Below, one piece after another: positions 1-64,000 of a stretch of DNA of 64,000 nucleotides (the first letter of the stretch is position 1; each line of letters begins with the position of its first letter). The position numbers were made by a program, and so were the translations under genes. Below the pieces are notes generated by a model. It did no database searches. It saw only the letters and a program-made list of their open reading frames with translations, and was not told where the DNA came from. Source of the DNA: Streptomyces capitiformicae (GTDB lineage: Bacteria; Actinomycetota; Actinomycetes; Streptomycetales; Streptomycetaceae); NCBI RefSeq assembly GCF_002214185.1, contig NZ_CP022161.1, forward strand, positions 8,687,486-8,751,485, read 5' to 3'.

Positions 1-1
1 G

Positions 2-196
2 CGCGCGCACGAGTCCGTGGCCCGCGCCCTGCGCGAGGGCGCGCTCGAACTGCACGGGATGTACTTCCACGTGGGCGAGGCCCAGGCGTATCTGCTGACG
101 GAAGAGGCACCCGAGAGCGGGGTCTTCGACCGGGTCGCCGGTACGGCCGGGACAGCCGGCCCCACCGGGACGCTTCTGCACGACACGCGCGCGTGA
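2..196 (+). CDS. C-terminal end of a probable beta-carbonic anhydrase (partial)
   Basis: Only the last 64 codons are present; the gene starts left of the window and ends in TGA at 194-196. The reading frame contains HGMYFHVGEAQAYLL, a stretch I associate with the C-terminus of Streptomyces beta-carbonic anhydrases, followed by a Gly/Ala/Thr-rich tail. The zinc ligands would lie outside the window, so the function rests on a short tail match. Codon use is typical of the host. A strong hairpin follows the stop codon. The family interconverts CO2 and bicarbonate. An unrelated protein with a similar tail cannot be excluded. Confidence 0.45.
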   Translation, partial: RAHESVARALREGALELHGMYFHVGEAQAYLLTEEAPESGVFDRVAGTAGTAGPTGTLLHDTRA

Positions 197-243
197 ACCG
201 AACGACACGCGTGCGTGAACCGATTCCCTGCCCGGTCCGTGAC

Positions 244-278
244 AACGGGTGGCCCCCCGACGTGCGGGGCCACCCGTT
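244..278 (+). terminator. Intrinsic terminator hairpin after the carbonic anhydrase-like gene
   Basis: Two perfect 13-base arms, 244-256 and 266-278, enclose a nine-base loop. The hairpin lies 48 bases past the stop codon and before acs. There is no clear T tract, as is common for Streptomyces terminators. Confidence 0.7.
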
Positions 279-381
279 CCACAGGTCTAAACCATTCCCA
301 CGAAGGCCCTTGTCATCGAGGGTCCGCGTCTGATGAGCTGTGGCCTGGGACACAACGGACACCCTGGGAAAGGGAGATGTC

Positions 382-2337
382 GTGAGCAACGAAAGCCTGG
401 CCAACCTCTTGAAGGAGGAGCGACGCTTCGCGCCGCCCGCTGACCTGGCCGCGAACGCCAACGTCACGGCAGCGGCGTACGAGCAGGCCAAGGCTGACAG
501 GCTCGGTTTCTGGGCGGAGCAGGCCCGGCGGCTGACCTGGGCCAAGGAGCCGACCGAGACGCTGGACTGGTCGAACCCGCCGTTCGCCAAGTGGTTCAAG
601 GACGGCGAGCTCAACGTCGCGTACAACTGCGTCGACCGGCATGTCGAGGCGGGCAATGGTGACCGGGTCGCCATCCACTTCGAGGGCGAGCCCGGGGACA
701 GCCGGGCCATCACCTACGCCGAGCTCAAGGACGAGGTGAGCAAGGCCGCCAACGCCCTGCTGGAGCTGGGGGTTCAGGCCGGCGACCGGGTCGCCGTCTA
801 CATGCCGATGATCCCGGAGACGGCCGTGGCGATGCTCGCGTGCGCCCGTATCGGCGCCGCGCACTCCGTCGTCTTCGGCGGCTTCTCCGCCGACGCGCTC
901 GCGACGCGGATCCAGGACGCCGACGCCAAGGTGGTCATCACCTCCGACGGTGGTTACCGGCGCGGGAAGCCCTCCGCGCTCAAGCCGGCCGTCGACGAGG
1001 CGATCGGCAAGGTGGACAACGTCGAGCATGTGCTCGTCGTACGGCGTACCGGCCAGGAGGTCGCGTTCACCGAGGGCCGTGACGTGTGGTGGCACGACAT
1101 CGTCGACCGGCAGTCCACCGAGCACACTCCGGAGGCGTTCGGGGCCGAGCACCCCCTGTTCATCCTCTACACGTCGGGCACCACGGGTAAGCCGAAGGGC
1201 ATCCTGCACACCTCCGGCGGCTACCTCACCCAGGCGTCGTACACCCACCACGCCGTCTTCGACCTCAAGCCCGAGACGGACGTGTACTGGTGCACGGCCG
1301 ACGTGGGCTGGGTCACCGGCCACTCCTACATCGTGTACGGACCGCTGGCCAACGGCGCGACGCAGGTCATGTACGAGGGCACGCCGGACACCCCGCACCA
1401 GGGGCGCTTCTGGGAGATCGTGCAGAAGTACGGGGTGACGATCCTGTACACGGCGCCCACGGCGATCCGTACGTTCATGAAGTGGGGCGACGACATCCCC
1501 GCGAAGTTCGACCTCGGCAGCCTGCGCATCCTGGGCTCGGTCGGCGAACCCATCAACCCCGAGGCCTGGATCTGGTACCGCAAGCACATCGGGGCCGACG
1601 CGACGCCGATCGTGGACACCTGGTGGCAGACCGAGACCGGCGCGATGATGATCTCGCCGCTGCCGGGCGTGACGGAGACCAAGCCGGGTTCCGCGCAGAC
1701 GCCGCTGCCGGGCATCTCGGCCACGGTCGTGGACGACGAGGCCCGGGAAGTCCCCAACGGCGGTGGCGGTTACCTGGTCCTCACCGAGCCGTGGCCGTCG
1801 ATGCTGCGCACGATCTGGGGCGACGACCAGCGGTTCCTGGACACGTACTGGTCACGGTTCGAGGGCAAGTACTTCGCCGGTGACGGGGCGAAGAAGGACG
1901 ACGACGGCGACATCTGGCTCCTCGGGCGCGTCGACGACGTGATGCTCGTCTCGGGCCACAACATCTCGACCACCGAGGTGGAGTCGGCGCTCGTCTCGCA
2001 CCCGTCGGTCGCCGAGGCGGCCGTCGTCGGTGCCGCCGACGAGACCACCGGCCAGGCGATCGTGGCCTTCGTGATCCTGCGCGGTACGGCGGCCGAGACC
2101 GAGGACCTGGTCGGCGAGCTGCGCAACCATGTGGGCGCCACCCTCGGCCCCATCGCCAAGCCCAAGCGGATTCTGCCGGTGGCGGAGCTGCCCAAGACCC
2201 GCTCCGGGAAGATCATGCGGCGCCTGCTGCGTGACGTGGCGGAGAACCGCCAGCTCGGTGACGTCACCACGCTGACCGACTCCGCGGTGATGGACCTGAT
2301 CCAGGCCAAGCTGCCCGCGGCGCCCAGCGAGGACTGA
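382..2337 (+). CDS. acsA: Acetyl-CoA synthetase
   Basis: AMP-forming acetate:CoA ligase of 651 residues, the usual family length. It converts acetate, ATP and CoA to acetyl-CoA in the cytoplasm. Visible motifs are the P-loop-like [10 protein letters not shown] from residue 264, TWWQTETG near 413, the GRVDDV hinge, and the C-terminal [11 protein letters not shown] with K610, which matches the lysine acetylated by Pat-type enzymes in other bacteria (K609 in Salmonella). The GTG at 382 is chosen because GGGAAAGGGAG lies just upstream and the protein then starts [10 protein letters not shown], as in other Streptomyces. An in-frame GTG at 340 would add 14 residues without a better ribosome site. 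It is flanked by hairpin terminators, so probably monocistronic. Confidence 0.96.
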
Positions 2338-2354
2338 GCGTAGTCGCGTACCTG

Positions 2355-2389
2355 AAGGGCACCCAGCGACCAGTGCGCCGGGTGCCCTT
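2355..2389 (+). terminator. Intrinsic terminator hairpin after acsA
   Basis: The arms AAGGGCACCC (2355-2364) and GGGTGCCCTT (2380-2389) are perfectly complementary around a 15-base loop, starting 18 bases past the acsA stop. Confidence 0.75.
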
Positions 2390-2510
2390 CGCCCATAATG
2401 TGGTGTCACAAAAGCCTCCCACGCACTTTAGGTAAGCTAAGTAAAAAAGGTGCGCCGGGAAGTCTGGTCGGCATGTGTTCCGTCCTGCCCACCGACCGGA
2501 GGTCCCCGCC

Positions 2511-3914
2511 GTGCCCGCGCCCCCCACCACCCCCACCCGCAAGGTCCTAGGACGGCTTTCGCTTCCCGAGCGGACCTTCGTGGCGGACGCGCTGCGCACC
2601 GAGACCGTAGGCGGGGTGCTTCTGCTCGCGGCCGCCATCACCGCGCTGATCTGGGCGAACGTCCCCGCGTTGCACGACAGCTACGAGAGCCTCAGTCACT
2701 TCCACTTCGGGCCCGAGGCCCTCGGCCTCCATCTGTCCGTCGCGCACTGGGCCGCCGACGGACTCCTCGCGATCTTCTTCTTCGTCGCCGGCATCGAGCT
2801 CAAGCGCGAGCTGGTCGCCGGTGATCTCAAGGACCCCAGGGCGGCCGCGCTGCCCGTCGTGGCCGCCCTGTGCGGCATGGCCGTACCGGCGCTCGTCTAC
2901 ATCCTCACCAACGTCACCGGCGGCGGTTCCCTGGTCGGCTGGGCGGTGCCCACAGCGACCGACATCGCGTTCGCGCTCGCCGTACTGGCCGTCATCGGGA
3001 GCTCGCTGCCGTCGGCGCTCCGCGCGTTCCTGCTCACCCTCGCCGTCGTCGACGACCTGTTCGCGATCCTGATCATCGCCGTCTTCTTCACCTCCGACCT
3101 CGACTTCGCCGCGCTCGGCGGCGCGCTCGTCGGCCTCACCGTGTTCTGGCTGCTGCTCAGGAAGGGCGTCCGCGGGTGGTACGTGTATGTGCCGCTCGCG
3201 CTGGTCGTCTGGGGGCTGATGTACAACAGCGGCGTCCACGCCACCATCGCCGGTGTCGCGATGGGCCTGATGCTGCGCTGCACCCGGCACGAAGGGGAGG
3301 CGCACTCCCCCGGCGAGCACATCGAACACCTCGTACGACCGCTGTCGGCCGGACTCGCGGTGCCGCTGTTCGCCCTGTTCAGCGCGGGTGTCGTGGTGTC
3401 GGGCAGCTCGCTGGGCAAGGTGTTCACGCAGCCGGAGACGCTCGGCGTGGTGCTCGGGCTGGTCGTCGGCAAGGCGGTCGGGATCTTCGGCGGGACCTGG
3501 CTGACCGCCCGCTTCACCCGGGCCTCGCTCTCCGAGGACCTGGTGTGGCCGGACGTCTTCGCGGTCGCCTCGCTCGCCGGGATCGGCTTCACCGTGTCGC
3601 TGCTCATCGGCGAACTGGCCTTCGAGGGCGACCCGGCGCTCACCGACGGCGTCAAGGCCGCCGTCCTCATCGGTTCGCTCATCGCGGCGGTCCTGGCGAC
3701 CGTCCTGCTCAAGCTGCGCAACGCCAAGTACCAGGCGCTGTGGGCCGCCGAGGAGCGCGACGACGACCTCGACGGCATCCCCGACATCTACGAACAGGAC
3801 GACCCGGCGTACCACCTCCGCATGGCCGAGATGTACGAGCGCAAGGCCGCCGAGCACCGCAGGCTTGCCGAAGTGGCGGGCGGGGCAGGCGACGGTGACG
3901 ACGGTCCGGCATGA
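2511..3914 (+). CDS. nhaA: Na+/H+ antiporter NhaA
   Basis: Inner-membrane sodium/proton antiporter of 467 residues that exports Na+ in exchange for protons. The translation has about twelve hydrophobic segments and the NhaA hallmark LAVVDDLFAI, in which D181-D182 match the paired aspartates D163/D164 of the E. coli protein. PTATDIAFALAVL and ASLAGIGFTVSLLI are further family blocks. The charged C-terminal tail (about residues 410-467) extends beyond the E. coli length and is typical of actinobacterial NhaA. Start: GTG at 2511, eight bases after GGAGG (2498-2502); an earlier in-frame GTG at 2475 lacks such a site. Confidence 0.95.
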   Translation: MPAPPTTPTRKVLGRLSLPERTFVADALRTETVGGVLLLAAAITALIWANVPALHDSYESLSHFHFGPEALGLHLSVAHWAADGLLAIFFFVAGIELKRELVAGDLKDPRAAALPVVAALCGMAVPALVYILTNVTGGGSLVGWAVPTATDIAFALAVLAVIGSSLPSALRAFLLTLAVVDDLFAILIIAVFFTSDLDFAALGGALVGLTVFWLLLRKGVRGWYVYVPLALVVWGLMYNSGVHATIAGVAMGLMLRCTRHEGEAHSPGEHIEHLVRPLSAGLAVPLFALFSAGVVVSGSSLGKVFTQPETLGVVLGLVVGKAVGIFGGTWLTARFTRASLSEDLVWPDVFAVASLAGIGFTVSLLIGELAFEGDPALTDGVKAAVLIGSLIAAVLATVLLKLRNAKYQALWAAEERDDDLDGIPDIYEQDDPAYHLRMAEMYERKAAEHRRLAEVAGGAGDGDDGPA

Positions 3915-4026
3915 TCTGACAGGACCGTACAAAACGCAGGGCGCCCCGCGACACCGTACGAGGACCGCTGAGTTCACGGACCGTACGGGCGCGGGGCGCT
4001 TCCGGACGCATATGAGGGAGACCCCG

Positions 4027-4506
4027 ATGACCGCACCCGACGGCAGCCCGGTCGGTGCCGAACGCAGTGTCGGTGAGCTGTTCGCCTCGGCGACGGCCGA
4101 GATGTCGGCGCTGGTGCATGACGAGATCGCGCTGGCTAAGGCCCAGCTCAGGCAGGACGTCAAGCGCGGTGTGGTCGGCGGCGGGGCGTTCACGGCGGCC
4201 GGCGCAGTGCTGATCTTCTCCCTGCCGATGCTGAGCTTCGCCCTGGCGTACGGCATCCGCACCTGGAGCGACTGGAACCTGGCGATCTGCTTCCTGCTGT
4301 CGTTCGCGGCGAACGTGCTGGTCGCCGTCGTCCTCGCGCTCATCGGCGTCGCCTTCTCGAAGAAGGCCAAGAAGGGGAAGGGCCCGCAGAAGGTCGCCGC
4401 CTCCATGAAGGAGACGGCGGGCGTGCTGCAGAACGCCAAGCCGCACCCCCGTCAGCCCGCCCGGACCGACGGCGGCGTCGAGGCTGTGGCACGCTCGACC
4501 TCATGA
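4027..4506 (+). CDS. Phage-holin-like membrane protein (actinobacterial holin superfamily)
   Basis: A 159-residue protein. The N-terminal half is amphipathic with the stretch SALVHDEIALAKAQL, and two strong transmembrane segments follow (about residues 55-80 and 88-115) before a Lys-rich cytoplasmic tail. This layout matches the Actinobacterial Holin-X family (PF07332), conserved in Streptomyces and probably not involved in lysis; its role is unknown. ATG 4027 is preferred over the upstream ATG 4012 because GGGAG lies between them. The stop overlaps the start of the next gene (ATGA), which suggests translational coupling. Confidence 0.85.
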   Translation: MTAPDGSPVGAERSVGELFASATAEMSALVHDEIALAKAQLRQDVKRGVVGGGAFTAAGAVLIFSLPMLSFALAYGIRTWSDWNLAICFLLSFAANVLVAVVLALIGVAFSKKAKKGKGPQKVAASMKETAGVLQNAKPHPRQPARTDGGVEAVARSTS

Positions 4507-5471
4507 CGGACCCCGCCACCTCGCCTGCTTCCGGAGCTGTTTCCGGCCAGCCCGCCTCGGTCGTACGACTCGACGTGCCCGGTGCGAAAGAGGTGATCCA
4601 CCGGGACGTGGCGGCCAACGGCGCGCGCTTCCACATCGCCGAGAGCGGCGACGGGCCGCTGGTGCTGCTGCTGCACGGCTTCCCGCAGTTCTGGTGGACC
4701 TGGCGGCACCAGCTGGTCGCCCTAGCCGACGCGGGCTTCCGGGCCGTGGCCATGGATCTGAGAGGGGTCGGCGGCAGCGACCGCACGCCCCGGGGTTACG
4801 ACCCGGCCAACCTCGCCCTCGACATCACGGGCGTCGTACGGTCCCTCGGCGAGCCCGACGCCGCTCTGGTCGGCCACGACCTGGGCGGCTATCTGGCCTG
4901 GACGGCGGCCGTGATGCGCCCCAAGCTCGTACGGCGGCTCGCGGTCTCCTCGATGCCGCATCCGCGGCGCTGGCGCTCGGCGATGCTGTCGGACGTGAAG
5001 CAGACGGCCGCCGGGGCGTACATCTGGGGGTTCCAGCGGCCCTGGATCCCCGAGCGGCAACTCACCGCCGACGACGGCGCCCTGGTGGGCCGTCTGATCC
5101 GGGACTGGTCGGGGCCGCGGCTGCCCGACGACGAGGCCGTGGAGGCGTATCAGCGGGCGATGTGCATCCCCTCGACGGCGCACTGTTCGATCGAGCCGTA
5201 CCGGTGGATGGTGCGGTCCATGGCCCGCCCGGACGGCATCCAGTTCAACCGGCGCATGAAGCGGCCGGTGCGCGTGCCGACGCTCCATCTGCACGGTTCA
5301 CTCGACCCGGTGATGCGGACGCGCAGCGCGGCGGGGTCCGGGGAGTACGTCGAAGCGCCGTACCGCTGGCGGCTGTTCGACGGGCTCGGGCACTTCCCGC
5401 ACGAGGAGGACCCGGTCGCGTTCTCCGCCGAACTCATCAACTGGCTCAAGGATCCAGAGCCCGACCGGTAG
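4503..5471 (+). CDS. Alpha/beta hydrolase (epoxide hydrolase-like)
   Basis: A 322-residue alpha/beta hydrolase. It shows the oxyanion motif HGFPQFWW after strand 3, the nucleophile elbow VGHDLGGYLAW in which the nucleophile is Asp rather than Ser, a late acid in HGSLDPV, and the catalytic His in GLGHFPHEEDP. An Asp nucleophile with HGFP is typical of epoxide hydrolases and haloalkane dehalogenases, so a water-dependent epoxide or C-X hydrolase is the best guess; the substrate is unknown. ATG overlaps the stop of the holin-like gene, so the two are probably co-translated. Confidence 0.85.
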   Translation: MTDPATSPASGAVSGQPASVVRLDVPGAKEVIHRDVAANGARFHIAESGDGPLVLLLHGFPQFWWTWRHQLVALADAGFRAVAMDLRGVGGSDRTPRGYDPANLALDITGVVRSLGEPDAALVGHDLGGYLAWTAAVMRPKLVRRLAVSSMPHPRRWRSAMLSDVKQTAAGAYIWGFQRPWIPERQLTADDGALVGRLIRDWSGPRLPDDEAVEAYQRAMCIPSTAHCSIEPYRWMVRSMARPDGIQFNRRMKRPVRVPTLHLHGSLDPVMRTRSAAGSGEYVEAPYRWRLFDGLGHFPHEEDPVAFSAELINWLKDPEPDR

Positions 5472-5612
5472 CCCGACCGGTGAGGTCCCGGCGGGTCGTT
5501 TCACCGTCCGGCATGAACACCTGTTCCATGGATAGCCACTTGCCTGGCGCATAGGCCAATTGGGGGGCGTGGGGGCGGTTATCGACCTTGGGGCGGGGGC
5601 ACACGTCGGGGT

Positions 5613-5798
5613 ATGGGCTGGACGCACGACTACAGTGACGCAGCACGCAACCGCCGCTCGGCCGGGGGCCTGGGCTCCCATCAGAGGGGCACCCCGCAGT
5701 TCCCGGGCACGGACACGGATCCCCGGCTGGGCATTCCACGCATCCTGCGCCGCCGGGCCCGCTGGGTCTCGGCCCGGCTGCGCCACCCTCGCCCTTGA
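5613..5798 (+). CDS. Small hypothetical protein (61 aa)
   Basis: A short ORF with strongly GC-biased third positions, starting ATG and encoding a basic protein that ends in an Arg-rich stretch (PRILRRRARWVSARLRHPRP). There is only a weak ribosome site. It lies between the convergent hydrolase and protease genes, where nothing else is coded. I do not recognise a family. The codon bias favours a real gene, but chance ORFs are common at this GC content. Confidence 0.4.
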   Translation: MGWTHDYSDAARNRRSAGGLGSHQRGTPQFPGTDTDPRLGIPRILRRRARWVSARLRHPRP

Positions 5799-5809
5799 CC
5801 CAGTGACGA

Positions 5810-7009
5810 TCAGAGTGCGCAGCTGTCGCTGTCCACCCGCTGGTTGGCTGCACGGCCCTTGGTGATGTCCTCCTGGACCTCGTCCACGGTGAGCGCGTAG
5901 CCCGTGTTCGGGTCGTCGAGGGACTTCGCGAAGACCACGCCGTAGACCTTGCCGTCGGGCGTGAGCAGCGGGCCGCCGGAGTTGCCCTGGCGGACGGTCG
6001 CGTAGAGCGAGTAGACATCGCGGCGGACCGTGCCGCGGTGGTAGATGTCCGGGCCGTTGGCCGTGATGCGGCCGCGCACGCGCGCGGGGCGGACGTCGTA
6101 CGCGCCGTTCTCCGGGAAGCCCGCGACGATCGCGTCGTCGCTGCTGGCGGCGTCCTCGGTGGTGAACCGCAGCACGGGCGCGTTCAGGTCCGGCACGTCC
6201 AGTACGGCGATGTCACGCTCCCAGTCGTAGAGGACGACCGTGGCGTCGTACTTGCGGCCCTGGCCCCCTATCTGGACGGTCGGTTCGTCGACTCCGCCGA
6301 CCACGTGGGCGTTGGTCATCACACGGCGCTCGCCGAAGACGAAGCCGGTGCCCTCCAGGACCTTGCCGCAGCTCTGGGCGGTGCCCATGACCTTGACGAT
6401 GGACCGCTTGGCGCGCTGGGCGACCGGGCTGCCCGCGAGGGCGGGGTCGGGGGGCGCGACGTCGGTGATCTGCTCGTTCGAGAACGGGCTGAAGACCTGC
6501 GGGAAACCGTTCTGCGCGAGGACCGAGGAGAAGTCCGCGAACCAGGTGTCCGCCTGGTCGGGCAACGCCTGGGACACGCCGTGCAGCACCTTGGAGTTGC
6601 GCACCTCCTTGCCGAGTGTCGGCAGGGTGGTCCCCGCGAGCGCGGAACCGATGAGCCAGGCGACCAGCAGCATCGCCACGACGTTGACGAGGGCGCCGCC
6701 GGTGGCGTCCAGAGCGCGGGCCGGGGCCCAGCTGATGTACCTGCGCAGCTTGTTGCCGAGGTGAGTGGTCAGGGCCTGGCCGACGGAGGCGCAGACGATG
6801 ACGATGACAACCGCGACGACGGCGGCGGCCGTGCTCACCTCCGAGTTGTCCGTCATCCAGTCCCAGATGACGGGCAGGGTGTAGACGGCGACGAGGCCGC
6901 CGCCGAGGAAGCCGATCACCGACAGGATGCCGACGACGAAGCCCTGTCGGAAGCCGACGATCGCGAACCACACGGCGGCGACCAGCAACAGGATGTCCAG
7001 CACGTTCAC
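5810..7009 (-). CDS. MarP-like membrane serine protease (CvpA domain + trypsin-like domain)
   Basis: A 399-residue protein. The N-terminal half is a CvpA-type bundle of four transmembrane helices (residues about 1-125) and the C-terminal half is a chymotrypsin-fold protease. The triad is visible: H235 in MTNAHVV, D266 in WERDIAVLDV, and S344 in RQGNSGGPLL. This agrees within two residues with M. tuberculosis MarP (H235, D264, S343), the periplasmic protease needed for acid and oxidative stress resistance. The regulatory disulfide of MarP also seems conserved: one Cys lies before the protease core (SCGKVLEG) and one at the extreme C-terminus (DSDSCAL). GTG start at 7009; another GTG two codons in is possible. 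Confidence 0.9.
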   Translation of the reverse strand: MNVLDILLLVAAVWFAIVGFRQGFVVGILSVIGFLGGGLVAVYTLPVIWDWMTDNSEVSTAAAVVAVVIVIVCASVGQALTTHLGNKLRRYISWAPARALDATGGALVNVVAMLLVAWLIGSALAGTTLPTLGKEVRNSKVLHGVSQALPDQADTWFADFSSVLAQNGFPQVFSPFSNEQITDVAPPDPALAGSPVAQRAKRSIVKVMGTAQSCGKVLEGTGFVFGERRVMTNAHVVGGVDEPTVQIGGQGRKYDATVVLYDWERDIAVLDVPDLNAPVLRFTTEDAASSDDAIVAGFPENGAYDVRPARVRGRITANGPDIYHRGTVRRDVYSLYATVRQGNSGGPLLTPDGKVYGVVFAKSLDDPNTGYALTVDEVQEDITKGRAANQRVDSDSCAL

Positions 7010-7128
7010 CGCTTCAAGCCTCGCCTCGTCACTTCGCGTTCACTCCAGGTCGGCCAGGGGTCCGGCCCGCCGCGTGACGACAGGGGATCACATCACTCCC
7101 CAAAAGACGCAGCACGGCAGACACCCTG

Positions 7129-7881
7129 TCATGAGCGCCAGTCGAGCGGGACCTGCTTGTCGCGGTCCCAAGGGCGCTCCCAGCCCGAGTAGTGCAGCAG
7201 ACGGTCGATCACCCCGGCCGTGAAACCCCACACCAGGGCCGATTCGACCAGAAATGCCGGACCTCGGTGGCCGCTGGGGTGAACGGTGGTCGCGCGGTTG
7301 GCCGGATCCGTGAGATCCGCCACGGGGACGGTGAAGACGCGTGCCGTCTCGTTCGGATCGACGACCCGGACCGGGCTCGGCTCTCGCCACCAGCCCAGCA
7401 CGGGCGAGACGACGAAGCCGCTGACCGGGATGTACAGCTTGGGCAGCGCGCCGAAGAGCTGGACGCCGTCGGGGTCGAGGCCGGTCTCCTCCTCCGCCTC
7501 GCGCAGAGCGGCACGCAGCGGCCCGTCGGTGGCCGGGTCGCCGTCCTCGGGGTCGAGGGCGCCGCCGGGGAAGGACGGCTGGCCGGCGTGCGACCTGAGG
7601 GAGCCGGCGCGCTCCATGAGCAGCAGCTCGGGCCCGTTGTCGCCCTCGCCGAACAGGATCAGGACCGCGGACTGCCGTCCCGAGCCGTTCTCCGGCGGCA
7701 GGAAGCGGCTCAGCTGCAACGGCTCGACCGTCTCGGCGGCGCGGACCACCGGGTCCAGCCAGGCGGGCAGACCGGTCTTGTCGAGGCGCAGGCGCCCGTC
7801 CCGCGAGTCGTACCCGGGCCGTGTGAGATGTCGTCCGTTGTCGGTGTGCGTGCCGTCGCCCGTCCGGCTCGTGCGTGTCAT
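7129..7881 (-). CDS. Nudix hydrolase, CoA pyrophosphatase type
   Basis: A 250-residue Nudix enzyme. The Nudix box runs from GGALDPEDGD to LREAEEETGL, and immediately before it LLMERAGSLRSHAGQPSFPGG matches the UPF0035/NUDT7-8 signature of coenzyme A diphosphatases, which cleave CoA to 4'-phosphopantetheine and adenosine 3',5'-bisphosphate. The ATG at 7881 is chosen because the frame continues upstream only into the adjacent minisatellite, which would give an implausible Arg/Pro-rich N-terminus. About 570 bases of repeats separate it from the nth gene upstream. Confidence 0.88.
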   Translation of the reverse strand: MTRTSRTGDGTHTDNGRHLTRPGYDSRDGRLRLDKTGLPAWLDPVVRAAETVEPLQLSRFLPPENGSGRQSAVLILFGEGDNGPELLLMERAGSLRSHAGQPSFPGGALDPEDGDPATDGPLRAALREAEEETGLDPDGVQLFGALPKLYIPVSGFVVSPVLGWWREPSPVRVVDPNETARVFTVPVADLTDPANRATTVHPSGHRGPAFLVESALVWGFTAGVIDRLLHYSGWERPWDRDKQVPLDWRS

Positions 7882-7959
7882 TGCCACCCCCGTCGTTCTT
7901 CCGGTCCCAACGCTCGGCGGACGGCTGATCGTTCCGCTCGCCCCGCGAGTCCCCCGTAT

Positions 7960-8450
7960 GGGTGGCTCACGCCGGGGCGGGGCGGGGGCGTGGCAGGGGG
8001 CGCGCCGGTGCGAGGAGGACACACGGCGGCGTGCACGCCGGCGCGAGGAAGGGGCGCGGCGGCGTGCATGCCGGTGCGGGGAAGAGGCACGGCAGCGTGC
8101 GCGGCGGTGCGGGGAGGACACACGGCGGCGTGCACGCCGGCGCGGGCACGAGGTACGGCGGTCGGTGCGCCGGCGCGGGCACGAGGTACGGCGGTGCGAG
8201 GAAGAGGCACGGCGGCGTGCACGCCGGCGCGGGGACGAGGTACGGCGGTGTGCGCGCCGGCGCGGGCACGAGGTACGGCGGTCGGTGCGCCGGCGCGGGC
8301 ACGAGGTACGGCGGTGCGAGGAAGAGGCACGGCGGCGTGCACGCCGGCGCGGGGACGAGGTACGGCGGTGTGCGCGCTGGTGCGAGGAAGGGGCGCGGCG
8401 GTGTACATGCCGGCGCGGGGACGAGGCGCGGCGGGGCGCTCCGTGCGGCC
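7960..8450. repeat. GC-rich minisatellite, 30-bp subunits and a 120-bp higher-order period
   Basis: The whole gap between nth and the Nudix gene is built from variants of a roughly 30-bp unit containing GCACGAGGTACGGCGG and GTGCACGCCGGCGCGGG. A 120-bp superunit recurs: 8135-8257 and 8255-8377 are identical over 123 bases. Period 120 keeps every frame open, so several long spurious ORFs run through it. Read on the minus strand it would encode repeats such as TAVPRARAGAP and AAVPLPR, but I see no start, ribosome site or independent coding evidence. Confidence 0.9.
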
Positions 8451-8452
8451 CG

Positions 8453-9556
8453 TCATCCGGTGACTCCCAGCGGCGGGGCCGGGATGCCGCCCGCGTCCAG
8501 GTACGACTGCGGGGGCTTGAGGCGTTGGCCGGGGAAGCCGCCCTTCTCGTACTTCAGGAGCTTCTTGGCCTTCTCCGGGTCCGTCTCCCCCTCGCCGAAC
8601 GCCGGGCAGAGCGGGGCGATGGGGCAGGCGCCGCAGGCCGGCTTCCGGGCGTGGCAGATGCGGCGGCCATGGAAGATCACGTGGTGCGACAGCATCGTCC
8701 ACTCGCTCTTCGGGAAGAGCGCGCCGACGGCCGCCTCGATCTTGTCCGGGTCGGTCTCCTCGGTCCACCGCCAGCGTCGTACGAGCCGCTGGAAGTGCGT
8801 GTCCACGGTGATTCCTGGCCGGCCGAACGCGTTGCCGAGGACTACGAAGGCGGTCTTGCGGCCGACGCCGGGCAGCTTGACGAGATCTTCGAGGCGGCCC
8901 GGGACCTCACCTCCGAAGTTCTCCACGAGCGCCTTGGAGAGCCCTATCACCGACTTGGTCTTGGCCCGGAAGAACCCGGTCGGACGCAGAATCTCCTCGA
9001 CCTCCTCCGGGTTCGCCGCGGCCAGGTCCTCGGGGGTGGGGTACTTCGCGAAGAGCGCCGGTGTCGTCTGGTTGACCCTCAGGTCAGTCGTCTGAGCGGA
9101 GAGGACCGTGGCAACGATCAGCTCGAAGGAGTTCTCGAAGTCCAACTCCGGGTGGGCGTACGGGTACACCTCGGCGAGTTCACGGTTGATACGGCGGGCC
9201 CGGCGGACGAGAGCGGTGCGGGACTCGGGCTTGTGCTTGGGCTTGGGCTTGGAGGGCTTCGCGGGGGCGACGGGGGCGGTCTCCGCCACAGCCGCATTCG
9301 CCGCAGCCGCCTTCGCCGCCGCCTTCCTCGCGGGCGCGGACTTCTTCACCGGCACAGCCTTCTCCGCCGACGCGGGCCGTTCCACCGGCGCCGACGTCGC
9401 CTCGGCGGGTTTCTCCGCCTCCGACAGCTCGGACACCTTCGTCGCCTTTGCCGTTTTCTTCGCTCCCACGGGGCCCTGTTCGCCCACAGCGGAATCGCGA
9501 CGTACAACCACCCGCCCAGCCCCCTTGGCCTGTGCTCTCACCGGCGATTTGGACAC
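8453..9556 (-). CDS. nth: Endonuclease III (DNA glycosylase/AP lyase)
   Basis: Base-excision repair enzyme that removes oxidised pyrimidines and nicks at the abasic site. The HhH-GPD core is clear: helix-hairpin-helix [12 protein letters not shown] with the catalytic Lys, the catalytic Asp in VDTHFQR, and the 4Fe-4S loop C-X6-C-X2-C-X5-C ([17 protein letters not shown]). At 367 residues it is about 110-150 longer than E. coli Nth, because of an N-terminal Lys/Ala/Pro-rich low-complexity extension (about residues 15-115) that probably binds DNA or is dispensable. The GTG start at 9556 has no strong ribosome site, so translation could begin further in. It is divergent to crp. Confidence 0.92.
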
Positions 9557-9658
9557 CCGGCCAGCCTAAAGCCCGGCACCGACATCCGCCCCGGGCGCAG
9601 AAGATCGGCCCCCAATTGGACCCCTGACGCTTACCTCAGGACATGTGTGCGGCATCCT

Positions 9659-9672
9659 TGTGATAGATCACA
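9659..9672. promoter_or_regulatory. Candidate Crp-binding palindrome in the nth-crp divergent region
   Basis: TGTGATAGATCACA is a perfect 14-base palindrome containing GTG-N6-CAC, the core reported for S. coelicolor Crp sites. It lies 91 bases upstream of the crp start and 103 bases from the nth start, suggesting Crp autoregulation. Confidence 0.6.
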
Positions 9673-9762
9673 CTGTTTGGACCGTCCGGCAAAATGGGGA
9701 ACACGGTCCCCTGGTACCACGGGGAGCAAGATCCCCTGAGCAGGTCGACAAGGAGAGAACTC

Positions 9763-10437
9763 GTGGACGACGTTCTGCGGCGCGCCCCGCTCTTCGCGGC
9801 GCTCGATGACGAGCAGGCCGCGGAGCTCCGCGCCTCCATGAGTGAGGTGACCCTCGCGCGAGGTGACGCCCTCTTCCACGAGGGCGACCCCGGTGACCGC
9901 CTCTACGTGGTCACGGAAGGCAAGGTCAAGCTGCACCGCGCGTCGCCAGACGGCCGCGAGAACATGCTGGCCGTACTCGGCCCCGGTGAGCTCATCGGCG
10001 AGCTGTCGCTGTTCGACCCCGGTCCGCGGACGGCCACGGCCACCGCGCTGACCGAGGTCAAGCTGCTCGGCCTCGGCCACGGCGACCTCCAGCCGTGGCT
10101 GAACGCACGGCCCGAGGTGGCCGCCGCGCTGCTGCGCGCCGTCGCCCGGCGCCTGCGCAAGACCAACGACCAGATGTCCGACCTCGTCTTCTCGGACGTG
10201 CCCGGCCGGGTCGCCCGTGCGCTGCTGGACCTCTCCCGGCGCTTCGGTGTGCAGTCGGAGGAGGGCATCCACGTGGTGCACGACCTCACGCAGGAGGAGC
10301 TGGCGCAGTTGGTCGGCGCGTCCCGCGAGACCGTCAACAAGGCGCTCGCCGACTTCGCGCAGCGGGGATGGCTGCGGCTGGAGGCCCGCGCGGTGATCCT
10401 GCTGGACGTGGAGCGCCTGGCGAAGCGGTCGCGCTGA
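9763..10437 (+). CDS. crp: Crp-family global regulator
   Basis: A 224-residue transcription factor, the same length as S. coelicolor Crp, which affects germination, development and antibiotic production. Residues about 12-120 form the cyclic-nucleotide-binding barrel (FHEGDPGDRLYVV, GELIGELSLFDPGPRTATA), followed by the long dimer helix and a winged helix-turn-helix with the recognition segment LTQEELAQLVGASRETVNK. The GTG at 9763 is seven bases after AAGGAGAG (9750-9757); the frame is open further upstream but without a comparable site. A candidate Crp palindrome lies at 9659-9672. Confidence 0.96.
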   Translation: MDDVLRRAPLFAALDDEQAAELRASMSEVTLARGDALFHEGDPGDRLYVVTEGKVKLHRASPDGRENMLAVLGPGELIGELSLFDPGPRTATATALTEVKLLGLGHGDLQPWLNARPEVAAALLRAVARRLRKTNDQMSDLVFSDVPGRVARALLDLSRRFGVQSEEGIHVVHDLTQEELAQLVGASRETVNKALADFAQRGWLRLEARAVILLDVERLAKRSR

Positions 10438-10577
10438 CCTGCGGTTTCGTTTGTCGCCCCCGCCGCCCCTGCCCGTCCCGTCACCAAGGGCTGCCGCCCC
10501 TTCGACGCCGCCGGGGGTCATGGGGTGGGTGCGGTGAGTTTGTTCGCGCGGGTTGTGTTGGGTTGCTCGCGCAGTTC

Positions 10578-10600
10578 CCCGCGCCCCTTAGGGGCGCGGG
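10578..10600. terminator. Rho-independent terminator after crp
   Basis: Arms CCCGCGCCCC (10578-10587) and GGGGCGCGGG (10591-10600) pair perfectly around a TTA loop and are followed by six A residues, so it could act on either strand. It belongs to the GCGCAGTTCCCCGCGCCCC type that recurs between Streptomyces genes. A second short inverted repeat lies at 10620-10632. Confidence 0.8.
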
Positions 10601-10644
10601 AAAAAAGCCTGCTCCGCCGCGCCCCTCAGGGGCACAGTGGTCGC

Positions 10645-11469
10645 ATGGCTGAAACACGGTCCCGGAGAGGGCTGGACAGTCGGGGGTACATCGAGCGGGA
10701 GGGGTCGCTCGGGCGGGTGCCCGATGTGTTCCGGCCGGTCGTGGCGGCGGCCCACGATCAGGTGCTGCACGTCTTCGGGAAGCGGCTGCACAGCGCGTAC
10801 CTCTACGGGTCGATCCCTCGGGGCACGGCCCGCCCCGGGCACAGCGACCTCGACCTGCTGCTGGCCCTGCGCGAGGAGCCCACGGAGGCGGACCGCGCGA
10901 AGGCGCGGGCGCTGGACGAGGCGCTCGACAAGGAGTTCCCGCAGATCGACGGGGCGGGGACGCTGCTGGTCAGCCGGAGGCAGGTGCTCAGCGACCTCGA
11001 ACGGTACGACCTGGGATGGTTCGTGGCCTGTCTGTGTACGCCGTTGCTCGGCGAGGATCTGGCCGAGGACCTGCCCCGGTATCGGCCGGACTCCTGTCTC
11101 GCGCGCGAGACGAACGGCGACCTGGCGCTGCTCCTGCCCCGCTGGCGTGAGCGGATCGCGGAAGCCGAGTCCGAGGCTGCCCGTCGCTCACTGGTCCGCG
11201 GCTGCTCCCGGCGCCTCGTCCGCACCGGCTTCACCCTCGTCATGCCCCGCTGGAACGGCTGGACCAGCGATCTGCACGAGATGGCGGAGGTGTTCGGCCG
11301 GTACTACCCCGAGCGGGCCGCCCAGATGCGGGCCGCGGCGGTCGCGGCGTACGAACCGTGGGCCGACCCTGGGAGCCACGCCGCCGTCCTGCGGTCGTAC
11401 GTGGACGACCTGGGGCCCTGGCTGGCAGAGGAGTACGCGCGCGTGCACGGCGTCAAAGCCCCGCGCTGA
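10645..11469 (+). CDS. Nucleotidyltransferase-domain protein
   Basis: A 274-residue protein with the minimal nucleotidyltransferase signature YGSIPRGTARPGHSDLDLLL (GS, RG and the SDLDL metal-binding aspartates) in its N-terminal third. The remainder is helical and resembles the C-terminal half of aminoglycoside adenylyltransferase-like proteins. It would transfer a nucleotide from an NTP to an unknown acceptor. ATG at 10645 follows the post-crp terminator by 44 bases and has no strong ribosome site. It ends convergently with the MBL-fold gene, eight bases away. Confidence 0.8.
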   Translation: MAETRSRRGLDSRGYIEREGSLGRVPDVFRPVVAAAHDQVLHVFGKRLHSAYLYGSIPRGTARPGHSDLDLLLALREEPTEADRAKARALDEALDKEFPQIDGAGTLLVSRRQVLSDLERYDLGWFVACLCTPLLGEDLAEDLPRYRPDSCLARETNGDLALLLPRWRERIAEAESEAARRSLVRGCSRRLVRTGFTLVMPRWNGWTSDLHEMAEVFGRYYPERAAQMRAAAVAAYEPWADPGSHAAVLRSYVDDLGPWLAEEYARVHGVKAPR

Positions 11470-11477
11470 GGGGTCGG

Positions 11478-12308
11478 TCAGATCAGGCCGTGCTCCGTCA
11501 GGTACTCCAGTTGAGCCCGCACCGAGAGTTCCGCCGCCGGCCAGAGTGACGGGTCGACGTCCGCGTACACGTGGGCGACGACCTCGCGGGGCGTCCGGTA
11601 GCCGTTCTCGACCGCCGTCTCGACCTGGGCGAGTCGGTGGGCTCGGTGGGCGAGGTAGAACTCGACGGCGCCCTGGGCGTGTTCGAGTACGGGGCCGTGA
11701 CCGGGGAGGACGGTGTGAACGCCGTCGTCGACCGCGAGGGACCTCAGGCGCCGCAGGGAGTCCAGATAGTCCCCGAGACGGCCGTCAGGGTGGGCCACGA
11801 CCGTCGTACCGCGCCCGAGGACGGTGTCGCCCGTCAGGACGGCCTGATCGGCCGGGAGATGGAAGCACAGCGAGTCGGCGGTGTGGCCGGGCGTGGGCAC
11901 GACACGGAGTTCCAGGCCGCCGACCGAGATCACGTCACCCGCGCCCAGCCCCTCGCCGCCGAGCCGCAACGCCGGGTCGAGGGCCCGTACCTTCGTCCCC
12001 GTCAGCTCGGCGAAGCGCGCGGCGCCCTCCGCGTGGTCCGGGTGGCCGTGCGTGAGCAGGGTCAGCGCGACCCGTTTGCCGGCCTTCTCCGCCGTATCGA
12101 CGACGTTGCGGAGATGGCCGTCGTCCAGCGGGCCCGGGTCGATCACGACGGCCAGTGCGGAGTCCGGTTCGGAGACGATCCAGGTGTTGGTGCCGTCCAG
12201 GGTCATCACCGACGCGTTCGGCGCGAGGACGTTGACCGCGCGCGCGGTGGCGGGGCCTGACAGGACCCCGCCCCTCGGCTGGCCGGGGAGAGCTGCTGCG
12301 TCCGTCAT
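11478..12308 (-). CDS. MBL-fold metallo-hydrolase (LACTB2-like)
   Basis: A 276-residue metallo-beta-lactamase-fold protein with the metal-binding motif THGHPDH, the later GDTVLGRGTT, and the final His in LPGHGPV. The C-terminal 60 residues resemble the winged-helix domain of LACTB2-type hydrolases, which act on nucleic acids or thioesters; the substrate here is unknown. Its ATG overlaps the stop of the upstream Nudix gene (ATGA), which implies coupling. Confidence 0.85.
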   Translation of the reverse strand: MTDAAALPGQPRGGVLSGPATARAVNVLAPNASVMTLDGTNTWIVSEPDSALAVVIDPGPLDDGHLRNVVDTAEKAGKRVALTLLTHGHPDHAEGAARFAELTGTKVRALDPALRLGGEGLGAGDVISVGGLELRVVPTPGHTADSLCFHLPADQAVLTGDTVLGRGTTVVAHPDGRLGDYLDSLRRLRSLAVDDGVHTVLPGHGPVLEHAQGAVEFYLAHRAHRLAQVETAVENGYRTPREVVAHVYADVDPSLWPAAELSVRAQLEYLTEHGLI

Positions 12309-13222
12309 GCGGAACCTCCACCGGAGCCGCCGTCGGAGCCGCCGTCGGGGCCTCCACCGGGGCCTCCGCCGGCCGGTATGCGTTTGGTGAACTCGTCGTG
12401 GCCCGGCCAGGTGAGGATCACCGCGTCGTCCTTCAGGCGGGCCTCGGCGAGGACGGGGGTCAGATCGCAGGCGGGCGCGGCGGCGAGGGCCTCGGCGGCC
12501 GTGGCGTACGTGGCGAGTCGGCGCAGGGTGGCGATGGTGGGCGGCATCATCAGCAGCTCGCCCTTGTCGTAGCCGGCGGCGGCGTCCCCGGGGCGGATCC
12601 ACACCGTGCGGTCGGCCTCCGTGGAGGCGTTGCGGGTGCGCTGGCCCTGGGGGAGGGCGGCCACGAAGAACCAGGTGTCGTAGCGGCGGGTCTCGAACTC
12701 GGGGGTGATCCAGCGGGCCCAGGCGCCGAGCAGGTCGGACCGCAGGACCAGACCCCTGCGCTCCAGGAACTCCGCGAAGGACAGCTCTCGGGCGGCCACC
12801 GCGGCGCGGTCCGCCTCCCAGTCGTCGCCGGTGGTGTCGCCGACCACCGTGTCGGGGGTGGGGCCGGCGAGGAGCACGCCCGCCTCCTCGTACGTCTCGC
12901 GTACGGCCGCGCAGACGATCGCCTGGGCGTCGGTCTCGTCGACGCCGAGCCTGGACGCCCACCACGCGCGCGTGGGGCCCGCCCAGCGGATCTGGTGGTC
13001 GTCGTCGCGGGGGTCCACGCCGCCGCCCGGATACGCGTACGCGCCTCCGGCGAAGGCCATGGAGGCGCGTCTGCGCAGCATGTGCACGACCGGGGTGTCG
13101 GCCGTGTCCTTGAGCAGCATGACAGTGGCGGCCCGTTTGGGGGTCACCGGTGTCAGCGTGCCGGCCGCGAGTGCGCGGATGCGGTCCGGCCACTCGGGTG
13201 GGTACCACTGCCCGTTTGCCAT
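12305..13222 (-). CDS. Nudix hydrolase (NUDT19-like)
   Basis: A 305-residue Nudix protein. The glycine of the box is in YPGGGVDPRDDD and the core is AVRETYEEAGVLL, with an insert of about 40 residues between them, as in the NUDT19/RP2 group of larger Nudix enzymes. The last 25 residues are a Gly/Ser/Asp-rich tail, GGGPGGGPDGGSDGG. The ATG start at 13222 gives MANGQWYPPEWPDRIRALAAG. It is the first gene of a two-gene unit with the MBL-fold hydrolase, which overlaps it by four bases. Confidence 0.85.
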   Translation of the reverse strand: MANGQWYPPEWPDRIRALAAGTLTPVTPKRAATVMLLKDTADTPVVHMLRRRASMAFAGGAYAYPGGGVDPRDDDHQIRWAGPTRAWWASRLGVDETDAQAIVCAAVRETYEEAGVLLAGPTPDTVVGDTTGDDWEADRAAVAARELSFAEFLERRGLVLRSDLLGAWARWITPEFETRRYDTWFFVAALPQGQRTRNASTEADRTVWIRPGDAAAGYDKGELLMMPPTIATLRRLATYATAAEALAAAPACDLTPVLAEARLKDDAVILTWPGHDEFTKRIPAGGGPGGGPDGGSDGGSGGGSA

Positions 13223-13316
13223 GGGCGGAGGCTAACCCGTTCGTGGCGGATGTTCGAGTGAGCCTGCGTGATCTTGGCAACCGGAGCTGCCGCCCCAGCG
13301 GCACGACCCCCCGCAG

Positions 13317-13784
13317 CTAGGACTGCGTGAGCTCCACCTGGATCTCGACCTCCACCGGCGCGTCCAGCGGCAGTACCGCCACGCCCACCGCGCTGCGCGC
13401 ATGCACACCCTTGTCGCCGAAGACGGCGCCCAGGAGTTCGCTGGCGCCGTTCAGCACGGCCGGCTGGCCCGTGAAGTCCGGGGCCGAGGCGACGAAGCCG
13501 ACGACCTTCACCACGCGCGCGACGCGGTCGAGGTCACCGGCCACCGACTTGACGGCGGCGAGGGCGTTCAGCGCGCAGGTGCGGGCGAGTTCCTTGGCCT
13601 CCTCGGGGGTGACCTCGGCGCCGACCTTGCCGGTGACGGGAAGCTTGCCGTCCACCATGGGGAGCTGCCCGGCGGTGTAGACGTACACGCCGGTCTGGAC
13701 GGCCGGCTGGTACGCGGCGAGCGGCGGGACCACCTCGGGCAGGGTCAGCCCGAGTTCGGCGAGCTTGGCCTCGACGGCGCTCAC
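13317..13784 (-). CDS. RidA family protein (reactive intermediate deaminase)
   Basis: A 155-residue YjgF/YER057c/UK114-fold protein of the slightly longer RidA-like subgroup. Such proteins hydrolyse enamine/imine intermediates released by PLP enzymes. Typical features are GVYVYTAGQLPMVDGKL near residue 35, the TCALNALAAVKSVAGDL helix, and a C-terminal VEVEIQVEL strand; the Arg of canonical RidA (HARSAVGVAVLPL) appears present. Start is GTG at 13784, overlapping the TGA of the upstream DUF4177 gene by GTGA. Confidence 0.88.
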   Translation of the reverse strand: MSAVEAKLAELGLTLPEVVPPLAAYQPAVQTGVYVYTAGQLPMVDGKLPVTGKVGAEVTPEEAKELARTCALNALAAVKSVAGDLDRVARVVKVVGFVASAPDFTGQPAVLNGASELLGAVFGDKGVHARSAVGVAVLPLDAPVEVEIQVELTQS

Positions 13785-13942
13785 GCGGACTTCTCGCGCT
13801 TCAGGTAGGCCACCAGCTGCTCGGGGTTGTTCGGTCCGGGCACGACCTGGACGAGCTCCCAGCCGTCCTCGCCCCAGGTGTCCAGAATCTGCTTCGTGGC
13901 GTGGACGAGCAGTGGCACGGTTGCGTATTCCCACTTGGTCAT
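13781..13942 (-). CDS. DUF4177 small protein (53 aa)
   Basis: A 53-residue protein, MTKWEYATVPLLVHATKQIL onward, ending KREKSA. The Trp-Glu-Tyr start and the GEDGWELVQV block are the DUF4177 signature. The function is unknown. It is conserved next to RidA in Streptomyces and overlaps the RidA gene by four bases, so the two are probably one transcript. It faces away from the ArsA-like pair. Confidence 0.8.
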   Translation of the reverse strand: MTKWEYATVPLLVHATKQILDTWGEDGWELVQVVPGPNNPEQLVAYLKREKSA

Positions 13943-14114
13943 GTGGCCGACTTTATCCGCTGTCCGGCCGCGGCCCGGCACGGACTCCGCATGGGCGCCG
14001 CACTGGCTCCGCACCGGTTCGGCCGGGCCGCGGACCGGCCGGGACCGGCGGGAAGGGCCAAGTTGTCCACAGCCTCCCGCGTATGCCGCGCGCGGACTGG
14101 TTAGTCTCGAATAC

Positions 14115-15092
14115 GTGAGCAGGCTCCAGGTCGTCAGCGGCAAGGGCGGGACCGGAAAGACCACGGTCGCCGCCGCACTCGCGCTCGCCCTCGCGACCGA
14201 GGGGAAGCGCACCCTCCTGGTCGAGGTCGAGGGCAGGCAGGGCATCGCACAGCTTTTCGAGACGGAAGCGTTGCCGTACGAGGAGCGGAAGATCGCGGTG
14301 GCACCCGGGGGCGGGGAGGTGTACGCGCTGGCCATCGACCCCGAACTGGCCCTGTTGGACTACCTCCAGATGTTCTACAAGCTCGGCGGGGCGGGCCGGG
14401 CCCTGAAGAAGCTCGGCGCCATCGACTTCGCGACCACCATCGCACCCGGCCTCCGGGACGTCCTCCTGACCGGCAAGGCCTGCGAGGCGGTGCGCCGCAA
14501 GGAGAAGAGCGGCCGGTTCACGTACGACTACGTGGTGATGGACGCGCCGCCCACCGGGCGCATCACCCGCTTCCTGAACGTCAACGACGAGGTGGCGGGG
14601 CTCGCCAAGATCGGCCCGATACACAATCAGGCCCAGGCGGTCATGCGCGTGCTGAAGTCGCCCGAGACGGACGTGCATCTGGTGACGCTCCTCGAGGAGA
14701 TGCCCGTCCAGGAGACGGCGGACGGCATCGCCGAGCTGCGGGCCGCGAAGCTGCCCGTGGGGCGGATCATCGTCAACATGGTCCGGCCCGAGGTGCTGGA
14801 CGCCGACGAGCTGGAGTTCGCGCGCACGGTGCCGCGTACGGCCGTCGCCCGCTCGCTGTCCACGGCCGGCCTCGGCGGCGCCCGGCGCGGCGGCATCGCC
14901 GAGCGCCTGGTGAAGCCGCTGCTCAGACAGGCCGAGGAGTACGCCGAGCGATACGCCCTGGAGCACGAACAGCGCGGCGTACTGGGCGATCTGGGCCTGC
15001 CGCTGCACGAACTGCCGCTGCTCGCCGAGGGCATGGACCTGGCGGGCCTGTACGAACTGGCCACGGAACTGCGTCAGCAAGGGATCTCATGA
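14115..15092 (+). CDS. ArsA-like anion-transporting/TRC40-type ATPase (first of pair)
   Basis: A 325-residue SIMIBI-class ATPase. The deviant Walker A GKGGTGKTT is at residues 10-18, the switch II DAPPTGRITRFL near 145, and an adenine loop around IIVNMVRPE. These are ArsA/Get3 family features, but the Cys triad of arsenite pumps is not evident, so arsenic efflux is unlikely. GTG start at 14115. The stop overlaps the start of the second ATPase (ATGA), so the two products are probably made together and may form a heterodimer. Confidence 0.88.
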   Translation: MSRLQVVSGKGGTGKTTVAAALALALATEGKRTLLVEVEGRQGIAQLFETEALPYEERKIAVAPGGGEVYALAIDPELALLDYLQMFYKLGGAGRALKKLGAIDFATTIAPGLRDVLLTGKACEAVRRKEKSGRFTYDYVVMDAPPTGRITRFLNVNDEVAGLAKIGPIHNQAQAVMRVLKSPETDVHLVTLLEEMPVQETADGIAELRAAKLPVGRIIVNMVRPEVLDADELEFARTVPRTAVARSLSTAGLGGARRGGIAERLVKPLLRQAEEYAERYALEHEQRGVLGDLGLPLHELPLLAEGMDLAGLYELATELRQQGIS

Positions 15093-16504
15093 CTCCGGAC
15101 CCGGCCCACACCCATGACGCCCGCGACGAACACGACACACACCGCGACGCACACCGCGCGATCACCGCGCCCCGGCTTCTCGCGCTCGACCCACTGATCG
15201 ACGACCCCAAGACCCGTATCGTCGTGTGCTGCGGCGCCGGTGGCGTCGGCAAGACGACCACGGCGGCGGCCCTCGGCCTGCGCGCCGCGGAGCGTGGTCG
15301 CAAGGTGGTCGTGCTCACCATCGACCCGGCCCGGCGGCTCGCCCAGTCCATGGGCATCGACTCGCTGGACAACACTCCGCGGCGGGTGAAGGGCATCGAG
15401 GATCACAGAGGGGCATCGCGCAGCGATTCGGTTGAGGATGGTGGTGGGCGACAGGCGGGCGGTGAACTGCACGCCATGATGCTCGACATGAAGCGCACGT
15501 TCGACGAGATCGTCGAGGCGCACGCGGACCCCGACCGGGCGTCCGCGATCCTGAGCAATCCCTTCTACCAGTCGCTCTCGGCGGGCTTCGCGGGCACGCA
15601 GGAGTACATGGCGATGGAGAAGTTGGGCCAGTTGCGGGCCCGGGACGAGTGGGACCTGATCGTCGTCGACACCCCGCCGTCGCGCTCGGCGCTGGATTTC
15701 CTGGACGCCCCGAAGCGGCTGGGCTCGTTCCTCGACGGCAAGCTGATCCGCGTGCTGCTGGCGCCCGCGAAGGTCGGCGGGCGGGCCGGGATGAAGTTCC
15801 TGAACGTCGGCATGTCAATGATGACGGGCGCCCTGGGCAAGCTGCTCGGCGGTCAACTGCTGAAGGACGTACAGACGTTCGTGGCCGCCATGGACTCCAT
15901 GTTCGGCGGCTTCCGTACGCGCGCGGACGCCACGTACAAGCTGCTCCAGGCGCCGGGTACGGCGTTCCTGGTGGTGGCGGCGCCCGAGCGGGACGCGCTG
16001 CGGGAGGCGGCGTACTTCGTGGAGCGGCTGGCGGCCGAGGACATGCCGCTGGCCGGTCTGGTGCTCAACCGTGTCCACGGCAGCGGCGCGGCCCAGCTGT
16101 CCGCCGAGCGCGCGCTCGCCGCCGCGGAAAATCTTGACGAGCCCCGCATTGTGGATCAGATGAACGGGAAAGCAGTTCGTAACTCTCCCGAAACGTACGG
16201 AAGTTCAGAATCTCCCGCCCCCATCGGCGCCCAGGCCGACTCCGCCGGTGTCCAGGACGGCTCCCCCGCCCAGGACCGGACCGTCGAACAACTCACGGCA
16301 GGTCTGCTCAGGCTGCACGCCGAGCGGATGCGGCTGCTCTCCCGCGAGCAGCGCACGCGTGACCGCTTCACCGCGCTTCACCCCGAGGTGGCCGTGGCCG
16401 AGGTGGCCGCGCTGCCCGGCGATGTCCACGACCTGGCGGGTCTGCGAGACATCGGGGACCGGCTCGCGGCCGTACAGCCGGAGCTGCCCACCTCCGACGA
16501 CTGA
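15089..16504 (+). CDS. ArsA-like ATPase (second of pair)
   Basis: A 471-residue partner ATPase with CGAGGVGKTTTAAALGL (Walker A) near residue 48 and VDTPPSRSALDFLDAPKRL (switch II) near 193. Two parts look added. Residues about 103-122 (EDHRGASRSDSVEDGGGRQA) are encoded with many A/T third positions, unlike the flanks. Residues about 357-395 form a Ser/Pro/Ala/Gln-rich linker. Both keep frame. The insert sits just before GGELHAMMLDMKRTFDEI, where related proteins, as I recall them, have only a few residues. Confidence 0.87.
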   Translation: MTPDPAHTHDARDEHDTHRDAHRAITAPRLLALDPLIDDPKTRIVVCCGAGGVGKTTTAAALGLRAAERGRKVVVLTIDPARRLAQSMGIDSLDNTPRRVKGIEDHRGASRSDSVEDGGGRQAGGELHAMMLDMKRTFDEIVEAHADPDRASAILSNPFYQSLSAGFAGTQEYMAMEKLGQLRARDEWDLIVVDTPPSRSALDFLDAPKRLGSFLDGKLIRVLLAPAKVGGRAGMKFLNVGMSMMTGALGKLLGGQLLKDVQTFVAAMDSMFGGFRTRADATYKLLQAPGTAFLVVAAPERDALREAAYFVERLAAEDMPLAGLVLNRVHGSGAAQLSAERALAAAENLDEPRIVDQMNGKAVRNSPETYGSSESPAPIGAQADSAGVQDGSPAQDRTVEQLTAGLLRLHAERMRLLSREQRTRDRFTALHPEVAVAEVAALPGDVHDLAGLRDIGDRLAAVQPELPTSDD

Positions 16505-16556
16505 CCGACGGAGTACCGACCGACGACTGACCGACGGAGTACCGACCGACGACCGA
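16501..16556. repeat. 26-bp tandem duplication after the ArsA pair
   Basis: CTGACCGACGGAGTACCGAC occurs at 16501 and again at 16527, a period of 26 bases. It lies immediately downstream of the second ATPase stop and before the convergent wblA end. Confidence 0.7.
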
Positions 16557-16694
16557 TCAGTGCCCCGACGTTTGAAGGCGACTTGAGTCACGCCTCGGGG
16601 CACCCGAGAGCCGGCACACCTGCCCGACGCGCCGACACCTCAAGGGCGCCCTCGACCGACGTGACCTGGAAAGGGCCCGGAAAGGGCCTCGCCC

Positions 16695-17033
16695 TCAGCT
16701 CACCGCCGCGTAGTTCTCGTACATCTCGTCATCGTCGAGCGGCAGAATGCCCGCGCCACGCTCGTACTCCGTGCGCGCGGTCTCCAGCAACCTGCGCCAT
16801 GACGTGACGGTCGGACGCCTGCGCAGCAGTGCGCGGCGCTCACGCTCCGTCATTCCTCCCCACACGCCGAACTCGACGCGGTTGTCCAACGCGTCCGCCA
16901 GGCACTCCGTCCGCACCGGGCATCCGGTGCACACCGCCTTGGCCCTGTTCTGCGCTGCTCCTTGAACGAACAGTTCATCCGGATCGGTAGTGCGGCAGGC
17001 AGCCTGCGCACTCCAGTCGGTTACCCAGCCCAT
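16695..17033 (-). CDS. wblA: WhiB-like regulator WblA
   Basis: A 112-residue WhiB-family iron-sulfur transcription factor, essentially the S. coelicolor WblA sequence as I recall it. In Streptomyces WblA promotes the switch to sporulation and represses antibiotic clusters. Four Cys ligands for [4Fe-4S] are visible (QAAC, then AVCTGCPVRTEC), followed by the GVWGG turn and the basic tail TERERRALLRRRPTVTSWRR. ATG at 17033 gives MGWVTDWSAQAAC, the conserved start; the open frame continues to 17090 without support. A long non-coding leader of about 520 bases separates it from the divergent PBP gene. Confidence 0.96.
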   Translation of the reverse strand: MGWVTDWSAQAACRTTDPDELFVQGAAQNRAKAVCTGCPVRTECLADALDNRVEFGVWGGMTERERRALLRRRPTVTSWRRLLETARTEYERGAGILPLDDDEMYENYAAVS

Positions 17034-17552
17034 ACCGGCGCCGTCCTCTCCCGAATCGAGGCTCCCCCACGGCGGCAGCGGCATATTCACCGCCGCCAGT
17101 TGAGGACGTTACGGAAGGTGGGCACAGCGCAACACCCCCTTCGGGCCCAATCTTGAATGGCCCGAACGGACTATGCGTAAGCGGCAGATCACCCGCGGGA
17201 GTGACCCCAGGGCATACGTGACTATCCCGGCATAACGGGGCAGTTGACATGCGTCACAACGGACACCGAATGACACACAAGGCGAATTCGGACATGACCT
17301 CGGAAAAAAATCTGAAGAACGTCAGAACGATTCGGGCTCGGCGGACGTACTTGATACAAGGGCCTACTGCTGTGACAGTCGGAAACAGCTTAGGCCAACG
17401 CCTGTGCACCTGTCCGGGAAATGCGAACGTAGGCAAGCGTTAAGGTTCTTTGACGCCGCGCGGGCCGAACGGATGTCACGATCCTGCACTTGTGCCCCTC
17501 CAGAGGCACCCGCTCCTTCGGAACGGTCAGAGCTACGGATTAGGCTGCCCTC
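17034..17552. other. Divergent intergenic region between wblA and the PBP gene
   Basis: About 519 bases without a supportable gene. The segment 17240-17360 is clearly more AT-rich than its surroundings, including a run of seven A residues near 17305 and several TGACA/TGTCA elements. It presumably holds the wblA promoter and its regulatory sites plus the PBP promoter. I cannot assign -10/-35 boxes or specific operators with confidence. Confidence 0.5.
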
Positions 17553-19832
17553 ATGCCAAACAAGCGCTCGGGTGGTGGCCTGTCCCCCACACAGCAGGCC
17601 GCCAAGTTCCTAGGTGTCAGCGTCCTCGCCGGTGCCGTCATGGCGGGCATCGCGCTGCCAGCGGTCGGCGCCCTGGGGCTGGCGGCCAAGGGTTCGGTCG
17701 AGGGGTTCGACGAGCTCCCGGCCAACCTCAAGCAGCCTCCGCTGAGCCAGCGCACCACGATCCTGGACAGCCAGGGCGACCAGATCGCCACTGTCTACTC
17801 GCGCGACCGTACGGTGGTCGATCTCAAGGAGATCTCGCCGTACATGCAGCAGGCGATCATCGCCATCGAGGACGCCCGCTTCTACCAGCACGGCGCGATC
17901 GACCTGAAGGGTGTGCTCCGCGCGCTCAACCGGAACGCGCAGAGCGGCGGTGTCACACAGGGCGCCTCCACGCTGACGCAGCAGCTGGTGAAGAACGTCG
18001 CGGTGGAGGAGGCCGGTGACGACCCGACGCTGGTCGCCCAGGCCACCCAGCAGACCCTCGGCCGCAAGATCCAGGAGCTGAGGCACGCGATCCAGCTGGA
18101 AGAGGAGCTCGGCAAGAAGAAGATCCTCGAGAACTACCTGAACATCACCTTCTTCGGCCAGCAGTCCTACGGCGTCGAGGCCGCCTCCCGCCGCTACTTC
18201 TCCAAGTCCGCCAAGGACCTGAAGTTGGGGGAGGCCGCGCTGCTCGCCGGCATCGTGCAGTCGCCGAGCCGGTACGACCCGGTGAACGACCCGCAGGAGG
18301 CCACCAAGCGCCGCAATGTCGTGCTGCAGCGCATGGCGGACGTCGGCGACATCTCGCAGGCGGAGGCCGACAAGACCAAGAAGGCACCGCTCGGCCTGGA
18401 CATCAGCAAGCCCAAGAACGGCTGCATCACGGCCGTCAAGAACGGGGGCTTCTTCTGTGCCTACGTCCGCGAGGTCTTCCTGAACGACCCGGTCTTCGGC
18501 AAGACGAAGGAGGACCGGGCCAAGATCTGGAACCAGGGCGGCCTGACGATCCAGACGACGATGGACCCGAAGGCCCAGAAGTCGGTCCAGGCTTCCATCA
18601 AGGACCACGTCAACCAGAAGGACGAGGTGGCCACGGCCGCCACCATCGTGGAGCCCGGCACCGGCAAGATCCTCGCGATGGGCCAGTCCCGGCCGTACGG
18701 CATGGACGTCAAGCAGAACGAGACGACGATCAATCTCTCGGTCGACGAGTCCATGGGCGGCGGCGCCGGCTACCAGCCCGGTTCGACGTTCAAGCCGATC
18801 GTCGCCGCGGCCGCCCTGGAGGGCGGCATGCCCGCGACGAAGTCGTACTCCGCGCCGTACGAGATGGAGTACCCGAGCCCGATCTCGGTCTGCGGCGGCA
18901 AGAACTGGGTGAACACCGACGGCACGAAGCTCACCAACGAGAACGAGTCCGAGGTCGGGCCGTACTCGATGAAGCGGGCCACCGCGCTCTCGGTCAACAC
19001 CTACTTCGTGCAGATGATCGCGGACATCGGCATCTGCCCGGTGACGGAGATGGCCGGGAAGATGGGCGTCGAGCGGGCCGACGGCGACAAGATCGGCCAG
19101 AACCCGTCGATCGCGCTGGGCACCCAGGAGATGTCCCCGCTGACCATGGCGAACGCGTACGCGACCTTCGCCGCACGCGGTATGTACTGCACACCGATCG
19201 CCATCGAGTCGATCACCCAGCGGGTCGGTGAGCAGTCGAAGTCGCTGGAGGTCCCGAAGTCGACCTGCTCGCGCGCGATGTCCGAGAACACCGCCGACAC
19301 CATCAACACCCTCCTCAGTGGCGTGGTCGAGGACGGTACGGGTACGCAGGCCGGTCTCCAGGACGGCCGCGACAACGCCGGTAAGACCGGTACGACGGAC
19401 TTCCGGTACGCGGCCTGGTTCGTGGGCTACACCCCGAACATGGCCGGCGCCGTCTGGGTCGGCGACCCCGCGCACGAGCGCCGCATGGTGAACGTCACGA
19501 TCGGCGGCCGCACCTACCCCAAGGTCTTCGGTGGTGAGGTCCCCGGCCCGATCTGGCGCGACATGATGTCCGGCGCGCTGGAGGGCGAGCCCGCCCCCGA
19601 CTTCAACCTCGTCTACATCCCCGAAGAGCGGCCGGACCGCGGTCGCGGGGACGACAACGACAACGACAACGGTCGCGGCAACGACAACCGCAACGGTGAC
19701 GACGAGGGCGGCCTGATCGGCGGCATCGACGGCGGCACCTTCCCGACCCCGGAGTTCACGATCCCCGAGGGCTTCATCCAGGGACAGGGCAACGGCGGGA
19801 ACAACGGGAACGGCAACGGGGGCTTCGGGTGA
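17553..19832 (+). CDS. Bifunctional class A penicillin-binding protein
   Basis: A 759-residue peptidoglycan glycosyltransferase/transpeptidase anchored by one N-terminal transmembrane helix (about residues 20-48). The GT51 domain shows EDARFYQHGAID and GASTLTQQLVKN. The transpeptidase has the nucleophile in GSTFKPI (S411), SVN at S480 and KTGTT at K611. After about residue 695 the protein becomes a hydrophilic tail of Asp/Asn/Arg/Gly repeats (DDNDNDNGRGNDN and GNGGNNGNGNGG), typical of Streptomyces PBPs exposed at the wall. ATG at 17553. Confidence 0.94.
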   Translation: MPNKRSGGGLSPTQQAAKFLGVSVLAGAVMAGIALPAVGALGLAAKGSVEGFDELPANLKQPPLSQRTTILDSQGDQIATVYSRDRTVVDLKEISPYMQQAIIAIEDARFYQHGAIDLKGVLRALNRNAQSGGVTQGASTLTQQLVKNVAVEEAGDDPTLVAQATQQTLGRKIQELRHAIQLEEELGKKKILENYLNITFFGQQSYGVEAASRRYFSKSAKDLKLGEAALLAGIVQSPSRYDPVNDPQEATKRRNVVLQRMADVGDISQAEADKTKKAPLGLDISKPKNGCITAVKNGGFFCAYVREVFLNDPVFGKTKEDRAKIWNQGGLTIQTTMDPKAQKSVQASIKDHVNQKDEVATAATIVEPGTGKILAMGQSRPYGMDVKQNETTINLSVDESMGGGAGYQPGSTFKPIVAAAALEGGMPATKSYSAPYEMEYPSPISVCGGKNWVNTDGTKLTNENESEVGPYSMKRATALSVNTYFVQMIADIGICPVTEMAGKMGVERADGDKIGQNPSIALGTQEMSPLTMANAYATFAARGMYCTPIAIESITQRVGEQSKSLEVPKSTCSRAMSENTADTINTLLSGVVEDGTGTQAGLQDGRDNAGKTGTTDFRYAAWFVGYTPNMAGAVWVGDPAHERRMVNVTIGGRTYPKVFGGEVPGPIWRDMMSGALEGEPAPDFNLVYIPEERPDRGRGDDNDNDNGRGNDNRNGDDEGGLIGGIDGGTFPTPEFTIPEGFIQGQGNGGNNGNGNGGFG

Positions 19833-19858
19833 CGGGAGACCCGCTGAGTCCCTGAGCG

Positions 19859-19910
19859 CATACGGCGGTGGGGCGCCCCTCTGTGACGAGGGGCGCCCCA
19901 CCGCCGTATG
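19859..19910. terminator. Bidirectional terminator between the PBP gene and yqeY
   Basis: Perfect 22-base arms (19859-19880 and 19889-19910) around an eight-base loop. It lies 26 bases past the PBP stop and 17 bases before the convergent YqeY stop, so it can serve both genes. Confidence 0.9.
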
Positions 19911-19927
19911 TACGGGAAGGCTGCTGC

Positions 19928-20395
19928 TCAGCCGCCCGCGAGCTGCTGCTTGACGACGGCGGCGACGCGGCCGCCCTCGGCCAGCCCGGCCACCTTCGGG
20001 TTGACGATCTTCATGACCTGGCCCATCGCGCGCGGACCCTCGGCGCCGGCGGCCTTGGCCTCCTCGACGGCCTGGACGACGATCCGCGTCAGCTCCTCGT
20101 CGGACAGCTGCTTGGGCAGGTACTCGGCGAGGACCTCGCCCTCCGCCTTCTCCCGCTCGGCCGACTCGGTACGACCACCCTGCGCGAAGGCGTCCGCGGC
20201 CTCGCGGCGCTTCTTCGCCTCCTTGGTGATCACCTTGAGGACCTCGTCGTCGGAGAGCTCACGCTTCTCCTTGCCCGCGACCTCCTCCTTGGTGATCGCG
20301 GCGAGCGTCAGCCGGAGCGTCGAGGAGCGGAGCTCGTCGCGCCCCCTGATCGCGGCGTTGAGGTCTTCGTGCAGCTTCGACTTGAGCGTGGTCAT
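19928..20395 (-). CDS. GatB/YqeY domain protein
   Basis: A 155-residue YqeY-family protein. The N-terminal helix MTTLKSKLHEDLNAAIRGRD and the C-terminal MGQVMKIVNPKVAGLAEGGR with VVKQQL are the family blocks. It resembles the tail domain of GatB and may bind tRNA, but no enzymatic role is established. ATG at 20395. The gene ends at the shared terminator. Confidence 0.92.
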   Translation of the reverse strand: MTTLKSKLHEDLNAAIRGRDELRSSTLRLTLAAITKEEVAGKEKRELSDDEVLKVITKEAKKRREAADAFAQGGRTESAEREKAEGEVLAEYLPKQLSDEELTRIVVQAVEEAKAAGAEGPRAMGQVMKIVNPKVAGLAEGGRVAAVVKQQLAGG

Positions 20396-20571
20396 GGGTC
20401 GATTGTCGCAGGTGTGCTGCGGGAAGCGCGCCTTGATTTCGCTGGTGTGTGCGGAGTGGAGGCGGGAACCGGAGTGGGTTGTCCACAGGGGGAGTTGACG
20501 ATCGCCGGTGGTCGGGCCGTGGTTGTCCACAGGCTGTACGGAGGCTCGGCGGGGTCTGACACGATGGACGC

Positions 20572-21501
20572 ATGCGAGCGCGATACGGAGTACCTCTGGG
20601 GATCGCGGCGGTCGGTGCCGCCGGTGTGGTGTACGCGGCGGGTATCGAGGCCCGCTCCTTCCGGCTGCGACGGGTGACGGTGCCGGTGCTGCCACCGGGC
20701 ATGCGGCCGCTGCGGATACTCCAGGTCTCCGACATCCACATGGTGAGCGGGCAGCGCAAGAAGCAGCGCTGGCTGCGCTCCCTGGCCGGGCTGCGCCCAG
20801 ACTTCGTGATCAACACCGGCGACAACCTGTCCGACCCCGAGGGCGTCCCGGAGGTACTGGACGCGCTGGGCCCACTGATGGAGTTCCCGGGGGCGTACGT
20901 CTTCGGTTCGAACGACTACTACGGGCCCAAGCTGCGCAACCCGGCCCGTTACCTCCTGGAGAAGGTCCAGGGCCGCCACGGCCTGAACGGCAACAAGCCC
21001 GTGGTCGGCGCGATCCACAACCCCTGGGAGGACCTGCGCGACGGCTTCGACGGGGCGGGCTGGCTCAACCTCACGAACACCCGAGGCACGCTGAAGGTCG
21101 AGGGCATGTCGGTGGAGCTCACCGGCCTCGACGACCCGCACATCAAGCGGGACCGCTACGCCCAGGTCGCCGGCGGCCCCTCGGAGTCGGCCGACCTCTC
21201 CCTGGGCGTCGTCCACGCCCCCTACCTCCGCTCCCTCGACGCCTTCACCGCCGACGGCTACCCCCTGATCCTGGCCGGCCACACCCACGGCGGCCAGCTC
21301 TGCATCCCCTTCTACGGCGCCCTCGTCACCAACTGCGACCTCGACACGGACCGCGTGAAGGGCCTCTCCACCCACACAGCGGCGGGCCACACCGCGTACA
21401 TGCACGTATCGGCGGGCTGCGGCACCAACCGCTACACGCCGGTACGGTTCGCCTGCCCCCCGGAGGCTTCGCTGCTGACGTTGGTGGAGCGGGGGGCGTA
21501 A
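20572..21501 (+). CDS. Membrane-anchored metallophosphoesterase
   Basis: A 309-residue calcineurin-like phosphoesterase. An N-terminal hydrophobic helix (about residues 5-25) precedes the metal motifs VSDIHM, NTGDNLSD, GSNDYYG, VVHAPY and AGHTHGGQL, which bind two metal ions. In the family such proteins hydrolyse phosphate esters or diphosphates, often of lipids; the substrate is unknown. ATG at 20572. It is divergent from yqeY across a 176-base gap. Confidence 0.9.
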   Translation: MRARYGVPLGIAAVGAAGVVYAAGIEARSFRLRRVTVPVLPPGMRPLRILQVSDIHMVSGQRKKQRWLRSLAGLRPDFVINTGDNLSDPEGVPEVLDALGPLMEFPGAYVFGSNDYYGPKLRNPARYLLEKVQGRHGLNGNKPVVGAIHNPWEDLRDGFDGAGWLNLTNTRGTLKVEGMSVELTGLDDPHIKRDRYAQVAGGPSESADLSLGVVHAPYLRSLDAFTADGYPLILAGHTHGGQLCIPFYGALVTNCDLDTDRVKGLSTHTAAGHTAYMHVSAGCGTNRYTPVRFACPPEASLLTLVERGA

Positions 21502-21566
21502 GGGGGACCACCCATACGGATCACCCCGAAAGGCCCGTTTCGTCGGGGCGGCCTAGCGTGAAGCGC

Positions 21567-22358
21567 ATGACCGCACCGATACCCAGGGACATCCCCGAGC
21601 TGCCGGCGATCTCGAGCATCCCCACGCTGGTGCCATCCGTCGTGCCCGCGGCGGCAGTGGTGGCACCGGCACCACGCCGGCCGACGGCGGCCTTCCGCGC
21701 CCTGGTGGCGCTGGCGGCGGCAGCGGCCGTAGTGATCGAGATGGTGGTGGGCAGCCCCGTACGGGCCATGGCCCACTTCTCGGTCCAGAGCACGGCCCTG
21801 GTGGCGCTGGTCTTCGCGACCTCGTCCCGCCGCGCATGGTCGGCCCGCCGCCCGCTGCCGTTCCTGGTGACGAGCGGCGTGGTGCTCTACGCGATGACCA
21901 CGGCCCTGGCGTACCACCTGATCCTGGTGCCGGCCCCGCCGCCCACGGGCTGGCAGGCCCTGACCAATCTCGCCTTCCACACGGCGATCCCCCTGGCGGT
22001 GGTGGCGGACTGGCTCCTCCTGACCCGCCCGTCCCCGCCCCGCCTGAGCCAGTCCGTGGCCTGGCTGCTCTATCCGATGGCGTACCTGGCATTCACCCTC
22101 GGCCGCGCCGCCGTCCTCACCCCCGACTGGCCGGACCCGTACCTGTACCCGTTCCTGGACGCCGCCCGCCACGGCTACAAGGGCGCCCTCGCCAACGCCC
22201 TCCTCCTGGGCCTCGCCATCTACGCCCTCGGCCTCCTCCTCATCGCCGCCGACCACCTCCGCCCCGACCCCGTACACCCCCGCCGGGGCCACTCCAGCCG
22301 CCACGACCGCCGCCCCGAAAACCGGATTTCGCCTCCAGCCACCAGTGGGCTAAAGTAA
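21567..22358 (+). CDS. Pr6Pr-family integral membrane protein
   Basis: A 263-residue protein with about six transmembrane helices. The arrangement AYHLILVPAPPPTGWQAL, then NLAFHTAIPLAVVADWLL, then WLLYPMAYLAFTLGR is typical of Pr6Pr proteins related to the FAR-17a/AIG1 hydrolase fold, with conserved Thr and His in the membrane. Its activity in bacteria is unknown. ATG 21567 leaves a Pro/Ala-rich 40-residue N-terminus before the first helix. The frame continues upstream through the phosphoesterase gene, but that part is antisense-free shadow. Confidence 0.8.
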   Translation: MTAPIPRDIPELPAISSIPTLVPSVVPAAAVVAPAPRRPTAAFRALVALAAAAAVVIEMVVGSPVRAMAHFSVQSTALVALVFATSSRRAWSARRPLPFLVTSGVVLYAMTTALAYHLILVPAPPPTGWQALTNLAFHTAIPLAVVADWLLLTRPSPPRLSQSVAWLLYPMAYLAFTLGRAAVLTPDWPDPYLYPFLDAARHGYKGALANALLLGLAIYALGLLLIAADHLRPDPVHPRRGHSSRHDRRPENRISPPATSGLK

Positions 22359-22387
22359 ACGACGTCGCCGCGACAAGCAGCGACAAT

Positions 22388-22461
22388 CGGGGTGTAGCGC
22401 AGCTTGGCAGCGCGCTTCGTTCGGGACGAAGAGGTCGTGGGTTCAAATCCCGCCACCCCGA
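22388..22461 (+). tRNA. tRNA-Pro (anticodon CGG)
   Basis: A 74-base cloverleaf. The acceptor arms CGGGGTG (22388-22394) and CACCCCG (22454-22460) are followed by discriminator A. The anticodon arm CTTCG/CGAAG encloses TTCGGGA, giving CGG. The T arm contains GTTCAAATC. There is no encoded CCA. It decodes CCG proline codons and marks the boundary between the conserved block on the left and accessory DNA on the right. Confidence 0.95.
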
Positions 22462-22475
22462 CAGTGAAGTACCAG

Positions 22476-22514
22476 GTCAGGGGCCTGATCCAGCTAGTGG
22501 ATCAGGCCCCTGAC
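22476..22514. terminator. Terminator after tRNA-Pro
   Basis: Perfect 17-base arms, 22476-22492 and 22498-22514, around the loop GCTAG, followed by GGGTTTCTG. It begins 15 bases after the tRNA. Confidence 0.85.
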
Positions 22515-23210
22515 GGGTTTCTGGAGATCGTTTGGGAGAAATCTGGGAGAAGATCTTGGCCGGGCTCTCCCAGGGGGTGACTGGTGCGGCCGTCTGAAGT
22601 GCGGCGGCTGAGGGCACTCGGACCTGCGTGTTCGCGAATCCAGCCCTGTAGTCGGCCGGGGACACCATGCCCGCCCGCCTCAACCGCCCTTAGGCAGGGT
22701 CACTCTCTACCTGCTGATCATCGGGGTGATGGTGCTCATCGCCGATCTTGTCCTCCTCAGAACGCGGATGGGGCGCGGCCGCAGGCCCCGCGTCCGGTAG
22801 AGCGGCCCGGCCGGCCACCCGACCTGCCCTTCTGCGTGGGTATCACCGCCGTCTCCCGGCGCCGCACCCGTCATCGCTCGCATGCCACTTGCCTGAGCGA
22901 CGTCGGGCAATCGCCGTTAGCGTGAAGGAAGGGGCACGGCAGGCTGCCTGTTGCGTCGGAAAGTGGTGACCGAAGATGACGGATACCGGACTGCCGAACC
23001 GGACCGAGACCCCTCGCGCGGGATCATTGGGCGAGCGCGGCGGGAACAGGGCAGGGGTGCCGCAACGGCGATGGTGTTCTTCACCGTCGAGCGGCTGTGC
23101 TCGTCGGCGATCCGGTTCTGCACGGTGCGGTCGACGACGCATTGGTGGTTCTGGATCACTTTCAGTGCCGGAGCCACGGAGGGTCACCACAACCGCGATC
23201 ATGAACGGCC
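22515..23210. other. Gene-free stretch between tRNA-Pro and an IS fragment
   Basis: About 700 bases without a supportable gene. TGGGAGAA occurs twice close together (about 22532-22551). A short frame near 22699-22800 would encode a hydrophobic segment (TLYLLIIGVMVLIADLVLL) but has no start. Third-position bias is lost through most of the stretch. Being directly 3' of a tRNA gene, it could be the scar of an integrated element, though I find no duplicated tRNA end. Confidence 0.4.
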
Positions 23211-23610
23211 GTGGGTGATGTGTTCCTCCAGGACCTGTGGTTCCACCAGGTCGACGGCGTAGTGATCGAAAACGCAGTGGTAGACGGCGAGTTGGGCATC
23301 GTGCGGGCTCGCGCATCGGAGGAGCGGGCCGCATGTCCCGACTGCGGGACGGTGTCGGGCCGGGTGCACAGCCGATACGTGTGCCGCCTTGCCGATACTG
23401 CAGTCGCCGGGCGTCCCGTGGTGATCGAGTTACAGGTGCGGCGGTTCCGCTGCCGTGACCGCGCCTGCCGGAAGGTGAGTTCGTCGATCAGGTCGACGGA
23501 CTCACCTTCCGGCACGGGCGGCGAAGCACCGGGCTGCAGACGGTGCTGCAACAGGTAGGGGTGATGCTGGCGGGCTGGGCCGGCGCCCGCCTGGCGGACA
23601 CGCTCGCGGT
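23211..23610 (+). pseudogene. ISL3-family transposase fragment (frameshifted, truncated)
   Basis: The N-terminal part of an ISL3-type transposase is recognisable. The zinc-finger-like segment AACPDCGTVSGRVHSRYVCR and VIELQVRRFRCRDRACRK lie in the frame starting GTG 23211. The match continues in the next frame from about 23477 as EFVDQVDGLTFRHGRR and GVMLAGWAGARLADTLAV, so a one-base frameshift lies near 23475. After about 23610 the homology stops, leaving less than a third of a normal transposase. The remnant is inactive; terminal inverted repeats were not found. Confidence 0.75.
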
Positions 23611-23960
23611 CCGGGCGAGTCGTCCATCTGCTCGGCAAGCCGAGATTGAAGTGCAGGTAGGCGCGTGCAGCCGGGCGAGCGCCTCCAGTGGCGTGGTGTC
23701 CAGGTCGGGGCGCTCACGTGCCGGTCCTCCACGATCCGCGCAACGGCATCCGCCTGCTTCGCCCTGCGCTGGGCCATGTCATCCCTTCGCGGCCGGTCCT
23801 GACGCGAAACACAGGTCCGCAGGCCCGCGAGGCCCGCACAAATCTCAGCCCTGAGACAACACACCGCGACGCCCCACCACATAGCCCCCTCCTCCGGGAC
23901 CGAAGCGGCTGTCAGGTGCACGGAGAGCCAGGACAAGGAGGAGACGATCCGCGTCGCGCC
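23611..23960. other. Gene-free stretch with a degenerate minus-strand fragment
   Basis: No intact gene. On the minus strand a frame near 23780-23660 reads MAQRRAKQADAVARIVEDRH then TWTPLEALARLHA before breaking up, which looks like the N-terminus of a lost gene. The rest shows no coding bias. It separates the IS fragment from the end of the aromatic operon. Confidence 0.4.
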
Positions 23961-24809
23961 TCACGCGCCGAGGTTGTCGAACAGGACCATCCCGGCCGCC
24001 GTGTTGGACGCGGGGACGTGGTAGGCGTCGTGCACGCGGCGGATCCGTGGCCCGAGGGCGCCGCGCATGATCAGCCACATGATGAGCTCGATGCCCTCGG
24101 AGCCGGCCTCGCGGATGTAGTCCTCGCGGGTCAGCGCGGCCAGCTTCTCCGGGTCGTGCTCGATGGCGTCGAGGTACATCCGGTCGAAGTCCTGGTTGAT
24201 CAGTCCGGCGCGGGCGCCCGCGAGCTGGTGGGACATGCCGCCGGTACCGAAGACGGCGACCTTGAGGTCCTCGGGGAAGGACCGGATCGCTGCGCCGAGG
24301 GCCTTCCCGAGGGCCAGGCAGCGTGCGGCTGTGGGCTGGGGGTACTGGATGACGTTGACCAGCAGGGGTACCACAGCGCACGGCCAGCTCTCCCCGGGGT
24401 CGGGGCAGTACACCGAGAGCGGCACGGTCAGGCCGTGGTCGACGGCGAGTTCCTGGAACACCGTGATGTCGAAGGAGGAGTCGACCAGGCTTTCGACGAG
24501 GTGGTCGGAGAACTCCGGGGCGCCGACGACGGTGGGGACGGGGCGGCTGCCCCATCCTTCGTCCGCCACCTCGTACGAGGCCGCCGCACCGATCGCGAAG
24601 GTCGGTGTGACGGACATGTCGACGGCGTTGGCGTGGTCGTTGTAAACGACCACCGCCACGTCCGGAGTGTGCCGGGCCATCCACTCCCGGGCCGGCGCGT
24701 ACCCGTCGAACAGTGGTTTCCAGTACGGGTCCTCGGTCTTCTGGCGGTCCATCGCCGCGCCGATCGACGGTACGTGCGAGGTGGCCAGACCCCATATCAC
24801 CTCAGCCAA
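23961..24809 (-). CDS. LigB-type extradiol ring-cleavage dioxygenase, catalytic subunit
   Basis: A 282-residue class III extradiol dioxygenase subunit (PF02900). The early TSHVPSIG supplies the first His ligand and VVVYNDHANA the second; GTGGMSHQLAG holds the acid/base His, and the Fe-ligand Glu is expected nearby. It opens a catechol-type ring next to the diol using Fe(II) and O2. Paired with a LigA-like subunit, it belongs to the protocatechuate 4,5-/gallate dioxygenase group. The likely start is TTG 24809, eight bases after GGAGG; GTG 24800 is an alternative. The start overlaps the ligA-like stop. It is the last gene of the nine-gene operon. Confidence 0.87.
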   Translation of the reverse strand: MAEVIWGLATSHVPSIGAAMDRQKTEDPYWKPLFDGYAPAREWMARHTPDVAVVVYNDHANAVDMSVTPTFAIGAAASYEVADEGWGSRPVPTVVGAPEFSDHLVESLVDSSFDITVFQELAVDHGLTVPLSVYCPDPGESWPCAVVPLLVNVIQYPQPTAARCLALGKALGAAIRSFPEDLKVAVFGTGGMSHQLAGARAGLINQDFDRMYLDAIEHDPEKLAALTREDYIREAGSEGIELIMWLIMRGALGPRIRRVHDAYHVPASNTAAGMVLFDNLGA

Positions 24810-25158
24810 AGCTCCGCCCTCCCGCTTTCAGCGCCTGAGTGAACTCCTCGGTGGTCATGCCGGTGAACACGCCGCCGAGGTACTGCATGGACTTCTGGTC
24901 CAGGACCGCGAGTTTGAAGACGTAGAAGATGGAGCCGCCGAGCTCCAGCATCCGTGTCCAGTCCCGGTTCAGGACCGCCTTCCGCTGCTCGGCCGTGAGT
25001 CCGTACGCCTCGCAGTACGCGTCCTCGTCCGCGCTGAACCTCGCCCGGTTGTCGGCGTCCTTCAACGACCCGCAGAGCCGGTTCAGGGCCCGGCCCCGAC
25101 GGTTGTCGGCGATGTCGAAGACGTAGGTGCCCGAAACCCGGGGTGTGCTGGTGGACAT
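24802..25158 (-). CDS. LigA-type extradiol dioxygenase small subunit
   Basis: A 118-residue helical protein matching the LigA fold (PF07746): DIADNRRGRALNRLCGSLKD at the N-terminus, then AYCEAYGLTAEQRKAVLNRDW and GGSIFYVFKLAVLD. In Sphingobium LigAB the small subunit caps the active site of LigB. The ATG at 25158 is preceded by a purine-rich GGAGGGAGAGGAAG. It is separated from the SDR gene by 46 bases and overlaps the ligB-like gene. Confidence 0.87.
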   Translation of the reverse strand: MSTSTPRVSGTYVFDIADNRRGRALNRLCGSLKDADNRARFSADEDAYCEAYGLTAEQRKAVLNRDWTRMLELGGSIFYVFKLAVLDQKSMQYLGGVFTGMTTEEFTQALKAGGRSFG

Positions 25159-25204
25159 GGCTCTTCCTCTCCCTCCTCTTCTTCTGCTGCCGTGCCACGG
25201 CCGG

Positions 25205-25939
25205 TCAGTGGAGCAGACCGCCGCCGTCGCAGACGAGCGTCTGGCCGGTGACCATGGCCGCGTCCGGCGAGGCCAGATACGAGACGAGCCCTGCGAAGTG
25301 ATCGGGGGTGACGTACTCGTGGATCGCCTGCTGCCGCATGGTCGCGGCGAAGGCCTCGTCGCCGGAGTGGGCCCGGGTGCCGGGGGTGGCGACCTGGGCG
25401 GGGGCCACCGCGTTGACGGTGATCCGGTGCTCGCCCAGCTCGCGCGCCATCACCCGGGTCATGCCGATCAGCGCGCCTTTGCTGGCGACGTAGGCGAGTT
25501 GGCCCGGTGAGCCGGTGAAGAAGGTGCGGGAGGCGACGTTGATCACCCGTCCGCGGTGTGCGCTCTTGACCAGCCACGGTACGCACGCCTGCACCATGAG
25601 CAGGGGGCCGACGGCGTTGACGTCGAAGAAGCGGTGCAGCTCCTGCGGGGTGGTCTCCAGCAGACTGTTCCGGCCGGACAGCAGGCCCGCGTTGTTGACC
25701 AGGACGTCAACGCCGCCGTGGGTCTCCGCGATCTCCTCGACGGTGCGGCGCGTGGCGTCCGGGTCGCTGACGTCGCAACGCCAGGCTCGTACGCCGGCGA
25801 TGTCCGCCTCGTCGTCCGGTTCGGTGATGTCCAGGGCGGCGACGGTGAATCCGTCGGCGCTCAGTCGGCGGACGATGGCCCCGCCGAGTCCGCCCGCCGC
25901 TCCCGTGACCACCGCGACACGCGGGCCCCGCGTGGTCAC
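25205..25939 (-). CDS. Short-chain dehydrogenase/reductase in the aromatic operon
   Basis: A 244-residue classical SDR. The NAD(P) motif is VTGAAGGLGGAIV, an Asp follows in VAALDITEPDDE (favouring NAD), then VNNAG, the catalytic Ser in NVASRTFF and the YVASK Tyr/Lys. It presumably oxidises or reduces an operon intermediate, for example a cis-dihydrodiol or side-chain alcohol; it is not a LigC-type (Gfo/Idh) semialdehyde dehydrogenase. GTG at 25939 overlaps the upstream isomerase stop (GTGA). The long frame extending to 26089 is not used. Confidence 0.85.
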   Translation of the reverse strand: MTTRGPRVAVVTGAAGGLGGAIVRRLSADGFTVAALDITEPDDEADIAGVRAWRCDVSDPDATRRTVEEIAETHGGVDVLVNNAGLLSGRNSLLETTPQELHRFFDVNAVGPLLMVQACVPWLVKSAHRGRVINVASRTFFTGSPGQLAYVASKGALIGMTRVMARELGEHRITVNAVAPAQVATPGTRAHSGDEAFAATMRQQAIHEYVTPDHFAGLVSYLASPDAAMVTGQTLVCDGGGLLH

Positions 25940-26217
25940 GGTGCCTTCTCCTGCGGGTGGGTGGCCAGGGCCTCGACGGTGATGTCCATCCACTTCCACA
26001 TCGGCAGCGACACCAGGGCGTCGTGCAGTTCCGCCGGGTCGGCCGCCTCGTACAGACCGATGGTCGCGTTGCGGCCCGGCACCCGCCACAGCCGTTTGAG
26101 GATGCCGGCCTCGCGGAGTTCCTGCGCCCGTGCGCGCTCGCCCTTGCGCAGGTTCTCGCGGACGTCGTCAGGGGTGTCGGGTGGCAGGGTGTTCTCGGTG
26201 CGGACGAGGAATTCCAT
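25936..26217 (-). CDS. Muconolactone isomerase (CatC)-like protein
   Basis: A 93-residue protein with the CatC ferredoxin-like fold pattern: MEFLVRTENTLPPDTPDD, ERARAQELREAGILKRLWRVPGR, GLYEAADPAELHDALVSLP, MWKWMDITVEALATHP. CatC shifts a double bond in muconolactone in the ortho-cleavage pathway, but no catA or catB is present here. In an operon with an extradiol dioxygenase, a proton shift on the ring-cleavage product is a plausible role. AGGAGG lies upstream of the ATG. Confidence 0.85.
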   Translation of the reverse strand: MEFLVRTENTLPPDTPDDVRENLRKGERARAQELREAGILKRLWRVPGRNATIGLYEAADPAELHDALVSLPMWKWMDITVEALATHPQEKAP

Positions 26218-26243
26218 GTGGTGTCCTCCTGTCTTTCAGGGCT

Positions 26244-26945
26244 TCAGGCCAGATCCAGCAGCAGGTCAGCCAGTTCGCCGGGGGCGGTGACCATGGCCTC
26301 GTGGCCGGTGGCGATCTCGTGGACCGGCCAGCCCCGGGCGGCGGCCCGCTCGGCGTGCGGGGTGAACACCCGCATCCAGGCGGTGCACTCGACGAAGACG
26401 CCGGGCACCTGGTCCGCCTTGCCGGTCAGCCGGAGCGGCTCGGTGTACGTCAGCCATGGGTGCGGGGTCAGCCGGGGGCCGAGCCAGTCCAGGTCCGACT
26501 GTTCCTCCACCCCCAGGACGCTCAGTGAGCGCACCGGAATGAGCCAGCCGAAGCCGGGTCCTGCCACGGACTCCCGGTAGTGGCCCGCGATGGTGGCGGG
26601 CTGCAGGTCGATCGCCGCGTCCCCGTCGTCGCCGACGAAGGCGTCCAGGTAGACCCGCTTCGCCAGTCGCTCGGGGACGCGGTCCGCGACCCCGGTGACG
26701 ACCTGGCCGGCGTAGCTGTGCCCGACGAGCACCACATCCCGCAGGTCATGGGCCTCGATCAGGGCCACGACGTCCTGGATGTGCGTCGTCAGACCCACTT
26801 GGGGACTGAGCAGGTGGGCGCGGTCACTCACCCCGGTGAGCGTGGGGGTGTGCACCTCGTGCCCGGCGGCGCGCAGCCCCGGTGTCACGCGCTGCCACAC
26901 CCAGCCGCCGTGCCAGGCCCCGTGCAGGAGGACGAAGACCTTCAT
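26244..26945 (-). CDS. Alpha/beta hydrolase (methylesterase-like) in the aromatic operon
   Basis: A 233-residue hydrolase with HGAWHGGWVW at the oxyanion site, the nucleophile elbow VGHSYAGQV (Ser), and the catalytic His in GHEAMVTAPGELA. HGAWHGGWVW is common in the plant methylesterase/hydroxynitrile lyase type group, so hydrolysis of a methyl or lactone ester of the aromatic substrate or ring-cleavage product is likely. ATG overlaps the stop of the Rieske oxygenase gene (ATGA). Confidence 0.82.
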   Translation of the reverse strand: MKVFVLLHGAWHGGWVWQRVTPGLRAAGHEVHTPTLTGVSDRAHLLSPQVGLTTHIQDVVALIEAHDLRDVVLVGHSYAGQVVTGVADRVPERLAKRVYLDAFVGDDGDAAIDLQPATIAGHYRESVAGPGFGWLIPVRSLSVLGVEEQSDLDWLGPRLTPHPWLTYTEPLRLTGKADQVPGVFVECTAWMRVFTPHAERAAARGWPVHEIATGHEAMVTAPGELADLLLDLA

Positions 26946-27970
26946 GCCGACACGTTTCCTCGCTGCTCGTGGGCGAGCATCTTCGCCAGCGCGCGGCGTC
27001 CGCGCAGGGCGGCCAGATCGGAGCGGATGCTGGACTCGACGGTGCCGCCCGGGTCCGTGGCGTACATCAACTCCTGGGCCTCCAGGGCGTCGACGTCCTC
27101 CTGCATCACCGCGAGCTGCTGCTTGTGCTGGAACTCCGTGAGCTCTTCGTCGTCGATGAGGTAGTCGCGGGCCAGGGCGTAGAAGTCGTGGGTCTCGTTG
27201 CCCAGGCCGGGCGTCATGCCGTACAGCACCTTCATGTGGAAGCCCTCCGGTTCCTCGGTGCCGGTGGCCGCGACGCGGATGTGGAGGATGAAGATGCCCG
27301 GCGGGTAGAACTCCCCGTCCTGCCAGCGGTCCACCGGGGAGGTCAGTCCGCAGGACTTCTCGTAGAACGGCGGGGCCTCGATGCCGGTCATGCGGCGGCT
27401 GAAGGCGACCCGGTCGCCGTCCACGGTGACGTCGATCGGGGTGGCGGCGACGGCCGCGTTGCCGATGCTCGTCGGGTGCAGGAACGTCTCGTGGGTGAGG
27501 TCCAGCAGGTTCTCCACCAGCAGCAGGTGGCGTGCCTTCAGCGGGACGACGCCGTGCACATGGGTCCAGTCCGGATCGGTCAGCCACGAGGTGTCCGGCA
27601 GCAGGCTCGCGTCGGCCAGTTCGGGGTCGCCGGGCCAGATCCAGATGGCGCCGTCCTTCTCGACCAGCGGGAAGCGGCGCAGCGTGGCCTTGGGCAGGTC
27701 GGCCTGCTCGGCGACCCCGACGCACACGCCCCCGGCGTCGAAGCGGTAGCCGTGGTAGTCGCACTGGAGGGTGCCGTCGTCGTCGAGATGGCCGAGCGAC
27801 AGCGGGTACTTGCGGTGGGGGCAGCGGTCCTCGACGGCGGTCACGGTGGCGTCGGGCAGCCGGTAGAAGCAGACCGGGATGTCCGTGATCCAGCGGCGGG
27901 TGAGGGTCCGGCCGATCTCGTCGGACCAGGCTCCCAGGTACCAGCCGTTGCGCACGTGTGAGGAGAGCAT
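26942..27970 (-). CDS. Rieske oxygenase, VanA-like (O-demethylase or ring hydroxylase) alpha subunit
   Basis: A 342-residue Rieske non-heme iron oxygenase. The 2Fe-2S motif is CPHRKYPLSLG, then CDYHGYRFD. The mononuclear iron site is in NLLDLTHETFLHP (Asp and two His). Length and layout fit the VanA/phthalate 4,5-dioxygenase group, single-component oxygenases that remove a methyl group or hydroxylate an aromatic acid with electrons from a VanB-type reductase, encoded immediately upstream. The natural substrate cannot be read from sequence. ATG at 27970. Confidence 0.9.
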   Translation of the reverse strand: MLSSHVRNGWYLGAWSDEIGRTLTRRWITDIPVCFYRLPDATVTAVEDRCPHRKYPLSLGHLDDDGTLQCDYHGYRFDAGGVCVGVAEQADLPKATLRRFPLVEKDGAIWIWPGDPELADASLLPDTSWLTDPDWTHVHGVVPLKARHLLLVENLLDLTHETFLHPTSIGNAAVAATPIDVTVDGDRVAFSRRMTGIEAPPFYEKSCGLTSPVDRWQDGEFYPPGIFILHIRVAATGTEEPEGFHMKVLYGMTPGLGNETHDFYALARDYLIDDEELTEFQHKQQLAVMQEDVDALEAQELMYATDPGGTVESSIRSDLAALRGRRALAKMLAHEQRGNVSA

Positions 27971-28027
27971 GACGGCGATGCCTTTCTCTTCGAAGACTTT
28001 CCTTGAGGGTGGGCTGAGGCCCGGGAG

Positions 28028-29062
28028 TCAGAGGTCCAGGACGAGGCGGCCGCCGCGGGCGCGGGAGACGCAGATCAGCATCGTGTCGCCGGCGGCCCGC
28101 TCGTCATCGGTGAGCAGGGAGTCCCGGTGGTCGATCTCGCCCGCCAGGACGGCGGTCTCGCAGGAGCCGCAGATGCCCTCCTCGCAGGAGGACATGACCT
28201 GCGCGCCCGCCGCTTCCACCGCCCTGAGTACGGACTGTCCCGGCTGTACGGTGAGCGTCACCCCGGTCGAGCGCAGTTCCACCTCGAACGGTTCGTCGCC
28301 CTCGCCGTCACCGGAGTGCTGCCCCGGGGCCGCGGCGAACCGCTCCACGTTGAGCGATCCCGCCGGCCAGGTGGCGCAGTGGGCCTCGACCGCGTCGATC
28401 AGCCCGGCCGGGCCGCAGCAGTACACCAGGGTGGAGGGGGCGGGTTCGCCGAGGTGGCCGGCGAGGTCGAGCAGACCGTACTCGTCCTGCGGCCGTACGG
28501 TCACGCGCTCGCCGTAGCCCTCCAGCTCGGACAGGAACGCCATGGAGGTGCGGCTCCGGCCCCCGTAGAGCAGGGACCAGTCGGCCCCGGCCGCGTCGGC
28601 CTCGGCGATCATCGGCAGCAAGGGGGTGATGCCGATGCCGCCGGCGACGAACAGGTACCGCCTGGCCTGCCGCAGTGGGAAGTTGTTGCGCGGGCCGCGT
28701 ATCCGCAGCTCGCTTCCCTCGCGGACGTTGTCGTGGACCCACCGCGATCCGCCGCGTCCGTCGGGTTCCCGCAGCACCGCGATGCGCCAGCAGTCGGTGA
28801 CGGCCGTCGGGCCGCACAGCGAGTACTGGCGGACGGTGCCCGTCGGGAGGACCACGTCGATGTGCGCGCCCGGCTGCCAGCGCGGCAGGGGTACCCCGTC
28901 GTGCCGTGCGAGCACCAGGGACGTGACACCGTCCGCCGCCGTCTGTCGGGACACTACGGTGACGGTGCCGTCGTACTCGGTCTCGCGCGGCGCCGGGGTG
29001 GTCGAGGCTGCGGCCGTCCCGAGCGGGAGCGCGTCCAGGGCTGCGGGCGACGGGCTCGTCAT
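28028..29062 (-). CDS. VanB-like ferredoxin reductase partner of the Rieske oxygenase
   Basis: A 344-residue phthalate-dioxygenase-reductase-type protein in the order FMN-binding barrel (WQPGAHIDVVLPTG, RQYSLCG), NAD domain (VAGGIGITPLLPMI, VYCCGP), and C-terminal plant-type 2Fe-2S (SCEEGICGSC and LICVSRA). It passes electrons from NADH to the Rieske oxygenase. An in-frame ATG at 29071 sits immediately against GAGGAG, whereas the ATG at 29062 has GAGGAG nine bases upstream, so 29062 is preferred. Confidence 0.9.
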   Translation of the reverse strand: MTSPSPAALDALPLGTAAASTTPAPRETEYDGTVTVVSRQTAADGVTSLVLARHDGVPLPRWQPGAHIDVVLPTGTVRQYSLCGPTAVTDCWRIAVLREPDGRGGSRWVHDNVREGSELRIRGPRNNFPLRQARRYLFVAGGIGITPLLPMIAEADAAGADWSLLYGGRSRTSMAFLSELEGYGERVTVRPQDEYGLLDLAGHLGEPAPSTLVYCCGPAGLIDAVEAHCATWPAGSLNVERFAAAPGQHSGDGEGDEPFEVELRSTGVTLTVQPGQSVLRAVEAAGAQVMSSCEEGICGSCETAVLAGEIDHRDSLLTDDERAAGDTMLICVSRARGGRLVLDL

Positions 29063-29184
29063 GTGCGTCATCTCCTCGGCACGGTCGGTGGTGCGGTGGC
29101 ACGTTCGACGCTAGTCGGGGGGAACGCGCAGGTCGTCGCGCTAATGACCGGACCCGGACGGCGGAAGGTCACGATCCGCCTACG

Positions 29185-29478
29185 TCATTCGTCGTGCCCG
29201 CCGTGCTCCCGGCCGTGCCGTGGGGTCTGGTCGAGGTGGATGTACAGCGGGTGGTCCGTGGTCCACAGGGCCTCCACCACGGCGTGCAGATACTCGGCGT
29301 CGACCCGCCACAGAGGTTCGCCGTAGCGGTCGTCCCGCGTGACGCCGCCCGACGGAACGACGTCGGCCAGCAGCTTCTGGTGACCGGGCGCGCGGTCCGG
29401 ATCGTCCGTCCCCCGCGCGAACTCCACGAACAGGGACGTGTCGCGGAAGGGCACCCAGATGTGCGTCGCCGACGTCAT
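29185..29478 (-). CDS. Unknown 97-residue protein in the aromatic operon
   Basis: I do not recognise this family. The protein is acidic, with THIWVPFRDTSLFVEFARG near the start, GVTRDDRYGEPLWRVDAEYL centrally, and a His/Gly-rich end (RHGREHGGHDE). It has no membrane segment or signal peptide. Its ATG overlaps the stop of the GalB-like gene (ATGA) and a 122-base gap separates it from the reductase. The position between two pathway enzymes suggests a dedicated role such as a small isomerase, a substrate-binding subunit or a metal chaperone. Confidence 0.75.
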   Translation of the reverse strand: MTSATHIWVPFRDTSLFVEFARGTDDPDRAPGHQKLLADVVPSGGVTRDDRYGEPLWRVDAEYLHAVVEALWTTDHPLYIHLDQTPRHGREHGGHDE

Positions 29479-30224
29479 GCCAGCACCCCGGTCGTCTCGG
29501 GGTAGAGCCGCACGTACGCCTCACCCATGGTCCCGTGCGAAAGCCCCAGATTGGGGCCGGCGTTCCGCTTCAGCTGGACCCCGCGGCGCTTGGCCAGGTC
29601 GGTGTAGTAGTCCCACATGTGCTGCTGGGCGGCCAGGCACTCCATGGCCTTGCGTTTCCTGTCGAAGACGGTCGTGATGTCGAGCAGGACGTTCGGCTTG
29701 AAGTCGCATTGCTCGGGCTGGTGCGGCTCGAAGAAGAACACCGGGGGAGCGCCGAGCGGTTCACCGGGCGCGTCGTAGCCGACCGCCTGAGCCAGCACAC
29801 GTGCCTGCAGCGCCATGCGGGCGGCGGCGGGGTGGTCGCCGTTGTAGGGGTCGGTGAGGGTGTGCGTGAGAACGACCGCGGGGTTCACCTCCCGGTACAC
29901 GCGCACGATGCGGTCCACCAACTCCGGTTTCTCCAGCAGGGGATAGTCCCCGGCGTCCAGGAACTCGATCTCCGCGCCCAGCGCGGCGGCGGCATTGGTG
30001 GCCTCCGTACGGCGGAGTTCCTTGATCTCGTCGAGGCGGAGGCCCTCCCGCCAGGCACGGGCGGACTCTCCGCGTTCGCCGAAGCTCAGGCACAGCACCT
30101 TGGCGCGCTGACCGCGTTCGGCGGCCAGGGCGATGGCGCCGCCGGCCCGCCAGACGAAGTCGCCGGCGTGGGCGCTGATCACCAGCAGGGCGCCGTCGGA
30201 CGATGGTGACGCGGTGGGGGTCAT
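29475..30224 (-). CDS. PIG-L/LmbE-type hydratase, probable GalB-like 4-oxalomesaconate hydratase
   Basis: A 249-residue LmbE-fold zinc protein. The first metal motif reads SAHAGDFVWRAGGAI, a variant of the AHPDD motif, and the later one is THTLTDPYNGDHPAA. Pseudomonas putida GalB, the hydratase that turns 4-oxalomesaconate into 4-carboxy-4-hydroxy-2-oxoadipate, is a LmbE-type enzyme and, as I recall, also has a modified SAH-ADFVWRAGG segment. Given the LigAB and LigK-type neighbours, this role fits better than sugar deacetylation. ATG 30224 is preceded by AAGGAG. It is the first gene of the nine-gene minus-strand operon. Confidence 0.82.
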   Translation of the reverse strand: MTPTASPSSDGALLVISAHAGDFVWRAGGAIALAAERGQRAKVLCLSFGERGESARAWREGLRLDEIKELRRTEATNAAAALGAEIEFLDAGDYPLLEKPELVDRIVRVYREVNPAVVLTHTLTDPYNGDHPAAARMALQARVLAQAVGYDAPGEPLGAPPVFFFEPHQPEQCDFKPNVLLDITTVFDRKRKAMECLAAQQHMWDYYTDLAKRRGVQLKRNAGPNLGLSHGTMGEAYVRLYPETTGVLA

Positions 30225-30615
30225 CGGGACTCCTTGGTATCGGACGGGAGCGGATGGGGTCGGACGGGAGCGGATGGGGTCGGACGGGACCAGCGCGTCG
30301 GCCGGACGGTCGGCGCGTGCCGGGATGTCGACGAGTTCCTGTGCCGACGAGCTCGTATGCCGGGCGGCGGATCGCCGAGTCGCGTGCCCGCAGATCTGGC
30401 GGAAGCGGGTCCGCCGGGAAATGCGGCTGCGAAGTGATGCCGTGCGTGAGGGCGAGCACCCTACGAAGTCCGCCCCGGTGGCACGGCGTTGACACGAAGA
30501 GAACGGGTCGGCACCGGCCGACCGCGTTGGCACCATATCGCGAAATTTTTTGTTGACAATAGTGTTGACTTCAAGCAACCTCCTGCCAGCATTCCTGGAG
30601 GAGCTCGGAGGAGAC
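30225..30615. promoter_or_regulatory. Divergent promoter region of the aromatic cluster with candidate GntR site
   Basis: Non-coding, 391 bases. Close to the galB-like start lies a 20-bp unit (CGGACGGGAGCGGATGGGGT) repeated about two and a half times at 30241-30290. Near the aldolase gene, 30539-30580 is AT-rich and contains a TTGACA at 30554-30559 plus a second GTTGAC 11 bases on; TTGTTGACAA there is a near-palindrome of the type bound by FadR-family GntR proteins. This is a candidate operator for the GntR regulator encoded at 31310. Confidence 0.5.
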
Positions 30616-31299
30616 ATGTCCCACCGCCATGTCGTCGTCAGGAACATCGACCGACCGGCCCCGGACGTGGTCGCCCGGCTCGCCGAGGCCGGGGTGTCCA
30701 CGGTGCACGAGGCCATCGGCCGCCGTGGCTTCGCGGGGACCGGCCTGAGGCCGAACCAGCGGAACGTACGGATGGCGGGCCCGGCGGTGACCGTCAGCTC
30801 GCACCCCGGGGACAACCTGATGATTCACGCGGCCGTCGAAGTGTGCCGTCCCGGGGACGTCCTCGTGGTCACGACCACCTGCCCGTCCACGGACGGCATG
30901 TTCGGCGAACTGCTGGCGACGTCCCTGGCCGCCCGCGGTGTCATCGGCCTGGTCACGGCGGCCGGGGTGCGCGACACCGCCGAACTGCGGGAGATGGGCT
31001 TCCACGTCTGGTCGCGGGCCGTGTCCGCCCAAGGCACGGTGAAGGCGTCCCCCGGTTCTGTGAACGTGCCCGTGACGCTCGGCGGGGTATCCGTCCGGCC
31101 CGGTGACGTCGTGGTCGCCGACGACGACGGCGTGGCCGTCGTACCGCTCGCGGAGGCGGAGGAGGCGGCCGAGCTCGCGGAGAAGCGGATCGCGAAGGAA
31201 GTCGCTACCCGGGAGGTACTGCGTTCCGGGACGCTGGAGGTCGACCACTACGCACTGCGCGCCCGACTCGCCGGACTGGGCGTCACCTACCAGGACTGA
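30616..31299 (+). CDS. LigK/GalC-type 4-carboxy-4-hydroxy-2-oxoadipate aldolase
   Basis: A 227-residue RraA-fold class II aldolase. GMFGELLATSLAARGVIGLV and the AGVRDT segment carry the Arg-Asp pair needed for metal and substrate binding in the P. putida HMG/CHA aldolase. The family cleaves CHA or HMG to pyruvate plus oxaloacetate or pyruvate, and decarboxylates oxaloacetate. This is the final step of the protocatechuate 4,5-cleavage and gallate pathways. ATG 30616 follows GGAGGAG. It is divergent to the operon that would make its substrate, and GntR lies ten bases downstream. Confidence 0.87.
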   Translation: MSHRHVVVRNIDRPAPDVVARLAEAGVSTVHEAIGRRGFAGTGLRPNQRNVRMAGPAVTVSSHPGDNLMIHAAVEVCRPGDVLVVTTTCPSTDGMFGELLATSLAARGVIGLVTAAGVRDTAELREMGFHVWSRAVSAQGTVKASPGSVNVPVTLGGVSVRPGDVVVADDDGVAVVPLAEAEEAAELAEKRIAKEVATREVLRSGTLEVDHYALRARLAGLGVTYQD

Positions 31300-31309
31300 C
31301 CTCGCCGCA

Positions 31310-31990
31310 ATGAGCACATCCAGCACTCCCAGCACTCCCAGCACTCCCGTCGGAATCGATGTCACCGGAGCGATCCGGGACGCGCTGCTGCGCGGCGAGT
31401 ACGCGCCGCGACAGCGCCTGGTGGAGACGGACCTCTGCGAACAGTTCGGCGTCCGCCGCGCCGGCGTGCGTGCGGCGTTCCAGCAGCTGACGGCGGAAGG
31501 GCTGGTGGAGATCCAGCGCAACCGCGGCGCCCGCGTCCGGGAGATCACCTTCGCCGAGGCCGTCCAGATCACGGAGGCCCGGATGGTCCTCGAAGGGCTG
31601 ATCGCCGCCCGCGCGGCGGAGCGGATCGGCCCGGCGGAGGCCGAGACGCTGCGCGGTATCGGCGCGGACATGGCGAAGGCGGTCGCCGACGGAGAAGTGA
31701 CGGCCTACAGCGACCTCAATGCCCGCCTGCACCGCTGTGTACGCGACATCGCCGGGCACGAGACCGCCGACCGGCTCATCGAGCAGCTGCGGGCCCAGGT
31801 GGTCCGGCACCGGTTCATGCTCTCGCTGGTGCCCGGCCGGGCCCGTGCCTCGCTGCCCCAGCACCAGCGGATCATCGAGGCGATCGTCGCCGGCGACCCG
31901 CAGAAGGCCGAAGCCGCCATGCGGGACCACCTCGCCGGCGTGATCGAGGCGCTGAGAGCACTGGAGGCGAGCAGGACCGCGGCGGGGTGA
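31310..31990 (+). CDS. GntR-family (FadR/FCD type) transcriptional regulator
   Basis: A 226-residue regulator with a winged helix (residues about 15-80, CEQFGVRRAGVRAAFQQLTAEG) and an all-helical FCD effector domain with metal-binding type residues (ARMVLEGLIAARAAERI, DLNARLHRCVRDIAG, HQRIIEAIVAGD). FCD regulators usually bind carboxylic acids and repress catabolic genes until the ligand appears. The N-terminus begins with Ser-Thr-Pro repeats from a nine-base microsatellite (AGCACTCCC units, about 31322-31350). It probably controls both arms of the aromatic cluster. Confidence 0.88.
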   Translation: MSTSSTPSTPSTPVGIDVTGAIRDALLRGEYAPRQRLVETDLCEQFGVRRAGVRAAFQQLTAEGLVEIQRNRGARVREITFAEAVQITEARMVLEGLIAARAAERIGPAEAETLRGIGADMAKAVADGEVTAYSDLNARLHRCVRDIAGHETADRLIEQLRAQVVRHRFMLSLVPGRARASLPQHQRIIEAIVAGDPQKAEAAMRDHLAGVIEALRALEASRTAAG

Positions 31991-31997
31991 GAAACTG

Positions 31998-32165
31998 GTC
32001 GAAGGAGACCGGGTTGGTCTCACGTGGATGGTCAGGTCGCTGGTCGCCTGTCGCCCCGGCTTCGCGGAGACCTTTCATGATCTGACCGCGGAACTGGCCG
32101 TCGCGCTGGACGGCGGCGCTCTCCACCGAGGCGAGGTCGACGGTGACGGTGCCGCTGGTGGCCCG
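31998..32165 (-). pseudogene. YceI-like fragment
   Basis: On the minus strand the frame reads SGTVTVDLASVESAAVQRDG then QFRGQIMK, the pattern of the first part of YceI-family lipid-binding proteins, then degenerates. It has no start codon in context and is only about 55 codons long, wedged between the convergent GntR and acyl-CoA ligase genes. Most likely a remnant. Confidence 0.4.
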
Positions 32166-32169
32166 ACCG

Positions 32170-33801
32170 TCAGCTTCCGGACCAGTCGGCCTTCTGGACC
32201 GTTCTTCTGGCCCAGGCGAGTTCGAGCTTGCCCGTCGGCGTACGGGGCAGGGCTCCCGTCAGCACGACGGACCGCGGGACCTTGTAGCCGGCGAGGCTCC
32301 GCCGGACCCAGTCGGAGAGTTCCTCACCGGTGGTGGCGGCACCCGGCGCGACCGCCACGACGGCCGCAACCCGCTCACCCCATGTCTCGTCTGGTACACC
32401 CACGACCACGCAGTCCGTCACATCGGGGTGCGTCAGCAGCACGTTCTCCACCTCCTGTGGGTGCACCTTCTCCCCACCGGTGTTGATCACGCCCGAGCCC
32501 CGCCCGAGGAACCTGATCGCGCCGTCGGCCTCGATCTGGGCGAGATCGCCGGGAATGGAGTACCGGACCCCGTCGATGGTGCGGAACGTCCGCGCGCTCT
32601 TCCCGGTGTCCTTGTAGTAGCCGAGCGGCATCGGCCCGCAGTAGGCGAGGATCCCCGTCTCACCGCTGCCGGGCTCGACGAAACGGTCGCAGTCGCCGAT
32701 CACCCTGGTCGCGGACACCGGATAGAACCGGGCCGGCAGCTCCCGTACCGAGGAGGTGACCGCCAGGGCGAAGGGACCACCCTCGCTGGAGGCGATGGCG
32801 TCGACGACCGTGACGGAGGAGCGTTCGTGCAGCGCCGCCTTCAGCCGGTCGTCGAGCGCGGTGCCGGAGCTGAGGATCGTGCGAAGGGAACCCAGGTCGT
32901 ACGGTGTGCCGGCGTCTTCGGCGCGCACCAGTTCGTCGACGAGCGGTCGGCAGACGGCGTTGCCCGCGACGAGCAGTGTGTCGACCTCGCGCTCGGCGAG
33001 CGTCTGCCAGACGTGGGCCGGATCCAGTCCGCCCTGCCGTGCCATGACCGCCCGGCCGCCCACCAGCAGGGTGCCCATGGTGTTGAACAGTCCGGTGGCG
33101 TGCATCAGAGGGACGACCGGCATCGTGGTGGGAGCTCTGCCTTCGTTGTGGGCGGCGAGCGCGACCGACGCGGCTTCGTCGAGCGTTTTCGGCAGTTCTG
33201 TGACGCCGGCCTGCCGGAGGATCGGAATGGAGTGGAGCAGGTCGCCGAGCTGCCACATCACGCCCTTGGGCTTGCCCGTGGTGCCGCCGGTGTACATGAA
33301 GAGCCGGTCCGATCCGGGCCGGGGCCGGGCCGCGCGGGGTGCGTACGCCGCGAGCAGCTCTTCCAGCTCGGGCACGTCCGGCCCGGCCGGGCCTTCGGCG
33401 GGCGGATCCCCCGCCCTCACGAGCAGCTTCAGTGTGCGGACGTGTCGGGCGGCGTGCGTGACCCGGTCGGCCAGGGCGCCGCCGAAGACGAGTGCCGCCG
33501 CGTCGGCGTCCGTGAGCAGTTCGGACAACTCCTCACCGGTGTAGCGGTAGTTGGCGTTCGCGGGGACGGCGCCGATCTTGAACGCGGCATAGACCGTCTC
33601 CAGATACGCGGCGCCGTTGTACAGGTAGCAGGCCACTGTGTCGCCCGCCCGCACCCCGGCATCTTCCAGCGCGGCGGCCAGCCGTGACGCGCGATCGTCG
33701 AACTCCCGGTAGGTCAGTTCACGACCGGGCTCGACGATGGCGACGGCATCGGGCAGGGCGCGGGAGACCGCCTCCCAGATGGTGCCGATGGACACGTCCA
33801 A
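32170..33801 (-). CDS. Acyl-CoA synthetase (AMP-dependent ligase)
   Basis: A 543-residue ANL-superfamily ligase with [13 protein letters not shown], the GDLAQIEADGAIRFLGR hinge, INTGGEKVHPQEVE, and the catalytic Lys in PRTPTGKLE. It activates a carboxylic acid to its CoA thioester; the closest feel is of FadD-like long-chain or alicyclic/aromatic acid ligases, so the substrate is open. It may feed side-chain or aromatic acids to the neighbouring catabolic genes. TTG 33801 is chosen as start because GAGGAGG lies eight bases upstream; GTG 33795 is an alternative. It is divergent from a two-component system. Confidence 0.85.
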   Translation of the reverse strand: MDVSIGTIWEAVSRALPDAVAIVEPGRELTYREFDDRASRLAAALEDAGVRAGDTVACYLYNGAAYLETVYAAFKIGAVPANANYRYTGEELSELLTDADAAALVFGGALADRVTHAARHVRTLKLLVRAGDPPAEGPAGPDVPELEELLAAYAPRAARPRPGSDRLFMYTGGTTGKPKGVMWQLGDLLHSIPILRQAGVTELPKTLDEAASVALAAHNEGRAPTTMPVVPLMHATGLFNTMGTLLVGGRAVMARQGGLDPAHVWQTLAEREVDTLLVAGNAVCRPLVDELVRAEDAGTPYDLGSLRTILSSGTALDDRLKAALHERSSVTVVDAIASSEGGPFALAVTSSVRELPARFYPVSATRVIGDCDRFVEPGSGETGILAYCGPMPLGYYKDTGKSARTFRTIDGVRYSIPGDLAQIEADGAIRFLGRGSGVINTGGEKVHPQEVENVLLTHPDVTDCVVVGVPDETWGERVAAVVAVAPGAATTGEELSDWVRRSLAGYKVPRSVVLTGALPRTPTGKLELAWARRTVQKADWSGS

Positions 33802-34159
33802 TGCTCGGACCTCCTCGTCCTGAGGGTTCGGGCACCCGGGCAGCGCGAACTCGGACCGACCGTGCGGCCGAGTCCACCCCGTGGGCTGCCTCGCGCATCC
33901 TGTCCGGGGGGCAGCGGGATACGGCGAGGTGGAAGTCAGGCTAGGCACGTGAGGCCCGACGGGGAAAGCGAGCAATGACTGAACCCGCTCGGCGCTTCGA
34001 CAGGCGATGAACAGGTCAAATGACGTAGCACCGCCCCGGGCGTGCCGGGCTACGATGCTGCCGTCGGCGTGCCCCGACCCCTCTCCCCGGCCACCAGGCC
34101 GTCCGCGAAATCCAGAGCACCTCATCCCGTGGGGCGTCGCGCAGCTGAGGAGGTAGGCC
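33802..34159. other. Divergent intergenic region: acyl-CoA ligase / sensor kinase
   Basis: About 358 bases with no supportable gene. It should hold promoters for both directions. A TACGAT hexamer near 34050 could be a -10 box for the kinase gene, but no convincing -35 is seen. Confidence 0.4.
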
Positions 34160-35776
34160 ATGCCCGGTTCATCACTCGTCGGGTGGGGGGATGTCGCGGC
34201 CGCGGCGATGGACGGCCTCGCCGTGGTGGACAGCGCCGGCCGCTTCGTCCAGCTGAACCCCGCGGCGGTCGCGCTGTGCGGCGAGCGCAGGGAGGCCGAC
34301 CTGATCGGTGTCCCCTCTCCGTTCGCTCTCACGAGGAAGCCCACCGCCTGCCCGGGGTTGCTGGAGGACGAGCCGGACGAGCAGGTGGCCTACTGGGCGA
34401 CCGGCTCGGGAGAACGGCGCGCGTTCGCCTACCGGGCCCGCGGCCTGCCGAGAGACCCGAGTCTGCAGGTCGTCTCGTTTCGTGACGTGACCGACGAGGG
34501 ACACCGTTACCGCAGGGTCGCGGCGATCGCACGGACCTCCGTAGCCCTGGCCTCCGAAGGATCACTGGGTTCCACCCTGGACGCCGTCGCCCGGCAGATC
34601 GTCCAGACCGACGGACTGGCCGGGGTGCAGATCCTGACCCTGGACAGCACGGGCCGGGAACTGCGGCTGATGGGCTCCGCGGGGCTACGACGCTCGGACA
34701 CGTTCCTCGACCGCCTGCTGGAGTGCCGCGACCGAGGCGCCCGGCTGTGCATGCTCGACACCTTGAGGGAACGCACACCGATCGTCGTCCCCCACCGGTG
34801 GGCCCAGATCCGCGAGGACCCGTCCTGGGAACCGCTGCACGACTACCTCGGCGAACTGACGTGGGACTCCTTCGTCAGCATGCCGCTGACGGTGCGCGGC
34901 CGTGCCGAAGGCGTGCTGAACGCGTACTTCGCACCGGGACAGGAGGTCGGCACCCGGACGTTGGAGTTCCTCGCCGCCATGGCCGAACAAGCTGCCCTCG
35001 CCGTCGACTACGCCACACTGCTGCAGCGCGAGCGCGACGGAGCGCGCCAGGACGAACGCCAGCGCCTCGCCCGGGATCTGCACGACTCGATCGTCCAGCA
35101 GGTGTTCTCGATCGGCATGCAGGCCAACGCGGTGGGAGTACTGGGGACGCGTGGTGTGCCGGTGCCCGCCGAGGCCGTCCAGCGCTTCGCGGACGAGATC
35201 GGAACGCTTTCGCGGACCGTCCTTGCCGACCTGAGGGCCATGGTGCACGAACTGCGCCCGTCGTCCACCGCCGACCTCGGACTGGAGGAGACGGTGAACA
35301 CGCTCGTCAAGAGCACCGAGAACCGGACCGGTCTGTACTTCCGGCTCCGGTTCGGACAAGGGCTGGACACGATCGACCCCGAACTCGCCGAGGACGCCTA
35401 CCGGATCGTCGCGGAGGCCATCCACAACGTGGTCAAACACGCGGAGGCCACCTTCGCCGTCGTCCGCCTCGACGTCCACGGTCACACACTGACCGCGAGC
35501 GTCTCCGACAACGGTCGCGGACTGCGGGACCCGAGCGGGCACCCGGTTCCTCCCGAGGGCGGCCGGAGCATCGGCGCAGGGGGAGACATGGCGGGCTACG
35601 GACTGACGACCATGCGGGAAAGGGCGGAACGATGGGGCGGCACCATGAGGATCAGGTCGCGCGCGGAGAAGGGTACGACCGTGCGCGTGGTCATACCCCT
35701 GCCCGTACAGGTGCCGGACTCGTCCCCCGAGGACCCGGACAGCTCCGCGAACACCCCACTGACGGTGCCGCTCTGA
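34160..35776 (+). CDS. PAS-GAF sensor histidine kinase (NarX/HPK7 type)
   Basis: A 538-residue cytoplasmic sensor kinase without membrane segments. It has a PAS-like domain (residues about 8-110, DGLAVVDSAGRFVQLNPAAV), a GAF domain (about 125-290), then the dimerisation box RQRLARDLHDSIVQQVFSIG with H308 as phosphoacceptor, and a HATPase domain (EAIHNVVKHAEA, SDNGRGL, GYGLTTMRERAE). GAF-PAS kinases of this class sense small ligands, redox state or gases. The ATG follows GAGGAGG by six bases. It is directly coupled to the NarL-type regulator and faces away from the acyl-CoA ligase, which it may regulate. Confidence 0.9.
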   Translation: MPGSSLVGWGDVAAAAMDGLAVVDSAGRFVQLNPAAVALCGERREADLIGVPSPFALTRKPTACPGLLEDEPDEQVAYWATGSGERRAFAYRARGLPRDPSLQVVSFRDVTDEGHRYRRVAAIARTSVALASEGSLGSTLDAVARQIVQTDGLAGVQILTLDSTGRELRLMGSAGLRRSDTFLDRLLECRDRGARLCMLDTLRERTPIVVPHRWAQIREDPSWEPLHDYLGELTWDSFVSMPLTVRGRAEGVLNAYFAPGQEVGTRTLEFLAAMAEQAALAVDYATLLQRERDGARQDERQRLARDLHDSIVQQVFSIGMQANAVGVLGTRGVPVPAEAVQRFADEIGTLSRTVLADLRAMVHELRPSSTADLGLEETVNTLVKSTENRTGLYFRLRFGQGLDTIDPELAEDAYRIVAEAIHNVVKHAEATFAVVRLDVHGHTLTASVSDNGRGLRDPSGHPVPPEGGRSIGAGGDMAGYGLTTMRERAERWGGTMRIRSRAEKGTTVRVVIPLPVQVPDSSPEDPDSSANTPLTVPL

Positions 35777-36444
35777 GCAGCGGGGAGCCCCAGCCGATTC
35801 GGGTGCTGATCGTGGACGACCACGCCGTCGTACGCCGTGGCATCCGCGCCTACCTGGAAGTCCTGGACGACATGGAGGCCGCCGCGGAAGCGGCCGACGG
35901 GCAGGAGGCGCTCGCCCGGCTGGACACGATGGCGGCCCACGGCGAACTGCCGGACGTGGTGCTGATCGACCTGCTCATGCCCCGGATGGACGGTTCCACC
36001 GCGATCGGCCTGATCAAGGAACGGCACCCCGGGGTGCGCGTCGTGGTGCTCACCAGCTTCGGCGAGATGGAGCGCGTCCACGCCGCCCTCGCGCAGGGGG
36101 CCGCGGGTTATCTGCTCAAGGACGCGGAGGCCGGCGAGGTGGTCTCCGCGATCCGCGCGGCGGCACGCGGAGAGGTCTTCCTCGACCCCGCGGTGGCTCG
36201 GGGGCTCACCCAGGAGATCGTCTCGCCGCCGACCGGGCTCGTCTCGCTCACCAGCCGCGAGCGAGACGTCCTCGTCCTCGTCGCCGAGGGACGGTCCAAC
36301 CAGCAGGTCGCCGACGAGCTGGTGATCAGCGAGCGTACGGCCCGTACGCACGTCAGCAATGTGCTGCGCAAACTCCGTCTCACGTCGCGGACCCAGGCGG
36401 CGCTGTTCGCCGTACGGCAGGGACTGGTACCGCCGCGCGGCTGA
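35773..36444 (+). CDS. NarL/LuxR-family response regulator
   Basis: About 223 residues: a receiver domain (RVLIVDDHAVVRRGIRAYLE, phosphoacceptor Asp in VVLIDLLMPRMDG, Thr in VVLTSF, Lys in YLLKDAEAGE) and a LuxR helix-turn-helix (LTSRERDVLVLVAEGRSNQQ, RTHVSNVLRKL). It is the cognate partner of the upstream kinase. The start is odd: there is no ATG or GTG in frame before the first receiver strand. CTG at 35773 overlaps the kinase stop (CTGA) and gives a complete receiver; GTG 35803 would remove the first residues of the fold. Confidence 0.88.
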   Translation: MSSGEPQPIRVLIVDDHAVVRRGIRAYLEVLDDMEAAAEAADGQEALARLDTMAAHGELPDVVLIDLLMPRMDGSTAIGLIKERHPGVRVVVLTSFGEMERVHAALAQGAAGYLLKDAEAGEVVSAIRAAARGEVFLDPAVARGLTQEIVSPPTGLVSLTSRERDVLVLVAEGRSNQQVADELVISERTARTHVSNVLRKLRLTSRTQAALFAVRQGLVPPRG

Positions 36445-36504
36445 CTGCGGCGCGGTGCGCGTCGGCTCCCACAGGCAGACCACCGCGGTGAACGACGGCG
36501 GTGA

Positions 36505-37028
36505 ATGCAGGGCTGGGCGGGATCCTCGTACGAGAAAGGCACCCTGCGGCCCGCCGCGCACCGCTACCGCGACGGACACGGCGGGCCCGGCTCCGGCCGC
36601 CGCCGCGGACGTGGACCTGACCAGGCCGGTGTTGCACAGCACGGGACCGTCGGGGCCGGTGACCGCTCCATCGTGGCCGTGTTCACGCTGCATCCCGTCG
36701 GCACGTCGTACGGGAAGGCGTACACCGGCATCGGCCGGCTGACCCGCTCCCTGAACGTCCCCGGAACCGCGCGGCCCGCGGGATGGTGGTACGGCACGTG
36801 GAGCGACCATGTGAACGTCCGCCCCAACTCCGACACGGGCAACTCACCGATCAGCCAACTCCCCTCAGGCGTCGAGGTGTTGGTGGGCTGCCAGGCCAGG
36901 GGCGAGGTGGTCAACGTACCGCCCTGCACCAACGAATGGTGGGCGTACCTCCCCAGTACAACGGCTGGATCTCCAACATCTACATCAGGTCGCCCGACAA
37001 CAAGATGCCGGACGTCAGGGACTGCTGA
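36505..37028 (+). pseudogene. Frameshifted secreted SH3-like protein
   Basis: Parts of one small secreted protein lie in different frames. An Ala-rich leader-like piece (TATATDTAGPAPAAAADVDL) is in one frame. The frame of GTG 36505 carries YGTWSDHVNVRPNSDTGNSP and VEVLVGCQARGEVV, a bacterial SH3-like pattern. Another frame completes it as QYNGWISNIYIRSPDNKMPD then VRDC and TGA. The last break is a probable lost C in the C run at about 36953-36956 (ACCTCCCCAGTAC). At least two frameshifts make it non-functional unless they are sequencing errors. Confidence 0.6.
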
Positions 37029-37055
37029 ACGGCCTTGAGCGGCAGCCCCGCCACC

Positions 37056-38594
37056 TCACCGCTCGTAGTCGGCGAGGTAGCGGAGCACTTTCTCGACGTG
37101 GGGCCGCACCCGTTCGGGGACGCCGCCCTCCGTGATGACCGTGCGGTCGCTCGTGCGGTAGCCGGCCGCCATCAGCGCGGGAAGATCCTTGGCGGGCATG
37201 TCGGCCTTCTTGAACTGCTGGTCGAGCCAGCACACGTACAGCGACATCGTGGAGATCGCGTCCGGTGGCGACCGGTAGTCCTTGTCCCCGTCGCCGTCGC
37301 CGTCGACCGCCCAGGCCCGGAACACCGACGGCGTCCACATGGCGATGCCGTACTCGTCGCTCGCCGGGCGGGCTGCGTTCACGTCGAACCCGCTCTCCGC
37401 CTTGAGCATGGCGGCGAGAAACGCGGGCGTGACCTCCGCGTCGGTGCAGCGGTGGGCGGCCTTCGCGATGACCGGCCGCAGTGCTTCGGGTACGTCGGAG
37501 TCCTCCGGGATCTCCCCGGCGGCCGGGCTGCGCGCGCCGGTGACGACGGCCGGTGTGCCGCGCCCCTTGTCGTCCTCGTCGTCAGCCCCGCCGCCGAGCA
37601 GCACGGCGCCGGCGACGGCGGCGGCCGACACCGCAGCGAGCGCCCCGGCGGCGACCGGCAGCAGCCGGCGTCGGCCACGCGGGCTTGCCAGTTGCTCGAT
37701 GCGGGCGGAGAGGCTCGCGGCGGTGTGGCGCATGCGACCCGCGTGGTCGGGGACCAGACAGTCCGCGATGATTCGGCGCCAGTTCTCGTCGAGTCCGGCG
37801 TCCAGACGCAGCGGTACGGTGCCGCGGGCGTAGGCCTGCGCGGCGAGCGAGCGGGCGCGCGCGGTGGCGCCGGGGAACGGGTGCAGGCCGCCGGTGAGCA
37901 CCTGGTGGGCCAGGACACCGAAGGCCCAGATGTCGGCGGTCGGCCGCACCACCGTCCCGTCGGCTCCGGTGCGCTGGGACCACCACTCGGGCGGCACATG
38001 GTCGAGCGTGCCGAGCGGCGGCACATAGGCGTGGGTGCCCTCGAGTTCGGTGGCAAGGCCGAAGTCGGCGAGCCAGACCGCTCCGGCCGCGCCCAGCAGC
38101 ACGTTGGCGGGCTTGAGGTCGCCGTGCACCCAACCGGCGCCGTGCATATGGGCGAGCCCGGCGGCGACGCCGCGCAGGATCCGCTCGGCGTCCGGGATCG
38201 GGCCGCCCGTCCCGGCGGCGTCCAGTGCCTGCCGCAGACTGGCCTCGGCACGGTCCATGACGAGCGCGATCGCCCCGTCCAGCGCGGGCAGATCCGGCGC
38301 GTCCACGGTGCACACGGCATGCGTCCGTACGAGGTGCGGATGGTCCGCTTCAGCGCTGAACCGCACCTCGCGCGCGACCAGTTCACCGAGCGCGGCACGC
38401 TGACCGGGCGCCAGGGCACCGGTCGGCAGCACCTTCACCGCCGCGATCGTGCCGTCCGCGACCGCGCGGGCCTCGTACACGGTCCCCCAGCCGCCCGACC
38501 CGATGACGGCGTTCAACTCCCAGCCGTCGATGCGGAAACCTGCCGGCAGCCGCGGCATCTCGGGGGCGCCCTCCTCGGCGCCTGACGTGCTCAC
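37056..38594 (-). CDS. Ser/Thr protein kinase fused to a lytic-transglycosylase-like domain
   Basis: A 512-residue protein. Residues 25-300 form a Hanks-type kinase: GSGGWGTVYEA (32-42), Lys54 in AVKV, HGDLKPANV with D159, and DFG at 177-179. A single transmembrane helix spans about 311-333. The extracellular part (375-512) resembles SLT/lysozyme-fold domains: MLKAESGFDVNA with candidate catalytic E400, DEYGIAMWTPSVFRAWAVDG, and DAISTMSLYVCWL. This is a kinase joined across the membrane to a peptidoglycan-binding or -cleaving module, where PASTA repeats are usual. GTG at 38594 overlaps the FHA-like gene stop (GTGA), so the pair is coupled. Confidence 0.88.
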   Translation of the reverse strand: MSTSGAEEGAPEMPRLPAGFRIDGWELNAVIGSGGWGTVYEARAVADGTIAAVKVLPTGALAPGQRAALGELVAREVRFSAEADHPHLVRTHAVCTVDAPDLPALDGAIALVMDRAEASLRQALDAAGTGGPIPDAERILRGVAAGLAHMHGAGWVHGDLKPANVLLGAAGAVWLADFGLATELEGTHAYVPPLGTLDHVPPEWWSQRTGADGTVVRPTADIWAFGVLAHQVLTGGLHPFPGATARARSLAAQAYARGTVPLRLDAGLDENWRRIIADCLVPDHAGRMRHTAASLSARIEQLASPRGRRRLLPVAAGALAAVSAAAVAGAVLLGGGADDEDDKGRGTPAVVTGARSPAAGEIPEDSDVPEALRPVIAKAAHRCTDAEVTPAFLAAMLKAESGFDVNAARPASDEYGIAMWTPSVFRAWAVDGDGDGDKDYRSPPDAISTMSLYVCWLDQQFKKADMPAKDLPALMAAGYRTSDRTVITEGGVPERVRPHVEKVLRYLADYER

Positions 38595-39385
38595 GCGTCG
38601 CTCGTCTGCGGGACGGGCCGTCTGCGGGACGGCAACAGGGCGAGATGCTCCTCGCGCACCAGGCCGAAGCGCAGGGCGAGGGAGGCCAGTCGGGCACGCT
38701 TGGCACCCGTGCGAGCGTTGCCGTCCGCTCCGGGCTCGTCGCCGACGTCCAGACGCAGCTTGGCGAAGGCCAGATAGTCGATGTGGTAGTTCACCGCGGA
38801 GCGGGTCAGACCACGGCAGCTCTCCAGCGGGCGGAGCCGCTCCGCGATGTCCCCGGCGCCCGGCAGCGTGCTGTCCGAGGTGTCGCGCAGCCGCGGCTCG
38901 CACAGGGCCACCAGCACCAGGAAGTACTTCGCCGTCGCATCGAGCGCGTAGGGATGCACGGTCAACTCCCCTGCGCCGGGCGAGGACCGCTCGTCCAGAT
39001 AGGCGTGCTGCGGGGCGAACACCTTGAAGTCGACGGTCCCGGACAGCGCGGGCAGGACAACTCGGGAGAACTCGAAGGGGACCGGCGCTCCGAGCCGGCC
39101 GGGCGCGACGGTGATGTACTCGCCGGCACCCTCCAAGTTCTCGATCGCATACGCGGTGTCACGGCTGAAATTCGACAGCCGCCAGTAGTCCTCGGCCGCC
39201 TCCAGTCGCCCCGCCCGCCGGGAGATCCCGGGATCGGGCAGAACGATGGAGATGTCCCGTCCGCCGGGCACTCCGCGTCCGAAGTCGGCCACGTCGCCCG
39301 GTCCCATATGCAGCAACTCGGGCCCGGCCGCGTCGACTTCACCCGGCCGTGACGGGCCGGGCGGGTGCACAATGATCGTTTCCAT
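38591..39385 (-). CDS. FHA-like domain protein, partner of the kinase
   Basis: A 264-residue cytoplasmic protein. Residues about 20-90 resemble an FHA phosphothreonine-binding domain: DFGRGVPGGRDISIVLPDPG, ISRRAGRLEA, YWRLSNFSRDTAYAIEN (the Gly-Arg, Ser-Arg and Asn positions). The C-terminal half is helical (GLTRSAVNYHIDYLAFAKLRL) and ends in an Arg-rich tail; it could be a small DNA-binding module. FHA proteins read threonines phosphorylated by Hanks kinases, which fits its four-base overlap with the downstream kinase gene. ATG 39385 is preceded by GGGGAAAG. Confidence 0.75.
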   Translation of the reverse strand: METIIVHPPGPSRPGEVDAAGPELLHMGPGDVADFGRGVPGGRDISIVLPDPGISRRAGRLEAAEDYWRLSNFSRDTAYAIENLEGAGEYITVAPGRLGAPVPFEFSRVVLPALSGTVDFKVFAPQHAYLDERSSPGAGELTVHPYALDATAKYFLVLVALCEPRLRDTSDSTLPGAGDIAERLRPLESCRGLTRSAVNYHIDYLAFAKLRLDVGDEPGADGNARTGAKRARLASLALRFGLVREEHLALLPSRRRPVPQTSDA

Positions 39386-39940
39386 ACCGACTTTCCCCGA
39401 GGTGGTCGCCAGGATCGTACAGGCGATTCCGGTTGCCGCCGGCCCGGCGTCTCTGCACCGGGTAAGGCGCGTCTCCTGGCCACAGTCGCCGCTCCGCCGG
39501 CTCGCCCGTCCCAGCCGTGAATGCGTCCATGGATCGTTCGCCACGACATGCCGGCTTCTGGTCAAAAGCCGCACACGTGACATCGTTGCCATGCCCGGCA
39601 CCGCATGCGGGTCGATTCCAGAGGCGAGAGGCGCGAGGCACGTCCACTAGGACGATCGGCCGATCATCCCGGTTCCCGGCGCGTAAGCGCTCTCACAGCA
39701 TCATGGCGGATGACGGCACTGGCCATCTCTTGCGCTGGAATCGCTGCGGGCGGGCACAGTGACCGGACCCTCGTCGACGGCTGCCTTCTTTCTGCGGCAG
39801 CGACTGGGATGGACTGACGCTCAGACACGGGGGCCGAAGATGAAACCACTATGGAGACTCGTAACAGTGCTGACAGTCGGAGTACGACCCACAGCCGGGT
39901 CGCCCGCCTGTGCAAGGGCTCACGCGGCGGACGGCTGCCC
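39386..39940. other. Non-coding stretch upstream of the FHA-kinase pair
   Basis: No supportable gene in about 555 bases, and coding bias is absent in all frames. It should contain the promoter of the FHA-kinase operon. Otherwise nothing recognisable. Confidence 0.45.
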
Positions 39941-40132
39941 GGCTTTGACGAAGAGCACCACAACAAGTGCTTACCGGCGAGCGGGCGATCAACCGGCTCA
40001 AGCAGTCCCGGGCCGTGGCCACCCGCTACGACAAACGCGCCCTACGTCTTCCTCGGCACTGCCGTCGCAGCCACCCTGGTCATCTGGCTCCGCATTGCTC
40101 TGTCGTTCCGGACTCGGTGCCCGGGGCCCTGA
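39941..40132 (+). pseudogene. IS5-family transposase C-terminal remnant
   Basis: Pieces of a typical IS5/IS112-type transposase end are spread over frames: GFDEEHHNK, then ERAINRLKQSRAVATRYDKR, then AYVFLGTAVAATLVIWLR. Two frameshifts (near 39972 and an extra C near 40045) separate them. Only the last fraction of the gene remains, with no inverted repeat seen. Confidence 0.7.
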
Positions 40133-40310
40133 CACCTGTCAGGGACCGTCGGGACCGGCGGCCCTCTAAGCTGCGGTGCGCACCACTCTGCGAGTCCGCA
40201 ACAGCCCGACCTCATAGAGTGCCCCTCCGCACGCAGTCCCGTCGGCGCCACGACCGGCATCCGCCCGTCCTCCCTCCCACCGCTCGACATTCGCAGGAGC
40301 AACCGAACCC

Positions 40311-40733
40311 ATGCGCACCAAGCGATCCCTTCTCGGCGCGATCGGCACCATGACCCTGTTGCTGGGCCCCGTCTGCGCCTCCGGCTCGGCCCAGGCGGCG
40401 TCCTCCGCCGCGTCCGCCGTCTCTCCGACGATCTCACCGGCCGCCCCCTCGCAACTGGTGGCCTCCGGCGACCACGTCACCTGTGACACGGGGAACTTCT
40501 GCGCCGGTGTCTGGGACCCCACGGTCAACCAGTGGCGGGTCTTCTCCCTGTACAACTGCAACCGCTACTACCTGTCGAACTGGCACGGCACAGGCGAAGT
40601 CAAGAACAGCCAGACCGACAACGCCCAGGCGACGCTGTACGGGCAGAACGGCAACGTGATCCAGACCTTCCCGGTCAGCACCGACGCACCCGACGTGGAC
40701 TGGGAGCCGGTCTGGTCGATCCGCAACTGCTGA
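40311..40733 (+). CDS. Small secreted protein, peptidase inhibitor I36-like
   Basis: A 140-residue exported protein. The signal peptide MRTKRSLLGAIGTMTLLLGP onward ends near SGSAQA-AS (about residue 29). A Ser/Ala/Pro linker and an 80-residue domain with four Cys follow (CDTGNFCAGVWD, LYNCNRYYLSNW, final SIRNC). The pattern is like the I36/beta-gamma crystallin-type inhibitor proteins (SMPI-like) frequent in Streptomyces, but the match is by pattern only. GCAGGAG lies upstream of the ATG. It is apparently intact in an otherwise decayed region. Confidence 0.75.
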   Translation: MRTKRSLLGAIGTMTLLLGPVCASGSAQAASSAASAVSPTISPAAPSQLVASGDHVTCDTGNFCAGVWDPTVNQWRVFSLYNCNRYYLSNWHGTGEVKNSQTDNAQATLYGQNGNVIQTFPVSTDAPDVDWEPVWSIRNC

Positions 40734-41255
40734 CCGGCAGGACGGCAGCACACGTCTCCCCACCCGCGAAAGCACCAGGTACGGGATCCGCTCGACGGGC
40801 GCCCGTTGTGGAGCCAGGCCCGACCGTCGGGCTGTGGGGATGGTCACTTGACTGGCAACGCGAGGATACGGCTCGTACGTGCACTACAAGGGCGGCCGTG
40901 CCCCGAGTACGGCCGCCGCACGCTGGGGAGCGCAGCGGGCGATGCAGAAGCTGCTCGCCGACCCTTATCGTGCCAAGAGCCCCACGTCGGGCGAACCCCT
41001 GATCATTCCACGCTGAACACGAGGCAGGCCAGCGAACAAGTGGCCCCAACGGCGCTGCCCTTCGTAGCCGAGCCGCTCGAACCGTGCCCGGCCACCGCCG
41101 GATTGTCGGGTACTGATCGGCGAGGACGCTGTCACGGCCCAGACCACCACCCGGACAGGCCAGTTGGCGTGATCGTGCGGGCGTGACCGCGTTCCTGGGT
41201 TGGCGTCCGCGACGCAGTCAGCGGCGCGGAGCCCTACCCGCAAGGAGCTCCCGCC
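40734..41255. other. Gene-free stretch with a short orphan coding tail
   Basis: No gene with a start is supported. The frame 40864-41016 is open and host-biased, reading GYGSYVHYKGGRAPSTAAAR then WGAQRAMQKLLADP and ending EPLIIPR-stop, which looks like the last 50 residues of a lost gene I cannot name. The rest to 41255 shows no bias. An AAGGAG near 41239 serves the next, broken gene. Confidence 0.4.
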
Positions 41256-41722
41256 ATGATGCGCACCACCGCCACTGCCCTGGTCGCCGCGCTCGCCGCT
41301 TCCGTCCTGACGATCCCCGCCGCGTCCGCCGCCACCAGGTCCTCGCAGCCCCCCGAGGACGACCTGCGCGACCGGGTGACCGCCGTGATGGAGACCGGGA
41401 CGGTCGGCGCCCTCGCCCGCTCGCCTCGCCCGCTCGCCTCGCCCGCTCGCCTCGCCCGCTCGCCTCGCCCGCTCGCCTCGCCCGCTCGCCTCGCCCGCTC
41501 GCCTCGCCCGCTCGCCTCGCCCGCACGGCCGGCAGCGCTCCGCCACCGCCGGTGCCGCCGACACCGCCCACCGGCGAGACCGTCCGCCCCGGCGACGAGT
41601 TCCGGATCGCCAGCGCCAGTAAGACGTTCGTCGCCACGGTGGTGCTGCAACTGGCCGGTGAGGGGAGGCTGTGGTGGACCGCTTCCAGCGCGGCGATGTG
41701 CCTGTCTTCCTGCTCTCGCTGA
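41256..41722 (+). pseudogene. Serine hydrolase (beta-lactamase/DD-carboxypeptidase family), broken by a tandem repeat
   Basis: The beginning is a good signal peptide (MMRTTATALVAALAASVLTI then PAASAA) and mature start (DDLRDRVTAVMETGTVGALA). After a 13-bp tandem repeat, another frame continues as GETVRPGDEFRIASASKTFV then ATVVLQLAGEGRLWW, where SASK is the SxxK nucleophile motif of class C beta-lactamase-like hydrolases. Homology stops after about 41690 and a stop follows at 41722, so the repeat disrupts the frame and about 300 residues are missing. Confidence 0.75.
41412..41524. repeat. 13-bp tandem repeat (about 8.5 copies) inside the broken serine hydrolase
   Basis: The unit CTCGCCTCGCCCG is repeated head-to-tail from 41420 to about 41523, preceded by a partial copy. 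Because 13 is not a multiple of 3, each gain or loss of a unit changes the reading frame downstream. Confidence 0.9.
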
Positions 41723-42102
41723 AGCCGGCGGGCACCGGGCTGACCCTCGCAATGAAACGGGTGACGCGACAGGGGTGACTCCCTGCCGCTGACAGCCCGT
41801 CACGGCCGCGGTGCGGGCGGTTCGCATCCTGACAAATGACAGGGACCGGTGGGCGGGTGGAGTCCGTACATTCGCGGTAGGCCACCGAGACCAGGGGGTG
41901 CCGTGATCAACGGAGTTCACAGAATCCGAGGAACCGGACGATTAGGGGGCAGAAGAACAGGGCCGGGAGGAGCAGTACGGCAAGCCACCCGGGCCGTCCG
42001 GACGCCGCACCGCACCGGCCCCGGTCGGCCAGACCACCGCACCGTACTCCCACAGCTGCACCCGAACCGCCACACGATGGATCCGGGCCAGCGGAGGTTG
42101 CC
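41723..42102. other. Non-coding stretch upstream of the SARP gene
   Basis: About 380 bases without a supported gene. It should hold the promoter for the SARP gene and possibly the deacylase gene. I do not find the TCAG direct repeats seen further downstream, so autoregulation by the SARP is not suggested. Confidence 0.4.
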
Positions 42103-43083
42103 ATGACTGACCTTCTGTCTCCTTCGACCCCGCACCACTCCTCCTCTGCTGCGCACCCGGCCGATCTCAGCTTCGAACTGCTGGGCGAGGTCCGGGGCTG
42201 GCGCGACGGCATCGAGCTGCCGCTCGGCGCGCCCCGCCAACGGGCCCTGCTCGCCGTCCTGCTGCTGCGGGCCGGTTCCCCCGTGGGCCGCGACTACCTG
42301 ATCGACGGGATCTGGGGCGACTCCACTGTGCTGGACGGCGCCAACCTGGTGCAGGCGTATGTCTCCAAGCTGCGCAAGCTGTTCGAACCCGACCGGAGGC
42401 CGCGCACCGCCGGCGGCGTGCTCACCCGGGTCGGCGCCTCCTACCGGCTGTCCATCGGCCTCCAGCAGTGCGACCTCGGCCGGTTCGAGCAATCCGTGGC
42501 CGACGCCCGGGCGCTGTGGGACGCCGGGCAGCTCGACGCCGCCGAACGGACCCTGGCGGCCGCCCTGTCGCAGTGGCCCGGCCCCGCGCTCACCGGAGTG
42601 ACCGGCCCGCTGCTCGATGTCGAACGCACCAGGCTCGCGGAGCTGCGGCTGGCGGTCGTCGAGGAGCACACCGAGCTCGCGCTCGAACTCGGTGGCCATG
42701 CCCGGCTGGTGCCGCACCTGCTCGTCCTCACCGCCGAACACCCGTACCGCGAGCGGCTCTGGGCGCTGCTCATGGCCGCGCTCTACCGCGGCAGCCGACA
42801 GGCCGACGCACTGGCCGCCTACCAGCGGGCCCGGCACGCTCTGATGGAGAACCTGGGCCTGCTGCCCGGCCCCGAACTGCGCGGGGTCGAGGAGGCGATC
42901 CTGGCGCGGCGCCCCGATCCGTTCGCCCGCGTCACCACCCCGGCCGAAGGCCCGGGCAGGGCTACGGAACCTCGCCACCCCCACCTGACCCTGGTGGGCC
43001 CCGCCCCGCTCGCCACCCCGTCGGCACCGCACTCCACGACCCGGGGCCCCGGGAGCGCCGGGGCGACCCGCCTGGCCCGCTGA
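42103..43083 (+). CDS. SARP-family transcriptional activator (pathway-specific)
   Basis: A 326-residue Streptomyces antibiotic regulatory protein. An OmpR-like winged helix fills residues about 22-115 (ELLGEVRGWRDGIELPLGAP, QRALLAVLLLRAGSPVGRD, DGANLVQAYVSKLRKLFEP). A bacterial transcriptional activator (BTAD) domain follows to about 275 (ARALWDAGQLDAAERTLAAA, ALLMAALYRGSRQADALAAY, ENLGLLPGPELRGVE). A Pro/Thr-rich tail without ATPase domain makes it a small SARP. ATG follows GGAGG. It is the first gene of the NRPS cluster and probably activates the promoters at 45993 and 47373. Confidence 0.93.
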   Translation: MTDLLSPSTPHHSSSAAHPADLSFELLGEVRGWRDGIELPLGAPRQRALLAVLLLRAGSPVGRDYLIDGIWGDSTVLDGANLVQAYVSKLRKLFEPDRRPRTAGGVLTRVGASYRLSIGLQQCDLGRFEQSVADARALWDAGQLDAAERTLAAALSQWPGPALTGVTGPLLDVERTRLAELRLAVVEEHTELALELGGHARLVPHLLVLTAEHPYRERLWALLMAALYRGSRQADALAAYQRARHALMENLGLLPGPELRGVEEAILARRPDPFARVTTPAEGPGRATEPRHPHLTLVGPAPLATPSAPHSTTRGPGSAGATRLAR

Positions 43084-43206
43084 GCCACCGCCAGCCCCCT
43101 TCCCTCTTCCCCTTGCCCTCCCACCGCCGTGGGCCGCGCCTCCGGGTTCGTCCGCGGCGGTGTTCGCCATGGCCGGAAGCCCGTCAAGACAAGGAAGCGC
43201 CACCCC

Positions 43207-45939
43207 ATGACAGTCCAGTCCGACACGGCCCCGCCGGACGATCCCCGTCCCGCCACCGAACCCGAGGCCGCCGCGGAGGCCACGGCCGACAGCGGCACAG
43301 CCGGGAGCGACGGCGACGAGGGCAAGCCCGCGCTCCCCGTCCGGCGCAGACGCCTGCGGCGGATCCTCGTCCGTACCGCGGTCGTCCTCACCGCCCTGGT
43401 GCTGCTGGTGGCCGGCAGCGTATTCGGGTACGCGTACTGGACCGTCCGGCAGTCGCTGCCGCAGTTGTCCGGCAGCACCAGCGTGCCCGGTCTGGCGGGC
43501 GAGGCCCGGATCGTCAGGGATGGCTCCGGCATCCCGCAGATCTACGCCGGCACCGCGCACGACCTGTTCATGGCCCAGGGGTACGCCATGGCCCAGGACC
43601 GGTTCTGGCAGATGGACACCCAACGGCACGTCACTTCGGGCCGGCTCGCCGAGATGTTCGGCCCGAGCCAGGTACAGACCGACAAGGTGGCGCGCACCTT
43701 CGGCTGGTACCGGGTGGCCGAGCAGGAGGTCACCCTGCTGTCGCCGCAGACCCGGGCGTACCTTCGGGCCTTCTCCGACGGAGTGAACGCCTACCTCGCC
43801 CAGAACGAGGGGGCCGAGCTGTCGGTGGAGTACCCGGTGCTCGGCTTCGTCTCCGGCGACTACCGGCCGGAGCCGTGGACCCCGGCCGATTCGGTGTCCT
43901 GGCTGAAGACCATGGCCTGGAACCTCAACACCGGCATGATCGACCAGTTCCAGCACGCGATGCTGGCGGCCCGGCTGCCCGCCGGTGCGGCCGGCGACCT
44001 CTTCCCCGGCTACGACTACACGCGCTGGTCGCCGATCGTCCCCGACCGCGTACCAGGGGCCGCGTCCGGCACGGCGGCGACCCAGGCCTCGGCCCCCGCT
44101 GCCTCGGCCCCCGCTCCCTCGACGGCAGCTGCCGGAGCGCCGCCCGGCGTTTCCGCCGAGGCCGCTCCCGCGCTGGCCGACAGCGCGCGGGTACGCGATG
44201 TGCTGGCCGCAGTTCTCGGCCCGCAGGGCATCGGCATCGGCTCCAACTCCTGGGTGGTGGCGGGCAGTCGTACCACCACGGGCAAGCCGCTGCTGGAGAA
44301 CGACCCGCACCTGGCCCCCTCGCTACCGGGCATCTGGTACCAGGTCGGACTGCACTGCACCCGGACCGGCCCCGACTGCCCGTACGACGTCACCGGCCTC
44401 ACCTTCGCCGGCATGCCGGGCGTGGTGCTCGGCCACAACGCCCATATCTCCTGGGGCTTCACAGACCTGGGCGCCGCCGACTCCGACCTGTTCGTGGAGA
44501 AGATCAGCGGGTCCACCTACGAACACCGGGGGAAGCAGAAGCCCCTGGGTGTCCGTAAGGAGCGGATCGAAGTGGCCGGGGCCCCCGCCGTCGACATCAC
44601 CGTCCGCTCGACCCTGCACGGCCCGCTGATCTCCGACGTGCTCAAGTCGGCCGACGAGGTGGCGGACGAGGGCAAGGAGCCCGGCGTCCCACCACGCGGC
44701 CCGCGGGACGACTACGCGGTCGCCATGCAGTGGACCGCACTCGACCCCGCGCCCACCATGGACGCCCTCTTCGCCCTGAACCGGGCCGAGAACTGGGACG
44801 AGTTCCGAGCGGCCGCCGAGGTCTTCGCCTCACCGGTGCAGAACATGATCTACGCGGACACGGCCGGCAACATCGGTTACCAGACGCCGGGCCGCATACC
44901 CGTCCGCAAGGCGGGCGACAGTCGCCACCCGGTGCCGGGCTGGACCGGGGCCTACGACTGGACCGGGTACCTTCCCTTCGACAAACTGCCCACGAGCTTC
45001 AATCCGCCGGAGGGCTACATCGTCACCGCCAACAACGCGGTGGTCGGGCCCGAGTACCCGCACCTGATCGGCAGCAACTGGGGCACCGGCTACCGCAGCC
45101 GGCGGATCGCCCAACTCATCGAGCAGGGCGGCAGGCTGGATGTCGCGGCGATGGAGCGGATCACTCAGGACAGCTGGAACGGCAACGCCGCCAACCTGGT
45201 GCCGGCGCTGCTCAGGACCGAGGTCGGCGACGACACCGAACCCGCCCAGGACCTGCTGCGCGGCTGGGACTTCACCCAGGGCGCCGACTCGGCACCGGCC
45301 GCCTACTTCAACTCGGTGTGGCGCGCACTGCTGAAGAACGCGTTCACCGACCGGCTGTCCCGGGCCGGCGTCAAGAGGTACGCCTACCCGGACGGCGGGG
45401 GCCGCTGGTTCGATGTGGTGCGCGGCCTGCTCGACGAGCCGGACAGCATCTGGTGGACCAGCGCCACCGACCCTTCCGTGCGCGGCCGGGACGCGATGTT
45501 GCGCGAGTCGATGGAGCAGGCCGCCGGCGACCTGCGGCGGCGCCTCGGCGACGATCCTCGGAAGTGGCGTTGGGGCGCCCTGCACACCCTGACGCTGGAG
45601 AACCCGACCTTGGGCACCGGCGGCCCGGCCCCGCTGCGGTGGCTGCTGAACGCCGACCCGGTCGAGGTCGGCGGCGGCACGGACTCTGTGCTGGCCAATG
45701 GCTGGGTCCCGCAGAAGGGGTTTGAGGTGATCTGGGTGCCCTCCATGCGGATGGTGGTGGACCTGGGGGACTTCGAGCGCTCCCGCTGGGTCAACCTGAC
45801 CGGCGCGTCCGGCCACACCGGTGCGGACACCTACACCGACCAGGTCGGCCTTTGGGCCGAGGGCGGCAGTCTGCCCTGGCCGTACGGACCGCAAGAGGTG
45901 GACGCGGCGGCCCGCGATCGGCTGCGTCTCACTCCCTGA
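43207..45939 (+). CDS. Membrane-anchored penicillin acylase-family (Ntn) deacylase
   Basis: A 910-residue Ntn hydrolase. A charged N-terminus and RRRRLRR precede one transmembrane helix (about 55-77), placing the enzyme outside the membrane. The alpha chain (EARIVRDGSGIPQIYAGTAH, GYAMAQDRFWQMD) is joined by an Ala/Ser/Pro-rich spacer to the beta chain, whose N-terminal nucleophile is S346 in IGIG-SNSWVVAG after autocleavage; LLENDPHLAPSLPGIWYQ follows. Relatives remove fatty acyl chains from peptides, such as PvdQ in pyoverdine and the telomycin deacylase. With a FAAL-loaded NRPS in the same cluster, lipid removal after export is the likely role. It lies 123 bases after the SARP gene, probably one transcript. 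Confidence 0.9.
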   Translation: MTVQSDTAPPDDPRPATEPEAAAEATADSGTAGSDGDEGKPALPVRRRRLRRILVRTAVVLTALVLLVAGSVFGYAYWTVRQSLPQLSGSTSVPGLAGEARIVRDGSGIPQIYAGTAHDLFMAQGYAMAQDRFWQMDTQRHVTSGRLAEMFGPSQVQTDKVARTFGWYRVAEQEVTLLSPQTRAYLRAFSDGVNAYLAQNEGAELSVEYPVLGFVSGDYRPEPWTPADSVSWLKTMAWNLNTGMIDQFQHAMLAARLPAGAAGDLFPGYDYTRWSPIVPDRVPGAASGTAATQASAPAASAPAPSTAAAGAPPGVSAEAAPALADSARVRDVLAAVLGPQGIGIGSNSWVVAGSRTTTGKPLLENDPHLAPSLPGIWYQVGLHCTRTGPDCPYDVTGLTFAGMPGVVLGHNAHISWGFTDLGAADSDLFVEKISGSTYEHRGKQKPLGVRKERIEVAGAPAVDITVRSTLHGPLISDVLKSADEVADEGKEPGVPPRGPRDDYAVAMQWTALDPAPTMDALFALNRAENWDEFRAAAEVFASPVQNMIYADTAGNIGYQTPGRIPVRKAGDSRHPVPGWTGAYDWTGYLPFDKLPTSFNPPEGYIVTANNAVVGPEYPHLIGSNWGTGYRSRRIAQLIEQGGRLDVAAMERITQDSWNGNAANLVPALLRTEVGDDTEPAQDLLRGWDFTQGADSAPAAYFNSVWRALLKNAFTDRLSRAGVKRYAYPDGGGRWFDVVRGLLDEPDSIWWTSATDPSVRGRDAMLRESMEQAAGDLRRRLGDDPRKWRWGALHTLTLENPTLGTGGPAPLRWLLNADPVEVGGGTDSVLANGWVPQKGFEVIWVPSMRMVVDLGDFERSRWVNLTGASGHTGADTYTDQVGLWAEGGSLPWPYGPQEVDAAARDRLRLTP

Positions 45940-46270
45940 ACCGCCCTTTCCGCCAGCGGTTGCAGGTCTTCCGATGGGGCTCCCTGCCGGTGTTCAGCAG
46001 GCTTCCAGGGGAGCTTCAGTCGGGGGTCAGCCGGGCCTCAGTCCGGCGCAGACGGGCCGGCAGCCGGGCACCGGCGCGTGACCGGGCGGCGGGCAGAGCG
46101 GCACCAACGGTCCGTCAGCGTGGGGCAACCGCGCGACAGGCGGCGGACGAAAACATGGTCCCGCCAGTCGCCCTGGGCGTCCCGCAAGGAGCTGAGGACA
46201 GCGGCAGCTCGACCGGGTCGTCTCGCGCTGACCGGCTGGCCCCCGACCGCTGAGAGAAAGGCTGGCACCC
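45940..46270. other. Intergenic region with the SARP-type repeats before the hydroxylase gene
   Basis: No gene is supported in 331 bases. The key content is the 11-bp phased repeat array at 45993-46043, described separately. The rest up to the hydroxylase start is an apparent untranslated leader of about 225 bases. Confidence 0.6.
45993..46043 (+). promoter_or_regulatory. Candidate SARP operator: five direct repeats at 11-bp spacing
   Basis: TTCAGCA (45993), TCCAGGG (46004), TTCAGTC (46015), GTCAGCC (46026) and CTCAGTC (46037) follow each other at exactly 11 bases, about one helical turn. Direct heptamers at 11-bp (or 22-bp) intervals are the known binding architecture of SARPs such as ActII-ORF4. 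The array lies upstream of the hydroxylase gene in the same cluster as a SARP gene. Confidence 0.72.
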
Positions 46271-47284
46271 GTGCCGGTATCACAGGACATCGACATAGAC
46301 ATTTCGGCCCCGGACCTGGTGCTCAGCGATGCCGAGGCCGCCGCCACCGAAGGGACCGCCGCACAGCTCTGCGGCAGACCGGAAGGGGACCTGGTCGACG
46401 AGCCGGCGTGGGTGGCCTCGGCCCGCGACCGCTGGGAGGAACTGCCGACCCGCCTGCGCCGGGCCCTGCGAGGCTTCCGTCGGGACCCCGGGCCGGGCGG
46501 CGCCCTGCTGGTGCGCGGACTGCCGGTCGATGGCCCCGCGCTCGGCGGCACCCCGCTGACCGACGGCTCGGTGCAGCGCACCGCCACCGTACCGGCGTCG
46601 CTGCTGCTGCTCGCCGCGTGCGGGCTCGGCGACCCCGCCGCCTTCCGGCCGGAGAAGAGCGGCGCGCTGGTGCAGGACGTCGTCCCGGTGCCCGGGCGCG
46701 AGGAATCCCAGGGCAACGCGGGCTCGGTACTGCTTACCTTCCACAACGAGAACGCCTTCCACCCGCACCGGCCGGACTTCGTCATGCTGCTCTGCCTGCG
46801 TGCCGATCCGGACGGGCTGGCCGGACTGCGCACCTCCTGCGTGCGTGAGGTCCTGCCGCTGATGGACGAGGGCACCCGGGCGGCGCTGCGACGGCCGGAG
46901 TACCGCACCGCGCCGCCGCCGTCGTTCGGTGCCGTCGACGGTTCCGCCGAGCCGCATCCGGTGCTCACCGGCGCGTACGAGGACCCGGACCTGCGGGTGG
47001 ACATGGCCGCCACCCAACCGCTCACCGAACGGGCCGCGGCCGCACTGGCCGCACTGGGGCTCCTTTTCGAACGCACCGCCCGGACTGCCCGGCTGGAGCC
47101 CGGCGACCTCGCCGTCGTCGACAACCGGATCACCGTGCACGGGCGCACGGCGTTCACTCCGCGCTTCGACGGCACCGACCGCTGGCTCCAGCGCACCTTC
47201 GTCCTCGCCGACCTGCGCCGCTCGCGCGCCCACCGGGCAGGCGACGGCTACGTACTGGCCGACCCGGACGGATATCGCGCCTGA
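46271..47284 (+). CDS. Fe(II)/2-oxoglutarate amino-acid hydroxylase (VioC/AsnO-like)
   Basis: A 337-residue oxygenase of the clavaminate synthase-like/TauD fold. The facial triad is H158-x-E160 in TFHNENAFHPH and H290 in NRITVHGR; the 2-oxoglutarate-binding Arg is R308 in WLQRTFV, 18 residues on. FVMLLCLRAD and the overall length match the VioC/AsnO group, which hydroxylates the beta carbon of free amino acids (Arg, Asn and others) for NRPS use. A hydroxylated residue is therefore expected in the product, but the amino acid cannot be named. GTG start at 46271, preceded by GAGAGAAAGG. Confidence 0.87.
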   Translation: MPVSQDIDIDISAPDLVLSDAEAAATEGTAAQLCGRPEGDLVDEPAWVASARDRWEELPTRLRRALRGFRRDPGPGGALLVRGLPVDGPALGGTPLTDGSVQRTATVPASLLLLAACGLGDPAAFRPEKSGALVQDVVPVPGREESQGNAGSVLLTFHNENAFHPHRPDFVMLLCLRADPDGLAGLRTSCVREVLPLMDEGTRAALRRPEYRTAPPPSFGAVDGSAEPHPVLTGAYEDPDLRVDMAATQPLTERAAAALAALGLLFERTARTARLEPGDLAVVDNRITVHGRTAFTPRFDGTDRWLQRTFVLADLRRSRAHRAGDGYVLADPDGYRA

Positions 47285-47372
47285 TTCCGCCAGCCGCGCG
47301 AGGCGACGCCGTCAAGGTCCGAAGGCCCCGGCGGGCACGGTGGATTGAGCCGAGGGCGGGGAACGGCCGACG

Positions 47373-47401
47373 TTCAGTGAGCTGTCAGTGAGACCTCAGC
47401 C
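47373..47401 (+). promoter_or_regulatory. Candidate SARP operator: three direct repeats at 11-bp spacing
   Basis: TTCAGTG (47373), GTCAGTG (47384) and CTCAGCC (47395) are spaced exactly 11 bases apart, 149 bases before the MbtH start. The same element and phasing occur at 45993-46043, supporting a shared activator for the hydroxylase gene and the mbtH-NRPS operon. Confidence 0.72.
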
Positions 47402-47549
47402 CGGCGCCGGTTCGCCGCCCGGAAACCGCCGGAAGGGCATCCGCGCCCGCTCAGGGCGGGCCAAGGGCGCGGTCAGGGCGGAACGACAGCATCGAAGACA
47501 TAACGGCGGGCCCGCCGGCCCCACCTCTGCATCGAATCGGAGCGCAGTG

Positions 47550-47774
47550 ATGAGTAACGAGGACACCACCGTCTACCAGGTCGTCGTCAACGACGAGGAG
47601 CAGTACTCGATCTGGCCGGCCGACCGCGAGCTGCCGGCCGGGTGGCGTGCTGAGGGCCCCCGCGCCGAGAAGGCGCAGTGCCTGGCCCACATCGACGAGG
47701 TCTGGACCGACATGCGGCCGCTGAGCCTGCGCGTGGCCATGGACCGGCAGGCCGCCGAGTCCGCTGCGGACTGA
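47550..47774 (+). CDS. MbtH-like protein
   Basis: A 74-residue MbtH-family protein that binds and stabilises adenylation domains. The signature is complete: [39 protein letters not shown]. The ATG is preceded by GGAG. The first NRPS begins 82 bases downstream, so this is the lead gene of the NRPS operon and probably serves the three A domains encoded after it. Confidence 0.95.
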
Positions 47775-47856
47775 GCGCGGGCGCCTGAATGGAAACGGTC
47801 GCCGACGGCGGTGGCGGCAACAGGGCATCGGACACCGAACGGTTAGGGAAGAACGC

Positions 47857-53429
<5,573 letters not shown>

Positions 53430-53430
<1 letters not shown>

Positions 53431-54797
53431 TGGCCGCCGTCCCCTCCCTTCCGGCCGCGCGGGCCGACCTGTCGGCCGGCGGCACCGTCGCCGCCTCGGC
53501 GGACCGCCCGTACCTGCTGCGATGTCCCGTCTGCCGGACGGGCCACCAGGACGACGGGCTGCGGCTCGACTGCGGCGCGGCGCACCGGCCCGGTCTGCTG
53601 AGCACCGAGTACGCCCGCGCTTTCGCCCCCGGCCCCGGCAGCGGCCCCTTCCGCTACGCCTGCTGGCTGCCGACCGCGGGCCGGGAGCTGCCCGAGGGCG
53701 CCATGGGCGCCACCTACCGGGCCGAGCGGCTCGGCCGCGAACTGGGGCTGACCGAGCTGTGGGTCGCCTTCAGCGGCTACTGGCCCGAGCGTGGCGCGGC
53801 CCTGGAGACCGGCAGCTTCAAGGAGCTGGAGGCACAGGCCGTACTGGCCCGGCTGCCCGAGCGCCCGCCGGTTCTGGTGGTGGCCTCCGCCGGGAACACC
53901 GCCGCCGCCTTCCTGCGGGCCTGCTCGCGGCAGCGGGTGGACTGTGTGCTGGTGGTACCGGAGGTGGCGCTGCCCGCACTCGCCATCGCGGGGGAACGTG
54001 CCGACTGCGTACGGCTGGTGACGGTGGCCGGTGACTACACCGACGCGATCGAGCTGGCCGACGCGATCGGCGCCCGGCCCGGCTTCCGGGCCGAGGGCGG
54101 CACCCGCAACGTGGCCCGCCGCGACGGCCTGGGCACGGCCCTGCTGGCCGCCGCCGAGACCATCGGCCGCCTGCCCGACCACTACGTGCAGGCGGTGGGC
54201 AGCGGGGCCGGGGCGATCGCCGCGCACCAGGCGGCCCGACGGCTGCTGGCGGCCGGCTTCCCCGCGTCGCACCACCCGGCCGGGCACCACCAGGCTGCCG
54301 CGCCCGGCGGTCTGCCGAGGCTGACGCTCTGCCAGAGCGCCCCGTTCGCGCCGATGGTCCGGGCCTGGGAGGACGGCCGGGAGGAGCCGCTCATCGGCAC
54401 CGGCCCCGAGACACGGGCCGCGGTGGCCGCCGTACACGCCCCGGAACTGACCACGCGCAAACCGCCGTACGCGGTGGCCGGCGGGGTGCGCGAGTGCCTC
54501 ACGGAGAGCGGAGGGGAGATGCGCGCCGTGGACAACGACGAAGCGGCCGCTGCGGGACGGCTGTTCGCCGCGACCGAGGGCACCGACATCGAACCCGCGG
54601 CGGCGGTCGCCCTGGCCGGACTGCGACAGGCGATCGCCGCCGGACGCGTCCGGCACCGGGAGACCGTCCTGCTGCACATCACAGGAGGCGGCCGGGCCCG
54701 CCGCGCCGCCGCCCACCCACCCGTGCCGGTCCTTCCCGACCTGAGCTTCCCGGCCGGACTCGGAGCCGAGGCCGCCTGCCTGGTGACCGGCGCATGA
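53430..54797 (+). CDS. Cysteate synthase-like PLP enzyme (threonine synthase fold)
   Basis: A 455-residue fold-type II PLP enzyme. The N-terminus carries a zinc-ribbon-like LLRCPVCRTGHQDDGLRLDC then HRPGLLSTEYA, an arrangement I associate with the archaeal cysteate synthase family. The PLP lysine is K131 in ETGSFKELEA, the phosphate/alpha-carboxyl loop is ASAGNTAAAF, and a late Ser/Gly loop is GGGRARRAA. Cysteate synthase makes L-cysteate from O-phosphoserine and sulfite. Related threonine-synthase-like enzymes could instead make another beta-substituted alanine. Its place between two NRPS genes, overlapping both, suggests it supplies a monomer for the peptide. Confidence 0.8.
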
Positions 54798-57700
54798 CGC
54801 CCTCGGGCCCTGCCCCCGACCACGCATCCGACTTGGACCCCAGCCCGTTCGGCCGGCAGAGAGCAGAGCAGACCATGCAGCAGTTCGCCTTCCCCGCCAC
54901 CTCGGCCCAGCACCGGATCTGGCTGGTGGAGCAGCTGATCCCCGGCACCAGCGCCTACCATCTGCCGTTCGCCCTGTATCTGGACGGCCCGCTCGACGCC
55001 GCCGCACTGCAAGCCGCGCTCGCCGAAGTCGTCCGGCGGCACGAGTCGTTGCGCACCTGCTTCGATCAGGTGGACGGCGAGCTGGTCCAACTGGTCGGCG
55101 AGCACGCCCCGTTCGAGCTGGAGGTCCGCGAGACCGAGGACACCGTGCTGGAGGGTGTCCTGGCCGCCGACGCCACGCGGCCCTTCGACCTCGCACGCGG
55201 CCCACTGCTGCGCGCGGTACTGCACCGGGCCGCGCCCGAGCGGCATGTGCTGGCGATCACCCTGCACCACCTGGTGGCCGACATGTGGTCGATCGGCATC
55301 CTGCTGGCCGAAGTGGCCCAGTGCTATGCCGGACAAGCGGCTGACATGCCCGAACTGCCCTTCCAGTGCGGCGACTTCGCCGTCTGGGAGAGCGAGTCGC
55401 TCGCCGCCGCCGACATCGACGGGACAGACCGCGCGTACTGGCGGCGCGCCCTCGCCGGAGCGCCCGAGCTGCTGGAACTGCCCTGCGCCCGGCCGCGCCC
55501 GGCCGTGCAGTCGCTGCGTGGGGAGGCGCTGCCCGTGGCCTTCCCGGCAGAGTTGTCGGCCGGGGTCCGCGCCCTGTGCCGACGGGCCGGGGTCACCCCG
55601 TTCATGGCGTTGCTGGCCGCCTTCCAGGCCGTACTGGCACGGCACAGCGGCAGCGAGGACATCGTGGTCGGCACCGGCGCGGCGGTCCGCCCGGCCGAGG
55701 CCGAGGCACTGATCGGCTGCTTCATCAACATCCTGCCGGTGCGCACCTCGCTGGCCGGTGACCCCACCTTCGACGAGCTGCTCGGCCGGGTCCGCGCGGC
55801 CGCACTGGGCGCCTTCGAGCACCAGGAACTGCCGTTCGAGCGGATGCTTCCGGAGCGGGTGGCGGGCCCGGCACTCAGCCACAACCCGCTGGTCCAGTCG
55901 CTGCTCCTGGTGCAGAACGCGCCGCTGACGCCGCCCGAACTGCCCGGTCTGACGGTCACCGTGCGGGAAGTGCCGCGCGGTGGCACGCAGATCGACCTCA
56001 ACCTCCAGATACGCGAAGCGGACGGTGTGTTCACCGGCACCGTCGAATACGCGAGCGACCTGTTCGACGCGGCCACCGTCGAGCGGCTGCTCGGACACTG
56101 GTACACCCTGCTGGCCGCCGCCGTCGAGGCCCCCGGCACGCGGCTGTCCGCCCTGCCGATGCTCACCGCGGCGGAGCGGCGGCGGGCCCTGGTGGAATGG
56201 AACAACACGGCCCACGCGTACCCGCAGGCCGGATCCTGTCTGCACGAACTCTTCGAGGAGCAGCTGTCCCGCCGCCCGCACGCACCGGCCGTCGTCGGCC
56301 CCGCCGGAGAGCTGGACTACGCGGAACTCGACGCGCTCGCCGAGCGGATCGCCGCACGGCTCACCGAGCTGGGCGTGGGCCCCGACATCACTGTCGGCCT
56401 CTGCCTCGCCAAGGGCCCGGCCCTGGTGGCCGCCGTTCTCGGCGTACTCAAGGCGGGCGGCGCCTACCTGCCGCTGGACCCGGCCTACCCGGCGCAGCGG
56501 CTGGCCTTCATGCTCCAGGACGCCGCGCCACCGGTGGTCCTCACCGAACGCGCCCTGTCCCGTCTGCTGCCCGCCGCCCAGGCCGAGGTGCTGGAGGTGG
56601 AGGACGCGGAGCACTGGCCCACAGCCCGGCGGGGCCCGGCCGGCCCGCACCCGGACCATCTGGCGTACGTCATCTACACCTCGGGCTCCACCGGCACGCC
56701 CAAGGGCATCGCCGTCCCCCACCGGGGCGTCGTCAACAACCTGCTCGACCTGGGCGGCACCTACGGCATCGAGCCCGGCGACCGGGTGCTCGGCCTGTCG
56801 TCCCCCAGCTTCGACATGTTCGTCTACGAGACGCTCGGAATCCTCGCGGCGGGCGGTGCCGTGGTCATGCCGCACCCGGACCGGGCCGGCGACCCGCACC
56901 ACTGGGTGGACCTGGTGCGCCGCCACCAGGTGACGGTGTGGAACTCGGCCCCGGCCCTGGCCGACGCGTTCGTCCGGGCGGGGGAGGAGCGGGGCGTACG
57001 GCTGCCCGCGCTCAAGGCGGCCTTCCTCGGCGGGGACTGGATCCCCGTCGGCCTGCCCGGGCGCTTCGGCCGCCTGGCGCCGGACATGGCCTTCATCGCG
57101 CTCGGCGGAGCCACCGAGGCCTCCATCCACTCGATCACCTACCCGGTCGGCGACAGCGACCCGGCGTGGACGAGCATCCCGTACGGCCGCCCCATGGTGA
57201 ACCAGCAGGCCGTCGTCCTGACCCCCGCGCTGGAACCGGCCCCGGTCGGCGTCCCGGGTGAACTCTGCCTGGCCGGAACCGGGCTGACCCGCGGCTATCT
57301 GGGTCGCCCGGGTCTGACCGCGGACCGCTACCGCCCCCACCCGGGCGCCGGCACCGGGCCGGTACCGGCCGGGGCGCGGCTGTACCGCACCGGTGACCTC
57401 GCACGTACCCGCGACGACGGCGTGATCGAACTCATCGGGCGCCTCGACCACCAGGTCAAACTGCGCGGCCTGCGGATCGAACTGGGCGAGATCGAGGCCG
57501 TACTGCGCCGACACCCCGGCATCGAACGGGCCGTGGTCACCGCCCGAGGCAACGGCGACGACCGGCGCCTGGTCGGCTACCTGGTCCCCGCCCGGGACGC
57601 CGGCGCCGTCCCGTCCGCCACCGAGCTGCGCGCCCTGCTCACGGCGGACCTGCCCGCCCACATGGTCCCGGCGGCCTTCGTGACCCTGGACGCGTTGCCG

Positions 57701-58123
57701 CTCTCGCCGAACGGCAAGGTGGACCGCTCCGCGCTGCCGGAGCCCGACGCACGGGCCGACCGCGCCGCCGCCGCGTACGTGGCCCCCCGCGACGACACCG
57801 AGCTGGTGCTCGCCGCGCTCTGGTCCGAGCTGCTGGAGACCGACCGGGTCGGCGCCGAGGACGACTTCTTCGCCCTCGGCGGGCACTCGCTGCTCGCCAC
57901 CCGGCTCGCCTCGGCGCTGCTGGAGACCTTCGGTGTCGAACTGCCGCTGCGCGACCTGTTCGAGGCACCCACCCTCGCCGAACAGGCGGCGCGCCTCACG
58001 GCCCGGGGCCGAGAGCGCGGCACCGACGTCGCCGCCGTGGCCCACATCGCGGCCGGACTGCTTCAGATGACCGACGAGGAGGCCCACGGGCTGCTCGCCG
58101 CACACGAGGAGAGCAACGCATGA
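54794..58123 (+). CDS. NRPS module: C-A-T
   Basis: A 1109-residue single module. The condensation domain (ATSAQHRIWLVEQLIPG, HHLVADM with H158, LIGCFINILPVRT) is followed by an adenylation domain (YTSGSTGTPKGIA near 627, FLGGDWIPVGLP, LGGATEASIHS) and a thiolation domain (LGGHSLLATRL, S1032), then a 60-residue tail. LGGDWIPV with LGGATEASI is typical of the Cys-like A-domain clade. My code reading is D-M-Y-N-F-G-L-I-H-K, near the Cys code DLYNLSLIWK but with Gly and His at two positions, so a Cys-related or beta-substituted Ala residue is possible. There is no epimerase. ATG overlaps the upstream stop (ATGA). Confidence 0.92.
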   Translation: MTPSGPAPDHASDLDPSPFGRQRAEQTMQQFAFPATSAQHRIWLVEQLIPGTSAYHLPFALYLDGPLDAAALQAALAEVVRRHESLRTCFDQVDGELVQLVGEHAPFELEVRETEDTVLEGVLAADATRPFDLARGPLLRAVLHRAAPERHVLAITLHHLVADMWSIGILLAEVAQCYAGQAADMPELPFQCGDFAVWESESLAAADIDGTDRAYWRRALAGAPELLELPCARPRPAVQSLRGEALPVAFPAELSAGVRALCRRAGVTPFMALLAAFQAVLARHSGSEDIVVGTGAAVRPAEAEALIGCFINILPVRTSLAGDPTFDELLGRVRAAALGAFEHQELPFERMLPERVAGPALSHNPLVQSLLLVQNAPLTPPELPGLTVTVREVPRGGTQIDLNLQIREADGVFTGTVEYASDLFDAATVERLLGHWYTLLAAAVEAPGTRLSALPMLTAAERRRALVEWNNTAHAYPQAGSCLHELFEEQLSRRPHAPAVVGPAGELDYAELDALAERIAARLTELGVGPDITVGLCLAKGPALVAAVLGVLKAGGAYLPLDPAYPAQRLAFMLQDAAPPVVLTERALSRLLPAAQAEVLEVEDAEHWPTARRGPAGPHPDHLAYVIYTSGSTGTPKGIAVPHRGVVNNLLDLGGTYGIEPGDRVLGLSSPSFDMFVYETLGILAAGGAVVMPHPDRAGDPHHWVDLVRRHQVTVWNSAPALADAFVRAGEERGVRLPALKAAFLGGDWIPVGLPGRFGRLAPDMAFIALGGATEASIHSITYPVGDSDPAWTSIPYGRPMVNQQAVVLTPALEPAPVGVPGELCLAGTGLTRGYLGRPGLTADRYRPHPGAGTGPVPAGARLYRTGDLARTRDDGVIELIGRLDHQVKLRGLRIELGEIEAVLRRHPGIERAVVTARGNGDDRRLVGYLVPARDAGAVPSATELRALLTADLPAHMVPAAFVTLDALPLSPNGKVDRSALPEPDARADRAAAAYVAPRDDTELVLAALWSELLETDRVGAEDDFFALGGHSLLATRLASALLETFGVELPLRDLFEAPTLAEQAARLTARGRERGTDVAAVAHIAAGLLQMTDEEAHGLLAAHEESNA

Positions 58124-59478
58124 CAACCACCACGTCGAGCAGCGGCGTCCTGGCTGGCTACGCGAGCCTCGGCGCGCGGCGCCTGGCCACCGCGGACCCG
58201 CAGCTCTCCGGCCTGCTGGAGCGCGAACACGCCCGGCAGAACGACACCCTGGCCATGGTGGCCGCCTCCAGCAGCGCCGACCCCTCGGTCCTGGCCTGCG
58301 CCGGGGCCACCATCTCCAACGTCACCACCGAGGGCTACCCCGGCGCCCGCTACCACGCGGGCTGCGAGCTGGTCGACGAGGTCGAACGACTGGCGGTGGC
58401 CCGGGCCCGGTCCCTGTTCGACGCCCGGTACGCCAACGTGCAACCGCACTCCGGCAGCACCGCCAACCAGATCGTGCTGTGCACCCTGATGAAGCCGGGC
58501 GACACCCTGCTCGGCATGGAGCTGAGTGCCGGCGGACACCTCACCCACGGCTCCCCGGCCTCCGTCACCGGCCGCTTCTTCCACGCGGTCGGCTACGGCA
58601 CCGGCGCCGACGGCACACTGGACTACGACCAGGTCGCCGAACTGGCCCGCGCGCACCGGCCCAAGGTGATCGTCTGCGGAGCGAGCGCCTACCCGCGCAC
58701 CGTGGACTTCCCCCGCTTCCGCCGGATCGCCGACGAGGTCGGCGCCTATCTCCTCGCCGACATCTCGCACATCGCCGGCCTGGTCGCCGCGGGACTGCAC
58801 CCCAGCCCGGTCGACCACGCCCACGCCACCACCACCAGCACCTACAAGCAGCTCTACGGGCCGCGCGGCGGCCTGATCCTGCTCGGCCGGGACGCCGACG
58901 TACCGCTGCCCGGCACCCGGCGCACCCTGGCCCAGGCGATCTCCCACGGCACCTTCCCCTTCCTCCAGGGCACCCCGGACCTGGGCGCGGTCGCGGCGAA
59001 GGCACGTGCCTTCGACATCGCCGCGCAGCCGGAGTTCCGAACCCTGGCCCAGCGCGTCGTGTCGGACGCGCGGGAACTCGCGGACGCCTTCACCGGCCTC
59101 GGCCACACCCTGGTCACCGGCGGCACCGACAACCACCTGGTGCTGCTGAACCTCGGCCCCAGCGGCCTGACCGGCGCGATCGCCGAGACCGCACTGGCCG
59201 ACTGCGGGATCGTGGTCAACCGCAACCGGATCCCCGACGACCCGCACGGACCCCGGGTCACCAGCGGCATCCGCTTCGGCACCAACACCCTCGCGCTGCG
59301 CGCCATGGGACCGGCCGAGATGCGCCGCTGCGCCGCACTGGTCGACAGAGTGCTCGGGGCCGTTGTGCCCCACGGCGAGCGCGAGTTCACCCTCGATCCC
59401 GCCGTACGCGCCGAAGTGCGCGGCGAAGTCACCCGGCTCTGCCGGGAGTTCCCGCTGCCGCACCACCTGCCGGCCTGA
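58120..59478 (+). CDS. SHMT-family PLP enzyme with altered active-site motifs
   Basis: A 452-residue fold-type I enzyme of the serine hydroxymethyltransferase family. VTTEGYPGARYHAGCELVDE corresponds to the SHMT GYPGxRYYGG block but reads RYHAG. The PLP segment is TTTSTYKQLYGPRGG with K243, where true SHMTs have THKT, so the His before the lysine is Tyr. These changes suggest a specialised role, for example a threonine transaldolase or alpha-substituting aldolase that builds a beta-hydroxy or quaternary amino acid, rather than housekeeping SHMT. ATG overlaps the NRPS stop (ATGA), placing it inside the biosynthetic operon. Confidence 0.85.
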   Translation: MTTTTSSSGVLAGYASLGARRLATADPQLSGLLEREHARQNDTLAMVAASSSADPSVLACAGATISNVTTEGYPGARYHAGCELVDEVERLAVARARSLFDARYANVQPHSGSTANQIVLCTLMKPGDTLLGMELSAGGHLTHGSPASVTGRFFHAVGYGTGADGTLDYDQVAELARAHRPKVIVCGASAYPRTVDFPRFRRIADEVGAYLLADISHIAGLVAAGLHPSPVDHAHATTTSTYKQLYGPRGGLILLGRDADVPLPGTRRTLAQAISHGTFPFLQGTPDLGAVAAKARAFDIAAQPEFRTLAQRVVSDARELADAFTGLGHTLVTGGTDNHLVLLNLGPSGLTGAIAETALADCGIVVNRNRIPDDPHGPRVTSGIRFGTNTLALRAMGPAEMRRCAALVDRVLGAVVPHGEREFTLDPAVRAEVRGEVTRLCREFPLPHHLPA

Positions 59479-59515
59479 TCCGCCTCCCGCCACCGAACCC
59501 ACCCGGGATCACCTC

Positions 59516-64000
<4,485 letters not shown>

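Follow-up and report, generated by a model that had tools for sequence, protein, structure and literature searches.

Long arrays of 11-bp heptamer repeats as predicted SARP operators at two promoters of a Streptomyces capitiformicae NRPS cluster

The window analyzed here, a 64,000-nucleotide stretch of the Streptomyces capitiformicae genome, carries a biosynthetic cluster comprising a SARP gene, an acylase gene, a hydroxylase gene, and an NRPS operon that starts with an MbtH-like gene (Table 1). The regulator has the composition of a small SARP, i.e., an OmpR-type DNA-binding domain followed by BTAD and no further domain, and its residues 19 to 271 align with AfsR of structure 8hvr (E 8.3e-44). 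A second hydroxylase of the same family as the one in the cluster, 39% identical to it, is encoded less than 20 kb beyond the 3' end of the window (L117:8004-8885). Other tandem repeats in the window are a perfect 13-bp repeat of 8.8 copies at 41411-41524, which precedes the SARP gene by 0.6 kb in a disrupted-looking stretch that resembles a hydrolase by eye, a 27-bp repeat of 5.4 copies at 49927-50071 within the FAAL-NRPS reading frame, and a nested array of 33-, 66-, 87-, and 120-bp repeats at 7968-8438.

Table 1. Genes and predicted promoter features of the cluster (window coordinates)
Feature	Position	Strand	Remarks
Small SARP, 326 aa	42103..43083	+	Pfam Trans_reg_C and BTAD; proposed cognate regulator
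Penicillin-amidase-type acylase	43207..45939	+	PF01804, 773.7 bits; upstream of array 1
Array 1	45993..46146	+	About 14 in-register 11-bp units; after the acylase gene
-10-like hexamer AAACAT	46151..46156	+	8 bp past the last in-register heptamer position of array 1; aligned hexamers in L034, L035, and L036
Likely 3'-end remnant of an ACP-like ORF (RQLD...R stop)	46202..46231	+	Probable scar of the missing block
TauD/VioC-GntD-like Fe(II)/2-oxoglutarate hydroxylase	46271..47284	+	First gene after promoter 1 here
Array 2	47373..47482	+	10 in-register 11-bp units; before the MbtH gene
-10-like hexamer CAGCAT	47487..47492	+	Exactly 8 bp past heptamer GTCAGGG (47472-47478)
MbtH-like protein	47550..47774	+	PF03621; first gene of the NRPS operon
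FAAL-NRPS	47857..53430	+	Fatty-acid-AMP ligase and AA-adenylation models

An earlier note on this DNA had described eight TCAG-type heptamers spaced by 11 bp, five in one group and three in another, and a check of the sequence found all eight at the positions given. As it proposed, they form direct heptamers of the SARP type, one 11-bp turn apart, ahead of two transcription units and with a small SARP gene upstream. The five and three repeats are only the upstream ends, however, as the arrays really extend over about 14 and 10 units and span 110 to 154 bp. In array 1, the heptamers TTCAGCA (45993), TCCAGGG (46004), TTCAGTC (46015), GTCAGCC (46026), and CTCAGTC (46037) are followed by weaker units, including those at 46059, 46092, and 46114, and by a terminal CAG (46137) that lies 1 bp off register. 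Array 2 opens with TTCAGTG (47373), GTCAGTG (47384), and CTCAGCC (47395), continues through four degenerate rows (GCCGGTT, GCCCGGA, GCCGGAA, and ATCCGCG), and closes near the promoter with CTCAGGG (47450), CCAAGGG (47461), and GTCAGGG (47472). The exact sequence GTCAGSS is found at 46026, 46114, and 47472, and a relaxed form of it at the other units. Both arrays thus present direct heptamers on one strand with an 11-bp period, which characterizes SARP operators, but depart from the usual repeat number of two or three, which is not a defining property.

A scan of both strands of the window for TCAG runs of three at periods of 8 to 14, which the earlier note had suggested for the rest of the cluster, returned only these two arrays, both with period 11. 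The note had also raised the possibility that the phased motif is common at random places in the genome. Across the 10,989,391-bp genome (one contig), exact TCAG repeated three times at 11 bp gave 15 matches at nine places, compared to four matches for a reversed-pattern control, and is therefore rare. Two of the nine places are arrays 1 and 2, located 1.4 kb apart and beside the SARP gene, and at least three others (1627944, 1752143, and 3690218) resemble ordinary near-identical tandem repeats. At another of the nine, 9533173 (L121:10173-10215), three TCAG heptamers are followed by CAGCGT at SARP spacing (+15); this site is divergent from an 892-aa ORF with BTAD, i.e., another SARP gene, precedes an ORF whose product, judged by eye, seems to be secreted, and is likely an ordinary SARP site. 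At 1912193 (L028:1500-1543), four in-register TCAG-type units reach 28.9 bits, with no -10-like hexamer at +15.

A search with the hydroxylase identified the same cluster (SARP, acylase, hydroxylase, MbtH, and FAAL-NRPS) in Streptomyces sp. NBC_00083 (L034), Kitasatospora sp. A2-31 (L035), and S. spiroverticillatus (L036), with hydroxylases 84 to 87% identical. All three carry one array after the acylase gene and another before the MbtH gene. The comparison set consisted of 80 loci out of 203 relatives, L034 to L036 included, and no such array was seen in the DNA covered for its 77 other loci, L091 having an isolated TCAG triple. A more distant cluster in genome G087 (SARP identity of 62 to 65%) has no array before MbtH and a single 11-unit array of 25.5 bits before a KAS gene, several of whose middle units depart from the consensus. 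Across the relatives, array lengths range from 10 to 24 units, the 24-unit array being that of S. spiroverticillatus. An orthologue of the 42103 SARP, the proposed cognate regulator, is present in every one of these relatives with arrays (L034, L035, L036, and G087).

We also searched for the SARP in overlapping draws of 295 genomes of the genus (E 1e-60), 394 of the family (E 1e-55), and 394 of the class (E 1e-55). Beyond its own genome, only G304, G575, G087, G220, and G333 encode a SARP above 60% identity; the KAS gene in G304 is 100% identical to that of L034, and the position in G575 fits L035. KAS homologues were detected in 61 of 392 genus genomes (E 1e-60). Among 30 KAS-homologue loci that were scanned, the L034 cluster and G087 were the two with an array of at least 18 bits, a 4-unit site was present at two more, and 26 had neither. 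The 4-unit sites, found in G220 and G333 at the orthologous KAS promoter, lie 8 bp before a -10-like GATCAT and score 15.6 bits, no better than chance by score, since array-less KAS-homologue loci reach 15.9 bits. A profile scan found no array before MbtH in G220. No long array was found within flanks of about 1.5 kb in 61 SARP loci (best score of 16.3 bits), which is a weak negative, as the arrays of L010, L154, and L155 lie beyond such a flank.

The earlier note had assigned array 1 to a hydroxylase unit, and the hydroxylase gene is indeed the first after the array in this strain. In all three full-cluster relatives, however, a KAS-led block precedes it, the order after array 1 being a KAS III-like gene, an AMP-ligase, a PLP decarboxylase, a short ACP-like ORF, and the hydroxylase. 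The ACP-like ORF was read by eye in L034, without a family search, and its end aligns in L035 and L036. The KAS-ligase-decarboxylase-ACP block is missing from the cluster analyzed here, with the leader conserved to about position 46190. KAS was absent from the genome at E 1e-60, and neither the ligase nor the decarboxylase was found in the window or the 40 kb 3' of it. A tryptophan-dioxygenase-like gene that precedes array 2 in the relatives was likewise not found in the window plus 40 kb on its 3' side, the interval ahead of array 2 here being 47285-47372. As read from these alignments, the KAS-led block is lost here by a deletion that spared the promoter, and both promoters were kept through the gene losses. 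Since the block and the tryptophan-dioxygenase-like gene are missing, the product of this strain's cluster probably differs from that of the relatives.

To score the arrays, we used an 11-column unit profile in a leave-one-species-out scheme. All eight arrays of the four clusters scored between 49.5 and 80.1 bits (300 letter shuffles each gave at most 17.5), figures to be read with training arrays that we registered ourselves and with homology left in place by the omission of a species. Array 1 reached 58.3 bits (shuffle maximum of 15.8) and array 2, scored from 47362, 49.5 bits (shuffle maximum of 17.5); set to periods of 9, 10, 12, or 13, the profile gave at most 12.7 bits. The full profile had no match of at least 20 bits on either strand of the 77 other loci (2,787,330 bases). 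Within the window, just two other matches reached 18 bits, both of them on a tandem repeat near 16.5 kb, with scores of 20.3 and 19.2 bits. At the same threshold, no array was detected ahead of the SARP gene, ahead of the acylase gene, or in the 40 kb 3' of the window.

Autocorrelation at lag 11 was the highest among lags 8 to 14 in all eight regions, with z values of 1.8 to 6.9 against dinucleotide shuffles, the signal being weak at the mbtH promoter of the window (2.3), at its array 1 (2.4), and at array 1 of L034 (1.8). In a motif-free sliding test at lag 11, the two arrays ranked first and second within the window; position 5042, which holds no array, has a z of 6.8. Ten sites were compared by this test with a background of 1,383,578 windows from the 77 loci. 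Five of them (both arrays of the window, array 1 of L034, and both arrays of L035) lay above every background window, and three (L034 mbtH, L036 array 1, and L119) were exceeded by 2 to 6 windows per million. The weakest, L036 mbtH and L121, were exceeded by fractions of 3.4e-4 and 4.1e-4 and do not stand out strongly. When TCAG-like words across the entire intergenic regions were tested for concentration in one phase, two of the eight regions showed no significant effect (p = 0.143 at mbtH in the window and p = 0.263 at mbtH in L035), probably because out-of-phase TCAG-like words also occur.

Conservation within the arrays was then compared between heptamer cores and spacers. Of the 113 units, 91% have C at position 3 and 94% have G at position 5. 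Setting aside three units at the start and two at the end of every array leaves 74 central units; 63 of these keep C-x-G in register, against no more than 22 for any other phase, and 38 keep YCRG, against no more than 7. Adjacent units match at 0.56 to 0.77 in their cores and at 0.39 to 0.51 in their spacers; spacers match at 0.37 to 0.45 across all unit pairs, and a value of about 0.4 is estimated from spacer composition. Given that recent tandem duplication would have made the spacers alike too, the heptamer core looks constrained. GC-biased decay could explain part of the central T-to-C and A-to-G changes. A nonfunctional minisatellite is thus a very improbable account of the arrays, even in a genome that holds other short tandem repeats, since it predicts neither the preference for cores over spacers nor the retention of arrays at both promoters in four clusters, one of which has lost surrounding genes.

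A register of heptamers ending 8 bp before the -10 element is the textbook SARP geometry. The repeats that the earlier note listed as last do not adjoin a -10; the promoter-proximal ones are those at 47450, 47461, and 47472 in array 2 and from 46114 to 46136 in array 1. With putative -10 hexamers placed from alignment and register, the 3'-most heptamer falls exactly 8 bp before the -10 in array 2, and does so by register only in array 1. The mbtH-promoter hexamer of the window recurs in L035 and L036 and reads AAGGAT in L034. At all nine promoters (9/9, homologous within each promoter family), the hexamer at +15 of the last unit has A as its second and T as its sixth base, albeit without T at position 1, and CAGGCT of L034 is weak. 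A consensus scan of 45800-47700 yielded no sigma-70 -35/-10 pair.

The distances from the first TCAG pair to the -10 are 113, 146, 157, 146, 135, 146, 190, 278, and 124 bp, i.e., seven different lengths, yet all nine equal 3 modulo 11. A distance that is constant modulo 11 despite differing lengths implies indels of whole units, so that the arrays appear to have changed in length solely by whole 11-bp units. The intervals between distal and proximal heptamers are 99, 132, 143, and 132 bp at the mbtH promoters (9, 12, 13, and 12 units) and 132, 121, 154, and 253 bp at the array 1 promoters (12, 11, 14, and 23 units). Expressed at 10.5 bp per turn, the same spacings amount to 9.43, 12.57, 13.62, 12.57, 12.57, 11.52, 14.67, and 24.10 turns; being multiples of 11 and not of 10.5, they point to conservation of an 11-bp lattice rather than of a helix face. 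This speaks against two separate operators, one distal and one proximal, joined by a DNA loop with their spacing held on one helix face. Such an arrangement would suit array 2, with its exact TCAG units at both ends and weak ones between, but it has no need for in-register central units, and we consider it unlikely.

Several described systems share parts of this architecture. PapR2 recognizes the heptamer consensus GTCAGSS and also binds the redP/redQ promoters, and its sites resemble the arrays in their TCAG core, 4-bp spacers, and location ahead of biosynthetic genes (PMC7040171), whereas the arrays here run to 10 and about 14 units over 110 to 154 bp. The AfsR complex (cryo-EM, 8hvr) has a pair of SARP protomers next to one another on two 11-bp repeats; the protomers, which are monomers in solution, contact each other, sigma region 4, and the alphaCTD, and sigma region 4 rests on them instead of a -35 (PMC10936776). 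The afs box likewise has 11-bp direct repeats, a 3' repeat 8 bp from the -10, a poor -35, and a homologous SARP domain (PMC10936776), but it comprises two repeats with another heptamer and is bound by a large SARP, unlike the small one here. OtcR sites of the oxytetracycline cluster show the same period and the same 8-bp distance with two or three repeats (PMC4393881). PimR monomers bind the pimM promoter cooperatively, and the heptamers of the main operator have 4-nt spacers as well; this system differs in having three heptamers and, in addition, a second operator with two, in its CGGCAAG consensus, and in its lack of overlap with the -35 (PMC5930380). In the same report, expression rose to 470% when the promoter carried two triplets and only to 140% with one extra (fourth) heptamer, and the authors regard three as the optimum (PMC5930380).

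The SARP encoded at 42103 is not the only conceivable ligand, as the genome has 18 BTAD matches and the SARP at 9.53 Mb adjoins a 3-unit TCAG site. PhoP, another OmpR-type regulator, binds PHO boxes, which are 11-bp head-to-tail repeats of variable unit number and can be complex (PMC4415409). However, the PHO box core GTTCACC (PMC7040171), which the arrays lack, has C where 94% of the 113 units have G, and the arrays accompany an orthologue of the 42103 SARP in all five clusters. There is therefore little chance that PhoP, or a BTAD protein other than the 42103 SARP, is the intended regulator.

Taken together, we predict that the arrays serve as operators for the SARP of their own cluster and have been lengthened into a lattice on which many protomers may assemble cooperatively, a reading to which we assign a probability of about three in four. 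Operator identity is well supported. The sequences show the repeats, their register, the -10 spacing, the conservation, and the cognate gene; the extended lattice, along with binding, activation, and occupation of the central units, we infer. SARP protomers would bind head-to-tail, one per 11-bp unit, and the two at the 3' end, 8 bp before the -10, would bring in RNA polymerase in the manner of the AfsR complex, replacing the missing -35. The operators would have been lengthened to 10 to 14 units here and 10 to 24 in the relatives, with exact TCAG units upstream (in array 2 also near the promoter) and degenerate C-x-G units between them. On a direct repeat, each protomer would present the same face to the next, and such contacts would be open-ended, so that the array most likely fills cooperatively, which may sharpen or strengthen activation. 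A more speculative extension, which we consider less likely than not, is that the SARP forms an open-ended head-to-tail filament of 10 to 24 protomers, nucleated at the strong units and reaching RNA polymerase; gain or loss of whole 11-bp units might then tune the promoter, so that array length would set the activation of the cluster like a dial or a threshold.

Alternatively, the arrays could be ordinary SARP operators in which only the two or three units closest to the -10 are functional and the upstream units are passive slippage copies, a serious contender although we judge it the less probable of the two. Known sites have two or three heptamers according to a SARP review (PMC10972967), slippage alone would yield whole-unit indels, and G220 and G333 have only the 4-unit KAS-promoter site, which the profile alone places at chance level. 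On the other hand, each of the eight arrays has exact TCAG units at its upstream end, where nothing would require passive copies to be retained, and the cores are more conserved than the spacers. In the literature searched, consisting largely of papers outside subscription journals and partly of incomplete texts, we found no natural SARP operator longer than two or three repeats. The heptamer and its 11-bp spacing are already known; the length of the arrays and their evolution by whole units are, to us, new.

SARPs are standard switches of antibiotic clusters, and the usual picture has two or three protomers bound to as many repeats. A natural series of 10 to 24 units in strict register, occurring in several species, offers material on which SARP polymerization on DNA can be tested, and it also bears on how unit number relates to output and on what holds promoter register in evolution. 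In addition, the arrays mark two operons that the SARP should switch on, which would be useful for waking a cryptic cluster.
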